Shown here one piece after another: positions 1-64,000 of a stretch of DNA of 64,000 bases. The translations under genes and the position numbers were made by a program. The DNA is from Defluviitaleaceae bacterium (GTDB lineage: Bacteria > Bacillota_I > Bacilli_A > MOL361 > Turicibacteraceae). The DNA lies in contig WRKJ01000108.1 of NCBI GenBank assembly GCA_009778135.1, positions 1-64,000 on the forward strand. The letters run 5' to 3'. The notes beneath the pieces are model-generated. The model was given only the letters and a program-made list of their open reading frames with translations. It made no database searches and was not told the DNA's origin. How positions within the stretch are numbered: the first letter of the stretch is position 1; every line of letters starts with the position of its first letter.

Positions 1-10
1 AGCATATAAA

Positions 11-38
11 TAAAAAGTGACGTGCTCTAACACGCCAC
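11..38 (-). terminator. Intrinsic terminator ending locus A
   Basis: Read on the minus strand, an 8-bp stem (17-24 paired with 31-38, one G-U pair, 6-nt loop) is followed by TTTTTATTTA. It lies about 40 nt after the last small ORF of the secreted-protein/FtsX locus and probably ends that transcript. Confidence 0.75.
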
Positions 39-79
39 CCGAGCTACTTTCAACGTTAAGGTAGTTCATCTAATTTTTA

Positions 80-208
80 TTAGTCTTTCCCACCTTTTTC
101 AACGTTGTTAGGCGTAAAGGTGGGTTTTTCTTTGCCCTTTTTGCCAAACATGCGTTTGGCAAGAACCTTTGCAGCTGCAGAAACAAATGCTTCTACAAAT
201 AATTGCAC
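80..208 (-). CDS. Small amphipathic cationic peptide, 42 aa
   Basis: GTG-initiated 42-aa frame; an in-frame TTG at 220 is an alternative start, with GGGAGAG just before it. The N-terminal half is an alternating hydrophobic/Ala-Lys stretch typical of an amphipathic helix (VQLFVEAFVSAAAKVLAKRM). It is followed by a Lys/Gly-rich hydrophilic tail. I recognise no family. It lies last in the locus A transcript, just before the terminator at 11-38, and its start overlaps the end of the 33-aa ORF at 193-294. It could be a free peptide, or the C-terminal part of a single ~70-aa protein joined to the 33-aa ORF by a frameshift. Coding status is inferred from composition, position and the terminator. Confidence 0.5.
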   Translation of the reverse strand: MQLFVEAFVSAAAKVLAKRMFGKKGKEKPTFTPNNVEKGGKD

Positions 209-294
209 AAGTCTAAACAAGTCTCTCCCATAGGGTAAACCTCTTCAAATTCAATATCTTTTATTTGAGGGGTTATGTTAGATTTCATCTTCAT
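193..294 (-). CDS. Small ORF, 33 aa, two cysteines
   Basis: ATG-initiated 33-aa frame starting 16 nt after the permease stop codon. It is acidic in the middle and ends with a CxxxC motif (Cys28 and Cys31-type spacing, GETCLDLCNYL). The ribosome binding site is weak. Its last 16 nt overlap the 42-aa ORF in another frame, which would allow translational coupling. A one-base shift near the CCCTATGGGAG stretch would fuse it to that ORF and give a more ordinary-looking ~70-aa protein, so it may be a frameshifted gene. No function is assigned. Confidence 0.4.
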   Translation of the reverse strand: MKMKSNITPQIKDIEFEEVYPMGETCLDLCNYL

Positions 295-310
295 TTTAAA
301 AAGACGAGCT

Positions 311-1936
311 TCAATGTCGCCCATCTTTTGCGTGTATAAGTAGTTTTTTTGGATTCCACTTCATAAAAGTTATAAATGGAATAATCAATGCCACTAAGGT
401 CATCCCGATCGTTACAACATAGAATAAGATGAAATCAGCATATCCGAAAGAGAGATTAACCAAGCTCAAAAATCCATCTAAAGTCAAGCGTTCGGGTTCG
501 ATATGAACGAGGGTGTTCGGCAAACCGAGGATAATATTATCAATGAGTGCAAAATTCCCACCTAAAAGAATATCTGGTGGATATCTTAAATCAAGCGCTT
601 CTTGAGAGCTGATAAACTCTGGAATGAGGATGCGTTGCGTGATTTCGTCTGTTATAATGGGAAGAAAAATGAGGACCAATGCAAAAGAAAAGTGAACGAG
701 GAGAAGTATTTGAATGAGATTTTCCATTAAGATGTTTTTTCTTTTTTCTCCTAAAGCCAGATAGATACCAACTTGATGTTTTTTTTCTTGAAGGATAAGG
801 AGTAACAATAAGCCGACCACAACAAATGAAGCTAAAATGAGGAAAGCGAAAAAGAAAAATGTCATCGTTTCTATGCTTTCAAAAGCTAGCTGGACATCTC
901 TTAATTGTCTAGAACCATCAACAGTTGTCAAAAACGCAGGCAAATGACGAGCAGCAGCTTGATGAAACCTTCTTAAATCTCTCGCATCATAAAGTAAAAA
1001 GAAATGTTCCGACGGTACATGCTCTTGCCAATATCGAATTTGTGAGCGCATACCAGCATCATGATCATACCACGTTTGCCAAAACCAATGATAAATAGAT
1101 AAACTTAATTCATAAGGTATAAACAGCGTATTTGCTGTCATTAAATGTGCTTCTTCAACACTGAAACTCGTTCTTTGGAAATTCATCATCTCAAAGATGC
1201 CAATGATTTCCAATTCTACCTCCAATGAATCGATGACATTTTTTTCCGTAAACCAATTCATGGTGCCATCATGCACACCACGGGTTAAAAAGTCTTTAAT
1301 GCTAAGTGTCGAGCCAATATCAAGCCCATTAAGCCTTGCAAACTGTTCTGAGATGATCACAACAGGAGCGCCTGATGCGATTTCTTCTTCAGTAAAGCTT
1401 CGTCCATGAGCCAGTTCGAAAATGCCTAAATTCAGTTCGAAAAAATTTTCTAAACTAACGCCACGTGTTCGGATCCTTTCGATGCCCAATTGTTCTCCGG
1501 TCAATGGTTGTTGTCCTTCGGGCAAGTGAAAATATGGAAAATGATAATAGATAGAAAATAGGTCTCGTGCATCATCAAAATCAGATGAAAAATAGCGTTG
1601 GATATTGGGTGCAAATAGATCTTGCTCTAAAAACAGTTCCATATGCTCGACGTAAGGTAATGCGGCAATATCTAGCAGGAGATCTGTTGTGATATGTGGC
1701 CAGTCAGGAAAGTAACCATATTGTTGCTCATGAATGGTCATTTCTGCTTCATCTTGACGTATGTGAACCACTCTCGGTACTTGTTGCCACATGTTTACTT
1801 CTGTTAATCGGACGCCTTGTCGAAGACTTAAAACAGTCAGCACAAACAGCATCAAAGCAAAAAAGACCAATAGGAGTAATAAAGACTGAAACATATTTCT
1901 AATAACAGATAAAGTTGCTCTTTTTAAAACAGTCAC
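311..1936 (-). CDS. FtsX/MacB-type ABC permease, locus A
   Basis: 541-aa integral membrane protein with the four-helix FtsX layout: one transmembrane segment near residues 10-38, a large extracytoplasmic domain, and three C-terminal segments from about residue 360. The GTG start is chosen from the GGAAGGTGA ribosome binding site 6 nt upstream. It has the cytoplasmic signature IYLALGEKRKNIL after the second helix. It is a clear paralogue of the permease at 16933-18483 (shared GRxFTExE, LLYDxxDL, RLPAF/HLPAF and IYLALGE blocks). Permeases of this class normally need an ATPase partner, and none is encoded nearby. It follows a small secreted protein gene, so a role in its export, sensing or immunity is plausible but inferred. 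Confidence 0.8.
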   Translation of the reverse strand: MTVLKRATLSVIRNMFQSLLLLLVFFALMLFVLTVLSLRQGVRLTEVNMWQQVPRVVHIRQDEAEMTIHEQQYGYFPDWPHITTDLLLDIAALPYVEHMELFLEQDLFAPNIQRYFSSDFDDARDLFSIYYHFPYFHLPEGQQPLTGEQLGIERIRTRGVSLENFFELNLGIFELAHGRSFTEEEIASGAPVVIISEQFARLNGLDIGSTLSIKDFLTRGVHDGTMNWFTEKNVIDSLEVELEIIGIFEMMNFQRTSFSVEEAHLMTANTLFIPYELSLSIYHWFWQTWYDHDAGMRSQIRYWQEHVPSEHFFLLYDARDLRRFHQAAARHLPAFLTTVDGSRQLRDVQLAFESIETMTFFFFAFLILASFVVVGLLLLLILQEKKHQVGIYLALGEKRKNILMENLIQILLLVHFSFALVLIFLPIITDEITQRILIPEFISSQEALDLRYPPDILLGGNFALIDNIILGLPNTLVHIEPERLTLDGFLSLVNLSFGYADFILFYVVTIGMTLVALIIPFITFMKWNPKKLLIHAKDGRH

Positions 1937-1997
1937 TGGATTTCACCTTCCTTTACATAGAAATAAACAGTGTGCCCACCTCACACTGCTTGATTCA

Positions 1998-2336
1998 TTA
2001 ATATGTGCTTAATACTGCTGATCCAATCGTATTACCTGTAAAAACCATTGATCTTGAAGACTCGACTCGTGGATTTGTGATAGCTGTTTGAAGAATATTC
2101 CCATTAACATTTAGCGTTCCACGGTGTCTCAAATGACAGTGAAAAGAGCGTACAGTAAGCGAATTCCCTGATAACACCCACCATGCTCTATTGGAAGTTG
2201 ATGGACAGCCACCATCTGGTCCTACAATCGTCGGTGGTGCTTGATTAAGAGCACCGATTTCTCCATTTACAGATACAGGTGCGCCCATTGACAGTAGCAG
2301 TACCGCTGCACTTGCTAATAATTTATTTTTTTTCAT
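1998..2336 (-). CDS. Small secreted two-cysteine protein, locus A
   Basis: 112 aa with a Sec signal peptide: MKKNK, a hydrophobic core at 6-19, and likely cleavage around residue 25. The mature part (~87 aa) has exactly two cysteines (Cys44 and Cys67), a WW pair, and a Ser/Asn/Thr-rich, probably beta-stranded C-terminus. GGAGG lies 13 nt before the ATG. It is first in a transcript with the permease at 311-1936 and two small ORFs, driven by a near-consensus promoter. I do not recognise the family. A secreted signal or bacteriocin-like polypeptide fits the context, and the 165-aa protein at 19628-20125 has the same role in the paralogous locus. Confidence 0.75.
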   Translation of the reverse strand: MKKNKLLASAAVLLLSMGAPVSVNGEIGALNQAPPTIVGPDGGCPSTSNRAWWVLSGNSLTVRSFHCHLRHRGTLNVNGNILQTAITNPRVESSRSMVFTGNTIGSAVLSTY

Positions 2337-2399
2337 AAAGATAAAACAACCTCCAGACTTGTTATTTGAGCATACCCATCACATTTCAGTTGTCTCTCC

Positions 2400-2423
2400 T
2401 TTCCAATTGCTAGCCATTGGAAA
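2400..2423 (-). promoter_or_regulatory. Leader hairpin or operator upstream of secreted protein
   Basis: Perfect 8-bp inverted repeat TTTCCAAT/ATTGGAAA with an 8-nt loop. It sits between the promoter and the GGAGG of the 112-aa protein, so it would fold in the mRNA leader or act as a regulator site. No T-run follows, so it is not a terminator. Confidence 0.5.
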
Positions 2424-2464
2424 ATCGTCACAAATGATAGAAATGAAAATATGCTCGAAATATG

Positions 2465-2510
2465 ATTATAAATTAATTTTTATTAAATGTCAATCTATAC
2501 TAAATGTCAA
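2465..2510 (-). promoter_or_regulatory. Tandem promoter for locus A
   Basis: Minus-strand TTGACA (2488-2493), exactly 17 nt, TATAAT (2465-2470): a full-consensus sigma-A promoter. A second TTGACA (2505-2510) lies 17 nt before TTTAAT (2482-2487). The sequence ATTGACATTTA is thus directly repeated, which could be two promoters or a regulator repeat. Confidence 0.8.
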
Positions 2511-2667
2511 TTTAATTTTTAAATAAAATGACGATATTTGTAGCAAAAATGAACAGTAAAGGGTACAAAAATAATTAGGAGTTATTTGATGATTTTTTAA
2601 GATTTCCAGTTACAAGGTTGGTAAGCGAGTAAAAAGAGCCTTTCAGCTCCACCTTGATTATTAGAAA

Positions 2668-3180
2668 TCAAATTTTTATCTGTATTCTTTTAACTAAGCT
2701 ACTATATAAAGAATCGCCAATGCGTATTCCCGAATTTTTCAATTGCTCGAAACATTGTAATGCAACCTCTACTGTGATTAAATTTTCTTCATAAGCATTG
2801 ATAATTACACCTAACGTTCCAGTGATTTGATTACCCATTTGTTTAGCAACCAAACGCCCTTTTCGTTCGTCCATCAACAAAAGATTTGCTTTTATTTCTT
2901 CTGCAAGAACAATTGCTTCACTTTCGCCTTTATCAAGTCCTGTTGCTCGTCGTAAAATAGAAACAGATTTGGTATCTCCAACTTCCATGACATCAATAAA
3001 AGTTTTACTTTTGATCAATTCAGCTTCTTGTTTGAATTTTTGATTAGTAGTCAATTCTTGGTATACTGCAACTGGTATTTTAACTCTTTTGAATAGTTTT
3101 TCCAATAAATCTAATTGTTCAATTTTCATCAATGAAATAATAGGGGTTGTGTCAGAAACAATAATCATCTTAGAATGCAC
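2668..3180 (-). CDS. DUF3368-type PIN-domain toxin
   Basis: 170-aa PIN-fold nuclease of the DUF3368 type. An early acidic motif (IIVSDTTPII, Asp10) and later acidic residues (GLDKGESEAI, LLLMDERKGR) match the metal-binding Asp/Glu set of PIN RNases. Its start overlaps the UPF0175 gene upstream by 11 bp, the usual antitoxin-first arrangement. Expected role: RNA cleavage when released from its antitoxin. The family assignment rests on motifs and pairing; the RNA target is unknown. Confidence 0.8.
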   Translation of the reverse strand: MHSKMIIVSDTTPIISLMKIEQLDLLEKLFKRVKIPVAVYQELTTNQKFKQEAELIKSKTFIDVMEVGDTKSVSILRRATGLDKGESEAIVLAEEIKANLLLMDERKGRLVAKQMGNQITGTLGVIINAYEENLITVEVALQCFEQLKNSGIRIGDSLYSSLVKRIQIKI

Positions 3181-3448
3181 CCCTTAGATTCCTGATTGTT
3201 TGAATATCTTCCTCTACCTGTTCTATCCCGAAATCAAAATATGACAGACCTAAGTCTCTATATAATGCGATTAAATCTAGTTTGTTCATACCTAAAAGTT
3301 CAGCTGCTTTTCCATGAGAAATAGTTTGATTATTGATATATAAATGCAATAATAAAGCATTTCTTTTTAACTTCATATCTGCATTTTCCATCTCAATGAA
3401 AGGCAACATCTCTTTTGGCACATCTATTTCAATTTTTATCATTTCCAT
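3170..3448 (-). CDS. UPF0175-family antitoxin
   Basis: 92-aa protein with a central helix-turn-helix-like segment (ISHGKAAELLGMNKLDLIALYRDLG, about 43-67) typical of UPF0175, which pairs with DUF3368 PIN toxins. The ATG is preceded by AAAAGGAGATG. It overlaps the toxin start by 11 bp, so the two are translationally coupled. It probably neutralises the toxin and may repress its own transcription; that is family-based inference. Confidence 0.8.
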   Translation of the reverse strand: MEMIKIEIDVPKEMLPFIEMENADMKLKRNALLLHLYINNQTISHGKAAELLGMNKLDLIALYRDLGLSYFDFGIEQVEEDIQTIRNLRGAF

Positions 3449-3561
3449 GATATAGTCATCTCCTTTTTAATACTTAGAATAAATGCCTGTTGTCCTTATA
3501 TTTTATCACCTTTCTCTTCTTTTGTGTCTAACTAATTATAACCTATCCAACCAATCATTTG

Positions 3562-4422
3562 TTAAAGTGACGCTGTTACATACGTCCGCCAAAAGTGCAC
3601 AGGTTGCCATCCTAACATTTCTTTTGCTTTTTTATTACAGTAAATGGGTTGGTAGCCATCAAGATCAGACCGGATATCTGTTAATAGAGGAAATTCTGCT
3701 CTAACCAACTCGATGCTTTTAATGGCTTGGCATGTGTCATCAGCACCAATATTCATCACTTGGGCACCTAGTCCTTCCACTTCGATGGCCAATCGACATG
3801 CAGTCGCAATATCGCGTGCATCAATATAATTCCACAAGTTACGCATGCGTATATACGTATCATTAATAAAGGTCGGAAAAATTTGATTGTACATTTCTGG
3901 CGTGATAATATTACCCAATCTAAAATTAATAATTTGTGTACCAAAACGTCGATGCATCCCTTCTGCTGTTACTTCTGCTGCAATTTTGGCGATGCCGTAA
4001 CAATCTTCGGCCCAAGCAGGATGTTTTTCATCAACGGGGACATATTCTGGAACCAAGTCTTCTTTAGCAAAGCAAAGCCCGTAAGCACACTCACTAGAGG
4101 CAATGACGACTTTTTGAATGCCCAAATGTCCACAAGCTTCCATAATGTTGTAAGAGCTCATGATGTTATTTTGAAAAGTCGTTGCATTTGGATAAATATC
4201 CGCTCTGGGAATGGCTGCTAAATGGACAACACCATAGGCACCTTGTAACATGCCATAAACCTGTCCTAAATCGTTGAGATCGACTGTCCAGTGGCGACAT
4301 TTTAACGTTTTTGGTGTCTGTAAGTCGACACTTAATACGTCATACCCCAATTCCAAAAAGTGATCCACCACATAAGGACCTAATAAGCCTGCTGTACCTG
4401 TTATCACAATTTTCTTTTTCAT
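3562..4422 (-). CDS. NAD-dependent epimerase/dehydratase (SDR)
   Basis: 286-aa extended short-chain dehydrogenase. The N-terminal nucleotide-binding motif TGTAGLLG follows a beta strand, Asp35 after the second strand favours NAD(H), and the catalytic YGIAK motif is at about 143-147. The ATG at 4422 is chosen over 4428 because AGGAGG is 8 nt from 4422 and only 2 nt from 4428. It lies just downstream of recD2 in the same direction, so it is probably cotranscribed by position. The exact sugar substrate cannot be told; UDP-sugar epimerases and uronate dehydrogenases share these motifs. Confidence 0.8.
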   Translation of the reverse strand: MKKKIVITGTAGLLGPYVVDHFLELGYDVLSVDLQTPKTLKCRHWTVDLNDLGQVYGMLQGAYGVVHLAAIPRADIYPNATTFQNNIMSSYNIMEACGHLGIQKVVIASSECAYGLCFAKEDLVPEYVPVDEKHPAWAEDCYGIAKIAAEVTAEGMHRRFGTQIINFRLGNIITPEMYNQIFPTFINDTYIRMRNLWNYIDARDIATACRLAIEVEGLGAQVMNIGADDTCQAIKSIELVRAEFPLLTDIRSDLDGYQPIYCNKKAKEMLGWQPVHFWRTYVTASL

Positions 4423-4440
4423 GTTCATTTCCTCCTCATT

Positions 4441-6846
4441 TCACATCAAGTCATACGGTGTTTTTCCAGCCATGCCCACTTCGTCAATCCCATTAAAAGG
4501 AATGCCATGCTCAACAAAATAGTCAGCATACGGATTTTCACCGCTAACCAGCTGATCGTCTCCAGACTCATTTGCCACAGACATATCACCTAAAAGGCGG
4601 TCTTTAAGCATGGTTTGACGGATGGGACCAGGGTTTTTTGCTGCATACTTCAAAGCCTCATAGTCGCCAATCAAAATAAGCGACTTTGATGCGCGTGTCA
4701 TCCCTGTATAAATCAACTTTCGCTGCAGCATCATCCAATAGGCACGGGTGATGGGCATGATCACAACCGGATATTCCGACCCTTGAGATTTGTGAATACT
4801 CATGGCATAAGCATGCGTCAACGCTAACAAGTCCTCTTTCCCATAGGTCACTTCCACCTCATCAAAGTCGACTAAAACTTCCGATTTGCTCCCTGCATCG
4901 ATGACTCGAACAATTTCCCCGACATCCCCATTCATCACACCTTCATCTGGATGATTCACCAGTTGCAACACTTTATCGCCTTCTCTAAAAACCCTTTGTC
5001 CGACAACCATTTCAACTTTATCATCTGCCTGCGGATTAAAAAGTTCTTGCAATGCGACATTCACGGCATCAATGCCAAGCATGCCCCGATACATCGGAAT
5101 TAAAATTTGAACATCGCGCGCTGTGTATCCCTTTAAAATAGCACCTGTGGTCACTTGTTTAAGCAAGCGCAAGATGTCTTCATTTTTCGCTGGTACAAAC
5201 AGTCGATCCGACTTTTTTGATCTTAAATCATCAGGGAGTCGTCCATGATTCACTTCATGAGCCAATGTAATAACAGATGATCCTTCAGCTTGACGATGAA
5301 TTTCTGTCAAACGGGTTAACGGGATCATTTGACTTTCTATCAAGTCTTTTAAAACTTGTCCTGGGCCAACGGATGGTAATTGATTGTCATCACCAACAAG
5401 GATGACTTGCACGCCTTCTTGCAAACTTGTCAAAAGCTGAAAGGCCAAGTAGGTATCTAACATTGAGACTTCATCAATAATAACCAAGTCGGCTTCAAGG
5501 GGGTCGGCTTCGCTAATCGCAAAAGTACCGTCTCGATCATACCCGAGTAAGCGATGAATGGTCGTCGCTGTTCGTCCGGTCGTCTCTTCGACCCGTTTGG
5601 CCGCTCGTCCAGTCGGAGAGGCCAATTTAATTTCAGGCGGCTTCTTTGCCTTTTCATAAAGACAGTCATAAACCTTTAAAATCCCATTCACAACGGTTGT
5701 TTTCCCTGTACCAGGTCCACCTGTGATCAGACTAATGGAAGCAGACAAGCTGGTCAAAATCGCTGCTTCTTGTAAAGGCGAATATTCAATGTCAAGTTGC
5801 TGTTTAACCGCAGCGAGTGCTTGCGCAATTTTTTTCTCGTTAACTGTTTTTACTTTTTTTCCATGTTGTAAAAGATGCATCACCTTTGCAATCCGAATTT
5901 CCGCATTCATCAAGACAGGTAAAAACAAACGACCGTTATCTACCGTTAATTGTTGATGTGTAATCAGTTCACTGATTTCTTTTTCAACCATGGAAACTTC
6001 AACAACAGCTTCTTTGTTCAAAAAGGTTAAAGCCATTTCCACCAGTTGATTTTGAAATAAATACGTATGACCTTCTTGAGATGTAACACGACTCATCACA
6101 TGAATCAGTGCGGCTCTAATTCGCCTCGGATCATCACGTGTAATCCCAATCGATTTCGCAATCTCATCTGCTTTTAAAAAACCGATGCCTTCAATATCCA
6201 CAATCAGTTGATAGGGATTTTCTTGAATGATTGACAATGCCTTTTTCTCATAAGTTTTCAAGATTTTGACCACAAATTTAGGAGAGATGCCGTAGCTGTA
6301 CAACGGTCCTAAAATCAATTCATCTCCTTGTCTTTCTTGCAATGTGTTGAAAATGATCTCTTTTTGCTTTTTTGAAATACCGACCACTTGATCAAGCTGA
6401 GTTCGGTCTTGCAAAATCAACGCCACGGCATCAGCACCGAGTGCTTCTACAAGGGTTGTGGCTGTCTTTTTTCCAATGCCTTTAAACGCATCACTGCTTA
6501 AATAAGCGATGACTGACGACTTGGAAGAAATCGCCACTTGATTGCTTTTGAAGCTGGCGACTTGAAATTGCCAACCGTAGCGTGAATGTTCGATCCATTT
6601 TCCTGTAAAATGATACGAACGGGTTTCATCTAACGGCGGAAAATAACCTGAAATTGTGATCGATCCACAATCTTCGCCATCAAAGCCGCTCGGGATATCT
6701 GCTTCATAAACAGGTTTCATTGCCCCATTTAAAATATCCTCACTGGCATTGTGCCCTGTGAGGAGTAAACTACAAATTGCAAAATCATTATCTGCATGAC
6801 GAAAAACTTCTCGCAACAACATCCCTTCAACAAACAGCTGTTCCAT
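4441..6846 (-). CDS. recD2: RecD2-family SF1 helicase
   Basis: 801 aa. Order: N-terminal OB-like region (1-105), helix-hairpin-helix segments (about 115-235), then the SF1B helicase core. Walker A GGPGTGKTT is at 376-384, followed by DEVSMLD (Walker B), GDDNQLPSVGPGQVL (motif III region), and the C-terminal THAYAMSIHKSQGSEYP and YTGMTRA motifs. RecD2 is the RecBC-independent 5'-3' helicase of Gram-positives linked to DNA damage tolerance. It lies 92 nt downstream of mnmA in the same direction. Confidence 0.95.
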   Translation of the reverse strand: MEQLFVEGMLLREVFRHADNDFAICSLLLTGHNASEDILNGAMKPVYEADIPSGFDGEDCGSITISGYFPPLDETRSYHFTGKWIEHSRYGWQFQVASFKSNQVAISSKSSVIAYLSSDAFKGIGKKTATTLVEALGADAVALILQDRTQLDQVVGISKKQKEIIFNTLQERQGDELILGPLYSYGISPKFVVKILKTYEKKALSIIQENPYQLIVDIEGIGFLKADEIAKSIGITRDDPRRIRAALIHVMSRVTSQEGHTYLFQNQLVEMALTFLNKEAVVEVSMVEKEISELITHQQLTVDNGRLFLPVLMNAEIRIAKVMHLLQHGKKVKTVNEKKIAQALAAVKQQLDIEYSPLQEAAILTSLSASISLITGGPGTGKTTVVNGILKVYDCLYEKAKKPPEIKLASPTGRAAKRVEETTGRTATTIHRLLGYDRDGTFAISEADPLEADLVIIDEVSMLDTYLAFQLLTSLQEGVQVILVGDDNQLPSVGPGQVLKDLIESQMIPLTRLTEIHRQAEGSSVITLAHEVNHGRLPDDLRSKKSDRLFVPAKNEDILRLLKQVTTGAILKGYTARDVQILIPMYRGMLGIDAVNVALQELFNPQADDKVEMVVGQRVFREGDKVLQLVNHPDEGVMNGDVGEIVRVIDAGSKSEVLVDFDEVEVTYGKEDLLALTHAYAMSIHKSQGSEYPVVIMPITRAYWMMLQRKLIYTGMTRASKSLILIGDYEALKYAAKNPGPIRQTMLKDRLLGDMSVANESGDDQLVSGENPYADYFVEHGIPFNGIDEVGMAGKTPYDLM

Positions 6847-6938
6847 TATGTCTCACTCACTCCCATGACAACCGACGATTAAGCCTTTTATCCGATTTGT
6901 TGATCACCTCAACGCCTTTTCATGTTCAAAGCACGCAT

Positions 6939-8172
<1,234 letters not shown>

Positions 8173-8266
8173 ACGAATTTGAACTTAATTTCATCGCACA
8201 ACATTCAGCATCAAAATCTGCTTTCGTTCAAAAAAACAGCATGCAAATGAATGTCGTTTGAAAAAA

Positions 8267-8293
8267 CACCTCAGAGATTTTCTCCGAGGTGCT
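8267..8293 (-). terminator. Terminator of enolase gene
   Basis: Minus-strand hairpin CACCTCGGAGA/TCTCTGAGGTG followed by TTTTTT, immediately after the eno stop codon. Confidence 0.9.
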
Positions 8294-8305
8294 CATTCAT
8301 AACAG

Positions 8306-9872
<1,567 letters not shown>

Positions 9873-9901
9873 TTGACATTTTATTTTATTTGGTGTATCA
9901 T
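9873..9901 (+). promoter_or_regulatory. Promoter of YwaF-like gene
   Basis: TTGACA (9873-9878), 17-nt spacer, TATCAT (9896-9901), 41 nt before the ATG. Confidence 0.8.
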
Positions 9902-9942
9902 ATAACTATAAATATATAAACGAAAGGAGTTTGATTGTAACA

Positions 9943-10698
9943 ATGAATCATTTTTTTAAGCTAGGTGAAAATGTCGTTTTCGAAAATCCAATGGGAACTT
10001 TTTCAAGACAACACTTTTTCGTGTTATTTCTGACCCTTGTACTGGCCGTTTACACCATTTGGACTTACAAGCAAAGTACAAACAAAGTCGGCTACAGACG
10101 AAAATTGGCTATTTTTATTTTACTCGTTGTCCTTTCCCGCCATATCGTCGAATGGTTAACTGGGCAATATACGGTACATCGCCTACCCCTCCATTTATGC
10201 ACAGTCGGTGCCTTTATTAAACTTTATGATGCGTATCGCGAAAACGACTATACCAAAGAGATCTTGTTTCTCATCACATTGCCAGCTGCTTTTGTCGCCA
10301 ACATCTTTCCAGATTGGACGCATCAACCCCTGATCAATTTCAACACTTGGCAGCAATTTTTATTCCATGCATTGATTGTTAACTACGTTTTAATGCGCCT
10401 ATTGACAGAAGAAATCGTCCCACATGTTAAAAAAATATGGATTCCTATCCTATCCTTAGTCGTTGCCGTTCCGTTGATGCTCGGGATTAATCACATGTTC
10501 GGTACGAATTTCTTCTTTGTCAGCACCTATTCACCTAACTCACCACTTGAAACAATCTACCATCAGTTTGGTAGCACCTTATACCTACCTGTTTTCTTGC
10601 TCATCGTCTTTTTCATCTTTTTCGTGATTTATGCCATTTTAGGTATTTGTCGTCGGATACATGCGACACTAAGACCTAAGCCGACATTGAATATCTAA
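9943..10698 (+). CDS. TIGR02206/YwaF-family membrane protein
   Basis: About 251-aa polytopic membrane protein with six or seven hydrophobic segments. The conserved pattern includes LPLHLCTVGAFI near the second third of the N-terminal half, typical of the TIGR02206 (YwaF) family. The molecular function of the family is unknown. The ATG at 9943 is preferred; a TTG at 9931 lies too close to the GGAG at 9926-9929. It is a monocistronic unit with its own promoter. Confidence 0.8.
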   Translation: MNHFFKLGENVVFENPMGTFSRQHFFVLFLTLVLAVYTIWTYKQSTNKVGYRRKLAIFILLVVLSRHIVEWLTGQYTVHRLPLHLCTVGAFIKLYDAYRENDYTKEILFLITLPAAFVANIFPDWTHQPLINFNTWQQFLFHALIVNYVLMRLLTEEIVPHVKKIWIPILSLVVAVPLMLGINHMFGTNFFFVSTYSPNSPLETIYHQFGSTLYLPVFLLIVFFIFFVIYAILGICRRIHATLRPKPTLNI

Positions 10699-10743
10699 TA
10701 CAAACCTCGAACGTATGGATCTCACCTGATCCGCTCATACTAA

Positions 10744-10772
10744 TTGACAATCGGATCAAAACTGTGTATAAT
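10744..10772 (+). promoter_or_regulatory. Consensus promoter of yceD-rpmF unit
   Basis: TTGACA (10744-10749), 17-nt spacer, TATAAT (10767-10772): perfect sigma-A consensus. The -10 is only 16 nt from the ATG at 10789, leaving a leader just long enough for the AAGGTGA ribosome binding site. Confidence 0.9.
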
Positions 10773-10788
10773 CTTCAAGGTGATAAAA

Positions 10789-11301
10789 ATGAAATGGCAA
10801 ATCGCAAAACTCTTAAAAACATCCACGAAAGAAATTTTTGTAGATGAACAAGTGGACTTCTCGGATGCAGTCAAACGTCATCCTGATATTAAAAGCATGA
10901 GCACTGTACACGTAACAGGTAAAGGAACCCTTGACACAACCGAACGCAACATCGCATTCGAACTCACGATCAAAGGTGACATGACGCTTAGCTGCGCACT
11001 TACGTTAGACGATGTCATCTACCCATTCGAAGCCACACTTCAACCCGTGTTTACCTGGAATGAAGCAACATACGATGAAATGTGTGAAGATTACCTTGTT
11101 AAAGATACCATCGAATTAGCGCCAGCTATTTGGCAAGAAATTTTTATTCAAATCCCACTTAGGGTCGTAAAAGACGGTGCCTATGAGGAATTAGCACGTC
11201 AAGGGATTGACATTCTGACAGAAGAAATGCTTGAAATAGAGGCTCAAACCAAGGTTGATCCGCGCTTTTCTGTCCTTCAAAACTTAAAATTCGAAGAATA
11301 G
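10789..11301 (+). CDS. YceD (DUF177) family protein
   Basis: 170 aa, starting MKWQIAKLL after AAGGTGA. YceD/DUF177 proteins are almost always encoded next to rpmF, as here, and are linked to 23S rRNA metabolism. Seen: the central beta-rich LTIKGDMTLSCALTLDDVIYPFEA block containing one Cys, and an acidic C-terminal tail ending DPRFSVLQNLKFEE. The bacterial family often carries a Cys pair; only one is obvious here. The upstream in-frame codons belong to the promoter, so the longer frame is rejected. Confidence 0.85.
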   Translation: MKWQIAKLLKTSTKEIFVDEQVDFSDAVKRHPDIKSMSTVHVTGKGTLDTTERNIAFELTIKGDMTLSCALTLDDVIYPFEATLQPVFTWNEATYDEMCEDYLVKDTIELAPAIWQEIFIQIPLRVVKDGAYEELARQGIDILTEEMLEIEAQTKVDPRFSVLQNLKFEE

Positions 11302-11303
11302 AC

Positions 11304-11332
11304 TTGATTTATTTTTCATTTTGTTGTAGAAT
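11304..11332 (+). promoter_or_regulatory. Internal promoter of rpmF
   Basis: TTGATT (11304-11309), 17-nt spacer, TAGAAT (11327-11332), just after the yceD stop. It leaves a leader of about 90 nt before rpmF. Confidence 0.65.
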
Positions 11333-11428
11333 ATACGTTTGTGAATAGAAATTAAAGTCTATTTGGCTCTGTGTTCCAAATTTAAGTAACAGTAGAGTAT
11401 CTTTTTATGAAACTGGTGGTGAAAAATA

Positions 11429-11620
11429 ATGGCAGTACCGCAAAGAAGAACATCAAAAACACGTAAGAGAAAACGTCGTACACATTTAAAATTAACTGTA
11501 CCTGGGATGCATGCATGTCCAAGCTGTGGTGAATTAACAGCGGGTCATAAAGCTTGTTCAAGCTGTGGCACATACAAAGGTCGTACAGTTGTAAAAATGC
11601 GTGAAGCAGCTTCTGAGTAA
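11429..11620 (+). CDS. rpmF: 50S ribosomal protein L32
   Basis: 63 aa. It starts [17 protein letters not shown], as in typical bacterial L32, and carries the zinc-ribbon cysteines CPSCG and CSSCG (about residues 31-34 and 44-47). It is therefore the zinc-binding (C+) paralogue. The GGTGG ribosome binding site is upstream. Its partner is yceD. Confidence 0.97.
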
Positions 11621-11626
11621 TTCTTT

Positions 11627-11648
11627 TTATTAATGGGCCCATTAATAA
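11627..11648. repeat. 22-bp perfect palindrome after rpmF
   Basis: TTATTAATGGG and its exact reverse complement abut with no spacer (centre 11637/11638). No T-run follows in either direction, so it is not a canonical terminator. It may be an operator or an mRNA-end processing structure. Confidence 0.7.
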
Positions 11649-11669
11649 ATGTGTTACCAAGTCGTTTTA

Positions 11670-11702
11670 AAAGCCAGGATCCTAATGGGAATCTGGCTTT
11701 TG
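11670..11702. terminator. Bidirectional terminator rpmF / AI-2E gene
   Basis: AAAAGCCAG ... CTGGCTTTT stem with T/A-rich flanks on both sides, between the convergent genes. It overlaps the last codons of the minus-strand transporter gene. Confidence 0.75.
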
Positions 11703-12911
11703 TGCTTTCATTTTAAATCGGTATTTACTTTTTATCGCCATCTTTTCTTGTCCCATTTTGCTTGCAACTTGGACTGAATGCTGCGTCATTTTTTCTTTTG
11801 CTTCAACAATGTTGAGGATGATAATCTTAACCAACGTCATGACTGGAATTGATAAAAACATGCCTAAAATACCGAATTGAGCACCGATTAAAAGCGAGAA
11901 GAAAACCAGGATAGGGTTGATTTTCAACGCATCACCCATGATCAAAGGTCCGATCAGATTACCGTCAATTTGTTGCCAAATGGTTAGTAAAATCGCAATC
12001 AAAATACCTTGGTTCATCCCACCTGTTATAAATGTTAACCCGATAACAATAAGAGAAGCGATAATAGAGCCAAACTTTGGAATCATGTTGGCAACACCTA
12101 AGAAGATCCCTAAGAACACTGCAAACCGAACGCCAAAGCCCCACAACAATAAAATAGAACCTGCGCCCATAATACAAGCATCTAAAAATTGGGCACCAAT
12201 AAATTTATAAAACAAATCATCAGCTTGTTTGATATAGTACCTTAAAGTCTGCATATTTTCAGTTTTCATCATCAAACTAACGATTCGACCGATGGTTGCG
12301 AAAACCACATCTTTATACAACAACATGTAAATCGAAATAATCAAAGCTAAAATTAAATCAAACAACCAAAAAGCAGTAGAAATCGCAACATTCGTCACCA
12401 CACCTAATCCTTGTGTCACATGTCCGACAACTGTTTGAACATCAAACTCTGCAAAAAAGGCGTCAACAGCTTCTCTTATATAAACGACATCATCTAATAC
12501 ATCCCATTCAGTCATGTCCGTCACAAAATCTTCAATCGCCGTATATAAACTGGGTGCGAAGTCAATAAAATCCATGACATTATCTATTAAAAGTGGAAAC
12601 AAGAAACTTAAAATGGCATAGATCATCCAAATGACGACTAAATAAACACACAACACTGCCAATCCTCGGGCCCTTTTTTGAATCAATGGATACTTGGCCC
12701 GCCTGATCCACTTTTCAACCCATTTACACGGCCTACTCAACATATAAGCGATCACTGCTGCCATCATAATCGGCGAAACAATCCCCAAAAACCAGCTAAT
12801 ACTAGAAAAAATCACATCTATATTCATCACAGCATTAAACACCATCACTGCTGCTGCTACAAATAGTAAACCTTGAATCCATAATAGCCAGTTAATTTGC
12901 AACTTTTTCAT
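11682..12911 (-). CDS. AI-2E family transporter (PerM/YtvI-like)
   Basis: 409-aa membrane protein with about eight hydrophobic segments. An N-terminal helical pair is followed by a long amphipathic region and the conserved GVANMIPKFGSI motif in the C-terminal half, the hallmark of the family. Members are antiporters or exporters of diverse small molecules, so the substrate is not known. The C-terminus is long and basic. It is monocistronic and convergent with rpmF. Confidence 0.88.
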   Translation of the reverse strand: MKKLQINWLLWIQGLLFVAAAVMVFNAVMNIDVIFSSISWFLGIVSPIMMAAVIAYMLSRPCKWVEKWIRRAKYPLIQKRARGLAVLCVYLVVIWMIYAILSFLFPLLIDNVMDFIDFAPSLYTAIEDFVTDMTEWDVLDDVVYIREAVDAFFAEFDVQTVVGHVTQGLGVVTNVAISTAFWLFDLILALIISIYMLLYKDVVFATIGRIVSLMMKTENMQTLRYYIKQADDLFYKFIGAQFLDACIMGAGSILLLWGFGVRFAVFLGIFLGVANMIPKFGSIIASLIVIGLTFITGGMNQGILIAILLTIWQQIDGNLIGPLIMGDALKINPILVFFSLLIGAQFGILGMFLSIPVMTLVKIIILNIVEAKEKMTQHSVQVASKMGQEKMAIKSKYRFKMKAQKPDSH

Positions 12912-12989
12912 TCACACGACTCCTTCAAATTTTTCAAAAGCTAACGCATTATCACTTTTAAGTATACGTTAATACTATAAACTGAATAT

Positions 12990-13022
12990 AAAAAAAGTGC
13001 AAGTGTTTTTAAACACTTACAC
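12990..13022 (-). terminator. Terminator of rpsT
   Basis: Minus-strand stem GTGTAAGTGT/ACACTTGCAC followed by TTTTTTT, directly after rpsT. Confidence 0.9.
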
Positions 13023-13034
13023 GCCATTTTTGAA

Positions 13035-13304
13035 TTAACCTTGTTGCAAAGCGTTAATTTTCTTACTTAAACGCGATTTATTACGCGCTGCAAAGTTCTT
13101 GTGAACAATCCCTTTTGACACTGCTTTATCTAATCTTTTGTTCGCATTGTTATAAGCTTTAACTGCTGCTTCAACATCTTTTGCTTCAATGGCTGCTTCA
13201 ACTGCTTTAACTGCTGAACGCATTGATGTTCTGACTGAAACATTCGCTTGACGACGCTTCTCATTCGTAATGATTCTTTTCTTTTGTGATTTAATATTAG
13301 CCAT
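13035..13304 (-). CDS. rpsT: 30S ribosomal protein S20
   Basis: 89 aa starting MANIKSQKKRI, the family N-terminus, with the usual highly basic helical body (KRLDKAVSKGIVHKNFAARNKSRL). Start 13304 is chosen by homology although its own ribosome binding site is weak. An in-frame upstream extension to a GTG at 13361, preceded by a strong GGAGG, is also open (see findings). It has its own promoter, divergent from and overlapping that of rpsO. Confidence 0.95.
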   Translation of the reverse strand: MANIKSQKKRIITNEKRRQANVSVRTSMRSAVKAVEAAIEAKDVEAAVKAYNNANKRLDKAVSKGIVHKNFAARNKSRLSKKINALQQG

Positions 13305-13443
13305 TATGTGTTCGTCCATCTTGGGCAAGCTTGCGCTCACGTACAAGGCGGTACGCTTCACCTCCGTTTATTTTTGTAGCTGCACATTGCTTCGCAATCA
13401 AACGCTTTTGCTACTCGTGTATGTTATTTTCGATAACTTCTCT
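13305..13443 (-). promoter_or_regulatory. Structured leader of rpsT
   Basis: Roughly 130-nt leader with several self-complementary segments: GTTAT/ATAAC, GTAGC/GCTAC enclosing ATTGC/GCAAT, then GTAC/GTAC and GCAAGCTTGC near the start. A strong GGAGGTG lies about 60 nt before the S20 ATG. Autogenous control by S20 is known in Escherichia coli; whether this leader does the same is inference. Confidence 0.45.
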
Positions 13444-13472
13444 ATTCTACCAGACTTGCAACAAAAAAGCAA
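13444..13472 (-). promoter_or_regulatory. Promoter of rpsT
   Basis: Minus-strand TTGCTT (13467-13472), 17-nt spacer, TAGAAT (13444-13449). It overlaps the rpsO promoter. Confidence 0.7.
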
Positions 13473-13484
13473 GTGTGTTATAAT
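13456..13484 (+). promoter_or_regulatory. Promoter of rpsO
   Basis: TTGCAA (13456-13461), 17-nt spacer, TATAAT (13479-13484). Its -35 lies inside the spacer of the rpsT promoter and vice versa. Confidence 0.8.
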
Positions 13485-13489
13485 GGAGA

Positions 13490-13583
13490 AGTTGTAAAAA
13501 ATGAGGACCTTACTCTAAGTCGTTGGCTACTCCGGCCGCTTACTTGGTTTAAGGTGACGATCATTTATTTAGGAGGCTATAAA
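13490..13583 (+). promoter_or_regulatory. Probable S15 autoregulatory leader of rpsO
   Basis: Approximately 95-nt leader with nested complementary segments: ACCTTA with TAAGGT, enclosing AAGT with ACTT and a GGC/GCC-rich core. This is followed by TTTAGGAGG and the ATG. S15 binds its own leader in several Bacillota; assignment here rests only on position and the nested helices. Confidence 0.5.
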
Positions 13584-13853
13584 ATGGCAATTACAAAAGA
13601 TGAAAAGCAAGCAATTATTCAAGAATATGCAACACACCTAGGAGATACAGGTTCTCCAGAGGTACAAGTGGCAATTTTAACAGCAGATATTAACCGTTTA
13701 AATGAACATTTAAAAGAACATAAGCATGACCATCATTCACGTCGCGGGTTGTTAAAAATGGTTGGTAAACGTCGTAACTTATTAAAGTATTTAAGTAAAA
13801 AAGACATCAACCGTTATGGTGCTTTAATTGCGCGTTTAGGTTTACGTCGCTAA
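13584..13853 (+). CDS. rpsO: 30S ribosomal protein S15
   Basis: 89 aa, starting [16 protein letters not shown] after AGGAGG. It shows the family core [36 protein letters not shown](split) with the conserved HxxDxHSRRGL RNA-binding segment around residues 42-53. It precedes pnp, a conserved bacterial order, with a terminator in between. Confidence 0.97.
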
Positions 13854-13858
13854 TGTGG

Positions 13859-13887
13859 TTAGAGCCTGTTTTCAGGCTCTTTTTTTA
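13859..13887 (+). terminator. Terminator of rpsO
   Basis: AGAGCCTG tttt CAGGCTCT followed by TTTTTTT, right after the rpsO stop. Confidence 0.92.
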
Positions 13888-13930
13888 TATGGGTTATCAC
13901 ATTTTTAAAATAAAATAAGGAGCTGTGTTT

Positions 13931-16327
13931 ATGTCAGAAAAACATGTATTTACCAAAACCGTTGCAAATCGTACCTTGACTGTTGAAATTGGTGAACTTG
14001 CCAAACAAACCAACGCTTCTGTATTGGTTAGCTATGGCGAAACAGTCGTTTTATCCAATGCCACCATGTCAAAAGAGCCACGGGATTTAGATTTTTTCCC
14101 TTTAATGATTGGTTATGAAGAGCGCTTATATGCAGTAGGTAAAGTGCCTGGAGGCTTTATTAAACGTGAAGGTCGACCAGCTGAAAACGCCATTCTAGCA
14201 GGTCGTTTAATTGACCGTCCCATTCGACCTTTATTTCCTAATGGATTCCGCCATGATGTTCAAATCATCAACTATGTCATGAGTGTCGATCATGACAACT
14301 CTCCAGAAATGAGTGCCATGTTGGGCTCATCGTTGGCCTTATCTATTTCTGATATTCCCTTTAACGGTCCCATTGCTGGCGTATTTGTTGGTCGTGTTGA
14401 AGGTCAGTTCATCATTAATCCAACCGTTGAAGAGATGGAGCATTCAGACATTGATCTTGCTGTTGCAGGAACAAAGAACGCTGTCAATATGGTTGAAGCA
14501 GGTGCCAATGAAGTGTCTGAGGAAGATATCCTCGCAGCGATTATGTTTGGGCATGATGCCATTAAAGAAATCATCGCTTGGCAAGAAGAAATCGTCGCTG
14601 AAATCGGCATTCCTAAAATTGAAGTTGTCATTCAAGGCATTGATGAAGACCTTGAATCACATGTCCGTCAAATGGGTGAAGCAAAATTAGCAGAAGCTGC
14701 TAAAGTTAAAGAAAAGCTTGCACGTCAAGATGCCATTGATGCTATTTTTGATGAAATTTTGGCGCATTATACTGAGCTTGAAGCGGATGCAGCAACGTTT
14801 AAAGATGTCAAATCTTTGCTCAATACCATTGTTAAAGAACAAGTACGTCACGCCATTACCGTCGACAAAGTGCGTCCAGACGGTCGTACACCCGGTGACA
14901 TCCGGCCTTTATCCTCACGAACAGACTTGCTGCCACGTACCCACGGTTCAGCTTTATTTACCCGTGGTCAAACCCAAGCTTTATCCGTTGCAACCCTCGG
15001 TGCTTTAAATGAGTATCAAAAGCTTGATGGACTTGAAATCGAAGCCGGAAAAAGATTTATGCACCACTACAACTTCCCCCCATTTTCTGTCGGTGAAACA
15101 GGTCGCTACGGTGCACCAGGAAGGCGAGAAATTGGTCACGGTGCCTTAGGCGAGCGCGCCCTGGAAAAAGTCATGCCAAGTGAAACAGAATTCCCTTATA
15201 CCGTTCGCGTTGTTTCGGAAATTCTTGAATCTAATGGGTCGACTTCTCAAGCAGCCATTTGCGCAGGAACGATGGCTTTAATGGCTGCAGGCGTGCCTAT
15301 TAAAGCACCCGTCGCTGGTATTGCCATGGGACTCATTGCCAAAGGGGACGACTATACCATTTTAAGTGACATTCAAGGCATGGAAGATCACTTAGGCGAC
15401 ATGGATTTCAAAGTAGCTGGGACTGCACAAGGTATCACTGCCTTACAAATGGACATCAAGATTGAAGGATTAAGTCGTGCTATTTTAGAAGAAGCATTGA
15501 CTCAAGCACGAATCGGTCGCTTACATATTTTAAATCACATGCAGTCAACCATTGATGCACCTCGCACTAACCTTTCAAAATATGCCCCTAAAGTGCACAC
15601 GATGACCATCAATCCAGACAGAATTCGTGACGTCATCGGGCCTGGTGGAAAGCAAGTTAACGAAATCATTGATCTAACTGGTGTTAAAATTGACATTGAA
15701 CAAGACGGCACCATCTTTATTTTACATGATGATATTTTGATGATTGAAAAAGCAATGGACATCATCAAAAAGATTACCCGTGAAGTTGAAATCGGTGCGA
15801 CTTATACAGGGGTCGTCAAACGGATTGAGTCATTTGGTGCTTTCGTTGAAATCTTCGAAGGGACAGAAGGCTTGATTCATGTTACCGAACTGCGGCATGA
15901 ACATGTTAAAAAAGTTGAAGATGTCCTTAAAATTGGCGACACCATTCAAGTTAAAGCAACTGAAGTCGATCACCGTGGTCGTGTTAACCTGTCTGCTAAA
16001 GCATTACTTGAAAAGCCTGAACCTAAGATTAAAATCGGAGATAAATTTACCGGAACTGTTAAACGCATTGAAAAATTTGGTGCTTTTGTTGAATTGATGG
16101 AAGGTGAAGATGCCCTTTTACACATTTCTCAAATTCGTCACGAGCGTGTTGGGAAAGTTGAAGACGTCTTAAAAATCGGAGATCAAATTGATGTGATCGT
16201 CTCTGAAATTGACGAACGTGATCGCTTGAAAATCTCTGCTAAAGATTTGCTTCCAAAGCCAGAATCCCAAAAGCAGGAAGAAGCGATGGACGTATCAAAA
16301 GAAGCTGAAACAACAAACAACAACTAG
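13931..16327 (+). CDS. pnp: Polyribonucleotide nucleotidyltransferase with two S1 domains
   Basis: 798 aa, about 90-100 longer than usual PNPase. It phosphorolytically degrades RNA 3'-5' as a trimer and is part of the RNA degradation machinery. Order: RNase PH-like domain 1 (about 10-145), helical linker (about 150-300), RNase PH-like domain 2 (about 305-545, with the catalytic [10 protein letters not shown] at 489-498), KH domain (about 553-605, GPGGKQV), then two tandem S1 domains (about 622-692 and 702-774) and a short acidic tail. The two S1 copies match at 42 of 68 positions by my hand alignment, so the second looks like a lineage-specific duplication. Start 13931 has AAGGAG 8 nt upstream. 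Confidence 0.95.
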
Positions 16328-16400
16328 CGCTCACTCGAAAAATAGGGTGGGATTTTTCTTTTGTTTAAAAGTTGTTAGGGTAGATTTCACTTGATAAACG

Positions 16401-16409
16401 TGTTATAAT
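16401..16409 (+). promoter_or_regulatory. Extended -10 promoter of GNAT gene
   Basis: TGTTATAAT, an extended -10 element, 34 nt before the ATG. No good -35 is seen 17 nt upstream. Confidence 0.5.
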
Positions 16410-16442
16410 ACCAGTATGAATTGAGTTATACGAGGTGATTTC

Positions 16443-16880
16443 ATGGACATTGAATTAGAATACTTAAAGCATCAAGATTTAACAGGCTACAAAACCATGC
16501 TTGACGACGTTTTTAATGACAGTCAGCCCCTTGAACATTACCAAAAGTACTATCAAGAAAACCACCCGACTGTTAAAGTGGTTGTCGCCAAAAAAGAAGG
16601 TGAAATCGTTGGTACCATCACCTTTGTTTTAATCGACACGTTTACCAGTCCGCTTGATCCCAAAATTGAATTTTCAAACTTCGCTACAACACCCGCTGCC
16701 CGTGGAACTGATGCTGCAACGCTGTTGATCCAGTTCGTCTGTGATTATGCAAAGACCCATGGCTATCAGTCCATCAATGTGAACTGCTTTGCAGATGCCA
16801 AACGTGCCCATGGCTTCTATGAAAAGATGGGATTCAAAAAATTAGATCAGATGCGCTTTCAATTAGAAGTCACACCATAA
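16443..16880 (+). CDS. GNAT-family N-acetyltransferase
   Basis: 145 aa with the GNAT fold pattern: strand 4 KIEFSNFATTP, a degenerate acetyl-CoA loop AARGTDAATLL (canonical R/QxxGxG/A partly kept), then NVNCFADAKRAHGFYEKMGFKKL, the typical motif B. Substrate unknown. Monocistronic, with an extended -10 promoter upstream and a bidirectional terminator downstream. Confidence 0.85.
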   Translation: MDIELEYLKHQDLTGYKTMLDDVFNDSQPLEHYQKYYQENHPTVKVVVAKKEGEIVGTITFVLIDTFTSPLDPKIEFSNFATTPAARGTDAATLLIQFVCDYAKTHGYQSINVNCFADAKRAHGFYEKMGFKKLDQMRFQLEVTP

Positions 16881-16916
16881 AAAAAGGTGCTCATTTAAAA
16901 GATGGAGCACCTTTTT
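16881..16916. terminator. Bidirectional terminator GNAT / locus B
   Basis: 12-bp perfect stem, AAAAAGGTGCTC (16881-16892) with GAGCACCTTTTT (16905-16916). It serves the plus-strand GNAT gene and the converging locus B operon. Confidence 0.92.
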
Positions 16917-16932
16917 CTATTGAGAGCTTCTT

Positions 16933-18483
16933 CTAGCCAATGGATCCTTTTAGTAAAACATCTTTTGGATTCATCTTTAAAAGGTAGACAGTTGGTAACA
17001 GCGTTGAAAGTGAAACGACGATAGACGTCACGAGATAAAAGAGTAGAATTGTCGACGTATTCAAAGACGTGTCATACAATGCGAGCATTTCTTCATGCGT
17101 CATCTCAAATCTAAAACCAAGGGTTTCTGGCGTTTCTCCACTGACTCTGCTAAATTCATCCAATTCAGCTTGTCTCATTAAATCTGTTCGGATCATAACT
17201 GTTGAAAGTTCAGATGCCATTAAATGACCGACAAATAAAGCGCAAGTGATGGCAACAGTAACAAGCAAGAGCAGTTCGATCAAGATTTGTCCTGTTAGTC
17301 GTTTCTTTCCTTCTCCAAGGGCTAAATAAATCCCTAGTTCCAATTGTCGATCTTTTATAAACACTAAAATCAACATACTTAAAACGGTCCATGATGCAAA
17401 AATAGTACCAATGACAATCCCATTGGCTAAATCCCCCATGATTACCATGGAACTTGCGATATCTGCATAGGCATTAGAAAGGTCGGACACTGTCCAAAAT
17501 GCTGGTAAACGCTGACTAGCTGCATGGGCAAAAGCAACAAGATCAGTTGGATCATATAAGAGAAATAAAAGTTGCTCATAACGAATGATTTCTTCGATAT
17601 TGTCTGTCTCTGTTAAATGCACAATGAGTTCAGGATTCATTTCTGAAAAAGTCTCTAAATAAAGCGGTAAAACAGATTCCACAACACGATTGGGAACATA
17701 GATGCGGTTGATCATCTCAATATGATGGTTAATATCAATTCCTTGTCGCCATGCTTCATTCACTAATTGATGCTCAAAAACACCGATGATTTCCAGTTCA
17801 AAAGCCTGTTCAGCCAGCAATACTTCAAAAGGTGCCGCCCCTGAAAATTCATCATAAATCCGATAATCAAGTACGATTTGACTTCCTAGACTAAGACGAT
17901 TGGCTACTAAAAAATCTTGACTGACTAAAACAACATGTGCACCCTCATCTACTTCGTTTTCTGTAAAAGCACGACCTGCGACTAATTCAATTAATCCCGC
18001 TTCAATATCGACTACTTCATGATGATGAATCCCTTTTAATGTAAACCGCTCAAAATCGACATCATGGTGAAACGATAAACGGCCCCAATCTTCTGGTTGG
18101 GCATGACCCAACTCATTTAAAAAATCAGCATCAAAGGCTCGAATGAACACATCACTAAAAAAATGATGACCCCAAGCGGTGTAGTCAAACATGCGTACAT
18201 AAGGCAATGTGCCAATTTCACGAATCAACGCTGGCGTTACCACTTCAAACTCAACCCATTCTCCTCGCAGTTCTCGTTCTTCTTCAAGTAATTCCTCGTT
18301 AAGATGAATGGTGGTCACTGCAGGTAATTGCTGACGCAAAGCCATGTCCGTGTTAATGATCGCTTGCCTGATGGTAAACGCAAATGCCATTAAACTCCCT
18401 AATAAAAAAATGACACCCAGTAACAACATTGTTTTAACCCATTGACGCTTTAAACTCAACAACGCTCGTTTTGAAAAATTCAT
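16933..18483 (-). CDS. FtsX/MacB-type ABC permease, locus B
   Basis: 516 aa from the ATG at 18483 (GAGGG 6 nt upstream; the frame opens 12 nt earlier). One N-terminal transmembrane helix, a long extracytoplasmic domain (about 40-345) and three C-terminal helices. Paralogue of the protein at 311-1936: both have GRxFTExE, LLYDxxDL, LPAF, IYLALGE and a terminal NPK motif. No ABC ATPase gene is adjacent. Last gene of a three-gene operon, placed after an internal terminator-like hairpin. Function with the upstream secreted and anchored proteins is inferred from context only. Confidence 0.8.
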   Translation of the reverse strand: MNFSKRALLSLKRQWVKTMLLLGVIFLLGSLMAFAFTIRQAIINTDMALRQQLPAVTTIHLNEELLEEERELRGEWVEFEVVTPALIREIGTLPYVRMFDYTAWGHHFFSDVFIRAFDADFLNELGHAQPEDWGRLSFHHDVDFERFTLKGIHHHEVVDIEAGLIELVAGRAFTENEVDEGAHVVLVSQDFLVANRLSLGSQIVLDYRIYDEFSGAAPFEVLLAEQAFELEIIGVFEHQLVNEAWRQGIDINHHIEMINRIYVPNRVVESVLPLYLETFSEMNPELIVHLTETDNIEEIIRYEQLLFLLYDPTDLVAFAHAASQRLPAFWTVSDLSNAYADIASSMVIMGDLANGIVIGTIFASWTVLSMLILVFIKDRQLELGIYLALGEGKKRLTGQILIELLLLVTVAITCALFVGHLMASELSTVMIRTDLMRQAELDEFSRVSGETPETLGFRFEMTHEEMLALYDTSLNTSTILLFYLVTSIVVSLSTLLPTVYLLKMNPKDVLLKGSIG

Positions 18484-18502
18484 ATCATCCCTCATTTCTT
18501 AA

Positions 18503-18533
18503 AAAAGTGATTCGCTCAAAGCAAATCACTTTT
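18503..18533 (-). terminator. Internal terminator/attenuator in locus B
   Basis: Minus-strand AAAAGTGATTTGC ... GCGAATCACTTTT, 13 bp with one G-U pair, followed by TT. It begins on the stop codon of the 362-aa gene and lies just before the permease gene. It would reduce permease expression relative to the two secreted components. Confidence 0.75.
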
Positions 18534-19620
18534 ATTCTATAACTTGAATGGTGAAGCGATCTGATGTCTCAAGGGGAAAGTAAGTCTCCTGAGAAAAAGG
18601 CGCTGTTGGATTGGGAACTAAAAAAGCAACGAACTCATAAAAACCAGGTTCACTTGGTGCTTCAATAAAAAATCGACCATGTTGACCATACAGCGAATCC
18701 TCACCAATATTAACCCACATGTATGGCTCCCCACTCATGGGAATTTGTTGCCAATCCAGCATAGAAATGATTAAAATCTCTTCCACATCTGGTCCATCCA
18801 AAGGATTCCCAGCTTCATCAAAAGTAGTAAACGCGCCATGCATGTTAGAAACAAAAGCCAATTCAATCTGCTCATTGGGAGACACTTGAAGTAACTCAGG
18901 TGCATTCAGTACGACGCCGTCTGTCAATGGTTCAAAATCTTGATTGACAAAGAAAGGACCAAATAACCGATACACATGATCGACAGTTTCATTTTTTGGA
19001 ATCGGCAGTACAAATCGCCCTTCATTTCCATAATTGATTTCAAAATGAAGCACTTGTCCTACATCCCATCTAGGGGTGAAAAACAAATCACCATGATCTT
19101 GAAACGCATGACGCTCCGGTGCTAAAAAGAGACCTACCGTTAAATGACTGGCTGTGTCACTCACTTCAAAACTTGAATCTAAGTAAAAGGGGATATCTAG
19201 ATAGGAACGACTCGGAACAGTTAATACAAATGTCTTCCTGTATTCAGTTGACGTTCCCACACGAAAATAAGCGGCTTCATAATTATAAAAAACTTTCATC
19301 AAAAAGACAAGGTCACCTGAAAAAGTTTCATTCGCCAGATTCACATTAAGTCTGTCTTGCGGTGTTTCTAATAAAAAAGGATGAACAGGTTCTCCTCTTT
19401 CTTCTCCAAACCACACACCAAAACTAGCAAACACATCAAAAGCATCCCCTGGTACTGGCGTAAATACCAGTCCGTACGCTTGAGCTTCAACAGGGAGGTG
19501 CTTAACATTGATGTTAATGTCAGCTAGGTCATCATTACTCGTTAAAAAAATGGAAAGCAAATAGCCAGCTAAAATAATTAATGTCATTCCTGAGCCAACA
19601 AGAACTATTCTTTTTTTCAT
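18532..19620 (-). CDS. Membrane-anchored extracellular protein, locus B
   Basis: 362 aa. An N-terminal transmembrane anchor (about 5-25) without a lipobox, then an extracellular region of repeated short hydrophobic/aromatic strands that looks like several beta-sandwich domains. There are no cysteines in the mature region that I can see. I do not recognise the family. It sits 7 nt after the 165-aa secreted protein gene and before the FtsX permease gene. A receptor, chaperone or presenter for the secreted protein fits this position, as inference. Locus A has no counterpart. Confidence 0.7.
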   Translation of the reverse strand: MKKRIVLVGSGMTLIILAGYLLSIFLTSNDDLADININVKHLPVEAQAYGLVFTPVPGDAFDVFASFGVWFGEERGEPVHPFLLETPQDRLNVNLANETFSGDLVFLMKVFYNYEAAYFRVGTSTEYRKTFVLTVPSRSYLDIPFYLDSSFEVSDTASHLTVGLFLAPERHAFQDHGDLFFTPRWDVGQVLHFEINYGNEGRFVLPIPKNETVDHVYRLFGPFFVNQDFEPLTDGVVLNAPELLQVSPNEQIELAFVSNMHGAFTTFDEAGNPLDGPDVEEILIISMLDWQQIPMSGEPYMWVNIGEDSLYGQHGRFFIEAPSEPGFYEFVAFLVPNPTAPFSQETYFPLETSDRFTIQVIE

Positions 19621-19627
19621 AATTGAC

Positions 19628-20125
19628 CTACCAAGTTCTAGAATCTACCACCTGAAAGCCCCATCTGCCTGATGCGCTATCGCGACGCTCTCCATACGCT
19701 CTTACAGTACCATTTCGAGTGCTTCCAACCAGTTCTGGTGTAGAAGCAAAACAAAGACCTCTCGTTAAGTATCGCCCAGAAGCAGCTATATTAGTGCTCC
19801 ACTCTTCACCAGTACGCACCGTCGTTGTTCCATTGGAATTCCGCACTCTTACTCGTGCGCGAACGCCATTGATGTTTACATTTCTTGTACAAGCTGTAGC
19901 TGTTCCTCTCGGAGAAGCTAATAGTGGTGGTCTTGATGCCGTTAAAACAACGTCATGATTCGCGTACGCAACTGTTCCACTTAACACTGTTAAAGCGGCT
20001 GCTCCAGCAATAAGAGACTTTTTCGCAAAGCTTTGCGTCACTTGCCAAGCAGATTTTTTCACCTCTTCCTGAGCTTGATGAATCATCACATGTCGTGATT
20101 TGAACCGTTGTGATACTTTTATCAT
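19628..20125 (-). CDS. Small secreted two-cysteine protein, locus B
   Basis: 165 aa. A long, basic n-region (1-36), a hydrophobic core at 37-52 and a likely signal peptidase site after AYA (55) release a mature protein of about 110 aa. The mature part has two cysteines (Cys79, Cys125), many Arg/Ser/Thr residues, and ends with Trp. The ATG follows AAGGAAGGATAAA. It is first in the locus B operon. It is analogous to the 112-aa protein at 1998-2336 (PP motif soon after the signal, two cysteines, then Ser/Thr/Asn-rich strands), although plain sequence similarity is weak. Family not recognised. Confidence 0.75.
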   Translation of the reverse strand: MIKVSQRFKSRHVMIHQAQEEVKKSAWQVTQSFAKKSLIAGAAALTVLSGTVAYANHDVVLTASRPPLLASPRGTATACTRNVNINGVRARVRVRNSNGTTTVRTGEEWSTNIAASGRYLTRGLCFASTPELVGSTRNGTVRAYGERRDSASGRWGFQVVDSRTW

Positions 20126-20222
20126 TTTATCCTTCCTTCCTAAATCCGTATGATGTCACAAACTTTCACTGCTCAATTCACTCAAAAGCAATCAAAACAT
20201 GTCAAAATTTGCTTACTTTTGA

Positions 20223-20251
20223 ATTTTAACACTTTTTTACTCAATTGTCAA
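20223..20251 (-). promoter_or_regulatory. Promoter of locus B
   Basis: Minus-strand TTGACA (20246-20251), 17-nt spacer, TAAAAT (20223-20228). Its -35 is 8 nt from the edge of the MITE target repeat at 20260. Confidence 0.82.
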
Positions 20252-20259
20252 TACGCCCA

Positions 20260-20465
20260 AGGGAAAGGGCAATGTCATTAACTTAAGAAACACGAAGCCC
20301 TAAAACTTACCCCATTTCGCAGTGATTTTTTGGCATTAGCGGTTCTGAGCTATTGCTCAGGTTCGGTAATGTCAAAAAATCGCAATGGCAAACGGTAGTG
20401 CGCAAGCTGTTACAGGTCGATTAAGGCTAAAAATAACCTTAAGTTAATGACATTTAGGGAAAGGG
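20260..20465. mobile_element. MITE-like element with 10-bp target duplication
   Basis: A 186-bp non-coding segment (20270-20455) lies between direct repeats AGGGAAAGGG (20260-20269 and 20456-20465). Near its ends are perfect 17-bp terminal inverted repeats AATGTCATTAACTTAAG (20271-20287) and CTTAAGTTAATGACATT (20438-20454). An inner hairpin pairs GATTTTTTGGCATTA with TAATGTCAAAAAATC around a CTGAGC/GCTCAG tip. It has no ORF. Short length, inverted ends and flanking duplication are the signature of a miniature inverted-repeat transposable element mobilised in trans. Confidence 0.85.
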
Positions 20466-20499
20466 TGCTTTTATTCTGTATTTTTGCAGCAAAAAAATA

Positions 20500-20548
20500 A
20501 AAACTTCCAATAACACACCTTTTAAAGGCTTGCTTCTTGGAAGTTTTT
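20500..20548 (-). terminator. Terminator of the 961-aa surface protein gene
   Basis: Minus-strand 12-bp perfect stem (20537-20548 with 20500-20511, 25-nt loop) followed by ATTTTTTT. It lies about 50 nt after the stop codon. Confidence 0.85.
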
Positions 20549-20596
20549 TGTGCTTAATTGCACTGTTGCTGTATCAGCTGTCGTGAATCAATCCAT

Positions 20597-23482
20597 TCAC
20601 TGTGTCCCACCCATGATACGACGGTGTTGTTGCGTGGTACCAAAGCTTGATTGTAGTGATGCATCACTTGATGTGATCACTTCATTTAAGCTGGTTGTCG
20701 TTTGGTTTCGAACTGCTGAAAAAGTGTCGACTTGTGTGAACACACCGCCATTGGCGTCGCCTTCAAGGTTAGCACCTAAGCGCCATAGTGAAATGTCTGA
20801 ATCTAAGATTTCCACACGTGACATTCTACCATTGCGAATGACTGGTGATGTTCCGTTGTTACGTAAGTCAAAAGACGCTGGATTGTTTAAAACGAAGCGA
20901 TGGTTTCGATTACCTGTTCCTGTATCCATGTTAATCAAACCATTACCTGTTCCGTTAGTCGTTCCAGTCACGTATAATGAAGCACCTGGTTCGATGGTAA
21001 AGCTGGCATTGCTTGGATTCCTACCTAATGCACTGAAGTAAGTCAAAACAGGGCCTGCCGTACGTCTTGTTAAGTTAATCACTGAGCCATATTGTGCTGT
21101 AAATGTTGCACCTTGACTAGAAAGTGCGAAAGCAGGTCCTTCAAAGTTGATGTCAAGCACGCTGTTCTCACCAATGGTCATCGTTTCCCAACGGTCAAAA
21201 ATAGCTGGATATGTCGCACCTGTTCCTGCCGTCTTTGTTAAGGTTAGCGTCACATTGTCACCAACTGTAAATTCACGGCTCGCACCTGTTGTTCCCGCTG
21301 CTGCCAGTTCTGGAAACCAAATCAATGAGTAATCACGGAAGTTAATGTTACCACGATAGTTCGTACCATCTTCAATAATGATACTTCCGGCATAGAAATT
21401 TTCTGCACGTGTATTAAGGTCGAGTTCACCATAAAGGGTGATTTCTCCTTGATAAGCTCTTACAACTCTCGCAATTCTTGGATCTGTACTTAAATTTCCG
21501 ATTCTAAAACGCCAGCGGTTGACACGAGAAGTTAACGTTCCTGATCCTTGAATAAATGAAAATGAACCAGCGACATCAAGACCAGCTGCACGCGTTACAT
21601 CGACAGCACCTAAGTGTACATTGTGGAGATGGAAGACTGGTGTGTATCCTGCAGCTGGTGTATTAACAGGCAGGCTTCGACCAGAACGTTGGTAAAAGGT
21701 AAATCCACATCCATCAATTTCTAACGATGTTCTGCGATCAGTTAATGAAACACTTGATGGGAAAGTTAAGTCGTTTAATAAGACAATCCTTGCTACATTC
21801 GAGTTGTTATAAGCTGCTTGAAATTGAGCCCAAGTGGAGACAGTGGCAATCTCGCTCCCTAATTCGACTTCCATGCCATAGCAAATCGGATCTGGTTTTG
21901 GAATCATTTGATCCCAATGTGCCGTTACAGTGACATTTTGAGTAGGAAGTCCGCTCACGTTTTCTATTCTAGCTGTTGTCTGAGCGTGAATACCTGCAAT
22001 TTCTGGCTCACTACTCCAATGGCTAAAAGTGTAACCGAAACGCGTTCCAGCATCAATGGTCACAGATTCTGAACCATCTGCAACGAAGAAGAGTCGATCC
22101 CCTGTTGTTTCCATTTCTGGATTCGTGCCACTCATAAATGTCTGAGAACCACCATCAACCATGGTTAATGTCCTCAAAATCGTATAAGGTGTTAAGGTCG
22201 TCGTATTAATGTCCCAATTGTTAATTAAATGAACAGGCATATCAATTAAGCTTGTTGTTGCTGTATGATGTCCATTTAGCCAATTTTCCCAACGAATGTG
22301 AGGAAACCTGATACGTCCTCCTTCAACACCCATTTGAATCATCAGTGGACTCCCTTCATAAGCACTTGAACTATTCTCATAAAAATGAATACGATATGAT
22401 GTGTCAATACCATCCACATACCCAATATTTAAATTGCTGTAGTCTGACTGTGCACTGAATATACCACCACCATTACCATTGGTCGAACTCACTGTATTCC
22501 CTCGAATCGTACCTGCTCGCATGTTGAATGTGGCATTTGCACCAACCCAAATACCGCCTCCATTCGTAAACGCACTGTTTCCTTCGATAATACCATCATT
22601 CATGGTAAAAGTGGTGCCTGCGGAATTGTGTAACCAAACACCGCCTCCAAATGCTTGACTAGAGCCTAAAACATTATTGGAGATGCTGCCACCGTTCATG
22701 GTAAACGTCGCACCATTTTCAACTGCAACAGCACCACCGTTAGTTGTCGCAGTTGAATTTGGAATAGAAACGCGATTATTTTGGATGATGCCATCATGCA
22801 TCACAAAATGGGCATTTGACCCTGTCAACCTGACGGCACCACCATTCCCAACCATACCACCCTGATGCGCATCTGCAAAATTATCTTCTAAAATGCCGCC
22901 GTACATGGTAAAGGTTCCATTTGTGATGTTGACTGCACCGCCATGGTTTCCAGTTAAAAGATGTCGTAAAATAACGCCATCATGAATCCTCAAGTTCGCA
23001 TTGACCTGATTAAGATCGATGCCGCCACTCCGACCCCCATCGCCTGTAACGATCTCTGTTTCGTTATATAAAGTGATGTTATTAGACTGCTCTGTTCCAT
23101 CTTCAATTCCAAGATTAAGCGTACCATTTACGATAAAATGACGCCCATTGGCCAGATTTTGCGCACCATTTCTGATGAGATAAGAACGGCTATCAGGTTC
23201 TATCTGACCATTCAAAATCGTGATATGTTGATTCGCAGCAATTGTTATCGCTGCTTCATTTCCTAAAAGGATTTCAGACTCTGTTAAATAAATCGTCGTC
23301 GGTGTTGCGCCTGCTTGCTGAATCGCTTGTCTAAGTTCTCCAAACGTTGAAGCAGTAGCTGTTGGCTGATCTTCTACGTCATTAGCCACTACAACGACAG
23401 ATGAAACCATTATTGCAGCGATGATAAAGGTGAATAGGATACTTGGCATTTTTCTTGCAAAATCAAAATGTTTAACACTCAT
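20597..23482 (-). CDS. Large secreted adhesin-like protein
   Basis: 961 aa from the ATG at 23482 (GGGAGG 8 nt upstream). Signal peptide about 10-35. Residues ~45-350 form a right-handed beta-helix with repeated FTMNGG.I..N and GGG.W units like polymorphic repeats. Around 430-520 is an InlB/Flg_new-like repeat (GYTFSHWSS to VTVTAHW). Residues ~540-955 resemble the pectate-lyase-like adhesive domain of Lactobacillales surface proteins (VSTWAQFQAAYNN, LEIDGCGFTFYQR). It ends at RRIMGGTQ, with no LPXTG motif, WxL domain or other anchor, so it is either released or C-terminally truncated. Monocistronic. Confidence 0.85.
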   Translation of the reverse strand: MSVKHFDFARKMPSILFTFIIAAIMVSSVVVVANDVEDQPTATASTFGELRQAIQQAGATPTTIYLTESEILLGNEAAITIAANQHITILNGQIEPDSRSYLIRNGAQNLANGRHFIVNGTLNLGIEDGTEQSNNITLYNETEIVTGDGGRSGGIDLNQVNANLRIHDGVILRHLLTGNHGGAVNITNGTFTMYGGILEDNFADAHQGGMVGNGGAVRLTGSNAHFVMHDGIIQNNRVSIPNSTATTNGGAVAVENGATFTMNGGSISNNVLGSSQAFGGGVWLHNSAGTTFTMNDGIIEGNSAFTNGGGIWVGANATFNMRAGTIRGNTVSSTNGNGGGIFSAQSDYSNLNIGYVDGIDTSYRIHFYENSSSAYEGSPLMIQMGVEGGRIRFPHIRWENWLNGHHTATTSLIDMPVHLINNWDINTTTLTPYTILRTLTMVDGGSQTFMSGTNPEMETTGDRLFFVADGSESVTIDAGTRFGYTFSHWSSEPEIAGIHAQTTARIENVSGLPTQNVTVTAHWDQMIPKPDPICYGMEVELGSEIATVSTWAQFQAAYNNSNVARIVLLNDLTFPSSVSLTDRRTSLEIDGCGFTFYQRSGRSLPVNTPAAGYTPVFHLHNVHLGAVDVTRAAGLDVAGSFSFIQGSGTLTSRVNRWRFRIGNLSTDPRIARVVRAYQGEITLYGELDLNTRAENFYAGSIIIEDGTNYRGNINFRDYSLIWFPELAAAGTTGASREFTVGDNVTLTLTKTAGTGATYPAIFDRWETMTIGENSVLDINFEGPAFALSSQGATFTAQYGSVINLTRRTAGPVLTYFSALGRNPSNASFTIEPGASLYVTGTTNGTGNGLINMDTGTGNRNHRFVLNNPASFDLRNNGTSPVIRNGRMSRVEILDSDISLWRLGANLEGDANGGVFTQVDTFSAVRNQTTTSLNEVITSSDASLQSSFGTTQQHRRIMGGTQ

Positions 23483-23779
23483 GACGCTTTCCTCCCTTAT
23501 TTTCATAAAAGTCGTAAATTAAATTTACATTAAAAGAAATACTTCAACATTTACCATGCAAATAGTCTATTAAAATCGCCTTCCTTTCCGTTTTGCTTTG
23601 AAAACTTGTGTGTATTGAGATCTCTGATAAAATCTTACAACATTTTTCAATCAAAATCAATCATTTTCGTTCATTTTTTAGTTTTTTATTTTGTTTTTAT
23701 CTTATATATCGTAAAAAAAGTTAATATTCGACAAAGAAAGACATTTTTTCGACCAAAAAACGTCAGCTTTTCTTTCAAT
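23483..23779. other. Gene-free upstream region of adhesin gene
   Basis: AT-rich region between the threonine aldolase terminator and the adhesin start. It must contain the adhesin promoter. I see no strong consensus promoter and no credible ORF. Confidence 0.5.
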
Positions 23780-23806
23780 AAAAAAAAGAAATCCATTTGG
23801 ACTTCT
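23780..23806 (-). terminator. Terminator of threonine aldolase gene
   Basis: Minus-strand AGAAGTCC aaat GGATTTCT (one G-U pair) followed by TTTTTTT, about 45 nt after the stop codon. Confidence 0.85.
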
Positions 23807-23849
23807 CTTATGTCATATTCAAAATAGGCGTGCATTTATACCTGTTTTT

Positions 23850-24914
23850 TTACAATGCTTTAATCGCTTCAATGAGCTGCTGAACATCACACTCACGCGT
23901 CGACCAATCCGTACATAACCTGACAATGATGGTCTTTTCTCCTTTTACCCATGGTGCAAAAACATATTTTTCACTCAACTTCTCAAATTGATCATGGGTG
24001 AATTCAATAAACAACTGATTGGTAACAGCCGGATATGCAAGTGAAATGCCTGCGTCAACTAACGCTTTTTTAATTTGCATCGCCATCGAAACGCCATGAG
24101 CCGCAACTTCAAAATAAAGGCCGTCTTTAAAAAAGGCTTCGAATTGTACACCAAGTAAACGCCCTTTTGCAAGTAACCCACCACGTTGCTTCATGATATA
24201 TCTAAAGTCACGTTTGAGCTGCTCATTCACAATGACAACTGCTTCACCAAACAGTGCGCCTACTTTCGTTCCACCAATATAAAAAACATCACAAATTTGA
24301 GCCATGCCAGAGAGTGTGACATCGCATGCTTCTGAAGCCAACGCATAGCCAAGCCGCGCACCATCGACAAATAAAGGTAATTCAAATTCAGTAGCAACCG
24401 CTTTAATCGCCACTAATTCTTCTTTCGTGTAAACACCACCAAATTCAGTTGACTGTGAAATAAAAATCAGTCCAGGCTTAGCTGCATGCACATTCTCCGG
24501 CACATCCACAACAGCTCGAATTTGCTCGGCTGTTATTTTCCCTGTTTCCGTCGGAATTGTTACAACTTTATGCCCCGTTGCTTCGATTGCGCCTGTTTCA
24601 GAAGTTGCAATATGTCCTGTACTTGGTGCAATAACTGCTTCATGAGGTCTTAAAATAGAAGCGATGATCGTTAAATTCGTTTGCGTTCCCCCCACTAAAA
24701 AATGAACATCTGCATGTGGCGCTTCACATAAATTTTTAATGATCGCTGCTGCCGAAGCGCAATATGAATCCGTTCCATAGCCAGATGTTTGTTCCGCATT
24801 GGTTTCAACCAATCTGTCTAAAATTTTCGGATGAACCCCACGTGTATAATCATTTTCAAATCGTATCAGATGATAACTTTCCTTAGCGGTCACCGCTTTA
24901 ATATTTTCAAACAA
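23850..24914 (-). CDS. Low-specificity threonine aldolase / beta-eliminating lyase family
   Basis: 354-aa PLP fold-type I enzyme. Expected reaction: L-threonine to glycine and acetaldehyde. Seen: HPKILDRLVE and GYGTDSY near the N-terminus, FLVGGTQTNLTII for cofactor binding, SQSTEFGGVYTKEEL, FVDGARLGYALASE (Asp contacting the PLP ring), and FYIGGTKVGALFGEA with the Schiff-base Lys. The TTG start at 24914 follows AAAAGGAGG by 10 nt. A 28-bp perfect palindrome lies directly against this ribosome binding site, so the gene is probably controlled there. Confidence 0.9.
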   Translation of the reverse strand: MFENIKAVTAKESYHLIRFENDYTRGVHPKILDRLVETNAEQTSGYGTDSYCASAAAIIKNLCEAPHADVHFLVGGTQTNLTIIASILRPHEAVIAPSTGHIATSETGAIEATGHKVVTIPTETGKITAEQIRAVVDVPENVHAAKPGLIFISQSTEFGGVYTKEELVAIKAVATEFELPLFVDGARLGYALASEACDVTLSGMAQICDVFYIGGTKVGALFGEAVVIVNEQLKRDFRYIMKQRGGLLAKGRLLGVQFEAFFKDGLYFEVAAHGVSMAMQIKKALVDAGISLAYPAVTNQLFIEFTHDQFEKLSEKYVFAPWVKGEKTIIVRLCTDWSTRECDVQQLIEAIKAL

Positions 24915-24929
24915 TTTAGTTCGACCTCC

Positions 24930-24957
24930 TTTTAGATGGTGTCGACACCATCTAAAA
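24930..24957 (-). promoter_or_regulatory. 28-bp perfect palindrome at threonine aldolase start
   Basis: TTTTAGATGGTGTC joined to its exact reverse complement, no spacer, abutting the AGGAGG of the gene. It may act as an operator or as an mRNA hairpin that affects the ribosome binding site. No T-run follows. Confidence 0.75.
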
Positions 24958-25018
24958 TTGTTATTAAAAGTTCAATGTTTATTATTTTACACCATATCGA
25001 AGCATTCTACAACTCATT

Positions 25019-25711
25019 TCACATATGACCATACGCTTTCAAACTACTGTAATCATTTCCACCAATAATCACATGATCCAAAAGTGGAATATCCATCATG
25101 AGACTGGCTTCAACCAGTTGTTTGGTCATCATAATATCTGGCAACGATGGCGTCACATCACCACTTGGATGATTATGGACACAAATAATGGAATCAGCCA
25201 TTCTTTTTACCGCTGTTCTAAAAACTTCTCTTGGATGCACAAGTGACATATTGAGGGCACCGATAAAAACGATGTCTTTGGCAATTAACTGCTGTTTAAC
25301 ATTCAAAGATAAGACGACAAAGTGTTCTTGTTTTAAATACTTCATCTCATTGCCCAGTAAATTAAAACAATCTTCTGGCGTGATCACTGTTTGGATTTTA
25401 TTTTGCTTTGCAACCAGTGATTGTGATACCCGTTTCCCAAGCTCGATACTTGCCATAATTTGGACAGCTTTACTCGTTCCAATGCCTGGTACTTCTATCA
25501 GCTCATTAATAGACGTTTCGTTTAAGTATTTAATCCCTTCTGTCTTAATCAAAATAGATTTGGCTAAATTCAATACCGATTGCTTTTTTGTACCCGTCCT
25601 TAAAACAATCGCAAGTAGCTCCGCATTTGATAATGCATGGGCACCGTATGCCATCAGTCGTTCCCTAGGTCTTTCTTCTACCGGTAGTTCTTTGATTAGT
25701 ACTTCTTGCAT
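25019..25711 (-). CDS. radC: RadC family protein (JAB1/MPN metalloprotease fold)
   Basis: 230 aa, normal length. N-terminal helix-hairpin-helix (LIEVPGIGTSKAVQIMASIELG) and a C-terminal JAMM zinc motif (VHNHPSGDVTPSLPDI). Historically called a DNA repair protein; its biochemical role remains unsettled. The ribosome binding region is a tandem duplication (CATCCTTTAA twice, 719-738 on the last digits of 25xxx). Upstream of the threonine aldolase gene in the same direction, about 100 nt apart. Confidence 0.93.
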   Translation of the reverse strand: MQEVLIKELPVEERPRERLMAYGAHALSNAELLAIVLRTGTKKQSVLNLAKSILIKTEGIKYLNETSINELIEVPGIGTSKAVQIMASIELGKRVSQSLVAKQNKIQTVITPEDCFNLLGNEMKYLKQEHFVVLSLNVKQQLIAKDIVFIGALNMSLVHPREVFRTAVKRMADSIICVHNHPSGDVTPSLPDIMMTKQLVEASLMMDIPLLDHVIIGGNDYSSLKAYGHM

Positions 25712-25861
25712 TTAACCACATCCTTTAACATCCTTTAACGCGCATCATTAACCTCAAAAACACCCCCCTATTTAACATATACGCAAAAAAAATGAAAAAC
25801 CTTCTTTTTGTATGAATGAAAACGTCAATCAGCTTTTTTTAAAAAAAATAAGTTATTTCGC

Positions 25862-25890
25862 TTGCAAGAAGTATCATCTTGTGGTAAAAT
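25862..25890 (+). promoter_or_regulatory. Promoter of secG
   Basis: TTGCAA (25862-25867), 17-nt spacer, TAAAAT (25885-25890), 48 nt before the ATG. Confidence 0.8.
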
Positions 25891-25938
25891 GGTAAACACT
25901 GTATTTAAATCTTTTTTGACTTAGGAGAGAAATTTTTT

Positions 25939-26178
25939 ATGTTGTTTGAATTAGGAATTATTGACTACTTGTTAATTATTGTTTCAATTGTTTTAATTAT
26001 TTTAGTGGCGATGCAAAATTCAAAAGATGATATCGGTAGCGCATTAACAGGTGCTAACAGCGAGCTTTTTAAGCATCAGAAAGAACGTGGTGTTGAAGTT
26101 TATATCGTCAGAATTACTTATGGTTTTTCACTTGCATTTGTCGCTTTATCAACGCTCATTTTGTTAGGTATTGGATAA
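25939..26178 (+). CDS. secG: Preprotein translocase subunit SecG
   Basis: 79 aa with two transmembrane helices (about 8-24 and 55-77) flanking a short polar loop containing MQNSKDDIGSALTG, the family pattern. It is the non-essential part of SecYEG. It precedes rnr and smpB, a conserved Bacillota order. It has its own promoter and terminator. Confidence 0.93.
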   Translation: MLFELGIIDYLLIIVSIVLIILVAMQNSKDDIGSALTGANSELFKHQKERGVEVYIVRITYGFSLAFVALSTLILLGIG

Positions 26179-26198
26179 AAATAGCTTTGTTTTTTTCA

Positions 26199-26223
26199 GA
26201 GAGCCGACTAACGGCTCTTTTTT
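26199..26223 (+). terminator. Terminator of secG
   Basis: AGAGCCG actaa CGGCTCT followed by TTTTTT. Confidence 0.9.
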
Positions 26224-26303
26224 ATGTCTAATGAGACAATAAGTTTGTCATACTAAAAGGTAAGCTATCTAAAAAAAATAATCAGAGAGAAACGGAGGGA
26301 TAG

Positions 26304-28352
26304 ATGATGAAAAATGTAATAGGAAAAACATACGAAGGACAAATTTCGATGACTGCAAAAGGTTTTGGATTTGTCATGGTCGACGATTTAGAAGAAGATA
26401 TTTTTGTCGAAGCTTTTAATACCAAGCAAGCTTTACATAAAGACACAGTCAAAGTCAAAATTTTATCTGTTGAAGATAACGGTCGTTTAAAAGGTCGTGT
26501 ATTAGCCGTCATCGATCGTGGTGTAACGGATGTTGTGGGCACTTATGTAAAAGGAAATCGTGGGGCGCGTGTTATTCCAGATGATGTCCGCTTTAACGTC
26601 ATCATTAAAGTTGATCAAGCAGATAATTTGGGCGCACAATTCGATGATAAGGTGAAAGTGACCATCAAATCGTATATTGATAAGGGCGTTGTTTCAGCCA
26701 TTGTAACCGAAGTGTTAGGAAACAAAGATTTACCTGGGATTGATATTTTATCCATGTGTTTAAAACATGACATTGAAGCTGAGTTTAATCCGAAAACATT
26801 AGAAGAAGCAGCCCAGGTACCAGATGTCGTGTCGGAAGAAGCCTTTAAAGATCGACGTGATTTAAGAAGTGAAGCCATCTTTACCATCGACGGTGCTGAC
26901 GCCAAAGATTTAGATGATGCCGTTGGCGTTAAAAAACTTGCAAATGGCAATTTTGAATTGTCAGTTTCCATTGCAGATGTGACCCATTACATTAAAGAAG
27001 GGACTGCACTCGACACTGATGCGTATGCCCGTGGGACCAGTGTTTATTTAACAGACCGCGTCATTCCGATGATTCCCAAAAAGTTATCTAATGGTATTTG
27101 CTCTTTGAACCCACAAGTTGATCGATTGACGCTTACATGTACCATGGAATTTAACAAACAAGGTCATGTCCTCAAGCATGATATTTTCCCAGCTGTGATT
27201 AAAACAAAGCATCGCATGACATATGATGACGTCACTGCCATTTTAGCAGGTGATGAAGCTTTACGTGCTAAATATGAAGAAGATGTCACCCACTTTGATT
27301 TAATGCTTGAGATGGCAGACATTTTAAAAAAGAAACGTCATCAACGTGGTTCTATCGAATTCGATGTTAAAGAAGCAAAGATTAAAGTAGACGACACAGG
27401 ATTCCCCACCGACATTATTTATCGCGAACGTGGCATTTCTGAAGAAATCATTGAAGAATTTATGCTACTCGCCAATGAAACAGTCGCAGAGCATTTCGAA
27501 AAACGAAACTTACCTTTTATTTACCGGGTTCACGAACAACCTAATATGGAAAAAATGCAGCGACTCTATAAAATGACGCGCCTTTTTGGCTATACCATTA
27601 AAGGTGGCAAAGATAATGTTCAACCGAAAGCTTTGCAAAAAATGTTAGAAATCGTGGCAGGTAAAAAAGAAGCCCCGATGATTAACAAAATGATGCTTCG
27701 CACCATGGAAAAAGCCCGATATGCAGAACGTAATTTGGGACATTTCGGATTAGCTGCAACCTACTATACCCATTTCACTTCTCCGATACGCCGATATCCC
27801 GATTTAATTGTCCATCGAATGATTCGCACATTCTTATTTGAAAAACAGGACAACAACGAAGCCGTGATGACGCATTTTAATCAAATCATGCCTGAGATCG
27901 CAGACCACACTTCTAAAAAAGAACGTGGTGCCATCGAATGTGAACGGGATGTCATGGATATGAAAAAAGCTGAATATATGACGCAGTTCATTGGCGACAT
28001 TTTTGAAGGGGTCATTTCATCCATCACCAAATGGGGCATGTACATTGAACTGCCAAATACCATTGAAGGCCTTGTTAGACTTCAAGATATGAAAGATGAT
28101 TTTTATCACTTTAATGAAGACACCATGACCATTATCGGCAAGCACCGTAAACATGTCTACCGGATGGGTGACCCTGTAAAAGTGAAAGTGAAAGCAGCGA
28201 GTAAAGATGAAGGAACGATTGACTTTATGCTCGCGATTAAACCCCGCAGTGCTAAAAAAAGTCAAGGTGGTCGCGGCAGTGATCTTCGTCGTGGTCAACA
28301 TTCACAAAAGCCAAGCTATCGCAACAAAAGTAAAAATAAGAAAAGTAGGTGA
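26304..28352 (+). CDS. rnr: Ribonuclease R, short form
   Basis: 682 aa (start 26304 or 26307, both after GGAGGG). A processive 3'-5' exoribonuclease that can unwind structured RNA. It starts directly at the first cold-shock/OB domain (YEGQISMTAKGFGFVMVDDLEEDIFV, about 10-35). It then has the RNB catalytic domain with FTIDGADAKDLDDAVGV carrying the catalytic Asp cluster and LTDRVIPMIPKKLSNGICSLNP, a C-terminal S1 domain, and a very basic tail (about 650-682). The N-terminal winged-helix domain usual in RNase R of Bacillota is absent. Next to smpB, its known partner in trans-translation. Confidence 0.93.
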   Translation: MMKNVIGKTYEGQISMTAKGFGFVMVDDLEEDIFVEAFNTKQALHKDTVKVKILSVEDNGRLKGRVLAVIDRGVTDVVGTYVKGNRGARVIPDDVRFNVIIKVDQADNLGAQFDDKVKVTIKSYIDKGVVSAIVTEVLGNKDLPGIDILSMCLKHDIEAEFNPKTLEEAAQVPDVVSEEAFKDRRDLRSEAIFTIDGADAKDLDDAVGVKKLANGNFELSVSIADVTHYIKEGTALDTDAYARGTSVYLTDRVIPMIPKKLSNGICSLNPQVDRLTLTCTMEFNKQGHVLKHDIFPAVIKTKHRMTYDDVTAILAGDEALRAKYEEDVTHFDLMLEMADILKKKRHQRGSIEFDVKEAKIKVDDTGFPTDIIYRERGISEEIIEEFMLLANETVAEHFEKRNLPFIYRVHEQPNMEKMQRLYKMTRLFGYTIKGGKDNVQPKALQKMLEIVAGKKEAPMINKMMLRTMEKARYAERNLGHFGLAATYYTHFTSPIRRYPDLIVHRMIRTFLFEKQDNNEAVMTHFNQIMPEIADHTSKKERGAIECERDVMDMKKAEYMTQFIGDIFEGVISSITKWGMYIELPNTIEGLVRLQDMKDDFYHFNEDTMTIIGKHRKHVYRMGDPVKVKVKAASKDEGTIDFMLAIKPRSAKKSQGGRGSDLRRGQHSQKPSYRNKSKNKKSR

Positions 28353-28358
28353 TTTCAA

Positions 28359-28829
28359 ATGTCTACAAAAAAAACAGATGAAAATTTAATCGCACAGAAT
28401 AAAAAAGCAAGGCATGATTATTTTGTTGAAGACACCTATGAAGCAGGGCTGGTGTTAACAGGAACAGAAATCAAATCGGTTCGCAGTCGAGGTGTCCAAA
28501 TTGTAGATGCCTTCGTTCGAATAAAAGCGGGTGAAGCCTTTGTCCATCACATGCATATCGCTGAATTCAAAGGTGGAAATCGCTTCAATCATGTGCCTGA
28601 TCGAACGAGAAAACTGCTGCTTCATAAAAAAGAACTTTCAAAATTAACAGGCATTCAACAACAAACAGGTTATTCGCTTATTCCCCTTAAAGTTTATTTA
28701 AAAGGCGGATATGCAAAACTCCTCATAGGCGTTTGTAAAGGGAAGAAAAATTACGACAAACGCCAAGCATTAAAAGAAAAAGATGCCAAGCGTGACATTG
28801 AAAAAGCATTGAAAGCGAAATTACGCTAA
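28359..28829 (+). CDS. smpB: SsrA-binding protein SmpB
   Basis: 156 aa. It binds tmRNA and delivers it to stalled ribosomes. Typical blocks: [27 protein letters not shown] (split), [13 protein letters not shown], and the basic C-terminal tail [25 protein letters not shown]. It begins 6 nt after rnr with AGGTGA as the ribosome binding site, so the two are cotranscribed. No tmRNA gene is visible downstream. Confidence 0.96.
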
Positions 28830-28834
28830 GTGTT

Positions 28835-28861
28835 AAGTTTTTAGATCGAGCCTAAAAACTT
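28835..28861. repeat. Inverted repeat after smpB
   Basis: AAGTTTTTAG (28835-28844) and CTAAAAACTT (28852-28861), perfect 10-bp arms with a 7-nt loop. No T-run follows; it may stabilise the rnr-smpB mRNA end or act as a weak terminator. Confidence 0.5.
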
Positions 28862-28951
28862 GAGTGAACCCATATGAAAATGATGGATAATTTTCTCATC
28901 TTTTGTCGACAATATAGATAATTAAAAATTGTCACTTATTGGAGGATATGT

Positions 28952-29500
28952 ATGAAAAAAATAGGCATTATTTTCATCTGTTTGGTCATCGTTTTTATGT
29001 TACTAGGGTTCAAATCAATGAAAGATAAATTAGAGGAAATGAAGCAACCCGAGCATGAAAAAATTGAAGATGCCCGTGGTATTTTAGATCAAATTCTTGA
29101 ACATATTGCGAAAATGGATTCGGAACTTTCCTTTGAAGATAAAGAAATGCTGGACGCTGAATTAGGCGTTCCACGCTTTGATATTCTCCCTTTTTCTGAA
29201 ATCAAGCATTTTGATCAAAAGGATGTTATCGACGGCTACATCGTACGTCCTGTTGTAGAGGTTGACAATCCGAGATTACTTGTCGTTTTAGAAGCTGTTG
29301 ATAAAGAAGCCAGTGTCAAGGTCAAGCAAGCCATGGCTAAGCTAAAATCTGATCAATGGACGGCATTTAAAGATCATGGTATTTGGACGAAGTATTTGGT
29401 TAACGGGAATCAGACAGTTAGACAAGGCAATTTTTTGATTTATGTGACATGGGAAAAAGCCGAAGACATCGTTAAAGTTTTTGAACGTCACGTCCGGTAA
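28952..29500 (+). CDS. Membrane-anchored protein, possibly DUF4358
   Basis: 182 aa. N-terminal hydrophobic helix (3-20) without a lipobox, then a charged helical stretch and a small alpha/beta domain (about 75-180). The last part (KQAMAKLKSDQWTAF through GNFLIYVTWEKAEDIVKVF) resembles the end of DUF4358 proteins of Bacillota. Function unknown. GGAGG precedes the ATG. It is followed after 24 nt by queG in the same direction, so they may be cotranscribed. Confidence 0.6.
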   Translation: MKKIGIIFICLVIVFMLLGFKSMKDKLEEMKQPEHEKIEDARGILDQILEHIAKMDSELSFEDKEMLDAELGVPRFDILPFSEIKHFDQKDVIDGYIVRPVVEVDNPRLLVVLEAVDKEASVKVKQAMAKLKSDQWTAFKDHGIWTKYLVNGNQTVRQGNFLIYVTWEKAEDIVKVFERHVR

Positions 29501-29524
29501 TGTTGTGTTGCACCAGGTGAAGGA

Positions 29525-30592
29525 GTGATCAAAATAAATGACGCATTAAAGCAATGGACGATCCATCAAGCACATGAGATTGGTATTGATAAAATCGGCT
29601 TTACCCATGCGGGCAATTTTGAGTCGCTACGCCAGCAAATGACGCGCCAAAAAGAACGCGGTTTTACGTCTGGTTTCGAACATGATAATTTGGATGAACG
29701 CCTCGATCCGACACTTATTTTTGATGAACCCAAATCAATTATTTCTATTGCCCTTGCCTATCCCAATCGGATTTTAAATCCCGGAGATCCGAAGCCAGAT
29801 GGAAAAGTTCGAGGCGCTTTTTCAACAGCCAGTTGGGGACTCGATTATCATCACATCCTCAATCAAAAAATGGCTGAACTCATTGAGCGACTTAAAGAAA
29901 AAGCAGGTCATCAACTGCGCTTTAAACCGATGGTCGACACAGGCGCATTGGTCGATGTTGCGGTTGCACAGCGCGCAGGTTTAGGTTTTATTGGGAAAAA
30001 CGGCTTGCTTATTACACCTGAATTTGGCAGTTTTGTTTATCTCGGTGAAATCATTACCAACATCGAATTTACACCTGATGCGCCTTTTATTGGTGACTGT
30101 GGTGAATGTAGGGCATGTATTAAAGCTTGTCCACCTAAAGCTTTGTTTGGTGACGGTACGATGAATGCTAAAAAATGCCTGAGTTATCAAACACAGGCTA
30201 AAGAAATGATCCCACTTGAAGATCGAAAAAAAATCCGGAATATGATTTATGGTTGTGACATTTGCCAAACTGTCTGTCCTTACAACAAAGGCATTGATTT
30301 TCACAACCATCCGGAAATGGAGCCTGATTATGAAGCCGTCATGCCTGTGCTTGAAGATTTGCTACAAATGAGTAATCAAGTATTCAAAGAACGTTTTGGT
30401 CATATGGCAGGCTCATGGCGAGGCAAAAAAGTGTTACAACGAAATGCCATTATTGCTTTAGCCAATAAAAAAAGCGACCGGAGTTTACCTTTGTTACAAG
30501 CGTTGGTTGACAAAGACCCGCGTCCTGATATCCGTGAAATTGCGCAATGGGCCATCAATGAATTAAATAGGCAAACGAAACGTGATAACTAA
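29525..30592 (+). CDS. queG: Epoxyqueuosine reductase QueG
   Basis: 355 aa. Final step of queuosine synthesis on tRNA: reduction of epoxyqueuosine, cobalamin-dependent. Two [4Fe-4S] motifs are visible: CGECRACIKACP and, split by a loop, CDICQTVCPYN. A C-terminal HEAT-like repeat (AIIALANKKSDRSLPLLQALV) is as in Gram-positive QueG. The GTG start at 29525 is preceded by AGGTGAAGGA. Confidence 0.93.
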   Translation: MIKINDALKQWTIHQAHEIGIDKIGFTHAGNFESLRQQMTRQKERGFTSGFEHDNLDERLDPTLIFDEPKSIISIALAYPNRILNPGDPKPDGKVRGAFSTASWGLDYHHILNQKMAELIERLKEKAGHQLRFKPMVDTGALVDVAVAQRAGLGFIGKNGLLITPEFGSFVYLGEIITNIEFTPDAPFIGDCGECRACIKACPPKALFGDGTMNAKKCLSYQTQAKEMIPLEDRKKIRNMIYGCDICQTVCPYNKGIDFHNHPEMEPDYEAVMPVLEDLLQMSNQVFKERFGHMAGSWRGKKVLQRNAIIALANKKSDRSLPLLQALVDKDPRPDIREIAQWAINELNRQTKRDN

Positions 30593-30625
30593 GCCGACTA
30601 CACCTGCGAGTAGTCGGCTTTTTTT
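30592..30625 (+). terminator. Terminator of queG
   Basis: AGCCGACTA (30592-30600) paired with TAGTCGGCT (30611-30619), then TTTTTT. Confidence 0.9.
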
Positions 30626-30630
30626 CAAAA

Positions 30631-30707
30631 TATCTTGAAATCGAGATAAAACCCTTGACAAAAGAAAGCAAATCATATATCATACTCATTATCTTGAAGT
30701 CGAGATA
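30631..30707 (+). promoter_or_regulatory. MarR-type promoter flanked by two operators
   Basis: TTGACA (30655-30660), 17-nt spacer, TATCAT (30678-30683). Box 1 TATCTTGAAATCGAGATA (30631-30648) ends 6 nt before the -35. Box 2 TATCTTGAAGTCGAGATA (30690-30707) starts 6 nt after the -10. Both are dyads of TATCT...AGATA, close to the MhqR box known from Bacillus and Staphylococcus. Confidence 0.85.
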
Positions 30708-30721
30708 ATTGGAGGTATCAT

Positions 30722-31177
30722 ATGAATGACCAAGAATTGGCATTAAAATTACTCATTGTTTTATCAAAGTCCTGTGCATCAGTTGCAAAAGTAGCAGAAA
30801 CAGACATTAAGCGATACGGGTTAAACATCACAGAATTCGCGGTGCTAGAATTACTCTATCACAAAGGGGATATTCCGATTCAAAAGTTGGCAAGCAAAAT
30901 GATCTTAGCCAGTGGCAGCATGACTTATGTGGTGGATAAGCTCCTCTCAAAAGGATTCATTACAAAAGAAACTTGCGAAAAAGATCGACGCGTTACCTAC
31001 GCTTGTATTTCTCCTAGAGGGAAAGAAAAAATCGCAACTGTTTTCCCGTCTCACCAACTAGCCATTGCTGAACTGTTTACTCATTTAACCGCTAGTCAAA
31101 AGGAAGCACTCATTGACACATTAAAAATCATCGGTCAAACTGCTCAAGACATCTTTCAAGATAAAAAGGATGCGTAG
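30722..31177 (+). CDS. MarR-family regulator, MhqR-like
   Basis: 151-aa winged helix-turn-helix protein. The block GLNITEFAVLELLYHKGDIPIQKLASKMILASGSMTYVVDKLLSKGFI spans the DNA-binding core (about 34-80), and EKDRRVTYACISPRGK is the wing. These resemble MhqR, which senses quinones through a Cys in related species; Cys residues are present at about 16 and 87. It is probably autoregulated through the two boxes around its promoter. No azoreductase or dioxygenase genes lie next to it, so its targets are elsewhere. Confidence 0.85.
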   Translation: MNDQELALKLLIVLSKSCASVAKVAETDIKRYGLNITEFAVLELLYHKGDIPIQKLASKMILASGSMTYVVDKLLSKGFITKETCEKDRRVTYACISPRGKEKIATVFPSHQLAIAELFTHLTASQKEALIDTLKIIGQTAQDIFQDKKDA

Positions 31178-31246
31178 CGATGAAACGTTGCTTTTGATAT
31201 TCAATTAACTCAGACAAATTTAATCTGTCTAATTCTGATCGGATAT

Positions 31247-31254
31247 GATATAAT
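31247..31254 (+). promoter_or_regulatory. Extended -10 promoter of rlmD
   Basis: TGATATAAT, an extended -10, about 35 nt before the start. The -35 region is weak. Confidence 0.5.
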
Positions 31255-31288
31255 GGTCATATAACATGTTAAAGAAGGAATGGATACA

Positions 31289-32665
31289 ATGATAATAAGT
31301 CCGTTAAAAATTGATGATGAGTTTTTGGTCACCATTAAACGCATCGGGATAAATGGTGAAGGAATTGGTTATTACAAACGACAAGCCGTTTTTATTCCAG
31401 GTGCCCTCGTCGATGAAGAAGTCGTCGCAAAGTGTACGAAAGTAGCAAAAAATTATGCCGAAGCGCAATTGATTCGCGTGAAGAAAAAGTCGTCACATCG
31501 GGTGAAACCTGCCTGTGAGCTATACGGCAAATGTGGTGGCTGCCAACTGCAACATATGTCTTATGAAGAACAACTTGCTGTCAAGCGAAGCATACTTATT
31601 CATGCAGTTGAACGCTACGCCAACATGCCACTTCCAGTCCTTGAAAAGATCACCTTCCCAACCTTCGGGATGAAAAATCCGTACAACTATCGAAATAAAG
31701 CCAGTATGCCTGTCTCTCAAGATGATGAGGGGTTATTGGTGGGATTATTTGAACTCAACTCGCGTCGTTTAATTCCAGTTGAAAATTGTCCCATTCATTA
31801 CGACGGTGTCAACCATGTCATCCGTCATGCGGTGGATTTACTTGATGATTTCAGAGTTTATCCTTATAATGCCAAATCAAAAAAAGGAACGGTTCGTCAT
31901 CTCGTTGTCCGCCAGTCGAAAACGTCGAAAGAAGTTCAAGTGACTTTTGTGATGGCCAATGATTCATTTCCAAAGATGGATGCTTTAGCTCGTGAGTTGA
32001 TGCAAGCTTGTAAAGATGTCAAAAGTGTCTTCATGTCGATCAACGCCAGTGATGACCATGAAATCTTTGGTCAAACAGCTAAACTGATTCGAGGAAAGGA
32101 AACCATCAGTGACAACTTAGGCCCTTTAAAGTTCAATTTATCAGCCAAGTCATTTTATCAGCTTAATTCTGAACAAACGCATGTCCTTTATCAAGAAGTG
32201 AAAAAAGCTGCCAAAGTGACGAAAAACGAAAGTGTCATTGACGCTTATTGCGGGGTCGGAACCATTGGACAATTCCTTGCACCTGCTGCTTATGAAGTAC
32301 GCGGTGTGGATACCAATGAAGACGCCATTGAAGATGCGCGTAAAAATGCAAAATTAAACAACTTAGACAATGTTTCTTACGACGTTGGAGATGCAGGTGT
32401 CATTGTTCCAAAATGGATTAAATCTGGATTTAAACCACATGTAATGATTGTCGATCCGCCTCGCTCAGGGCTTGATACGAAGATGATTCAATTAATTTTA
32501 AATGTACGTCCCAAAACGTTAATTTATGTCTCATGTAACCCTTCGACCCTTGCTAAAACCTTGAGCAAGCTGCGCGGTCAATATAAAATTGATTACATGC
32601 AACCTGTTGACATGTTTCCACAAACAGCCAATGTAGAAGCGGTTGTACGCTTGATTCGAAAATAA
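31289..32665 (+). CDS. rlmD: 23S rRNA (uracil-5-)-methyltransferase, RlmD/RlmCD type
   Basis: 458 aa from the ATG at 31289 (AAGGA 9 nt upstream). SAM-dependent methylation of 23S rRNA uridines. N-terminal TRAM domain (about 6-62), iron-sulfur cysteines (CELYGKCGGCQLQHM), the Rossmann core with DAYCGVGTIG, the DPPRSGLD motif, and the catalytic Cys in YVSCNPSTLAKTL. In Gram-positives one such enzyme often modifies two sites, so the precise target is uncertain. Confidence 0.88.
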   Translation: MIISPLKIDDEFLVTIKRIGINGEGIGYYKRQAVFIPGALVDEEVVAKCTKVAKNYAEAQLIRVKKKSSHRVKPACELYGKCGGCQLQHMSYEEQLAVKRSILIHAVERYANMPLPVLEKITFPTFGMKNPYNYRNKASMPVSQDDEGLLVGLFELNSRRLIPVENCPIHYDGVNHVIRHAVDLLDDFRVYPYNAKSKKGTVRHLVVRQSKTSKEVQVTFVMANDSFPKMDALARELMQACKDVKSVFMSINASDDHEIFGQTAKLIRGKETISDNLGPLKFNLSAKSFYQLNSEQTHVLYQEVKKAAKVTKNESVIDAYCGVGTIGQFLAPAAYEVRGVDTNEDAIEDARKNAKLNNLDNVSYDVGDAGVIVPKWIKSGFKPHVMIVDPPRSGLDTKMIQLILNVRPKTLIYVSCNPSTLAKTLSKLRGQYKIDYMQPVDMFPQTANVEAVVRLIRK

Positions 32666-32670
32666 GATGC

Positions 32671-32719
32671 AAAAAGGAAATGATCGTGTTCAACTGCCAA
32701 ACGCCGTCATTTCCTTTTT
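32671..32719. terminator. Bidirectional terminator rlmD / xylB
   Basis: 13-bp perfect stem AAAAAGGAAATGA (32671-32683) and TCATTTCCTTTTT (32707-32719) between the two convergent genes. Confidence 0.9.
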
Positions 32720-32741
32720 TAATGCTCAATGATGCTCATTA

Positions 32742-34274
32742 TTACCTTAATGGATGTAACTGTTCGTTCAATTCTTTGGTTTGGTCATAAACTTGTGTAT
32801 AAACATGGTAAGCTTCTTCATAGACAGCCACATTTTCAGGAATCGGTGTAAATTCTTTTTCATAACCGATGAAAGCATCTGTACACGCTTCAAATGAGTC
32901 GAACCATTCACATCCCATAGCAGCAATAATCGCTGATCCCAAAGCTGGCCCTTGCTCAGATGTCAACTTAACGATTGTTGTATTAAAAATATCAGCTTGC
33001 ATTTGGAGCCAGTCCTCATTTTTCGCACCGCCACCGATAGAAATGATTTTGTTGATTTCTTTTTTTCCAACCGTTCGTAAAATTTCTAACGAATCACGGA
33101 GTGAGAACGTAATCCCTTCCATTACCGAGCGGGCAAAATGATCAAAGGTATGGGTCGCTGACATCCCAATAAATGAGCCTCGAATAAGTGGATCAACATG
33201 AGGTGTACGCTCACCTGCAATATATGGCGTAAAAATAAGACCATTTGAACCAGGCTTAATTATTCCAACATTTGCCAACATATCCGCGAATGATTGATCA
33301 GCTGCAAATGTTGACTTAAACCAGTTCATAGCATTACCAGCAGCAAGTGTCACACCCATGACATAATAAGCACCCGGTACCGAGTGGCTATGGTACTGCA
33401 AAGCACCTTTGTAATCCTGATCACCAGTGGCTTCAAATGCCGAGAAAACACCAGAAGTCCCAATTGAACAAACACCGATACCATCTGCAATATTACCTGC
33501 CCCTAAAGCACCGGCTGCATTATCTGCCCCACCAGCGAACACTTTTGTTTCAGTTGATAAGCCTGTTGTTGCTGCAATTTCTGGTAAAATCGTTCCCACT
33601 TGATCAATTGATTGAACCAGTGGCGGACATAAATCAAAATTGATGTCTAGCTTCTCACAAACAGACTGACTCCAAGAAGCAGATGCCATATCAAACAACA
33701 ACGTTCCTGAAGCATCTGATACTTCCATGGCAATTGCCCCTGTTAAACGATAGCTTAAATAATCTTTTGGCAATAAGAATTTAACAGCTTTTGCAAAAAC
33801 TTCGGGTTCATTTTCCTTCACCCATAAAATTTTTGGTAAGGTAAACCCTTCTAAGGCTTTGTTTTTTAATGAATCGTATAATTCATCACCTAAAGCTGCT
33901 TCAATTTGACGACATTGCGCAGTTGTCCGCACATCATTCCATAAAATGGCTGGACGGAGTGGTGTGCCTTTTTCGTCAATTAACACCAAGCCATGCATTT
34001 GTCCTGAAAAGCTTAATCCTTCAATATCAGTCGCATCAACAATGCCTGAGTCCATGATTTCTTTAATCGACTGAAGGGTCCCTGTTACCCAATCCTCAGC
34101 ATTTTGCTCACTGAACCCAGGAGCTGGATGAGACAAGGGATATTCCCTCGTCGCTTCCCCTTTAATCTCGCCTTTTTGGTTCACTAAAATAACCTTAACG
34201 GCACTTGTGCCTAGGTCTACGCCTAATACATATTTCATGTGACTTGAAACATAGGCTTTAAATTTCTTGATCAC
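32742..34274 (-). CDS. xylB: Xylulokinase
   Basis: 510 aa, FGGY family; phosphorylates D-xylulose. Seen: LGVDLGTSAVKVILVNQKG (phosphate 1 motif), EGLSFSGQMHGLV with the substrate Met-His-Gly, ILWNDVRTTAQC, and the FGGY signature zone IAGERTPHVDPLIRGSFIG plus the second ATP motif SIGGGAKNEDWLQ. The open frame begins with GTG at 34274, 14 nt after GGAGG. The family usually begins at the MKYVLG methionine (34238), which lacks a nearby ribosome binding site, so the start is uncertain. Cotranscribed with xylA across an intergenic hairpin. Confidence 0.95.
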   Translation of the reverse strand: MIKKFKAYVSSHMKYVLGVDLGTSAVKVILVNQKGEIKGEATREYPLSHPAPGFSEQNAEDWVTGTLQSIKEIMDSGIVDATDIEGLSFSGQMHGLVLIDEKGTPLRPAILWNDVRTTAQCRQIEAALGDELYDSLKNKALEGFTLPKILWVKENEPEVFAKAVKFLLPKDYLSYRLTGAIAMEVSDASGTLLFDMASASWSQSVCEKLDINFDLCPPLVQSIDQVGTILPEIAATTGLSTETKVFAGGADNAAGALGAGNIADGIGVCSIGTSGVFSAFEATGDQDYKGALQYHSHSVPGAYYVMGVTLAAGNAMNWFKSTFAADQSFADMLANVGIIKPGSNGLIFTPYIAGERTPHVDPLIRGSFIGMSATHTFDHFARSVMEGITFSLRDSLEILRTVGKKEINKIISIGGGAKNEDWLQMQADIFNTTIVKLTSEQGPALGSAIIAAMGCEWFDSFEACTDAFIGYEKEFTPIPENVAVYEEAYHVYTQVYDQTKELNEQLHPLR

Positions 34275-34325
34275 CTATGTTCCACTCACCTCCTTTTATT
34301 CGTTTTATATTAAAAACTAACAAAA

Positions 34326-34350
34326 GACACCCGCATCAAATGCGGATGCC
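34326..34350 (-). terminator. Attenuating terminator between xylA and xylB
   Basis: 11-bp stem with two G-U pairs (34340-34350 with 34326-34336) followed by TTTTGTT on the minus strand, just after the xylA stop. It may lower xylB expression relative to xylA. Confidence 0.65.
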
Positions 34351-34366
34351 TGTCACATCTTAATGA

Positions 34367-35692
34367 TTAAAAGATATACTCATTTAATTGAGCTTTCACA
34401 TATTCTAAGCGGTCAGAGATCACTTTGATTTGCTCATCTTTTTTAGCAATTGCATATTCAGAAAGTGATGCCAATGTCGCAGTTCCATCTAGTACTGATT
34501 TACCGACTTCAGTGTTATAGAATGTATCGTAACGCTCGGTTACAATGTTGTCAAAGAATTTGTCATTAATTAATCTTTCAGTTGTTTTTAACGCACGTGC
34601 CCAAGTGTCCATTCCAGCGATATGAGCTAAGAATAAATCATTTAAATCGGTTGAAGAACGACGCACTTTAGAGTCGAAGTTAACGCCACCTGAACCGAGT
34701 CCTCCAGCTTTCACAATTTCATATACGGCAAGTGTAGAAGCTGCTAAATCAGTTGGGAATTCATCCGTATCCCATCCTAATAATAAATCACCTTGGTTCG
34801 CATCAATTGATCCGAGTAGTCCTGCTGCTGCTGCAACACGGATTTCATGATCAAAGGTGTGCATGGCGAGTGTTGCATGGTTGGCTTCTAAGTTTAGTTT
34901 GAAATGCTCATCAAGCCCATAAGATTTTAAGAAAGCAATGGTTGTCGCTGAATCAAAGTCGTATTGATGTTTGGTTGGCTCTTTTGGTTTTGGTTCAATT
35001 AAGAATTGTCCTGTATAGCCGATTTCTTTGGCGTAGTTGACAGCCATCCAGTAAAACTTCGCTTGGTTATCTTGCTCTAATTTATAGTCTGTGATTTGGA
35101 GGTATTCGTACCCTTCACGTCCACCCCAGAACACATAGTTTTCTGCGCCTAATTTCTTCGCAATGTCCAATCCTTTTTTAACTTGTGCAGCTGCATGTGC
35201 ATACGTTTCAGCATTTGGAGATGTTGCTGCACCATTAACGAAGCGTGGATGAGAAAATGCATTCGATGTATTCCATAACAATTTAATCCCTGTACGTTCC
35301 ATTTCAGCTTTAAATATGTCCGTGATTTCATCAAGGTTCGCATGGTATTCTTCTAGTGAAGTGCCTTCTGGTGCCACGTCTAAATCGTGGAATGCGAAGA
35401 ATGGGACACCTAATTTTTCTAAAAATTCGAAGTTTGCATACGCTTTTTGACGCGCTTCTTCCAGTGGATCAGTCGATTCCCAAGGACGTGTCATTGTTTT
35501 CATACCAAATGGATCTTGACCTTTTGCACCATCTGATGCAAAGGTGTGCCAGTAAGCAACAGCAAAGCGCATGTGATCTTCCATTGTTTTACCGAGCACG
35601 ATTTCTTCTGGGTTGTAATGTTTGAAAGCGAAAGGATTTTTTGACCCTTTACCTTCATATTTGATTTTAGCTACATCTGGGAAATAACTCAT
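34367..35692 (-). CDS. xylA: Xylose isomerase
   Basis: 441 aa, the class II length. Converts D-xylose to D-xylulose with two divalent metals. Seen: [13 protein letters not shown] with the ring-opening His102 and Asp105, [24 protein letters not shown] with the metal Glu and the catalytic Lys, [17 protein letters not shown], and [23 protein letters not shown] precedes the ATG. It is the first gene after an XylR-type operator and promoter. Confidence 0.97.
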
Positions 35693-35759
35693 TTTTATTT
35701 TGCCTCCAATAATTTTAATCTGAAAGTTGTTTTAAACGATTTTGACATCGCCATGCTTT

Positions 35760-35803
35760 ATTTTACCACACTGCATAGACTTTGTCTAGCATGCTAACAA
35801 AGT
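35760..35803 (-). promoter_or_regulatory. xylA promoter with XylR-type operator
   Basis: Operator ACTTTGT-N11-ACAAAGT (35779-35803). In the direction of transcription the right half-site contains the -35 TAGACA (35783-35788). Spacer 17 nt, then TAAAAT (35760-35765). Binding would block RNA polymerase. Confidence 0.9.
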
Positions 35804-35815
35804 TTTCGGCATTAT

Positions 35816-36931
35816 TTATTTTGTTTTTAATTGTGCCAGTAAATCCGCATCTAAACCAATGACATCAGCGAATGCATCGACATCGCCGCCTTTGTCTTTC
35901 AAGAGCTTAGCGGCACTTAATTTCTCTTCGTCGGTTACATAAGGTTCCATCACTGTGATGGTGCCATCTTCAGCAATTTCAAGTTCAGTAAACTTCATCC
36001 CGCGCAATTGTGTATGACCGCCAGAAAGGGTACTGTCATGATAGAATAAGTACCACTTGTCGTGAAAGTTGACAATAGATTGATGTGTCGTCCACCCAAC
36101 AACGGGTTCTAAAATTCGACCTTTGTAAGTAAAAGGTCCATAAGGATTTGTTGCTTCAGCGTAGCAAAGGAAATGGGTATCACCTGTTGAGTAAGATAAG
36201 TAGTACTTGCCATTAAATTTATGAATCCAAGGTGCTTCAAAGAATCTTCTATCTGTGTCACCAGCTTTAATTGGATCTCCGTTCTCGTCAAGAATATCCA
36301 CGTAACGTGGTTCATGCTTCAGGCTCACCATGTCATCATTAAGTTCAGCAACCCATGGTCTTAAAGCAGGCGCGTCGCCTTGTGGTCCGTCAACACCAGG
36401 TTGATTATCTGGTGGTCCTTGAACAAACTGGCCTGTTTGCCATTTTTCTAATTGACCACCCCAAAGTCCACCGACATACAGGTATGCACGGTCATCTTCA
36501 TCAACAAAGACAGCAGGGTCGATACTGAAGCTTCCTTCAATGTAGTGAGGTTCTGGTGTAAAAGGTCCTTCTGGACGATCGCTTACTGCTGCACCAATAC
36601 GGAAGATGCCATCGTGATCTTTCGCTGGGAAGTAAAAATAATACTTGCCATTTTTGGTCGCTGCATCAGGTGCCCACATTTGCTCTTTTGCCCAAGGCAC
36701 ATTTTTAATATGTAAGGCTTGACCATGATCCACACAGGGTGCATCGATGTCATCCATTGAGAAAACGTGATAATCTTCCATCCAGAAATGGTTACCACTG
36801 CCATCATCTGGATTTTCGTTTCCTAAGTCGTGAGAAGGATAAATATAAAGCTTTCCTTCAAAGACATGTGCAGATGGGTCAGCCGTATATAAATGGTCGA
36901 CCAAAGGTGTATTAAATGCTGATTTTTTCAT
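35816..36931 (-). CDS. GH43 beta-xylosidase / alpha-L-arabinofuranosidase
   Basis: 371-aa five-bladed beta-propeller enzyme without a signal peptide, so cytoplasmic. The GH43 triad is visible: base Asp in YTADPSAHVFEG, Asp in SFSIDPAVFVDE, and acid Glu in FFEAPWIHKF. It probably removes xylosyl or arabinofuranosyl units from imported oligosaccharides. The family cannot tell the two activities apart. It has its own XylR-type promoter and lies just upstream of xylA. Confidence 0.9.
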   Translation of the reverse strand: MKKSAFNTPLVDHLYTADPSAHVFEGKLYIYPSHDLGNENPDDGSGNHFWMEDYHVFSMDDIDAPCVDHGQALHIKNVPWAKEQMWAPDAATKNGKYYFYFPAKDHDGIFRIGAAVSDRPEGPFTPEPHYIEGSFSIDPAVFVDEDDRAYLYVGGLWGGQLEKWQTGQFVQGPPDNQPGVDGPQGDAPALRPWVAELNDDMVSLKHEPRYVDILDENGDPIKAGDTDRRFFEAPWIHKFNGKYYLSYSTGDTHFLCYAEATNPYGPFTYKGRILEPVVGWTTHQSIVNFHDKWYLFYHDSTLSGGHTQLRGMKFTELEIAEDGTITVMEPYVTDEEKLSAAKLLKDKGGDVDAFADVIGLDADLLAQLKTK

Positions 36932-36989
36932 TCGGTTGAAACCTCCAAATTCATGTATTTCGCAAATGTCTATTTTGCCATATAAGAGT

Positions 36990-37033
36990 AGTTTAACACA
37001 CTTTCAAAACTTTGTCTATACAATTAACAAAGT
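36990..37033 (-). promoter_or_regulatory. GH43 promoter with XylR-type operator
   Basis: Operator ACTTTGT-N11-ACAAAGT (37009-37033), with -35 TAGACA (37013-37018) inside it. Spacer 17 nt, then TAAACT (36990-36995). Confidence 0.9.
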
Positions 37034-37129
37034 TTAATCAAATAGCGATTAACCACCGGTTATCATTCATCATGGTGGGGTATTTTTGAATCAATGTCCC
37101 ATCGTTGTTCCTTTTTATGACAATGTCGG

Positions 37130-39115
37130 CTATTCGTCAAATTTAAAGCCGATGCGATAGGTTTTAACAACACCTTTATAATCAAATGTTACAATCGCCT
37201 CTTTATCAATTGATTTTGGCATTTCCAAGTTGACTAACACATCGGCATGTGTGGCACTGGCCGTTATTTGTGGCATTTCTTTATTTCCAGTCGGAAGCGT
37301 CACACATGTTTGGTAAGTAGAAAAGTCACAAATCCCGTTTTTATCGGTGGATCTTACTGGCGTTTTGGGTAATAAGAGCGGTTGTTCATTCACTGAAATA
37401 GCGACTTCGGGTACAACGGGTTGATCAATTTCATGATCTCTTTTACTAAAACCAAGACCAATGAGGTCACACAAAGGTTGATCGTTTCCTTCCATCACTA
37501 AATAAATACCTTTTTTTTGATTTAAATGGTCAACAAAGCGTGAGACATCAACAGTAAATTTTGTCACTTGATGCGCCGAACCAGTCGGAACTGAAATCTC
37601 TGCTATTTTCTTTCCTTTCCATGCTTCATTTGCCCACGGGCCGTCTAACCAAACATTGACTTTAAAAGCATCAGTTGTTTTTGGCACAAGGAACAAATTA
37701 AAGGCTGTTTCGTGATCAGGTTTTGTTCCTTCAAAAGGCGCTAGTCCTTTTTTATGTTCGTTTAGTCCACCAAAGCCAAAGTATTTATAACCGATGATGT
37801 CACCGTTTGAAACATCTGTGAGCGGCATATGATCATCCCAAATGTCCCATGCATCTTCTTGCAGTTGAGGGTTACTTAAAAAGCACGCAATTCCAGCTGA
37901 ATAATAGCGATAAGGAGCTAGCCCGTAAACATTAAATCCTTCTGATGTCATTTCTGCGCCCATGTATACTTGGTTACCAGCTTTTAAGGTCCACTTTTGG
38001 TTTTCTAGATAAGGGTCCCAACCTGTGATCTTCACTTCCCCACCTTCTGCCACAGACGCTTCATCATAAGTGACATGAATGGGTGCGACCATGGCTTGGC
38101 GAGCATATCCGAATCCTCTTGGAGGGCGATGATAAAAAACATACCACTGATCATTAATGACTTCGATGCTACCATGGGTGTTATGCGGACGATAGTAAGT
38201 TTCTAAAGCTGTCCCGTCTTGATTTAATTCAACACTTCTTGAGTCAATCAAAACACCACCACTTTTCCATGGACCAAGTAATGTATCCCCGTAAGCATAA
38301 CGGAGCGTAGAATTTGTGCTCTCTAATCCATAATCAGGTCCTGAGTAGCCACTATAAATCCACACATATTTATGACCTACTTTACGAATAGACGCTGCTT
38401 CAAAAAAGTTAAACCTTTTAAGGTCTTCACCTGCGTAAACACTCGGATAAGTAGTTCCTTCTGGATCATGAATTTCGCCATAGCGGGCGCTTGCTGGGAT
38501 AAAGTGATGAATCACCTCAGTACCTGGTCGAAGGGAATACATGGTTGTTTGATCAAGTTCGGCTGCATGAGATTTTTGAAAACCCCAATAACCGTAAGCT
38601 CTAAAACCAATTTCATAGTCAGGATCAGTTGGATCAGTGACATATTCAATATAAACTGCCGGATCAAAGCCTAAAATACTTCCTGGAACGGTACTTCTTC
38701 CGTCTTCAGTTAAGTTAATCGGTGTAAAGGGTCCAACAGGTGTAGGTCCTTTACATACCATGGCTTCTCTCGATTCTCCACGACTGTGCGGATACAAATA
38801 ATAATCTTTCTTCCCATCTTTACGTACGATCTCAACCAAGTCCGGCGCATACATGACATCCCACCGGTTATCAACTTCATAAGTAAAAATGGATCCTTCA
38901 TCGCGCCAATCATTTAAATCTTCAACAGGTGCAGACCAAGCCCTAATATCGGGTCCACAGTAGCCATCAACTCTTAAATCGTGAGACCCGATGATATAAG
39001 CACGGTACTTTCCTGGATGATCTGGATCTTCAAAAACTCTAGGTTCACCGTCAGGTAAATGTTCCCAAAGGGGTAAGTATGGATTTGCAAAATTTTGTGC
39101 AATTATTTTTTTCAT
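37130..39115 (-). CDS. Large GH43-type glycosidase with C-terminal beta domain
   Basis: 661 aa, no signal peptide. Residues ~1-350 look like a GH43 beta-propeller: EHLPDGEPRVFEDP at the start, ILGFDPAVYIEY, FFEAASIRKV with a candidate acid Glu, and HNTHGSIEVINDQWYVFYHR. The first catalytic Asp is less obvious than in the 371-aa enzyme. Residues ~370-560 form a second beta-rich region like a carbohydrate-binding module, followed by an Ig-like end. Starts 15 nt after the GH1 gene. The substrate is probably a decorated xylo-oligosaccharide, by context. Confidence 0.8.
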   Translation of the reverse strand: MKKIIAQNFANPYLPLWEHLPDGEPRVFEDPDHPGKYRAYIIGSHDLRVDGYCGPDIRAWSAPVEDLNDWRDEGSIFTYEVDNRWDVMYAPDLVEIVRKDGKKDYYLYPHSRGESREAMVCKGPTPVGPFTPINLTEDGRSTVPGSILGFDPAVYIEYVTDPTDPDYEIGFRAYGYWGFQKSHAAELDQTTMYSLRPGTEVIHHFIPASARYGEIHDPEGTTYPSVYAGEDLKRFNFFEAASIRKVGHKYVWIYSGYSGPDYGLESTNSTLRYAYGDTLLGPWKSGGVLIDSRSVELNQDGTALETYYRPHNTHGSIEVINDQWYVFYHRPPRGFGYARQAMVAPIHVTYDEASVAEGGEVKITGWDPYLENQKWTLKAGNQVYMGAEMTSEGFNVYGLAPYRYYSAGIACFLSNPQLQEDAWDIWDDHMPLTDVSNGDIIGYKYFGFGGLNEHKKGLAPFEGTKPDHETAFNLFLVPKTTDAFKVNVWLDGPWANEAWKGKKIAEISVPTGSAHQVTKFTVDVSRFVDHLNQKKGIYLVMEGNDQPLCDLIGLGFSKRDHEIDQPVVPEVAISVNEQPLLLPKTPVRSTDKNGICDFSTYQTCVTLPTGNKEMPQITASATHADVLVNLEMPKSIDKEAIVTFDYKGVVKTYRIGFKFDE

Positions 39116-39130
39116 GTTTGTTCCTCACTT

Positions 39131-40603
39131 TTAATCGACCCGTGCAAGAAGCGATGACACATCAAAATCCAAGTCTACACCATTGGTTTTAATGACATGC
39201 TGATACCAGTAATAAGAGTCTTTTTTAAAGCGATCAAGTGTCCCACTATCTTCTGCTTCTTCACGATCGACAAAGACAAAGCCATAACGCTTTTGATAGC
39301 CATTTAGCCAGCTTAATAAATCAGTAAATGACCATGTACAATAAGCCCATATCTCGCTGCCTTCATCAATCGCAAGCTTCATTTGTTCAACATGCGTTTT
39401 GATGTAATCAATGCGGTATGGATCACGGATGCGACCATCTGCTTCTTTTTTATCAAAAGCACCTAAGCCATTTTCAGAAATGACAATCGGTAAATCATAT
39501 CGACTCGTAATATCACGACAACAGACACGTAATCCAACAGGATCAATGGTCCAACCCCAATCCGTTTGTCCAAGATGAGGATTCGCAGGGCTTTTATATA
39601 AAGATGGAACGCCATGTGTTTTTCCTTTAGCCTCACTGCTATTGGCTTCCATATTCGCCTTGATACCATCTGCCGCATTTTCTTCGGCAACAGCTGTTTG
39701 ATAATAATTAACACCCATAAAATCAATCTGGCTCGCTGCTTTTTTTAAGAGATCCAGATCCCCTTCATCCATTTCCGGTGCCATCCCATGATCTTGTAAA
39801 TGTTTGAAAGCACGCTTTGGATAACGCCCAAACGCATAAACATCCATCCACCAATAATTTCTAAAGTCTTCAAGGTTCATCCGGGCAATATTGTTTTCTG
39901 GTTTGCAATCGAAGGCATAAGCTGGGTAGTGCGCATGACTTGCCCCTACTTTCGCTTCAGGAAATAACTTTTTGAGCGCAAGTACCGCTTTTGCATGTGC
40001 CAAGTGCGCATGATGATTAACTTGGTAAAACATGTTGTCATCATCTTTCTTCCCAGGCGGATGCATGGCACTTTGCCAACCGAGTCCTGTAAAAATACTC
40101 TGCTCATTCATCGTAATCCAATACTTCACACGGTCACCATAGCGCTTAATAATCGTCTTCGCATACTGTTCAAAATCGTCGACAATTTGACGATTTTCCC
40201 AACCGCCATAAGCCACTTCTAATGCTTGAGGTAGATCCCAATGATACATGGTCACCATCGGAACAATCCCATGCGCCAAACATTCATTAATCACATTGTC
40301 ATAAAATTGCAAACCTAATTCATTAACTTCACCCGTTCCCTTAGGGATCACCCGTGGCCACGAAATTGAAAAACGATACGCCTTCAATCCCATTTCAGCC
40401 ATTAACTGAATATCCTCTTGATAACGGTTGTAATGATCAACTGCTTTATCCCCTGTTGTTGCTTGAAATGTTTTGCCAGGAATTCGCACAAATGTATCCC
40501 AATTACTCAACCCTTTACCATCGACATCATGCGCACCTTCAATCTGATATGCCGCCGATGCACTTCCCCATAAAAAACCTTCTGGAAATCCTTTATTTAC
40601 CAT
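39131..40603 (-). CDS. GH1 beta-glycosidase
   Basis: 490 aa from the ATG at 40603 (GAGGAG 8 nt upstream; the frame opens 21 nt earlier). (beta/alpha)8 retaining enzyme: FLWGSASAAYQIEGA at the N-terminus, acid/base Glu167 in TMNEQ, nucleophile Glu in VISENGLGA. The C-terminal SWLNGYQKRYGFVFVD is typical of glucosidase/xylosidase members. It lacks the SxxK phosphate-binding signature that I would expect for a phospho-glycosidase, which fits ABC-imported neutral sugars. Likely a beta-xylosidase or beta-glucosidase. Confidence 0.9.
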   Translation of the reverse strand: MVNKGFPEGFLWGSASAAYQIEGAHDVDGKGLSNWDTFVRIPGKTFQATTGDKAVDHYNRYQEDIQLMAEMGLKAYRFSISWPRVIPKGTGEVNELGLQFYDNVINECLAHGIVPMVTMYHWDLPQALEVAYGGWENRQIVDDFEQYAKTIIKRYGDRVKYWITMNEQSIFTGLGWQSAMHPPGKKDDDNMFYQVNHHAHLAHAKAVLALKKLFPEAKVGASHAHYPAYAFDCKPENNIARMNLEDFRNYWWMDVYAFGRYPKRAFKHLQDHGMAPEMDEGDLDLLKKAASQIDFMGVNYYQTAVAEENAADGIKANMEANSSEAKGKTHGVPSLYKSPANPHLGQTDWGWTIDPVGLRVCCRDITSRYDLPIVISENGLGAFDKKEADGRIRDPYRIDYIKTHVEQMKLAIDEGSEIWAYCTWSFTDLLSWLNGYQKRYGFVFVDREEAEDSGTLDRFKKDSYYWYQHVIKTNGVDLDFDVSSLLARVD

Positions 40604-40660
40604 TTTCTTCAACTCCTCATGCATGAAATGATGCGCAACCCTTCTTACAAAGAATGCTTA

Positions 40661-40712
40661 GAAAAAACTCATGAACCAAAGAAACTTGAAGTTTCTAGCT
40701 TCACGAGTTTTA
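40661..40712 (-). terminator. Terminator after the first transporter operon
   Basis: Minus-strand AAAACTCGTGAA ... TTCATGAGTTTT with an inner AGAAACTT/AAGTTTCT hairpin, followed by TTC. It lies between the last permease gene and the GH1 gene. GH1 expression would need readthrough or a promoter I cannot see. Confidence 0.75.
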
Positions 40713-40734
40713 TCGTAGCTAAGACGCTCGCTTT

Positions 40735-41568
40735 TTATTCTTTTACGCCACCTAAAGCAACACCAGCGATGATATATTTAGACAATAGGGCATAAACAAC
40801 AAATAGTGGTAAAACAGTAAGGGCTAAACCTAACCAAACTGCGCCGAATTCTGTCCGATAAATATTCCCTTGAAGCTGCGCAACCATGATCGGCATGGTC
40901 CACAACTGTTGTCTTGAAAGGAGAACCAACGGTAAAAACAACTGATTCCAAGTACCAACCATAATAAAGATCGCTTGTGTCGCAAGCGCGGGCTTCATAA
41001 TCGGAAGCACAATTTTATTAAAAGTCGCAAATTCACCAGAGCCATCAATTCTTGCAGCTTCAACCATTTCAAGAGACAGTGTTGCTTGCAAATATTGACG
41101 CATGAAAAACACAACGCCTGGCGAAGCAATCGCTGGGACAATCAGTGGAATAAAGCTGTTATTCAACCCAATTTGCCACATAAACTGGAAGAAACCAATG
41201 ATTGCAATCGTGCCTGGAATCATTAAAATCGTCATAATAAGCGAGAAGAAAGCATTTTTAAACTTCCAGTCATAAGCCACAATCCCATAAGCTGTTAAAG
41301 AAGAAAAGTAAACAGCTAAAATCGTTGCGCCTGCAGAGATAATGAAAGAGTTTTGGAAACCAACAAATGGATTAAATGCACCCACCATTAAATGACGCCA
41401 ATTGTTCACTAAATAAGTACTCGGTATAAACGAGAGCGCTTGTTGTTGGATTTCGGGTGTACTTCTCGTTGCGTTGACAAACATAATCAGGAACGGCAAA
41501 ACTGAAAGCAAGGACAAGACGATGAGAAAGAGATAGAGGAAAAATTTTCCAATTTTAAACTTTTTCAT
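40735..41568 (-). CDS. Sugar ABC permease, MalG/MsmG type
   Basis: 277 aa with six transmembrane helices and the EAA loop (EAARIDGSGEFATFNKIVLPIMKPA, about 171-195) that docks the ATPase. Carbohydrate uptake transporter 1 class. Its start overlaps the preceding permease stop codon in a TAATG. It works with the permease at 41568-42551 and the lipoprotein at 42656-44068. The ATPase (MsmK/MsmX type) is not encoded in the window. Confidence 0.92.
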   Translation of the reverse strand: MKKFKIGKFFLYLFLIVLSLLSVLPFLIMFVNATRSTPEIQQQALSFIPSTYLVNNWRHLMVGAFNPFVGFQNSFIISAGATILAVYFSSLTAYGIVAYDWKFKNAFFSLIMTILMIPGTIAIIGFFQFMWQIGLNNSFIPLIVPAIASPGVVFFMRQYLQATLSLEMVEAARIDGSGEFATFNKIVLPIMKPALATQAIFIMVGTWNQLFLPLVLLSRQQLWTMPIMVAQLQGNIYRTEFGAVWLGLALTVLPLFVVYALLSKYIIAGVALGGVKE

Positions 41569-42551
41569 TAAGCATTTCCCTCCTTTAGCGCGTTCATCGC
41601 TTTTTTCTTTGCTTTTTTCACTGCAATCGCATCTTGATCACGGAAGAAGAAGAACAGACTGCCTGCGATAATCCCACATACCACAAACAAAATAACACTT
41701 GCTGCTGCTGCTCGATTCCAGAGTCTTGCACCACCAAAAGCTTGATTAAAAACAAATACTGCAGCTGTTAATGTCGCATTATCGGGACCACTTCGATCAA
41801 CAAGTAACATTGGAATATCAAACATTTGCATCCCACCAATGAAACTTGTCACAAGGGTAAACAAGACGATTGGCTTTAGCTGTGGTAAGGTGACTTTTAA
41901 AAAGGTTTGAATCCCTGTTGCACCATCAATTGCTGCTGCTTCAAATAATGCCGGATTAATGCCGTTAATTCCCGCGATCATAATGATCATCGTTGAACCG
42001 TACCACATCCAAAATTGGATAAAAGCGACTGTTGCTCTCGCAGTCGTTGGATTTCTAAACCAATGAACAGGCGAATCGATGAAGCCAAATCTCATAAACA
42101 AATCATTAAAAGGACCCGTTGGCGCACCGAACAAAGCACCGAAAAGAATGGCAATTGATGCGGCAGTAATGATATTGGGCATATAAAACAATGTTTTAAA
42201 AAAACCAGAGTTTTTGACATTTAGCTGTTTATTGGTGAACCAAGCAGCGAGTACTGTTGCCAGTACAATCTGCGGAATAAAATTGGAAATCCATAGTACA
42301 ACTGTATTTTGCAAAGAAGTTCTGAACGTCTGATTATTGAACATGTCCATATAATTTTGAAATGGATTCGATAACATGTTAATATCACCGGTTGCGACAC
42401 CTTGCAAATCTGAAAAACTAATCATAAATGTATAAATGATCGGGTAAAGCGAAAATACTAAAAATGTGATCATAAAAGGTAATGAGAAGAGATAGCCGTA
42501 CTTAGCATACTTGTTCTTCGACTTTTTTTCTTTCACAGCTTTCACCTCCAT
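41568..42551 (-). CDS. Sugar ABC permease, MalF/MsmF type
   Basis: 327 aa, six transmembrane helices after a basic cytoplasmic N-terminus, with the EAA loop FEAAAIDGATGIQTFLKVTLPQLKP. It partners with the MsmG-type permease that overlaps its stop codon. Second gene of the transporter operon, after the lipoprotein gene and a 105-nt gap containing a stem-loop. Confidence 0.92.
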   Translation of the reverse strand: MEVKAVKEKKSKNKYAKYGYLFSLPFMITFLVFSLYPIIYTFMISFSDLQGVATGDINMLSNPFQNYMDMFNNQTFRTSLQNTVVLWISNFIPQIVLATVLAAWFTNKQLNVKNSGFFKTLFYMPNIITAASIAILFGALFGAPTGPFNDLFMRFGFIDSPVHWFRNPTTARATVAFIQFWMWYGSTMIIMIAGINGINPALFEAAAIDGATGIQTFLKVTLPQLKPIVLFTLVTSFIGGMQMFDIPMLLVDRSGPDNATLTAAVFVFNQAFGGARLWNRAAAASVILFVVCGIIAGSLFFFFRDQDAIAVKKAKKKAMNALKEGNA

Positions 42552-42595
42552 AAAATTTAACTGTTAGCGTTTTTTATTCGTGTAAAAAGAAGAGT

Positions 42596-42626
42596 AGCCA
42601 GAAACGGCAATAAGTCGTTTCCGGCT
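42596..42626 (-). terminator. Stem-loop between lipoprotein and permease genes
   Basis: 11-bp stem (42596-42606 with 42616-42626, one G-U pair) followed on the minus strand by ACTCTTCTTTTT. Probably a partial terminator or 3'-end stabiliser that gives more binding protein than permease. Confidence 0.65.
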
Positions 42627-42655
42627 TTATTCTTCAAATGTTTAAGCGCATCTCA

Positions 42656-44068
42656 TTAATCAAAGTTAACAATAATTGTTGTATTATCAGCAACCATTTG
42701 CTTAAAGTCATTCATGGCTTCTTCAAATGTTTTTTCTCCGATTGCATATTGCTCAGACTGATCTAAAAACCAGTTGTTAATATCAACGTCATATTGCGTT
42801 AACGCAGCACCCGTTGCATAAGAAGCTGCTGGAGCGAAAACAGCAAACATATCTTGTCCACCTAATAACGGAATCGTTCCGTCAGCTAAATCCATCACAA
42901 CTGAAGAAGCAACAACATCTTTTGCAGCGCTGTAATCATTGGTGATACCAGCGTCGTATAAAGCACGCTCAAATGTACCATTCGCAAATTTGTATTGGAA
43001 GCCATTAGTCGTCGCATCTAAAGTAATCCATTCGATAACAGCTCCTAATACACCTCTAATTTCCTCCGGCACATTTGCATTAGCCATGACCCAAGTTCCA
43101 CCCCAGAAGAAGCCTGCTGGCGGTACTGCAACTGCCCAATCACCGTAAGTATCGCCAACATTATTGACCATAACGTGATTGATTAACCAAGCTGGACCAA
43201 AGAATGAGAAGACATCACGGTCTCCTGTACCACCCATTGCGGCAAACCAATCATCTGACCATGCACCACCGTCAATCATTAAATTATCTTCATATAAAGC
43301 ACGATGCAATTCCATCATTTCAGCACGAGCTGGATCAATCACTAACTCGCCATCAACAACCCATGGGCTACCTGTTGTACGAATCGCTTGCCATAAGTCA
43401 CCCGCACCTACAACTGCTGCATAACCTGCTGATTCTAATTCACGTGCCGCATCTAAAAAGCTATCCCATCCATTTTCACCTGTGATGCTAGCAATCTCGT
43501 CTGGATCATCTGTTCCAAATACCGATTCTGCAATTGAACGTCGGTAGATCATCGCACCACCTGTTGATTGAAAAGCCAAGCCAACAATCTCATCGTTGCG
43601 CGTCCCAATTTCAACTGTAAAAGGTGCAATCCCTGCTTCAGCAATTCTCGCATCTAAATCTGGAATCAACTCAGAATAAGGCAGGGCATGAGCAGCCATT
43701 GTGCCTTGTGTATAACGTAAAACAAACGCTGATTCAGCTGTAAAGAAATGCGGCATATCTAACCCACCAGCTTCTAGCGCCGGATCAAGTGCAATGCTGT
43801 AGGCATTATCTTGATCTGAAATAACCGTAAAATCAAAGTAGTACCTTTCAGCATATTCTGGATTCAAATACATGAATAACTCCACTGCATGCGGAATCTC
43901 ATTTGTAAACGCCCTGGCATTGATGATGTAGCGTCCTTCACTATCGGTTCTCAACCCCGGACCAGCGCCAGCCCCTCCACCAGTACCGTCGCCACATGCG
44001 ACTAACAACAAGGTGAAAACGGATACCAAACCTAGGAAAAACAAACTTTTTTTATTTTTAAAACTCAT
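42656..44068 (-). CDS. Sugar-binding lipoprotein of ABC importer 1
   Basis: 470 aa. Signal peptide with lipobox LLVACG (Cys25), then a Gly-rich linker and an extracellular solute-binding family 1 fold with many exposed Trp (about 40-470). It captures the oligosaccharide for the two permeases downstream. First gene of the operon, under a promoter with an XylR-type operator and a cre-like site. The ligand is probably a xylo-oligosaccharide, by context. Confidence 0.92.
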   Translation of the reverse strand: MSFKNKKSLFFLGLVSVFTLLLVACGDGTGGGAGAGPGLRTDSEGRYIINARAFTNEIPHAVELFMYLNPEYAERYYFDFTVISDQDNAYSIALDPALEAGGLDMPHFFTAESAFVLRYTQGTMAAHALPYSELIPDLDARIAEAGIAPFTVEIGTRNDEIVGLAFQSTGGAMIYRRSIAESVFGTDDPDEIASITGENGWDSFLDAARELESAGYAAVVGAGDLWQAIRTTGSPWVVDGELVIDPARAEMMELHRALYEDNLMIDGGAWSDDWFAAMGGTGDRDVFSFFGPAWLINHVMVNNVGDTYGDWAVAVPPAGFFWGGTWVMANANVPEEIRGVLGAVIEWITLDATTNGFQYKFANGTFERALYDAGITNDYSAAKDVVASSVVMDLADGTIPLLGGQDMFAVFAPAASYATGAALTQYDVDINNWFLDQSEQYAIGEKTFEEAMNDFKQMVADNTTIIVNFD

Positions 44069-44168
44069 GACTCTTCCTCCTTCTGCCTAGATGCTAGGCA
44101 GCTTATCTTAATTTAACCCTCATTAAGTTGATCTGATGTCTAAAAAGACCCAAAATATGCCAATCATG

Positions 44169-44182
44169 TGACATCGTTTACA
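44169..44182 (-). promoter_or_regulatory. cre-like site (CcpA) downstream of importer 1 promoter
   Basis: TGACATCGTTTACA matches the catabolite-response consensus TGWNANCGNTNWCA at every fixed position. It begins 6 nt after the -10 (44189-44194) in the direction of transcription, so it would act as a block to elongation or initiation. Confidence 0.8.
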
Positions 44183-44188
44183 AAAAGT

Positions 44189-44232
44189 ATTATATCATAT
44201 TATGAACACTTTGTCTAGCCTACAAACAAAGT
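44189..44232 (-). promoter_or_regulatory. Importer 1 promoter with XylR-type operator
   Basis: Operator ACTTTGT-N11-ACAAAGT (44208-44232), -35 TAGACA (44212-44217) inside it. Spacer 17 nt, then TATAAT (44189-44194). Nothing else is seen in the 310-bp gap 44069-44378 apart from the cre-like site and a small GCGCT/AGCGC hairpin near 44367. Confidence 0.92.
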
Positions 44233-44378
44233 TTAGCGCAATTTTATCTGAGGTGATCGATGCGTGATCCGTCATCAGGGCGACCCTTGCGCATTAAACA
44301 CATATGCTCAAAGGCATTTGTTTTCAACAGACATTAACGGTAAGCAGTTGCTTGTTAAAGCGCTCAAGCGCACTGATA

Positions 44379-47186
44379 TTAGGTCGTCACAACACTTTCC
44401 TGTGGTCCTAAATAAGACGGTTCCGGCGCTTGATCTTTTTGATAAACAAGGACTTTTTCAACAATCAATCCCGCTTCAAGCGCACCTATCGTGAGTTCTT
44501 GAACCCCTGATTCGAAAGTTAAGGTAACCTTTGTTTGTCGAATGTTATCAAGGACACCTGCACACCAACGTGGATCAGTATGAAACGGCACAAAATCAGC
44601 TGGGACAGCCGTGATGGCTTGGGAATCATTCCCTTTGGCTTCTATCATAAAACGTAAAGGGGTTTGATTTCGCAACGGATTCGTCGGTGTCGTCCAAACT
44701 TCCACCACATAATCACCCGTTACTTCTGCTAGAAATCGGTACGTTAGCGCTGGCTTATCATCGGCTTCATTAAAGTTGACAGTTGTCGGATAAACCTTCA
44801 TGCCACTTCCGCTGCGACCATAATGCGCCAGATGAACAAATCGAGCTAACCCCACCTCTTTTTGATGACAGAAATGATGAGCTTTCATGACAACCACACC
44901 CCGATTCGGCAAATGGGTTAATACCGGTAATCCAGTTGGATCAGCTTTCGCTTTTATGTCAACCGCTACAACCGTTTCCGCATCTTTAATCAAAAGGCGC
45001 ACCTGTTGAACAGCTTCTGTTAATTTTGAACGGTCACACATTAAAACAACCTCTTCTTGTGCTTCAACGGTTCCTATTGGCGCACTAATGGTTAGCCAAT
45101 CTGTCGCGTTGCCTTCAATGGTGTAGTCCAAACTGCCCACGCCATCATTGGCCACTTCAAGTACGACAGTGTCAGTGCCCGCAGACAAGAAATCATCCAC
45201 TGTGATCGTCATGGGTGCACCGTACGTTTTGTGACAAATGGTCGCATGATCTTTACGTGAAACAACCAAGCGAGGCTTATGGGCAGGTTCAACAGTGACG
45301 CGCAGCGGATACTTGTAGCCGTCGTCGTTCCACGTGGTGAAGCCAATATGTTCTTCAAGTTCCATCCCACGCCATTTACCATTTTTAAATTCACTCAATG
45401 TCTTGAACAACTCACGGTCATAGTCGATGGCTTTTTTCACCAAGTCGGCATACGCATTCGCAACTTTCTTCCCTTGATTGGCATAATGTTGATTTTTAGC
45501 CGAATAAAGATGCATGCGTAACAAGTTAATGCTTGCTGTGGCTGGTAGCCAAATCATGCTGTAATAAGCTTCTTTTGTTTGACCCGTTAACCGTGTGAAA
45601 ATGTCTTCATTAACAGCTTCAAGGGTTGTTGCTAATGCTAACATGCGATCTGCTTCTAAATGATGAGCAGGATGATAAATGGATGCATTGAGTGCTTCAG
45701 GGCGACGCATGGCATTCATGCGAATATAACCTTGCAACACATCTCCCATTTGCAAGTGCGTCTTTGAATCAACGGTTGGAAATGTTTTTTGTACCCACTG
45801 ATTCGTATAGGTCGTGATGGCATTAGGTGAATGCGTTCCCCATTTTTCAAAATCGTAAGCCAAATCCATAAAATATTGGAGTGGTACTTCATTAAATTTC
45901 AAATCACCAACGTTGACAATCCAAACGTCACGTACCCCGTAGTCATATGCCATGGATAATTGCTCCCATGTGCGCTCATAAGTCGTCGATGGCATCCATT
46001 CGTAAGAAATCGGACCACCGTGGTAATCAAAATGATAATACATGCCATAACGTCGATTCCCTAAATCAGCTGTTGGCAATGTCCGAACAAAACCGAAGTT
46101 ATCTTCACAAAACATGCAGATCACATCATCAAGACCCGCCCAATCTTTCAACCCTTCTGTTGTCTCATCGCCATAAAAGTATTCTTCGACTTCTTTGTAA
46201 ATGGCTAACATTTCTGGGTTGTGAGGATTCCCGTATTTTTTCAGCAAGTCACGTTGATTTGTAATGACATCTTTTAACAAATCAATATTGTCTTTGAGGG
46301 TTGCATCTTCACCTAAAATTTCACTGTCTCGTTCACCGCGCATGCCCAGCATGGTGATTTTTTCATATTTACCACTACGCTTGATGCCATCTTCCCAGTA
46401 GCGATTGAGTCCGTCTTTATTCGTATAGTAACACCAGTTATTGCCGTATTGGGTATCAGTGCCTCGGTAAATGTCCCATTCTTCACTGGCACGTAACATC
46501 GGTTCATGATGAGAAGCACCCATCACAACACCGTAAAGATCAGCCAATTCTTCATTCAAATTCCCTGGTCCATCTACTGGAAATGAAGACGTCCACATGG
46601 CCGGCCACAAATAATTCCCTTTTAAACGTAGCAACAACTCAAACACATGCTCGTACATCTTCGCTGTAAAGCCACCAAAGTGATTGAATGTCCAGTTCCC
46701 AAAACATGGCCACTCGTCATTAATGAAAAATCCCCGATACTTGACACTCGGCTCTTTTGAAACAATCGACACATCCGCGTTAATCACAATTTCTGTACGA
46801 CGTTCTGGCTCAGCATCTCCCCAAAAATGAAGCGGAGATACACCGATATATTCAGATAAAGCGAACATGCCGTAAATTGTTCCTCTTTTATCACTGCCGA
46901 TAATGACCAATTGGTCGTCGATCAATTGAATCGCATAAACTTCATTTTTGCCATCGATAGACGCTTTATCAAACTTGCCTGCCAAAATCAAGCCATCGAC
47001 GAATGCACTACGACCCAATGTTGCAAATATGATCGTGACGTCTTCTGTGATGCACTCAGAAATGATGGGCGTCACACCTACGACTTTTTCAAAATCTGTT
47101 GCCACTTTTTCAGCAATTCGTTTAACCCCTTCATAAGCGGCTGCTTCTACTGCGATGTTAACAGGATTTGACTGATTAACTTTCAT
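44379..47186 (-). CDS. GH115 xylan alpha-glucuronidase
   Basis: 935 aa from the ATG at 47186 (GGAG 8 nt upstream; a GTG at 47192 is too close). GH115 removes (4-O-methyl)glucuronic acid from internal and terminal xylose residues. Seen: an N-terminal alpha/beta domain with GMFALSEYIGVSPLHFWGD, the signature KYRGFFINDEWPCFGNW, LKGNYLWPAMW, and two beta-sandwich regions at about 640-935, as in the family. No signal peptide, so cytoplasmic, while many GH115 enzymes are secreted. Follows uxuB in the same direction. Confidence 0.92.
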   Translation of the reverse strand: MKVNQSNPVNIAVEAAAYEGVKRIAEKVATDFEKVVGVTPIISECITEDVTIIFATLGRSAFVDGLILAGKFDKASIDGKNEVYAIQLIDDQLVIIGSDKRGTIYGMFALSEYIGVSPLHFWGDAEPERRTEIVINADVSIVSKEPSVKYRGFFINDEWPCFGNWTFNHFGGFTAKMYEHVFELLLRLKGNYLWPAMWTSSFPVDGPGNLNEELADLYGVVMGASHHEPMLRASEEWDIYRGTDTQYGNNWCYYTNKDGLNRYWEDGIKRSGKYEKITMLGMRGERDSEILGEDATLKDNIDLLKDVITNQRDLLKKYGNPHNPEMLAIYKEVEEYFYGDETTEGLKDWAGLDDVICMFCEDNFGFVRTLPTADLGNRRYGMYYHFDYHGGPISYEWMPSTTYERTWEQLSMAYDYGVRDVWIVNVGDLKFNEVPLQYFMDLAYDFEKWGTHSPNAITTYTNQWVQKTFPTVDSKTHLQMGDVLQGYIRMNAMRRPEALNASIYHPAHHLEADRMLALATTLEAVNEDIFTRLTGQTKEAYYSMIWLPATASINLLRMHLYSAKNQHYANQGKKVANAYADLVKKAIDYDRELFKTLSEFKNGKWRGMELEEHIGFTTWNDDGYKYPLRVTVEPAHKPRLVVSRKDHATICHKTYGAPMTITVDDFLSAGTDTVVLEVANDGVGSLDYTIEGNATDWLTISAPIGTVEAQEEVVLMCDRSKLTEAVQQVRLLIKDAETVVAVDIKAKADPTGLPVLTHLPNRGVVVMKAHHFCHQKEVGLARFVHLAHYGRSGSGMKVYPTTVNFNEADDKPALTYRFLAEVTGDYVVEVWTTPTNPLRNQTPLRFMIEAKGNDSQAITAVPADFVPFHTDPRWCAGVLDNIRQTKVTLTFESGVQELTIGALEAGLIVEKVLVYQKDQAPEPSYLGPQESVVTT

Positions 47187-47275
47187 TTTCACTGCTCCTT
47201 CTATTTTGAAAAGTGACCTCGATTTGTTGAATTTTCAACGATCGGGGCCACGACAATTTTTTGATCATGCTTTCT

Positions 47276-48874
47276 TTATCCTAAATATTTAAGCAATGTC
47301 GCACGTACAGCGCCTGGTCCTTCAATCAATTCTACGAATAATGTCTCGATGAGCTCACCTAAGCCTGCTTCATATAAATCGACACCGAAAATATTCACAT
47401 TTGATAAAAGGGGTTTTAATTGCCCCGTATAAGTGCTTGCTTTTCCAACTTTAACATCTGCCACAAGTGCCGTTAGTTCAGGAAGCATCGGATCATCTGA
47501 TAATTCAAAGGCTTCACCCTTATCATCAACTGCTAATAAGTAACGACACCATCCAGCGATGGCAAGCGGAATGGCTTTGAGTGCTTGAGCGTCACCGTCT
47601 TTTTTCATATAAGACTTAATGGTTTCTCCAAAACGAATCCCCACTTTTTGTGATGTATCTGTTGCAATCCGTTGTGGCGCATCTGGCATAAACGGATTCG
47701 GGAAACGAACATGGATGACTTCTTCCACGAAGGCTTGCGGAGATAAAATGCCAGGATCAGTGACAACAGGCATGCCCTCTACAGGGCCAATTTGATGGAC
47801 TAATTTTTTCAGTTGTGGATCTTTCATTTCATCCGCGATTAAGGTAAACCCTAAAAGACAACCGTAAACTGCGAGCGCCGTGTGAAGTGGATTCAAGCAA
47901 GTGGTCACTTTCATTTGCTCCACTTTGTTTACCGTCTCCTTATCCGTCATATAAACACCCGCTGCGACTTTTTCAAAAGCGGGTCGACCGTTTGGGAATT
48001 TATCTTCAATGACTAAATATTGTGGCACTTCTGCATTTACAAACGGTGCGATAAAGGTACGCTTTTCGGTTAATACAGGCGCCATATTTGTAATACCAAG
48101 ACCTGCTAACTCTTCAGCGATCGATTCGGCTGGTCGTGGTGTAATTTTATCAATCATCGACATTGGGAAAGTGATTTTCGTTTCATCATTGAGGTAAGCA
48201 ACAAAACCTGCTTCAACATAACCACGTGCTTGCCATTCTGATGCCATCGTCGTGACAGCCGCTTTTAAAATGTCTCCATTATGGGCACAATTGTCCATAG
48301 AAACGACAGCCATTGGCTGTCCACCGACTAAATAACGTTGATAGAGGTTCGCTGTTACAACACCCATGGCAGACACCGCTGCATCAGGTCCATTTTCAAC
48401 TTCTCCTACGATCCAAGGGAAAAAGTTGCCACTGGCATCCTTGAGTGCATAGCCTTTTTCCGTAATGGTAAATGAAGCCATTTGCAAAGAGGGGTTGGTA
48501 AAAATCTCAACCAAGCGATCTTTGTCAGCTTTGATTCCTTCAGCCAAGGAGGCGACGATTCGCTTATCAGTTGAGCCATCTGTTTTTAACATGACGGATA
48601 GGACTAAATTGTCAAAGGGTTCATACATTTTTTCAATGATTTCCTCATCAAAGGTTTCAACAACCGTGATCCCAGTTTCCATTAAACCTGCTTCAAGTAG
48701 ATCATCGGCAACACCACCAAGGAAAATTCTAAAGATATTTCCCGCTCCAAAATGAACCCATGTTGGGTTTTCTTTTGTCTTGGCAATCATGGCGTCGACA
48801 TCATATTGTGGAAGCTTGATGCCTGCTGCTTCCCATTTACTTGTTTCTTTCATTCCTGCTAATGTTAGATTCAT
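47276..48874 (-). CDS. uxuB: Fructuronate reductase / mannitol dehydrogenase family
   Basis: 532 aa from the ATG at 48874 (GAGGAG 10 nt upstream). Polyol-specific long-chain dehydrogenase: VHFGAGNIFRIF for NAD binding, VSMDNCAHNGDILK, and VTTCLNPLHTALAVYGCLLGF with the catalytic Lys/Asn/His zone. Together with uxuA (50193-51260) this is best read as D-mannonate oxidoreductase, converting fructuronate to mannonate. Its ribosome binding site lies inside the last codons of the ATPase gene upstream, so translation is coupled. The glucuronate isomerase gene is not in the window. Confidence 0.88.
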   Translation of the reverse strand: MNLTLAGMKETSKWEAAGIKLPQYDVDAMIAKTKENPTWVHFGAGNIFRIFLGGVADDLLEAGLMETGITVVETFDEEIIEKMYEPFDNLVLSVMLKTDGSTDKRIVASLAEGIKADKDRLVEIFTNPSLQMASFTITEKGYALKDASGNFFPWIVGEVENGPDAAVSAMGVVTANLYQRYLVGGQPMAVVSMDNCAHNGDILKAAVTTMASEWQARGYVEAGFVAYLNDETKITFPMSMIDKITPRPAESIAEELAGLGITNMAPVLTEKRTFIAPFVNAEVPQYLVIEDKFPNGRPAFEKVAAGVYMTDKETVNKVEQMKVTTCLNPLHTALAVYGCLLGFTLIADEMKDPQLKKLVHQIGPVEGMPVVTDPGILSPQAFVEEVIHVRFPNPFMPDAPQRIATDTSQKVGIRFGETIKSYMKKDGDAQALKAIPLAIAGWCRYLLAVDDKGEAFELSDDPMLPELTALVADVKVGKASTYTGQLKPLLSNVNIFGVDLYEAGLGELIETLFVELIEGPGAVRATLLKYLG

Positions 48875-48878
48875 TCTA

Positions 48879-50078
48879 TCAAGTCTCCTCATCATTTAAT
48901 AGCCAGTTGAGGGCATTGATTTTTTTAATGCCGTCGTAGTTGGCTTCTTTGTTAATCCAATCTAGGGTAATCAAGTATTTCGGGTGTTGATCATTGATGG
49001 TTTGTAAGCTTCTGAGCTCTCGCTTGAGTACGGTTTCATCCATTGTATGCAAGGCAACTTGATAATAAGTTGGATGGGCTCGATCATCAAAGCAGACAAA
49101 ATCGACTTCCAAACGATCGTTTTTTCCAACATAAACGTGACGATAACGCCGTCTTAATTCTAGATAGATCATATTTTCTAGTAGATGACCGTCATCAGCA
49201 ACAGCATCGGGTAACAAAAGGTATCTGAATCCAAGGTCCACCACATAATATTTCTCTAAGCGTTGTAACAATTTTTTTCCTCTAATGTCATAGCGTGGCG
49301 CTTTGTAAATAATGAGCCCGCTTAAAAAAGCATCGACATATTTCTCAATTGTTTTATTTGACGTCACACTACCATCTGATTTTAGTTTGTTGACAATGTT
49401 ATTAATGGATATTTCTGAGCCAATCGCACCGACAATAAATCTTAAAACACGCTCCAGTAAATCGGTTTCTGTAATCCCGTATCTCCTAATGATATCTTTA
49501 ATCGCAATGTCGTTATAAGTACTGTTCATATAATCAAATCGCTCTTCTTCCGACTTATCAGCCAAGTAAGGAAATGCTGTCAGTTTGTACTGATCATAAA
49601 TATCGGGCAAAGACCTATCGGAGTAAATGCCTGCAAATTCAGAAAAGGAGAGGGGCAACACGTTTAACTCTATATAGCGCCCTGCTAGTAATGTTGCTAA
49701 CTCACCACTCATAAAATAGGCATTGCTCCCTGTGATATAAAGGTCTAAATTCGGTTCTAAGTTAAGACTATTCACAACTTCTTCAAATTGATCAACCCGT
49801 TGAATCTCATCAAAAAAAAGGTAGTAATGCTGGTTGCCTTGCGTTTTTTTTAGAATATAGTCATGGAGTGTTAAAAAGTGACGCAAATGATAATATTTTA
49901 ACTGCTCGAAATTCAAATGAATGATTTGATCTGGTTGAATACCCAGCTCAAACAAGTACACCTTGTATAATTCAAACAAGGTGGATTTACCACTTCGCCT
50001 AACACCAGAGATTACTTTAATTAAAGATGTGCCTTTATTTTGAATCAACCATGCTAAATATTTAGGTCGTTGTATCAT
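48879..50078 (-). CDS. AAA ATPase with DUF4143 domain
   Basis: 399 aa. AAA_14 ATPase: Walker A GVRRSGKST (about 25-33), Walker B YYLFFDEIQ, sensor region YITGSNAYFM. C-terminal DUF4143 region with a restriction-endonuclease-like core (RLEVDFVCFDDRAHPTYYQVAL). The role of this family is unknown. It has its own consensus promoter and sits between uxuA and uxuB, where it has no obvious metabolic task. A stray insertion or a regulatory or defence function are the alternatives. Confidence 0.85.
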   Translation of the reverse strand: MIQRPKYLAWLIQNKGTSLIKVISGVRRSGKSTLFELYKVYLFELGIQPDQIIHLNFEQLKYYHLRHFLTLHDYILKKTQGNQHYYLFFDEIQRVDQFEEVVNSLNLEPNLDLYITGSNAYFMSGELATLLAGRYIELNVLPLSFSEFAGIYSDRSLPDIYDQYKLTAFPYLADKSEEERFDYMNSTYNDIAIKDIIRRYGITETDLLERVLRFIVGAIGSEISINNIVNKLKSDGSVTSNKTIEKYVDAFLSGLIIYKAPRYDIRGKKLLQRLEKYYVVDLGFRYLLLPDAVADDGHLLENMIYLELRRRYRHVYVGKNDRLEVDFVCFDDRAHPTYYQVALHTMDETVLKRELRSLQTINDQHPKYLITLDWINKEANYDGIKKINALNWLLNDEET

Positions 50079-50101
50079 GCCGTATCACCTCAGATAAAGC
50101 C

Positions 50102-50130
50102 ATTATAACACAATTTAACCAATTGGACAA
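50102..50130 (-). promoter_or_regulatory. Promoter of DUF4143 ATPase gene
   Basis: Minus-strand TTGTCC (50125-50130), 17-nt spacer, TATAAT (50102-50107), 24 nt before the ATG. Confidence 0.8.
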
Positions 50131-50146
50131 CTCATTTGACTCTTAA

Positions 50147-50178
50147 ACATCTTTCTGACCAAGAGGTCAGAAAGATGT
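50147..50178 (-). terminator. Strong hairpin after uxuA
   Basis: 14-bp perfect stem (50147-50160 with 50165-50178, 4-nt loop) just downstream of uxuA. The T-run on the minus strand is only TTTAAG, so termination may be partial. Confidence 0.75.
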
Positions 50179-50192
50179 CGATTTTAGGGGCA

Positions 50193-51260
50193 TTACTTCC
50201 CTGCCTTTTCTAATGCTTCCCAAATACCTTCCATGTAAGAAGCCCCCAATGCACGGTCGTATAAACCATAACCTGGTAAAGCTTTCTCGCCCCAAATCAT
50301 CCGACCATGGTCAGGTCGGTAGATCCCATCAAATCCAGTGTCATGTAACGCTTTGATCAATTCATACATATCCACTGATCCATCACTTGATAAATGGGCA
50401 GACTCTTCAAAATCAGTCGGGCTATTGTGACGTACATTTCTTAAATGCGCAAAGGGGATACGCCCTTTTGCTGCATGAATAATCTCTACCATGTCATTTT
50501 TAGGGTTTGTTCCTAATGAACCACTACAGAACGTTAGATTATTGTGTGGCTTATCAACTGTTGTTAAGAGTCTAACAATTTGTTCTTTATTGGTGATAAT
50601 ACGCGGAAGTCCAAAAATGGGCCAAGCCGGATCATCTGGGTGAATCGCCATTTTAATATCATATTTGCTACACACATCTTCAATGGCATTTAAGAAATAA
50701 ACCAAGTTCTGGAACAAGTCTTCTTCAGTCACATCTTTGTACGCATCAAATAATTCGCGGATGCGATCCATGCGTTCTGGTTCCCAACCTGGTAACAAAT
50801 GTCCACCTGACATTTCTTCCATCGACTCTTTTAACTTCGTCACATCTACTTGATCAATGACTTCTTGATTATACGCAAGAACGAAAGAACCATCTTCACG
50901 TTCACGCCATAAATCCGTTCTCGTCCAGTCGAAAACAGGCATAAAATTATAACAAATCGTTTGAATGCCAGCTTTCCCAGCAGCTTCTAAAGACTTAATG
51001 TAGTTGGCAATATGCTCATCTCGCTTGGCACCACCGATTTTAATGTCATCAGAGATATTAATCGATTCAAACGCTAAAATGTCGAGACCACCTTCTTTTG
51101 CTGCTGCTTGAAGTTCAGCAATGTCTTCATCGGTCCAAACTTCTCCCGGCAATTTCCCCATTAAAGACGTGACAACCCCTTTAATCCCTGGAATTTGCCT
51201 AATGTTTTCAAGGCTGACTGTATCATAACCCGGTCCGTACCAACGCAATGTCATTTTCAT
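50193..51260 (-). CDS. uxuA: D-mannonate dehydratase
   Basis: 355 aa. Dehydrates mannonate to 2-keto-3-deoxygluconate. TIM-barrel with the family features MTLRWYGPGYDTVSLENIRQIPG (split), KMAIHPDDPAWPIFGLPRI, NLTFCSGSLG, IPFAHLRNV and YRPDHGRMIWGE carrying the metal-binding His/Cys set. Second step of the glucuronate branch after uxuB. A degenerate XylR-type operator lies upstream. Confidence 0.95.
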   Translation of the reverse strand: MKMTLRWYGPGYDTVSLENIRQIPGIKGVVTSLMGKLPGEVWTDEDIAELQAAAKEGGLDILAFESINISDDIKIGGAKRDEHIANYIKSLEAAGKAGIQTICYNFMPVFDWTRTDLWREREDGSFVLAYNQEVIDQVDVTKLKESMEEMSGGHLLPGWEPERMDRIRELFDAYKDVTEEDLFQNLVYFLNAIEDVCSKYDIKMAIHPDDPAWPIFGLPRIITNKEQIVRLLTTVDKPHNNLTFCSGSLGTNPKNDMVEIIHAAKGRIPFAHLRNVRHNSPTDFEESAHLSSDGSVDMYELIKALHDTGFDGIYRPDHGRMIWGEKALPGYGLYDRALGASYMEGIWEALEKAGK

Positions 51261-51293
51261 TTTTATTCACAATCCTTACTTATTAATTTGACA

Positions 51294-51318
51294 ACTTTGT
51301 CAATTATTTTTACAACGT
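51294..51318 (-). promoter_or_regulatory. Degenerate XylR-type operator upstream of uxuA
   Basis: ACTTTGT-N11-ACAACGT, one base off the shared operator. In the direction of transcription it contains TTGACA, but no clear -10 follows at 17 nt. Confidence 0.55.
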
Positions 51319-51426
51319 CTATTTTACAGGAAAACGCCTTTTTTTTCAAGGTTATTCCGAAAAAAAGCAAGATTTCTCCGCTATCCAAGTCATCAAGTTT
51401 TTTATTTGAATACACTGATCGCTCGG

Positions 51427-53001
51427 TTAATCAGCACATGTCAACCTCAACTTCCCAAAGCCAGCTGTGGACGTTCCCAAGCGACCTGAAACATCATTCC
51501 ATGTTGCCATACTTTGTCTCACCCCATGTGCGTTGCTATCATTCACTTGTAAGTCAAAACCGATGACTTGCTCAACGAATAAACCTTTTTGAACTGGAAT
51601 CTTAACTTGTACTTGATAGCCATTATTCGTCGTCGTCGCAAAAGATTTAAACCCTTTTATGTCAACTTTTCCATTAAAGCTTACTTCATTTTCAAAAGTG
51701 ATGGTGATATGGTGGTCATCTGTTTGATCATTTTTTGATTGTTCCTGCATCAGGTTGAGGTAAATGTCCACTGAATCTTTATGGTGAATCTCTTTTGCCG
51801 ATGCATTCAATGTTGCAACGCTCACATCTGCCAAGAGATAAAGACTGACTTCGTCCCACATCACATAAGCTTTAGCAGTTGCACCTTCCCATGCCGTTAA
51901 TTGCCTTGAAACAGATAATGGATGTTTTTGATGCCATGTCTGCACAACCCCTAATACAGGTGATCCATGCGTTGCAACAGCTGTTTGCGTTGTGTCTCTT
52001 TCTACCAACGGATGATCCTTTAAAAACTGATCTGGATCAACAATGGCATGAAAAGCTTGCTTTGGTGAATAGTCTTGATTAAAAAGGGTTGGGAATCTTT
52101 CGCGTCGCCAACTTGTGGCATCATCTGTTCCCCAAAATGTAATCCGTTTAATGCTATTTTCATAACGTTTATAAATTTGAAAGAGCTGGGCATAATACTG
52201 GGCTTGTTCAATTTCATGATCAGTTGATAAAACAGTTGCTTTTTCCGAACCGGTCACTGTCACATCAAGTTCAGTTACACTGATTTCAATCCCATCTAAC
52301 TGCGTAAATAAAGCCAAGCTTTCTTCGACTGTTTGTACGGGGGTATTCGTATGGTAATGACCTTGCATCCCAATTCCTTGAATGGGAACACCCGCTTCTT
52401 TTAATTCCTTGACCATATAATAAGTCGCTTCTCGTTTTTGTTGATTGTTTAAGTTATAATCGTTGTAATAGAGGATCGCATGAGGGTCTAGTTCATGAGC
52501 GATGTGAAAGACATGCTGGATATAATCTTCACCAATCATACGCAACCACGGTGTGTCCCGTAAATGTTTGCGCCACGCTTTGGTATCTTGTTGAACGCCA
52601 TCTTCAATGGCTTCATTTAAAACATCCCATGAGATGATTTTCCCTTTGTAACGCGTCATGATTTCCATCAGATGCTCACGTAGCAAATTTAGCGCTTCTT
52701 CTCTTGATGTTTTCGCTTCATCAATCCAATCCAATGTTTGCTGATGCCAGGCTAACGTATGTCCGACCACGTGAAAATCATGATCGCTTGCATAATCCAC
52801 CATCGCATCTGCTGCATCAAATGTAAATGTTGCTTGTTTAGGTTGGATCAACGCTGGTTTCATGATGTTTTCTGCTGTCAGTGCATTAAACTGCGTCTTT
52901 AACAACTGGTGCAATGCCTCATCTTCAAGCACTTTTGGTGTATAAATATTGCCGATAAGAAACGATGTTTGATAGATTGTTTTTAATTGTTTCATTTTCA
53001 T
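51427..53001 (-). CDS. Cytoplasmic GH10 xylanase with CBM9-like domain
   Basis: 524 aa. Residues ~1-335 are a GH10 (beta/alpha)8 barrel: HTLAWHQQTLDW, acid/base Glu130 in WDVLNEAI, GMQGHYHTNTP, nucleophile Glu244 in VTELDV, and FWGTDDATSWRRERFPTLF (split). Residues ~350-524 resemble a CBM9 (VYMWDEVSLYLLADV-like start, QSMATWNDVSG end). It has no signal peptide, so it should act on imported xylo-oligosaccharides like intracellular GH10 enzymes of Geobacillus. A substrate-binding module on a cytoplasmic enzyme is unusual. Confidence 0.92.
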   Translation of the reverse strand: MKMKQLKTIYQTSFLIGNIYTPKVLEDEALHQLLKTQFNALTAENIMKPALIQPKQATFTFDAADAMVDYASDHDFHVVGHTLAWHQQTLDWIDEAKTSREEALNLLREHLMEIMTRYKGKIISWDVLNEAIEDGVQQDTKAWRKHLRDTPWLRMIGEDYIQHVFHIAHELDPHAILYYNDYNLNNQQKREATYYMVKELKEAGVPIQGIGMQGHYHTNTPVQTVEESLALFTQLDGIEISVTELDVTVTGSEKATVLSTDHEIEQAQYYAQLFQIYKRYENSIKRITFWGTDDATSWRRERFPTLFNQDYSPKQAFHAIVDPDQFLKDHPLVERDTTQTAVATHGSPVLGVVQTWHQKHPLSVSRQLTAWEGATAKAYVMWDEVSLYLLADVSVATLNASAKEIHHKDSVDIYLNLMQEQSKNDQTDDHHITITFENEVSFNGKVDIKGFKSFATTTNNGYQVQVKIPVQKGLFVEQVIGFDLQVNDSNAHGVRQSMATWNDVSGRLGTSTAGFGKLRLTCAD

Positions 53002-53028
53002 TTAACTCCCTCATCCTTACTTTTTGAT

Positions 53029-54720
53029 TTATACTGCTGCCACTCTAACCACTTTAAATCCAGAAAATACGACAACAAATCGCTTCAAATCAGGACGTCC
53101 TTGTAGCCTTTTATCTTGCATGTAATCATGGATCTGGGCAATCCCTTCATTTAATGCGTGCTCAATCTTCGATTCTGTTGTTTCATCTTTCTTAAGATGC
53201 TTGAGCTCAATCATGTATTCGTACTGAGCATAACTCATTGGTGTTTTAAGTAAAATTAAATCTGAAAAACCTTGTCTTGCTGGAAACTCGTCGTAAATAA
53301 AGTATTGCTCATTAAGAGAAAGCATGGTTTTGTAAATCACTTTAATATACTTCTCATCAAAACCAATGTGATCTCTCACTGATAAATGCTGCAAAAAATC
53401 TGATACTTGCTGCGTAATTTCATCTATTTTTCCATCTTCGCCTAGCTCAAATAAAGCCTTTTCTTGATTGCGTACATCAATCGTATAACCTTGCTTTTTC
53501 TCCAACATATCCCGCAAGTAATCTAAAAAAACAAATTCAATGATTTTATTGGGAATCTTAAAAACAGGTTTCATTTTTACCTCTTTAATCGTTAGTAACC
53601 CAATGTTAAACATTAAAGTAATAAAATCATTCTTGTCATATCGCTCATCAATGTCAATAAAATCTGATAACATCCCTATCGTTTGTCCATGCTTCACAAT
53701 TTCTTCAACCACTTCATAATGAGCACTGCTGTTTTTCAAATTAACCAGGTTGCGAATGGTCGCCCCTTTTTGATTCAAATTAGGATCGACTAAACTTTCA
53801 GGTGGTCTTTTTCGTGGTAGATAATATTCTAAATAATACATGATCAACGTCGAATTGAAAACTTTTACTTCATTATGTTTAGAAAACTGGTAGCCATTAT
53901 AATTCAATTTCAAAATCTCATAAATCTCAGTCTGTTCAATGTCAGTTAGTTCAACCTCTTTTAACAACTGCTTGACTTCATCAGCACGAAATCCCATCAT
54001 ATCTGAAAAATCATCTCTTGTCGTGATGTTTTTGGCAATATTAAAACCACTGGTCATGCTATCCAAAGAAACTGACATCACACCTGTTGCAAAAAAGCGC
54101 CCAATTAAACCCGACTCCATTTTCTCTTTAATGACTTCATAAAATGCTCGAACTGTTCCACCACGACGCACCAGATCCATAAACCCTTCAAGTCCATCAT
54201 GCGTTAATACAGCATTGGTAAAATGATCGTATTCATCAATGAAAATATAAATTGCATGTTTAAGTTTTAATTGTTCAACCGCTCTAAATAGCGACACTAA
54301 CATATGAGCTGGTGTCGTTAAATCCAGTTCAATATCAAAATGATAATGATCTATAAAACCTTGTATACCATCTTTAACCTTCGTTTTAAAGCCATCTAAA
54401 ACAGCATCCGCATCTTTTGTTGCAATCCCAGAAAAGTTAAAACGCAAAATATAGTAATTATTTTTATCAGCTGTTAGCTGCTTATAGATCGCCAAGCCTT
54501 TAAATAAGTCGTCAAACTGATGATCTGCATTGACATCATAGTAGCTTTCAAGCATGCTTACGAAAAGACTTTTTCCAAAGCGGCGTGGTCTTAAATGAAT
54601 GACTGTGTGAAGTTTCTCTAAATCAGGAATAAAATGAGTCTTGTCCACATAGACATAACCTTCTGTTCTTATCTTCACAAAATTGCTAATACCGTAAGGA
54701 ATCTTAATTTCTCTGGACAT
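53029..54720 (-). CDS. AAA-ATPase-like / PD-(D/E)XK nuclease family protein
   Basis: 563 aa from the ATG at 54720 (AGGTGAGAAAG upstream). N-terminal AAA-ATPase-like domain (PF09820 type): YGISNFVKIRTEGYVYVDKT, degenerate P-loop RPRRFGKSLF, and YIFIDEYDHF as Walker B. C-terminal PD-(D/E)XK nuclease-like domain (about 440-563) with FSDLILL and YMIELKHLKK. The family is abundant in gut Bacteroides and Clostridia, with no proven function. It interrupts the catabolic genes between the esterase and GH10. Confidence 0.85.
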   Translation of the reverse strand: MSREIKIPYGISNFVKIRTEGYVYVDKTHFIPDLEKLHTVIHLRPRRFGKSLFVSMLESYYDVNADHQFDDLFKGLAIYKQLTADKNNYYILRFNFSGIATKDADAVLDGFKTKVKDGIQGFIDHYHFDIELDLTTPAHMLVSLFRAVEQLKLKHAIYIFIDEYDHFTNAVLTHDGLEGFMDLVRRGGTVRAFYEVIKEKMESGLIGRFFATGVMSVSLDSMTSGFNIAKNITTRDDFSDMMGFRADEVKQLLKEVELTDIEQTEIYEILKLNYNGYQFSKHNEVKVFNSTLIMYYLEYYLPRKRPPESLVDPNLNQKGATIRNLVNLKNSSAHYEVVEEIVKHGQTIGMLSDFIDIDERYDKNDFITLMFNIGLLTIKEVKMKPVFKIPNKIIEFVFLDYLRDMLEKKQGYTIDVRNQEKALFELGEDGKIDEITQQVSDFLQHLSVRDHIGFDEKYIKVIYKTMLSLNEQYFIYDEFPARQGFSDLILLKTPMSYAQYEYMIELKHLKKDETTESKIEHALNEGIAQIHDYMQDKRLQGRPDLKRFVVVFSGFKVVRVAAV

Positions 54721-54789
54721 CTTTCTCACCTGCTTATTTTGCAATTATTTATGATCACATCACCTTCCGAAGATAGGCAATGCTGCACT

Positions 54790-56646
54790 TTAGATCTCCT
54801 TTTTAAACGGTACAGCGGGCAGCCCAACCCCATTATAAAGATTGGCATCGACAGGGTCATCAAGCCAAGCGTATGAAACGGCTGTTAGTTCATGCGCATA
54901 AGCTGCTTCAATCACAACGGTCGTTCCATTAAGGGTTCCTTCAACAGGGATTTCAAGTTCATCCACCCAAACGGATAGACCACAAACTTTTTTTCCTTTT
55001 TTGAGTGTTAAGTCACTACCACTTGTTTCAAAAGAAAGGCTCAACTGGTTTCCTGATTTCTGAATAGATGTCAATGTCGGACCGGTTGAAACAATGTCTT
55101 TGCCATATGCAAGGGATAGTGCTTCTTGTGCCAGCCTTTCTCCAACTGCTTTTTTATTGAGTGGGTGTAGGTCATTATGTTCACCTACGTCATAGGTAAC
55201 GACCATTCTTGTATGAGGGAGTTCCAATGCTTTGGTTTGTTCATCTCGTAACAATTCCCAATGCATCAAAGGTCCTTTTGGTCCCCAATTTGCCAGTTGA
55301 ACGAATAGGAAAGGGAAATCTCCTTGTTGCCAGCTTTGACGCCAATCTGTAATCATGTTTTTAAATTTATGATGATAGCCTTCTGGATGACCTGCATTAG
55401 ATTCGCCTTGATACCAAATGACACCTTTGATGGAAAGGTTGTGTAAAGGTGCAATCATGCCTTGATAATTTCCTGTTGGTACGTTTTGAAAGAAAGGAGG
55501 ACCTTCTGTAAGCGGTTGACACGACAAAGCCCGTTTATATGTCCAGCCAGTTGAAAGCGAGATTTTCGTCTCATCAGCGAATAACAAGTGATGGGCTTTA
55601 TCAAAAACAAATGCGCCCATACCATGAACTGCAATGACACGGATCGCAATGATGTTTTTCCCTACTTTTAAATGGGGAACCGGGTAATCTCTCGGTGGAT
55701 AACGATAACCTGTTGCACCTATTTTTCGACCGTTAACATACACTTCATCCGCATCAACAATACAACCTAAAATAAGGTCAGCCGACTGGTTGGCAAGTTC
55801 TTCTGATACTTCAATTTCTTTTCTAAACCAAATGCTACCACTTGCTCTCAAGTCTGTCACTTCATCCCAAGGAACGGTTAGATCAGTCGGCTTCCAGTCG
55901 TGATCATCAACGTCTTCTTCATACCATTTTTCATGAATGCCACGATCAAATTTATTTAACTGTTCATACCAATGATCACTGGCTGTCTGACCTGCGATGG
56001 TTCGTTTTTCCATATAACCTACTTCACAACATTGATCGGCTTCCGATAAGCTTTTAGGATCATCGGATAAAGCGGCTCGCGACATCCATGATTCAATGGG
56101 TGTCCCCCCTAATGCCGATAAAATCAAACCGATGGGAACACCTGTTTCCTCATACAATTTATTAGCAAAAAAGAAACCTGTTGCCGTAAACTTCTCTGTT
56201 TGTCCTGGTTCAACTTTTATCCAACTTGCCTCTGGAATATCATCTTGAACACGTTGAAAATCAAAGTTCATCGGAACGTGATACTTTCGAATATTTGGAT
56301 TGTTTGCCGTCTTGTTATAAGCTTCAAACATACGACGGGTTCTGATCATCGGAAGTTCCATATTAGACTGACCTGAACAAATCCACACATCACCCATCAA
56401 AATATCGTGAACTTCTTGCGTCTTACCTTCTGATGAAACTGTCAATTGATAAGGTCCTCCAACTGGGCGTGCAGGCAGTGTAACTTCCCATTTCCCTTCC
56501 TTATCTGCGGTCGTTTCTTCCATTTCTTGCTCAAACTTGATCGTGACACCTAAACCAGGTTCCACCTTGCCCCATATTTTAATCGGCATGTCTCTTTGTA
56601 AAACAACGCCGTCTGTAAAGATATTCGCCAACAGTTTTTTTGACAT
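54790..56646 (-). CDS. SGNH-type carbohydrate acetylesterase (sialate O-acetylesterase family)
   Basis: 618 aa (ATG at 56646, AAAGGA 10 nt upstream; 56652 also possible). SASA-type hydrolase: the catalytic Ser lies in GQSNMELPM, with GGTPIESWMS and a C-terminal Asp-x-x-His-like HNDLHPLNKKAVGERLA. A GH2-like jelly-roll is inserted at about 250-340 (SIWFRKEIEV, VDADEVYVNGRKIG). No signal peptide. In this cluster it most likely removes acetyl groups from xylo-oligosaccharides, not from sialic acid; that is context. Confidence 0.85.
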   Translation of the reverse strand: MSKKLLANIFTDGVVLQRDMPIKIWGKVEPGLGVTIKFEQEMEETTADKEGKWEVTLPARPVGGPYQLTVSSEGKTQEVHDILMGDVWICSGQSNMELPMIRTRRMFEAYNKTANNPNIRKYHVPMNFDFQRVQDDIPEASWIKVEPGQTEKFTATGFFFANKLYEETGVPIGLILSALGGTPIESWMSRAALSDDPKSLSEADQCCEVGYMEKRTIAGQTASDHWYEQLNKFDRGIHEKWYEEDVDDHDWKPTDLTVPWDEVTDLRASGSIWFRKEIEVSEELANQSADLILGCIVDADEVYVNGRKIGATGYRYPPRDYPVPHLKVGKNIIAIRVIAVHGMGAFVFDKAHHLLFADETKISLSTGWTYKRALSCQPLTEGPPFFQNVPTGNYQGMIAPLHNLSIKGVIWYQGESNAGHPEGYHHKFKNMITDWRQSWQQGDFPFLFVQLANWGPKGPLMHWELLRDEQTKALELPHTRMVVTYDVGEHNDLHPLNKKAVGERLAQEALSLAYGKDIVSTGPTLTSIQKSGNQLSLSFETSGSDLTLKKGKKVCGLSVWVDELEIPVEGTLNGTTVVIEAAYAHELTAVSYAWLDDPVDANLYNGVGLPAVPFKKEI

Positions 56647-56700
56647 GTTCATCACATCCTTTGCTTACATGATTGGTTAATCACGATTCATCCGTCATAT

Positions 56701-56744
56701 AAAAAAGAAAGCTTAACTTGAAACATCAAGTCAAATGCTCTCTT
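56701..56744 (-). terminator. Terminator after the second binding-protein gene
   Basis: Minus-strand long imperfect stem containing TTGACTTGA/TCAAGTTAA with AAGAGAGC/GCTTTCTT arms, followed by TTTT. It lies about 30 nt after the stop codon. Confidence 0.8.
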
Positions 56745-56776
56745 CCTTCTTTTAAATCTTATTTAACTCAAACTAA

Positions 56777-58594
56777 TTATTCACCGATAGCAGGCATTGC
56801 ATCTACATCACCAAATGTTTCGATCCAAGCTTGTTCACGTTCTGCAATAATGGCTGAACCACCCATTAGCATATAAGCCGCATACTCTCTATCAAACTCT
56901 GTATCGAAGTTATCTGCAGTTGCTTGTACAATCAACCGATGGAAAATTTGGTCCCTTAAATCGATTAATGGAATACTCATTCCTTCTTCTGATGCAATCG
57001 CACGTGTGTTAACATTTCTGAAGACATACGCATAGTTAACTGCTAAGTTAAAGGCATTCATAATCGCTTCTTCTGAAATGCCTGGATATCCAGCTGCAGC
57101 TGTTGCAAGTGCGCGCTCTTCATCGACTAAATCAAACCAAACACCATTTATCAACGGGTTAATATCGAAGTTTCTTGAACCACTAAATTGTTGATCAACT
57201 GGGAAACCTGCAGGATCTAACATTTGTAGGACACCGTCTGCACGTACTTCATGGTGAACATCTTCAAGACCGAATTGTAATAAGTCAAGTGTTTCTGGAC
57301 GATTCATGAAATCTAAGAATAACAAAGATGCCACTACTTCATCATTGGTTGATGGTAAAAATGCAAAGCGGTCAGTTGGACCTGAAGCAAACAGTCTATT
57401 CGCACCAGCATCATTGTCAAATGGATTAATTGCGATAAAACTAGCATCTTGACCGACATTTTCACGCATCACTGTTGTGAAGCCATCTCCAGGACGGAAC
57501 GCTTGATCCCAAGTTGCGTGGAATGAACCAACTAAACCTAAGCGGATTAAATCATGACCTTCTGAAGGCTCACCTAAAACGAAGTTATTCCATAGTAAAC
57601 CTTCACTAAACCAACGGTTCAGAACACGAGTTCCTTCTCTCATTGCATCTTCAAACTGGAAAAGTCTGTCATCAAATCCATAAACGAACCATTCACGCTC
57701 TGTCACATCATTTGGAATAAATGAATGGAACAACCCTCTTGCATCCCAACCTACATCATTTGTCAACAAATAGGGAACAATATCGTCTGGAGACATATTC
57801 ACGATGTTATAGTGATACTCTTCTTCAATGCCTTCTTCTTCATTTGCTGCTTGTGTCACAACACGTACACTTACATCTTCACCCATTCCAGGCAATTCAT
57901 CTGCACGATCACGGAAAGCTAACAATGTCGCTTCAAATTCTTCAGTTGTCGTTGGAATAGGTAAGTCTAACGCATTTAACCAGTCTTCACGAATAAACGT
58001 TACTGTGTTTTGCACCCCTTCTGATGCACGACGTCCTGTAATGGTAAACAATTCATTTGTATCCGCATCAAGGTTCCAGAAAATATTTGTTTCAGTCACT
58101 TGTGCAAACATATTTGGAAGAATTTCACGATAACGTGTTAAATATGGATATAAGTTAACAATTCCACCCATTCCAGCCATTGTTGTAACCATCGCTGCAT
58201 CAAATGTCCATCCCACATCAGGTGCTTCCTGTGCTGAAAGTAATGTCGCTTGGAATTCATTTTCTCCCCAACGTGGTGTTGGACGCCAATCAATGATAAT
58301 GTTATGTGCTTCTAAAATTTCAGCAGCAATCCGATTTGCCCAATACGTTTCATCTGCTTCTACCTCTTCAACACGGTTCCAAAGACCAACTGAAATGGTA
58401 CGTGGCTCAGTGAAACGTAAATTGTCGTCTAAACCTGCTTCTGCAAAGATATTTCCTGGTTCAACAGCTCCTCCATTTTCTTCTACTTCAGTTGGTTCTG
58501 TAGCAGCTGTATCAGCATCTTCATTTCCACATGCCGCCAATACGAAAACGGATGCCATGAAACATGCCATTAATAATAATGTTTTCTTTTTCAT
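56777..58594 (-). CDS. LplA-type sugar-binding lipoprotein of ABC importer 2
   Basis: 605 aa, the longer LplA/AguE class. Signal peptide with lipobox VLAACG (Cys22), an acidic linker, then the binding domain. AGGAGG precedes the ATG. It lies after the two permease genes (58745-60595) in the same direction. In Geobacillus the same kind of importer takes up aldouronic acids; proximity to GH67 supports that ligand here. No ATPase gene is nearby. Confidence 0.9.
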   Translation of the reverse strand: MKKKTLLLMACFMASVFVLAACGNEDADTAATEPTEVEENGGAVEPGNIFAEAGLDDNLRFTEPRTISVGLWNRVEEVEADETYWANRIAAEILEAHNIIIDWRPTPRWGENEFQATLLSAQEAPDVGWTFDAAMVTTMAGMGGIVNLYPYLTRYREILPNMFAQVTETNIFWNLDADTNELFTITGRRASEGVQNTVTFIREDWLNALDLPIPTTTEEFEATLLAFRDRADELPGMGEDVSVRVVTQAANEEEGIEEEYHYNIVNMSPDDIVPYLLTNDVGWDARGLFHSFIPNDVTEREWFVYGFDDRLFQFEDAMREGTRVLNRWFSEGLLWNNFVLGEPSEGHDLIRLGLVGSFHATWDQAFRPGDGFTTVMRENVGQDASFIAINPFDNDAGANRLFASGPTDRFAFLPSTNDEVVASLLFLDFMNRPETLDLLQFGLEDVHHEVRADGVLQMLDPAGFPVDQQFSGSRNFDINPLINGVWFDLVDEERALATAAAGYPGISEEAIMNAFNLAVNYAYVFRNVNTRAIASEEGMSIPLIDLRDQIFHRLIVQATADNFDTEFDREYAAYMLMGGSAIIAEREQAWIETFGDVDAMPAIGE

Positions 58595-58744
58595 TTTGTT
58601 TCCTCCTGTATTTGAGTGCTTATTGCACTTTAATGACTTAATTTTTACCTTTTTAGCGAAAGGCGACCGCTTACCGAGATGGGCAATAAATAATAGCTGA
58701 TACGACTTACATCTAACGACAGAATGCGCACAACTATTATCGAC
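58595..58744 (-). other. Structured spacer between permease and binding-protein genes
   Basis: 150-nt gap with small hairpins (AGTGC/GCACT near 58615-58630 and a longer AATAG/CTATT pairing). It probably sets different expression of the binding protein; no separate promoter is clear. Confidence 0.4.
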
Positions 58745-59644
58745 TTATCCTTTAACTGCACCAAGTGTTGCACCTTTAACAAAGTATTTTTGAATAAAAG
58801 GATACACACATAAAATGGGAATCATGGCTACAACAATACTTGCATTTTCAACAACACGACCCCATCCAACAGGCATCGCACTTAATCCACCTGGATCTGC
58901 CACATCGACTGTCGTATTTTGTTGCAAGATATTCCATAAAAGAAGTTGGATCGGATGATATTCCGAAGCAGCCGGCAAGAAAAATAGCGCATCTTGGAAA
59001 CCATTCCAACGACCGACAGCGACCCATAAACCAATGGTTGCAAAAGAAGGTAATGAAAGCGGGACAAAAATTTTGAATAAAATGGTCATTGGACTCGCAC
59101 CATCAATCTCTGCTGATTCTTTCAAACTCTCTGGAATTCCCATAAAAAAGTTTCGCATGATGATTAAGTTAAAAATACTCAAGCTTCCTGGAATAATCAA
59201 TACCAATGGGTTATTCAGTAAGCCTAAATCTCGATTTAAAATAAAACCTGGAATTAAACCTGCACCAAACATCATGGTGAAGATGAAATAAATCATGATG
59301 TATTTACGACCTTTAAGCGATGAATAAGTAAGCGGGTAAGCAGCTAACACGGTCATCACAAGATTAACCACAACAACGATAACCGTTAAAATGGCTGTCC
59401 AAACCATCGATCTTAAAAAGCGGGCATCTCCTAAAATATCGGCATAAGCACCTGTATGAAATTCAACAGGGAAAATGGTAATCTCTCGTCGCATGATGGC
59501 ACCTGGACTGCTTAAAGAAGTCGCAATAACGTTAAGAAGCGGCAGTACACACAACGCTGCAAGGATCAACATGACAGCAATGATGACCACGTCACCAAAT
59601 GTAATTCTTTTTTTATAATGTTTTTTTCTTTTTGTCTTTTCCAT
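58745..59644 (-). CDS. ABC permease, LplC/YtcP (AguG) type
   Basis: 299 aa, six transmembrane helices after a basic N-terminus. EAA loop KESAEIDGASPMTILFKIFVPLSLP (about 180-204), and the ending FVKGATLGAVKG characteristic of this subgroup. Partner of the permease at 59660-60595 and the lipoprotein at 56777-58594. Confidence 0.92.
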   Translation of the reverse strand: MEKTKRKKHYKKRITFGDVVIIAVMLILAALCVLPLLNVIATSLSSPGAIMRREITIFPVEFHTGAYADILGDARFLRSMVWTAILTVIVVVVNLVMTVLAAYPLTYSSLKGRKYIMIYFIFTMMFGAGLIPGFILNRDLGLLNNPLVLIIPGSLSIFNLIIMRNFFMGIPESLKESAEIDGASPMTILFKIFVPLSLPSFATIGLWVAVGRWNGFQDALFFLPAASEYHPIQLLLWNILQQNTTVDVADPGGLSAMPVGWGRVVENASIVVAMIPILCVYPFIQKYFVKGATLGAVKG

Positions 59645-59659
59645 GCTCGTCTCCTCTTC

Positions 59660-60595
59660 CTACCAAAATCCAGCGCCACCCATTTTTTTAACAAACCAAT
59701 TTCCTGATAGCAACATGATCATCCCGATAATACCTTGGAAAATACCAATCACTGTTGCTAATGCAAATTGATTCGCTTGGAGTCCCCAGCGCCAAACAAA
59801 GATCGGAATGACTTCTGATACCCCACGAACAAAGCTATTTTCAAGGGCCACAAATCGATCCAACTCAGCGGCCATAATGCCACCAAGTGCCAACGTAAAC
59901 AAAGTTGCAATAACGGGTCGGATACCAGGCAATGTAATGTGCCACATTTTTCTAAGTCTAGACGCGCCATCAATTTCTGCTGCTTCATATAATTCTGGAC
60001 TAATATTCGTAATGGCTGCTAAATAAATAATAGACGACCATCCGACACCACGCCAAATAGAAATAAGCACATTACTGATGATCCAATGACCTTCTCTTTC
60101 TAGAAACGGAATGGCTTCAAAGCCCCAACTTTCAATGAAACCATTAACTGCACCGATGTGGGTCGAGAATAAAGTCGTCGCTAAACCACCGACGATTACC
60201 CATGAAATAAAGTTCGGTACATAAGAAATTGATTGTGTGATTTTTTTAAATCGTTCAAATTTTAATTCATTCAGTAACAGAGCAAGAATGATTGGTGCTG
60301 GAAAGCCAAGCAACAAATCTAAGGCACTAAACAGCAATGTATTACGAATCGCGTTGATAAAAATTTGATTGGTAAACGCATTTCTAAAATTGTCAAGCCC
60401 TACGAATTCAAGGTCTCTTAATGGTGCAATGGTGTTATTGACTGCAAATCCGCGATAAAGATGAACCATTGGCACATATCTAAAGATGAAAATAAAAACA
60501 ACTGGGAGTAATAACATGGCATACAAAGACCAATGTCTTGACCAATAGCCACGCCAGTAGCCTGCTTTCTTATTTTTAGTTAACGTATTTTCCAT
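59660..60595 (-). CDS. ABC permease, LplB/YteP (AguF) type
   Basis: 311 aa, six transmembrane helices. EAA loop YEAAEIDGASRLRKMWHITLPGIRP (about 205-229) and a C-terminal KKMGGAGFW. First gene of the second importer operon, just downstream of an XylR-type promoter. Weak AAAGG ribosome binding site. Confidence 0.92.
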   Translation of the reverse strand: MENTLTKNKKAGYWRGYWSRHWSLYAMLLLPVVFIFIFRYVPMVHLYRGFAVNNTIAPLRDLEFVGLDNFRNAFTNQIFINAIRNTLLFSALDLLLGFPAPIILALLLNELKFERFKKITQSISYVPNFISWVIVGGLATTLFSTHIGAVNGFIESWGFEAIPFLEREGHWIISNVLISIWRGVGWSSIIYLAAITNISPELYEAAEIDGASRLRKMWHITLPGIRPVIATLFTLALGGIMAAELDRFVALENSFVRGVSEVIPIFVWRWGLQANQFALATVIGIFQGIIGMIMLLSGNWFVKKMGGAGFW

Positions 60596-60689
60596 TTTAA
60601 TTAATCAACCTTTCTTTTGCTGGAAGCCAATTTTTCATCAGTTTCTCATTTCATGTTTGAATACAGTTTCATCATTCTCTCGCTAAATA

Positions 60690-60733
60690 ATTATAGCTTA
60701 TTCATCGAACTTTGTCAAGTGAATAGACAAAGT
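60690..60733 (-). promoter_or_regulatory. Importer 2 promoter with XylR-type operator
   Basis: Operator ACTTTGT-N11-ACAAAGT (60709-60733) with -35 TTGACA (60713-60718) inside it. Spacer 17 nt, then TATAAT (60690-60695). Confidence 0.92.
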
Positions 60734-60774
60734 TTTCTTTCAAAAAAAATCGAACTTTTTCTAATAAAAAATAC

Positions 60775-61419
60775 TTACTCTTCACTGATTGATAGCCTAT
60801 CCATTCGTTCATCAAATTCTGAAGAATGTTTTCTAAATAATTTGATGAACGAGAAGGACGAGAAGTAAACATAAATACCACCCATCAAAAAGAATATCGT
60901 CGAGAAAAACAAGGAAACCATAAAAATAGCAAGCAATGTTACCCAATTACTAATTGTGGTTAAAAAATGTCGATAACCCATAAAAAGACCATAACGTAAT
61001 GCCGTTGATACCGTCACTTCAAACCGTGAGAGGATACAAAAAGCATTGGTGGCAACAAGTGCAACTTGAAAAAGCACAAACCACAGTGCAATGCGCACAG
61101 GTAAAGTTAGCCATCCCAGGTCAATTTGCCCTAAAATATGAAGGTTCATCCAAACCACAAAAGCAATGCAAGCAAGGATCACAAACACAAGGGTCCCTTT
61201 AACAAAGTTCGCTTTAAAGCTTTTTAAAAAACTTTTAAAGATATACACATCTTGACCTGCGTGTTTTTTTGTACACACATAATAAAGCGCCGTTGTTGTT
61301 GCACCGATGGTGATAATGGGAAGGCTGAAAATGGTCCACAATAACCCAATTAAAACCAAGTCAGCAATCATCGTTCCGAACCGATAAAACTTACCATCGA
61401 GGCTAAAGAAAGCATTCAT
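60775..61419 (-). CDS. YesL/DUF624 family membrane protein
   Basis: 214 aa with about five transmembrane helices. The N-terminus MNAFFSLDGKFYRFGTMIADLVLIGLLWTI (split) is typical of DUF624. These proteins are commonly encoded with LplABC-type importers and polysaccharide-degrading enzymes; their biochemical role is unknown. It follows the GH67 gene by 33 nt and has a strong GGAGG, so it is probably in the GH67 transcript. Confidence 0.88.
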   Translation of the reverse strand: MNAFFSLDGKFYRFGTMIADLVLIGLLWTIFSLPIITIGATTTALYYVCTKKHAGQDVYIFKSFLKSFKANFVKGTLVFVILACIAFVVWMNLHILGQIDLGWLTLPVRIALWFVLFQVALVATNAFCILSRFEVTVSTALRYGLFMGYRHFLTTISNWVTLLAIFMVSLFFSTIFFLMGGIYVYFSSFSFIKLFRKHSSEFDERMDRLSISEE

Positions 61420-61452
61420 GTCGACCGATCCTCCTTTTACGCTTCACCATCA

Positions 61453-63432
61453 TTAATAAATCGTCCTTCCTTGTTCATCTGCAATACCAGATTTGCGATA
61501 GAAGTATGTATTTATTTGATCACGCCACTCTTTCGCATTATCCAATTGTTGCTTAAAACGACTTTGCACATTGATAAAACTTTCAGCATCAATAAGACCT
61601 TCAAGCTCATCCCACTGTTTTATAAAGTTTTCCACATCTGAAACACCTTCAAAATGTGTGTCGTAAATATGTTGGATCAACGTTTTTCCAGAGCGTAACA
61701 CATGCGTATAAGGCACAAAATGGAAAAATAACAACAACTCATCCGGACATGTTTCGATGTTTTCATACAGCTTCGCATTCGGTTCAAAATACTGATGGGT
61801 ATAACCTGTTCCAGTCGCTTTTGTTCGATCAACCCCAATACCACTGCAGTCAGCAAAATGATACGTTCCCCATTTAGAATACTCATAACCTTCAATATTC
61901 ACACCATAATGTAAATGGGGTTGAACCATAAACCCGACACTAAGTGGTGCTGTATATTTTTCATAAGTTGGCCAAGCATTTAATAAGATCTCTTTCACAG
62001 TCATTAACACGTTATCATCATGACCAAAGGTCAGTTGAATCCATTCAGTCGCAATGGCTTCAGCAGTCAAACTTGGGTTCCAAATTAAACGCCCATAACC
62101 AAAGAAGTTCGCCTGTGCTAATTTATGCCCTGTCCAGTTGGCATCATTGCCAATATTAGCAACCGCAACAACACCGCCATGCTGACGTCCATAAAGTGAC
62201 CCGTTAGCAATCTTATCAATGGTTGATCCGACCCCTTGTGCATGCGTATCAAACTCAAAATAAGTTTTCCATTGCGGCACCAAGAAACACACATCTTTAG
62301 CATGTCCTAAATATTCTTGCGTGACTTGGAATTCCATGATTTGATTGGTTTGTTTCATCCCACCCAACAGTGGTGACAAAGGTTCTCTCACTTGGAAATC
62401 AATCGGCCCATTTTTGATTTGCAAAACCACATTATCTAAAAAAGTCCCATCAAGTGGCATAAAATGATCAAAAGCAGCACGCGCACGATCTGTTTTACGA
62501 TCGCGCCAATCTTGTTGACAATCGTAAACGAAACAACGCCAGAAAACCAAGCCATCATAAGGCGCCAGTGCTTCTGCTAACATGTTAGCACCATCTGCAT
62601 GCGTTCGTCCATACGTAAACGGTCCTGGTCGCCCTTCAGAGTCTGCTTTAACAACAACGCCTCCAAAATCTGGAATAAACGCATAAATTTCCGCCAATTG
62701 CTTTTTCCACCATGCACGAACACCTGCATCAAGTGGGTCAGCCGTTTCCATACCACCTAGCGTCATGGGACTTGCATAGTTAACACTTAAAAATAAAGTG
62801 ACACCATACTTCCTAAAAATATGCGCAATCTCACTCACTTCAGGTAAAAACTTTTTCGTAATGAGTTGACTTTCCAAAGCATGAACATTCACATTGTTAA
62901 TTGAAACACTGTTAATGCCAATGGAAGCAAGCAATCTCGCATAAGCCTTAATTCGCAGTTTATCTTTTACAATCTCACAATTTTCAAAGAAAATAGAATG
63001 CCCAGCATAACCACGTTCCACACTTCCCATGAAGTCTTTTTCATCCATGTTATCCCAATGATTCAGCATCCTAACATCATTATATGGATTTTCGACCACT
63101 TCAATACCTGTTAATTCTAATTTTTGTGCAAGTAATCGCAGCAAATGAAACATCCCATACAAAACACCTTTGTCTTGCACCCCAACAACATATAAAGCAT
63201 CATCCGTCTCTTTAATCACATAGCCTTCATCTTTTATGTCAAAAACGTCAAATATCGACTGTTCAGCGTCAGATAAATCTTCAAAACGACTAAAGATCGC
63301 TTTTTTCGTCTCAGCCTGTTCAGTCTTTTGCTTAAGCTCTTCATTAATCGTTTCTGTAATCAATGTCTTGCCACGCACTTCAAAATGCGTCAACCCCATG
63401 TTTGAAGCCAACCAACACGAATCATATGTCAT
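61453..63432 (-). CDS. aguA: GH67 alpha-glucuronidase
   Basis: 659 aa from the ATG at 63432 (AAGGAG 8 nt upstream; a GTG at 63441 is too close). It removes terminal 4-O-methylglucuronic acid from the non-reducing end of xylo-oligosaccharides. Visible: the N-terminal beta-domain, the barrel with [21 protein letters not shown] (candidate acid Glu) and [19 protein letters not shown] (candidate base Asp and Glu), and the all-helical C-terminal domain. No signal peptide. Directly under an XylR-type promoter, immediately after the repressor gene. Confidence 0.93.
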
Positions 63433-63479
63433 GATACTCACTCCTTGGAAAATAATGAAAGCTCAATAAAATTTAATAA

Positions 63480-63523
63480 AGTATATCACATTCCCAAAAC
63501 TTTGTCTAGTATACAAACAAAGT
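63480..63523 (-). promoter_or_regulatory. GH67 promoter with XylR-type operator
   Basis: Operator ACTTTGT-N11-ACAAAGT (63499-63523) with -35 TAGACA (63503-63508) inside it. Spacer 17 nt, then TATACT (63480-63485). Confidence 0.92.
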
Positions 63524-63572
63524 TTTACACCCGCTCTTTCTTTTCGAAGCCTAATCGCAAGCTGATCAGCAA

Positions 63573-64000
63573 TTAAAACCCTAAAAACATGACCGTGTTT
63601 AAATGGACACCACCGAGTAGCGTTGCTTGTCTATCCAAGGTGGATGCTTTAATCACAATTTGACCTTGACCCTTATACAACAGTTGATCTTTAATTTGAT
63701 CCACAATACCATCAACTTGATTGGTAATCCGACTGTTAATAATGATCACTTCTGGATTAAATGTCGTAATCAGATTGTTAACAGCGACAGCCATATACTG
63801 AATGAATTGTGACATGACATTTTGAGCAAGCGGTTCGTGCTTCAAATAATCTTGTTTGAATCTCATAAACCTAACATCATCCAAATTCAAATACGCCTTG
63901 TACGTTTGTAAAAGGTGATACTCAGACGCATACTGTTCTAGACAACCGTGATTACCACAACGACATTTTTTTCCATTGACAGCCGTTATGAGATGTCCAA
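63573..64000 (-). CDS. xylR: ROK-family xylose repressor XylR (C-terminal part)
   Basis: The frame is open from the stop at 63573 to the window edge (142 codons), so the N-terminal DNA-binding part is missing. The ROK zinc motif CRCGNHGCLE is read close to the edge (about 63930-63962). The typical ROK C-terminus follows: AVAVNNLITTFNPEVIIIN and ATLLGGVHL. ROK repressors of the XylR type release operators on binding xylose. Its position beside GH67 and the shared operator support XylR. A shorter TTG-initiated frame at 63890 is only an internal codon. Confidence 0.9.
   Translation of the reverse strand, partial: GHLITAVNGKKCRCGNHGCLEQYASEYHLLQTYKAYLNLDDVRFMRFKQDYLKHEPLAQNVMSQFIQYMAVAVNNLITTFNPEVIIINSRITNQVDGIVDQIKDQLLYKGQGQIVIKASTLDRQATLLGGVHLNTVMFLGF

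Follow-up and report, generated by a model that had tools for sequence, protein, structure and literature searches.

Results

Gene content of locus B and its paralogue

Within the window, by which we mean the whole 64-kb stretch of DNA that was analysed, locus B is a minus-strand operon of three genes that encode, in order, a secreted protein (SEC, 165 aa), a membrane-anchored protein (BETA, 362 aa) and a permease of the FtsX/MacB type with four helices, the genes being separated by gaps of 7 nt and then 36 nt (Table 1). The promoter-like site lies about 100 nt upstream of SEC B, which has a strong ribosome-binding site. For permease B, the most likely start appears to be an internal ATG at position 18483, giving a protein of 516 aa, since a separate ribosome-binding site (GAGGGATGAT) serves this codon and the resulting N-terminus agrees with the MNxxKRA with which the homologues begin. 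The hairpin between BETA and the permease gene could be an attenuator, yielding less permease than SEC. As a general feature of the family, attenuator hairpins were rejected (6/37 vs 11/98 controls), and RNA family searches gave no match in the window. A MITE-like element of about 185 bp (window 20270-20470) with 15-bp inverted ends (TGTCATTAACTTAAG) immediately precedes the SEC B promoter; three more near-full copies of it (91-94%) are present in the genome.

Table 1. Features of loci A and B, in window coordinates
Feature	Position	Strand	Basis
Permease A, 541 aa, paralogue of permease B	311..1936	-	PF12704, 41.7 bits (cut-off 27)
SEC A, secreted, 112 aa	1998..2336	-	ORF; related to the SEC of locus L023 through an HxHxxH stretch
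Permease B, FtsX/MacB type, four TM	16933..18495	-	Pfam matches, tree, alignment
Hairpin then T run, between BETA and permease B	18503..18533	-	-15.8 kcal/mol, z -4.2
BETA, membrane-anchored, beta-rich ectodomain, 362 aa	18532..19620	-	ORF; homologues; AlphaFold2
SEC B, Sec-secreted, 165 aa	19628..20125	-	ORF and AGGAAGG ribosome-binding site
Promoter-like site, TTGACA-17-TAAAAT, extended -10	20223..20251	-	11/12 consensus matches; consensus match alone

Locus A consists of SEC A and permease A. The first-pass annotation had described locus B as holding a second permease of the type seen at locus A, again behind a small secreted two-cysteine protein, and both parts of this description were borne out. 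The two permeases are paralogues with 29% identity over residues 7-517 (E 3e-37) and share the motifs GRxFTExE (GRSFTEEE in A, GRAFTENE in B), LLYDxxDL (LLYDARDL and LLYDPTDL) and IYLALGE, while SEC A and SEC B each combine a signal peptide with two cysteines in the mature part. The anchored, beta-rich protein added at locus B likewise proved to combine a membrane helix at its N-terminus with an ectodomain rich in beta structure (AlphaFold2, mean pLDDT 67). The implied kinship of the two secreted proteins did not hold up, as sequence comparison detected no homology between them. Adjoining locus A is a toxin-antitoxin-like pair made up of a PIN/DUF3368 gene and a small partner gene (window 2668-3448); in the sister genome G006 a homologous pair also neighbours a permease cassette (L164 1625-2406).

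A permease family expanded in termite-gut Turicibacteraceae

Permease B has the architecture of FtsX/MacB-type (type VII) permeases, with an N-terminal TM helix, a large ectodomain, three C-terminal TM helices and a coupling motif (ELGIYLALGE). Its Pfam matches both fall below cut-off (PF02687, 24.7 bits, E 2.7e-5, cut-off 25.5; PF12704, 22.1 bits, E 2e-4, cut-off 27). On inspection of their neighbourhoods, loci A and B hold neither a DUF1430 gene nor the partner ATPase gene that a type VII permease may have co-encoded with it.

Named relatives of the window's genome (G000) are the Turicibacter sp. MAGs Lab288P1bin27 and Nc150P1bin9, which places the host among the Turicibacteraceae of higher termite guts, from which three MAGs have been reported (PMC7024585). 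We compared it with two sister termite-gut MAGs of the family, G006 and G007. Permease profile matches, fragments included, numbered 22 in G000, 22 in G007 and 29 in G006, and each of the three genomes carries about 20 full-length copies; thus the first-pass view of two paralogous loci was right as to paralogy and wrong as to number. The profile search gave 0-2 matches in each of five further family members, which we read as vertebrate-gut Turicibacter. Across the class, 42 of 296 genomes had a match, mostly one or two, and at least five were found in termite genomes only.

In Bacilli this permease family typically belongs to a three-gene operon with an ABC ATPase and a PASTA protein. Downstream of the permease gene, genomes of Oceanobacillus, Enterococcus, Vagococcus, Streptococcus and others usually encode first an ATPase of about 224 aa and then a protein of about 500 aa, in which PASTA domains were present in all three cases scanned. 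The operon is conserved in many Bacilli (L011 5544-9361; L032, L063, L073, L076), and we found no paper on its function in the literature searched. One such triad is present in G000 and one in G007, while for the orthologous ATPase of G006 no neighbouring permease was observed on its contig. In the tree, orphan and triad permeases of termite Turicibacteraceae form one clade (SH-aLRT 99), together with two rows from Coriobacteriia MAGs. This clade takes in most of their ATPase-linked permeases; one, at L153 of G007, groups with the vertebrate-gut permeases. Because the permeases of termite Peptococcaceae form a clade of their own, the family has expanded at least twice. In the latter MAGs (L061, L080, L098), which represent the independent expansion, adjoining secreted proteins have weak PG_binding_1 or C39-like matches.

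Few neighbour genes or insertion sites are common to the sister genomes, so the cassettes turn over. No related viral contig was found that would point to a viral origin, and plasmid spread found little in its favour among five weak plasmid matches, one alone covering most of the query.

The triad-type ATPase is conserved as one copy per termite genome (71-88% identical), and nearly all other termite permeases keep the ATPase-facing motif (ExGIYLALGE) with no ATPase adjoining them. Among the permeases compared, mean identity is 51% in the coupling region vs 25% in the ectodomain. Between the triads of G000 and G007 the ATPase is 88% identical and the PASTA protein 49%; the permease is 48% identical overall, 30% in its ectodomain and 68% in its C-terminal part. 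The best-matching other ATPases of G000, among those inspected, adjoin permeases of their own. Conservation of the motif and coupling region, together with the pairing of the other ATPases elsewhere, makes it plausible that the orphan permeases share the triad ATPase in trans.

Secreted proteins track the permease ectodomains

A small secreted protein is encoded within three co-directional genes upstream of 30 of the 54 permeases, compared with 23 of 209 other genes (p 2.6e-11); several permeases have none. Locus B is a real locus with linkage conserved in other genomes. The SECs form several groups with little or no relationship to one another, including a B type found beside BETA, an A type with HxHxxH and an SH3-like type, one member of which has an SH3 domain above cut-off. 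They carry Sec signal peptides, mostly without a lipobox, and no enzymatic domain was found in those scanned. The mature part of SEC B, of about 110 aa, has two cysteines, is Arg-rich and contains no lysine; its homologues at the sister-MAG loci L143 and L140 (30-38%) and, more weakly, L142 all adjoin BETA. SEC A and SEC B had no Pfam or NCBIfam match at E up to 1. The structural model of SEC B has six strands (pLDDT 57), and at this low confidence a fold search returned nothing at E up to 0.001.

Similarity between SECs tracks the extracellular domain of the permease and not its membrane core. In 19 SEC-similar pairs, permease ectodomains were closer than chance (z -7.2, p 1e-4), whereas coupling regions were not (p 0.55) and the membrane core was not clearly so (p 0.06). 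The ectodomain signal persisted when the core was regressed out (p 1e-4), and likewise when the B group was left out (p 0.001) or each group contributed a single pair (p 1e-4). Such co-variation is what cognate recognition would predict, although co-inheritance of linked genes also contributes and is not fully removable. In one close pair, dN was 0.28 for the mature SEC vs 0.08 for the permease; both genes are under purifying selection, with the SEC changing faster (omega 0.36), and positive selection was rejected for this single pair, omega being below 1 for both. Together with the copy number, conserved linkage and scarcity of shared insertion sites, these data lend strong support to the first-pass proposal of a system that diversifies.

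BETA has seven homologues in the termite genomes, all within permease loci: four with B-type SECs, one with another SEC and two with no SEC. Some are lipoproteins, and one further homologue lies in Turicibacter G003, about 10 kb from a SEC-DUF1430-ATPase locus. Family-model searches with BETA gave no match, and Foldseek retrieved Ig-like proteins at E 3e-8 with a TM-score of about 0.2.

Lysine-poor extracytoplasmic regions

In the termite Turicibacteraceae, extracytoplasmic protein regions contain almost no lysine and much arginine, while cytoplasmic regions have a normal composition (window 20597-23506, 56777-58594 and 19628-20125; loci of G000, G006 and G007). Mature SECs contain 0 lysines in 942 residues (G000), 0 in 861 (G007) and 3 in 1311 (G006), with 8-9% arginine. 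The PASTA protein has 0/732 in its ectodomain and 31/210 in its cytoplasmic part, termite permeases have 0.4-1.1% in ectodomains and 8.7% in coupling regions, and the mature part of an OppA-like lipoprotein is lysine-free in all three termite genomes. This distribution supports the topology assigned to these proteins. In relatives from other habitats, extracytoplasmic lysine is normal or higher: 8-9% for the same families in Oceanobacillus, Enterococcus and relatives, and, in vertebrate-gut Turicibacter, 5.8% in BETA, 8.1% in DUF1430-type SECs and 2.5% in permease ectodomains. Arginine retains its charge at high pH. The P1 gut compartment is highly alkaline (PMC7024585), and the MAGs Lab288P1bin27 and Nc150P1bin9 carry P1 codes. 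Replacement of lysine by arginine outside the cell may be an adaptation to the strong alkalinity of the termite hindgut.

Co-location with lactococcin-972-type genes

Some related loci combine the permease with DUF1430 genes. One has the order SEC-BETA-DUF1430-DUF1430-permease (L018), both 730-aa proteins matching TIGR01654 below and PF07242 above cut-off, and another the order DUF1430-ATPase-permease (L152). G000 has eight TIGR01654 matches, several of them downstream of small secreted proteins, and at one such SEC-DUF1430 locus in G006 the SEC is lactococcin-972-like (PF09683, at cut-off). SEC A and SEC B do not belong to PF09683 by sequence; in G000 the search with this family gave a weak match elsewhere only, on C107. 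A profile comparison between the permease and DUF1430 families aligned the coupling regions weakly (21% probability). A sequence link between permease-linked and DUF1430-linked SECs was rejected, the best E value of 0.014 being near the shuffled background. A different possible bacteriocin locus in G000 (L204 214-3705, contig C30) encodes a small secreted protein, then two proteins with five TM helices and an ABC ATPase.

Discussion

Locus B is one of about 20 diversified cassettes, and we propose, at roughly an even chance of being right, that these encode secreted bacteriocins and cognate FtsX-type immunity permeases that use one shared ATPase. The small, Sec-secreted, beta-rich and Arg-rich SEC would be antibacterial, bacteriocin-like and probably directed at the cell wall, while the downstream permease would protect the producing cell. 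Its ectodomain may recognize its own SEC, or a wall precursor to which SEC is bound, and an ATP-driven motion of the permease could then displace SEC; BETA, anchored at the same surface, might serve as an accessory receptor. The termite permeases arose through duplication of the one belonging to the conserved permease-ATPase-PASTA transporter, whose ATPase the orphan copies would borrow in trans. The link to the cell wall comes from the PASTA protein as triad partner and from the SH3 domain in one SEC. In support of this proposal are the copy number and SEC linkage, the cognate pairing, the descent within a single clade and the co-location of DUF1430 genes; against it weigh the failure of SEC A and SEC B to match a family, the makeup of loci A and B, which have neither DUF1430 nor ATPase, the permeases with no SEC and an omega of 0.36. 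A bolder version, in which one conserved ATPase drives about 20 interchangeable FtsX-type permeases, many of them immunity receptors each for a different lysine-free secreted bacteriocin suiting the alkaline termite gut, is distinctly more tentative.

The first-pass annotation had left the choice between toxin-immunity and signal-receptor pairs. We favour the former because of the lactococcin-972-type DUF1430 genes co-located in related loci; the latter stays an alternative, and an unlikely one in the form of a sensing or detoxification module, in which SEC would act outside the cell as a modulator, with the permease sensing or removing foreign wall-active peptides. MacB-type permeases are known to detoxify or sense peptides (PMC5985334), and in Lactococcus YsaDCB protects against Lcn972 and bacitracin, with the secreted YsaD modulating signalling (PMC7438565), so that SEC and permease would correspond to YsaD and to YsaB, a Bce-like permease. 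However, no two-component system accompanies the permease loci inspected, the permeases have four TM helices rather than ten, and the variety of SECs far exceeds what a modulator would need.

Two further readings seem less probable still. The permease could steer a secreted wall-binding protein for growth or adhesion, in the manner of FtsEX-like wall remodelling or surface assembly, its many copies providing surface variation. The PASTA protein of the ancestral operon, the SH3 domain of one SEC and the weak PG_binding_1 matches beside the termite Peptococcaceae relatives would fit, but the genome has a separate FtsE-FtsX-like pair elsewhere, the SECs scanned carry no enzymatic domain and, unlike housekeeping wall genes, the cassettes share few insertion sites between sister genomes. 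Marginally less probable than this is a role in release or export, with the permease extracting or freeing its own SEC, once exported by Sec, from the membrane's outer face, much as Lol and MacAB do. Adjacency and co-variation of SEC and permease are compatible with it, and the substrates of MacB-type transporters are already outside the membrane (PMC5985334); yet Sec signal peptides, mostly without a lipobox, make extraction unnecessary, and some permeases have no SEC.

If the bacteriocin-immunity proposal is correct, the cassettes represent a new architecture whose immunity component derives, by duplication, from the permease of a conserved wall-associated transporter, and they hint at a function for the widespread permease-ATPase-PASTA operon, undescribed in the literature searched. 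The cassettes also offer matched and mismatched pairs for studying ligand recognition by type VII ABC permeases and the service of many permeases by one ATPase.

Among known systems, the lactococcin 972-type clusters (lcn972-orf2-orf3, scbABC, mediterrocin) likewise encode a small protein secreted through Sec, followed by a large integral membrane protein. Their DUF1430 and ATPase genes are putative immunity genes (PMC11796350; PMC12345188), and Lcn972 binds lipid II (PMC4055356). The triad ATPase has its best match, below cut-off, in TIGR03608 (L_ocin_972_ABC), and DUF1430 genes occur in some related loci. The permease described here, however, has 520 aa and four TM helices compared with roughly 700 aa for the DUF1430 protein, and loci A and B differ from these clusters in the PF09683 result and in the pairing of DUF1430 with an ATPase in one operon. 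The permease-ATPase-PASTA operon of Oceanobacillus, Enterococcus, Vagococcus and Streptococcus shares the permease family, coupling motif and topology; there the permease usually has its ATPase and no SEC, whereas the termite permeases have multiplied apart from ATPase and PASTA protein. YsaDCB and BceAB resemble the cassettes in their MacB-architecture permease and peptide-related role, and YsaD is a small secreted partner (PMC7438565), but the BceAB module joins a ten-TM permease to an adjacent two-component system, an arrangement that these operons do not have. Closest in topology are FtsEX and MacB of type VII, which have four TM helices, a large ectodomain and a coupling helix between TM2 and TM3 (PMC5985334), and from which the present system differs in pairing an orphan permease with a secreted protein that appears to be cognate.
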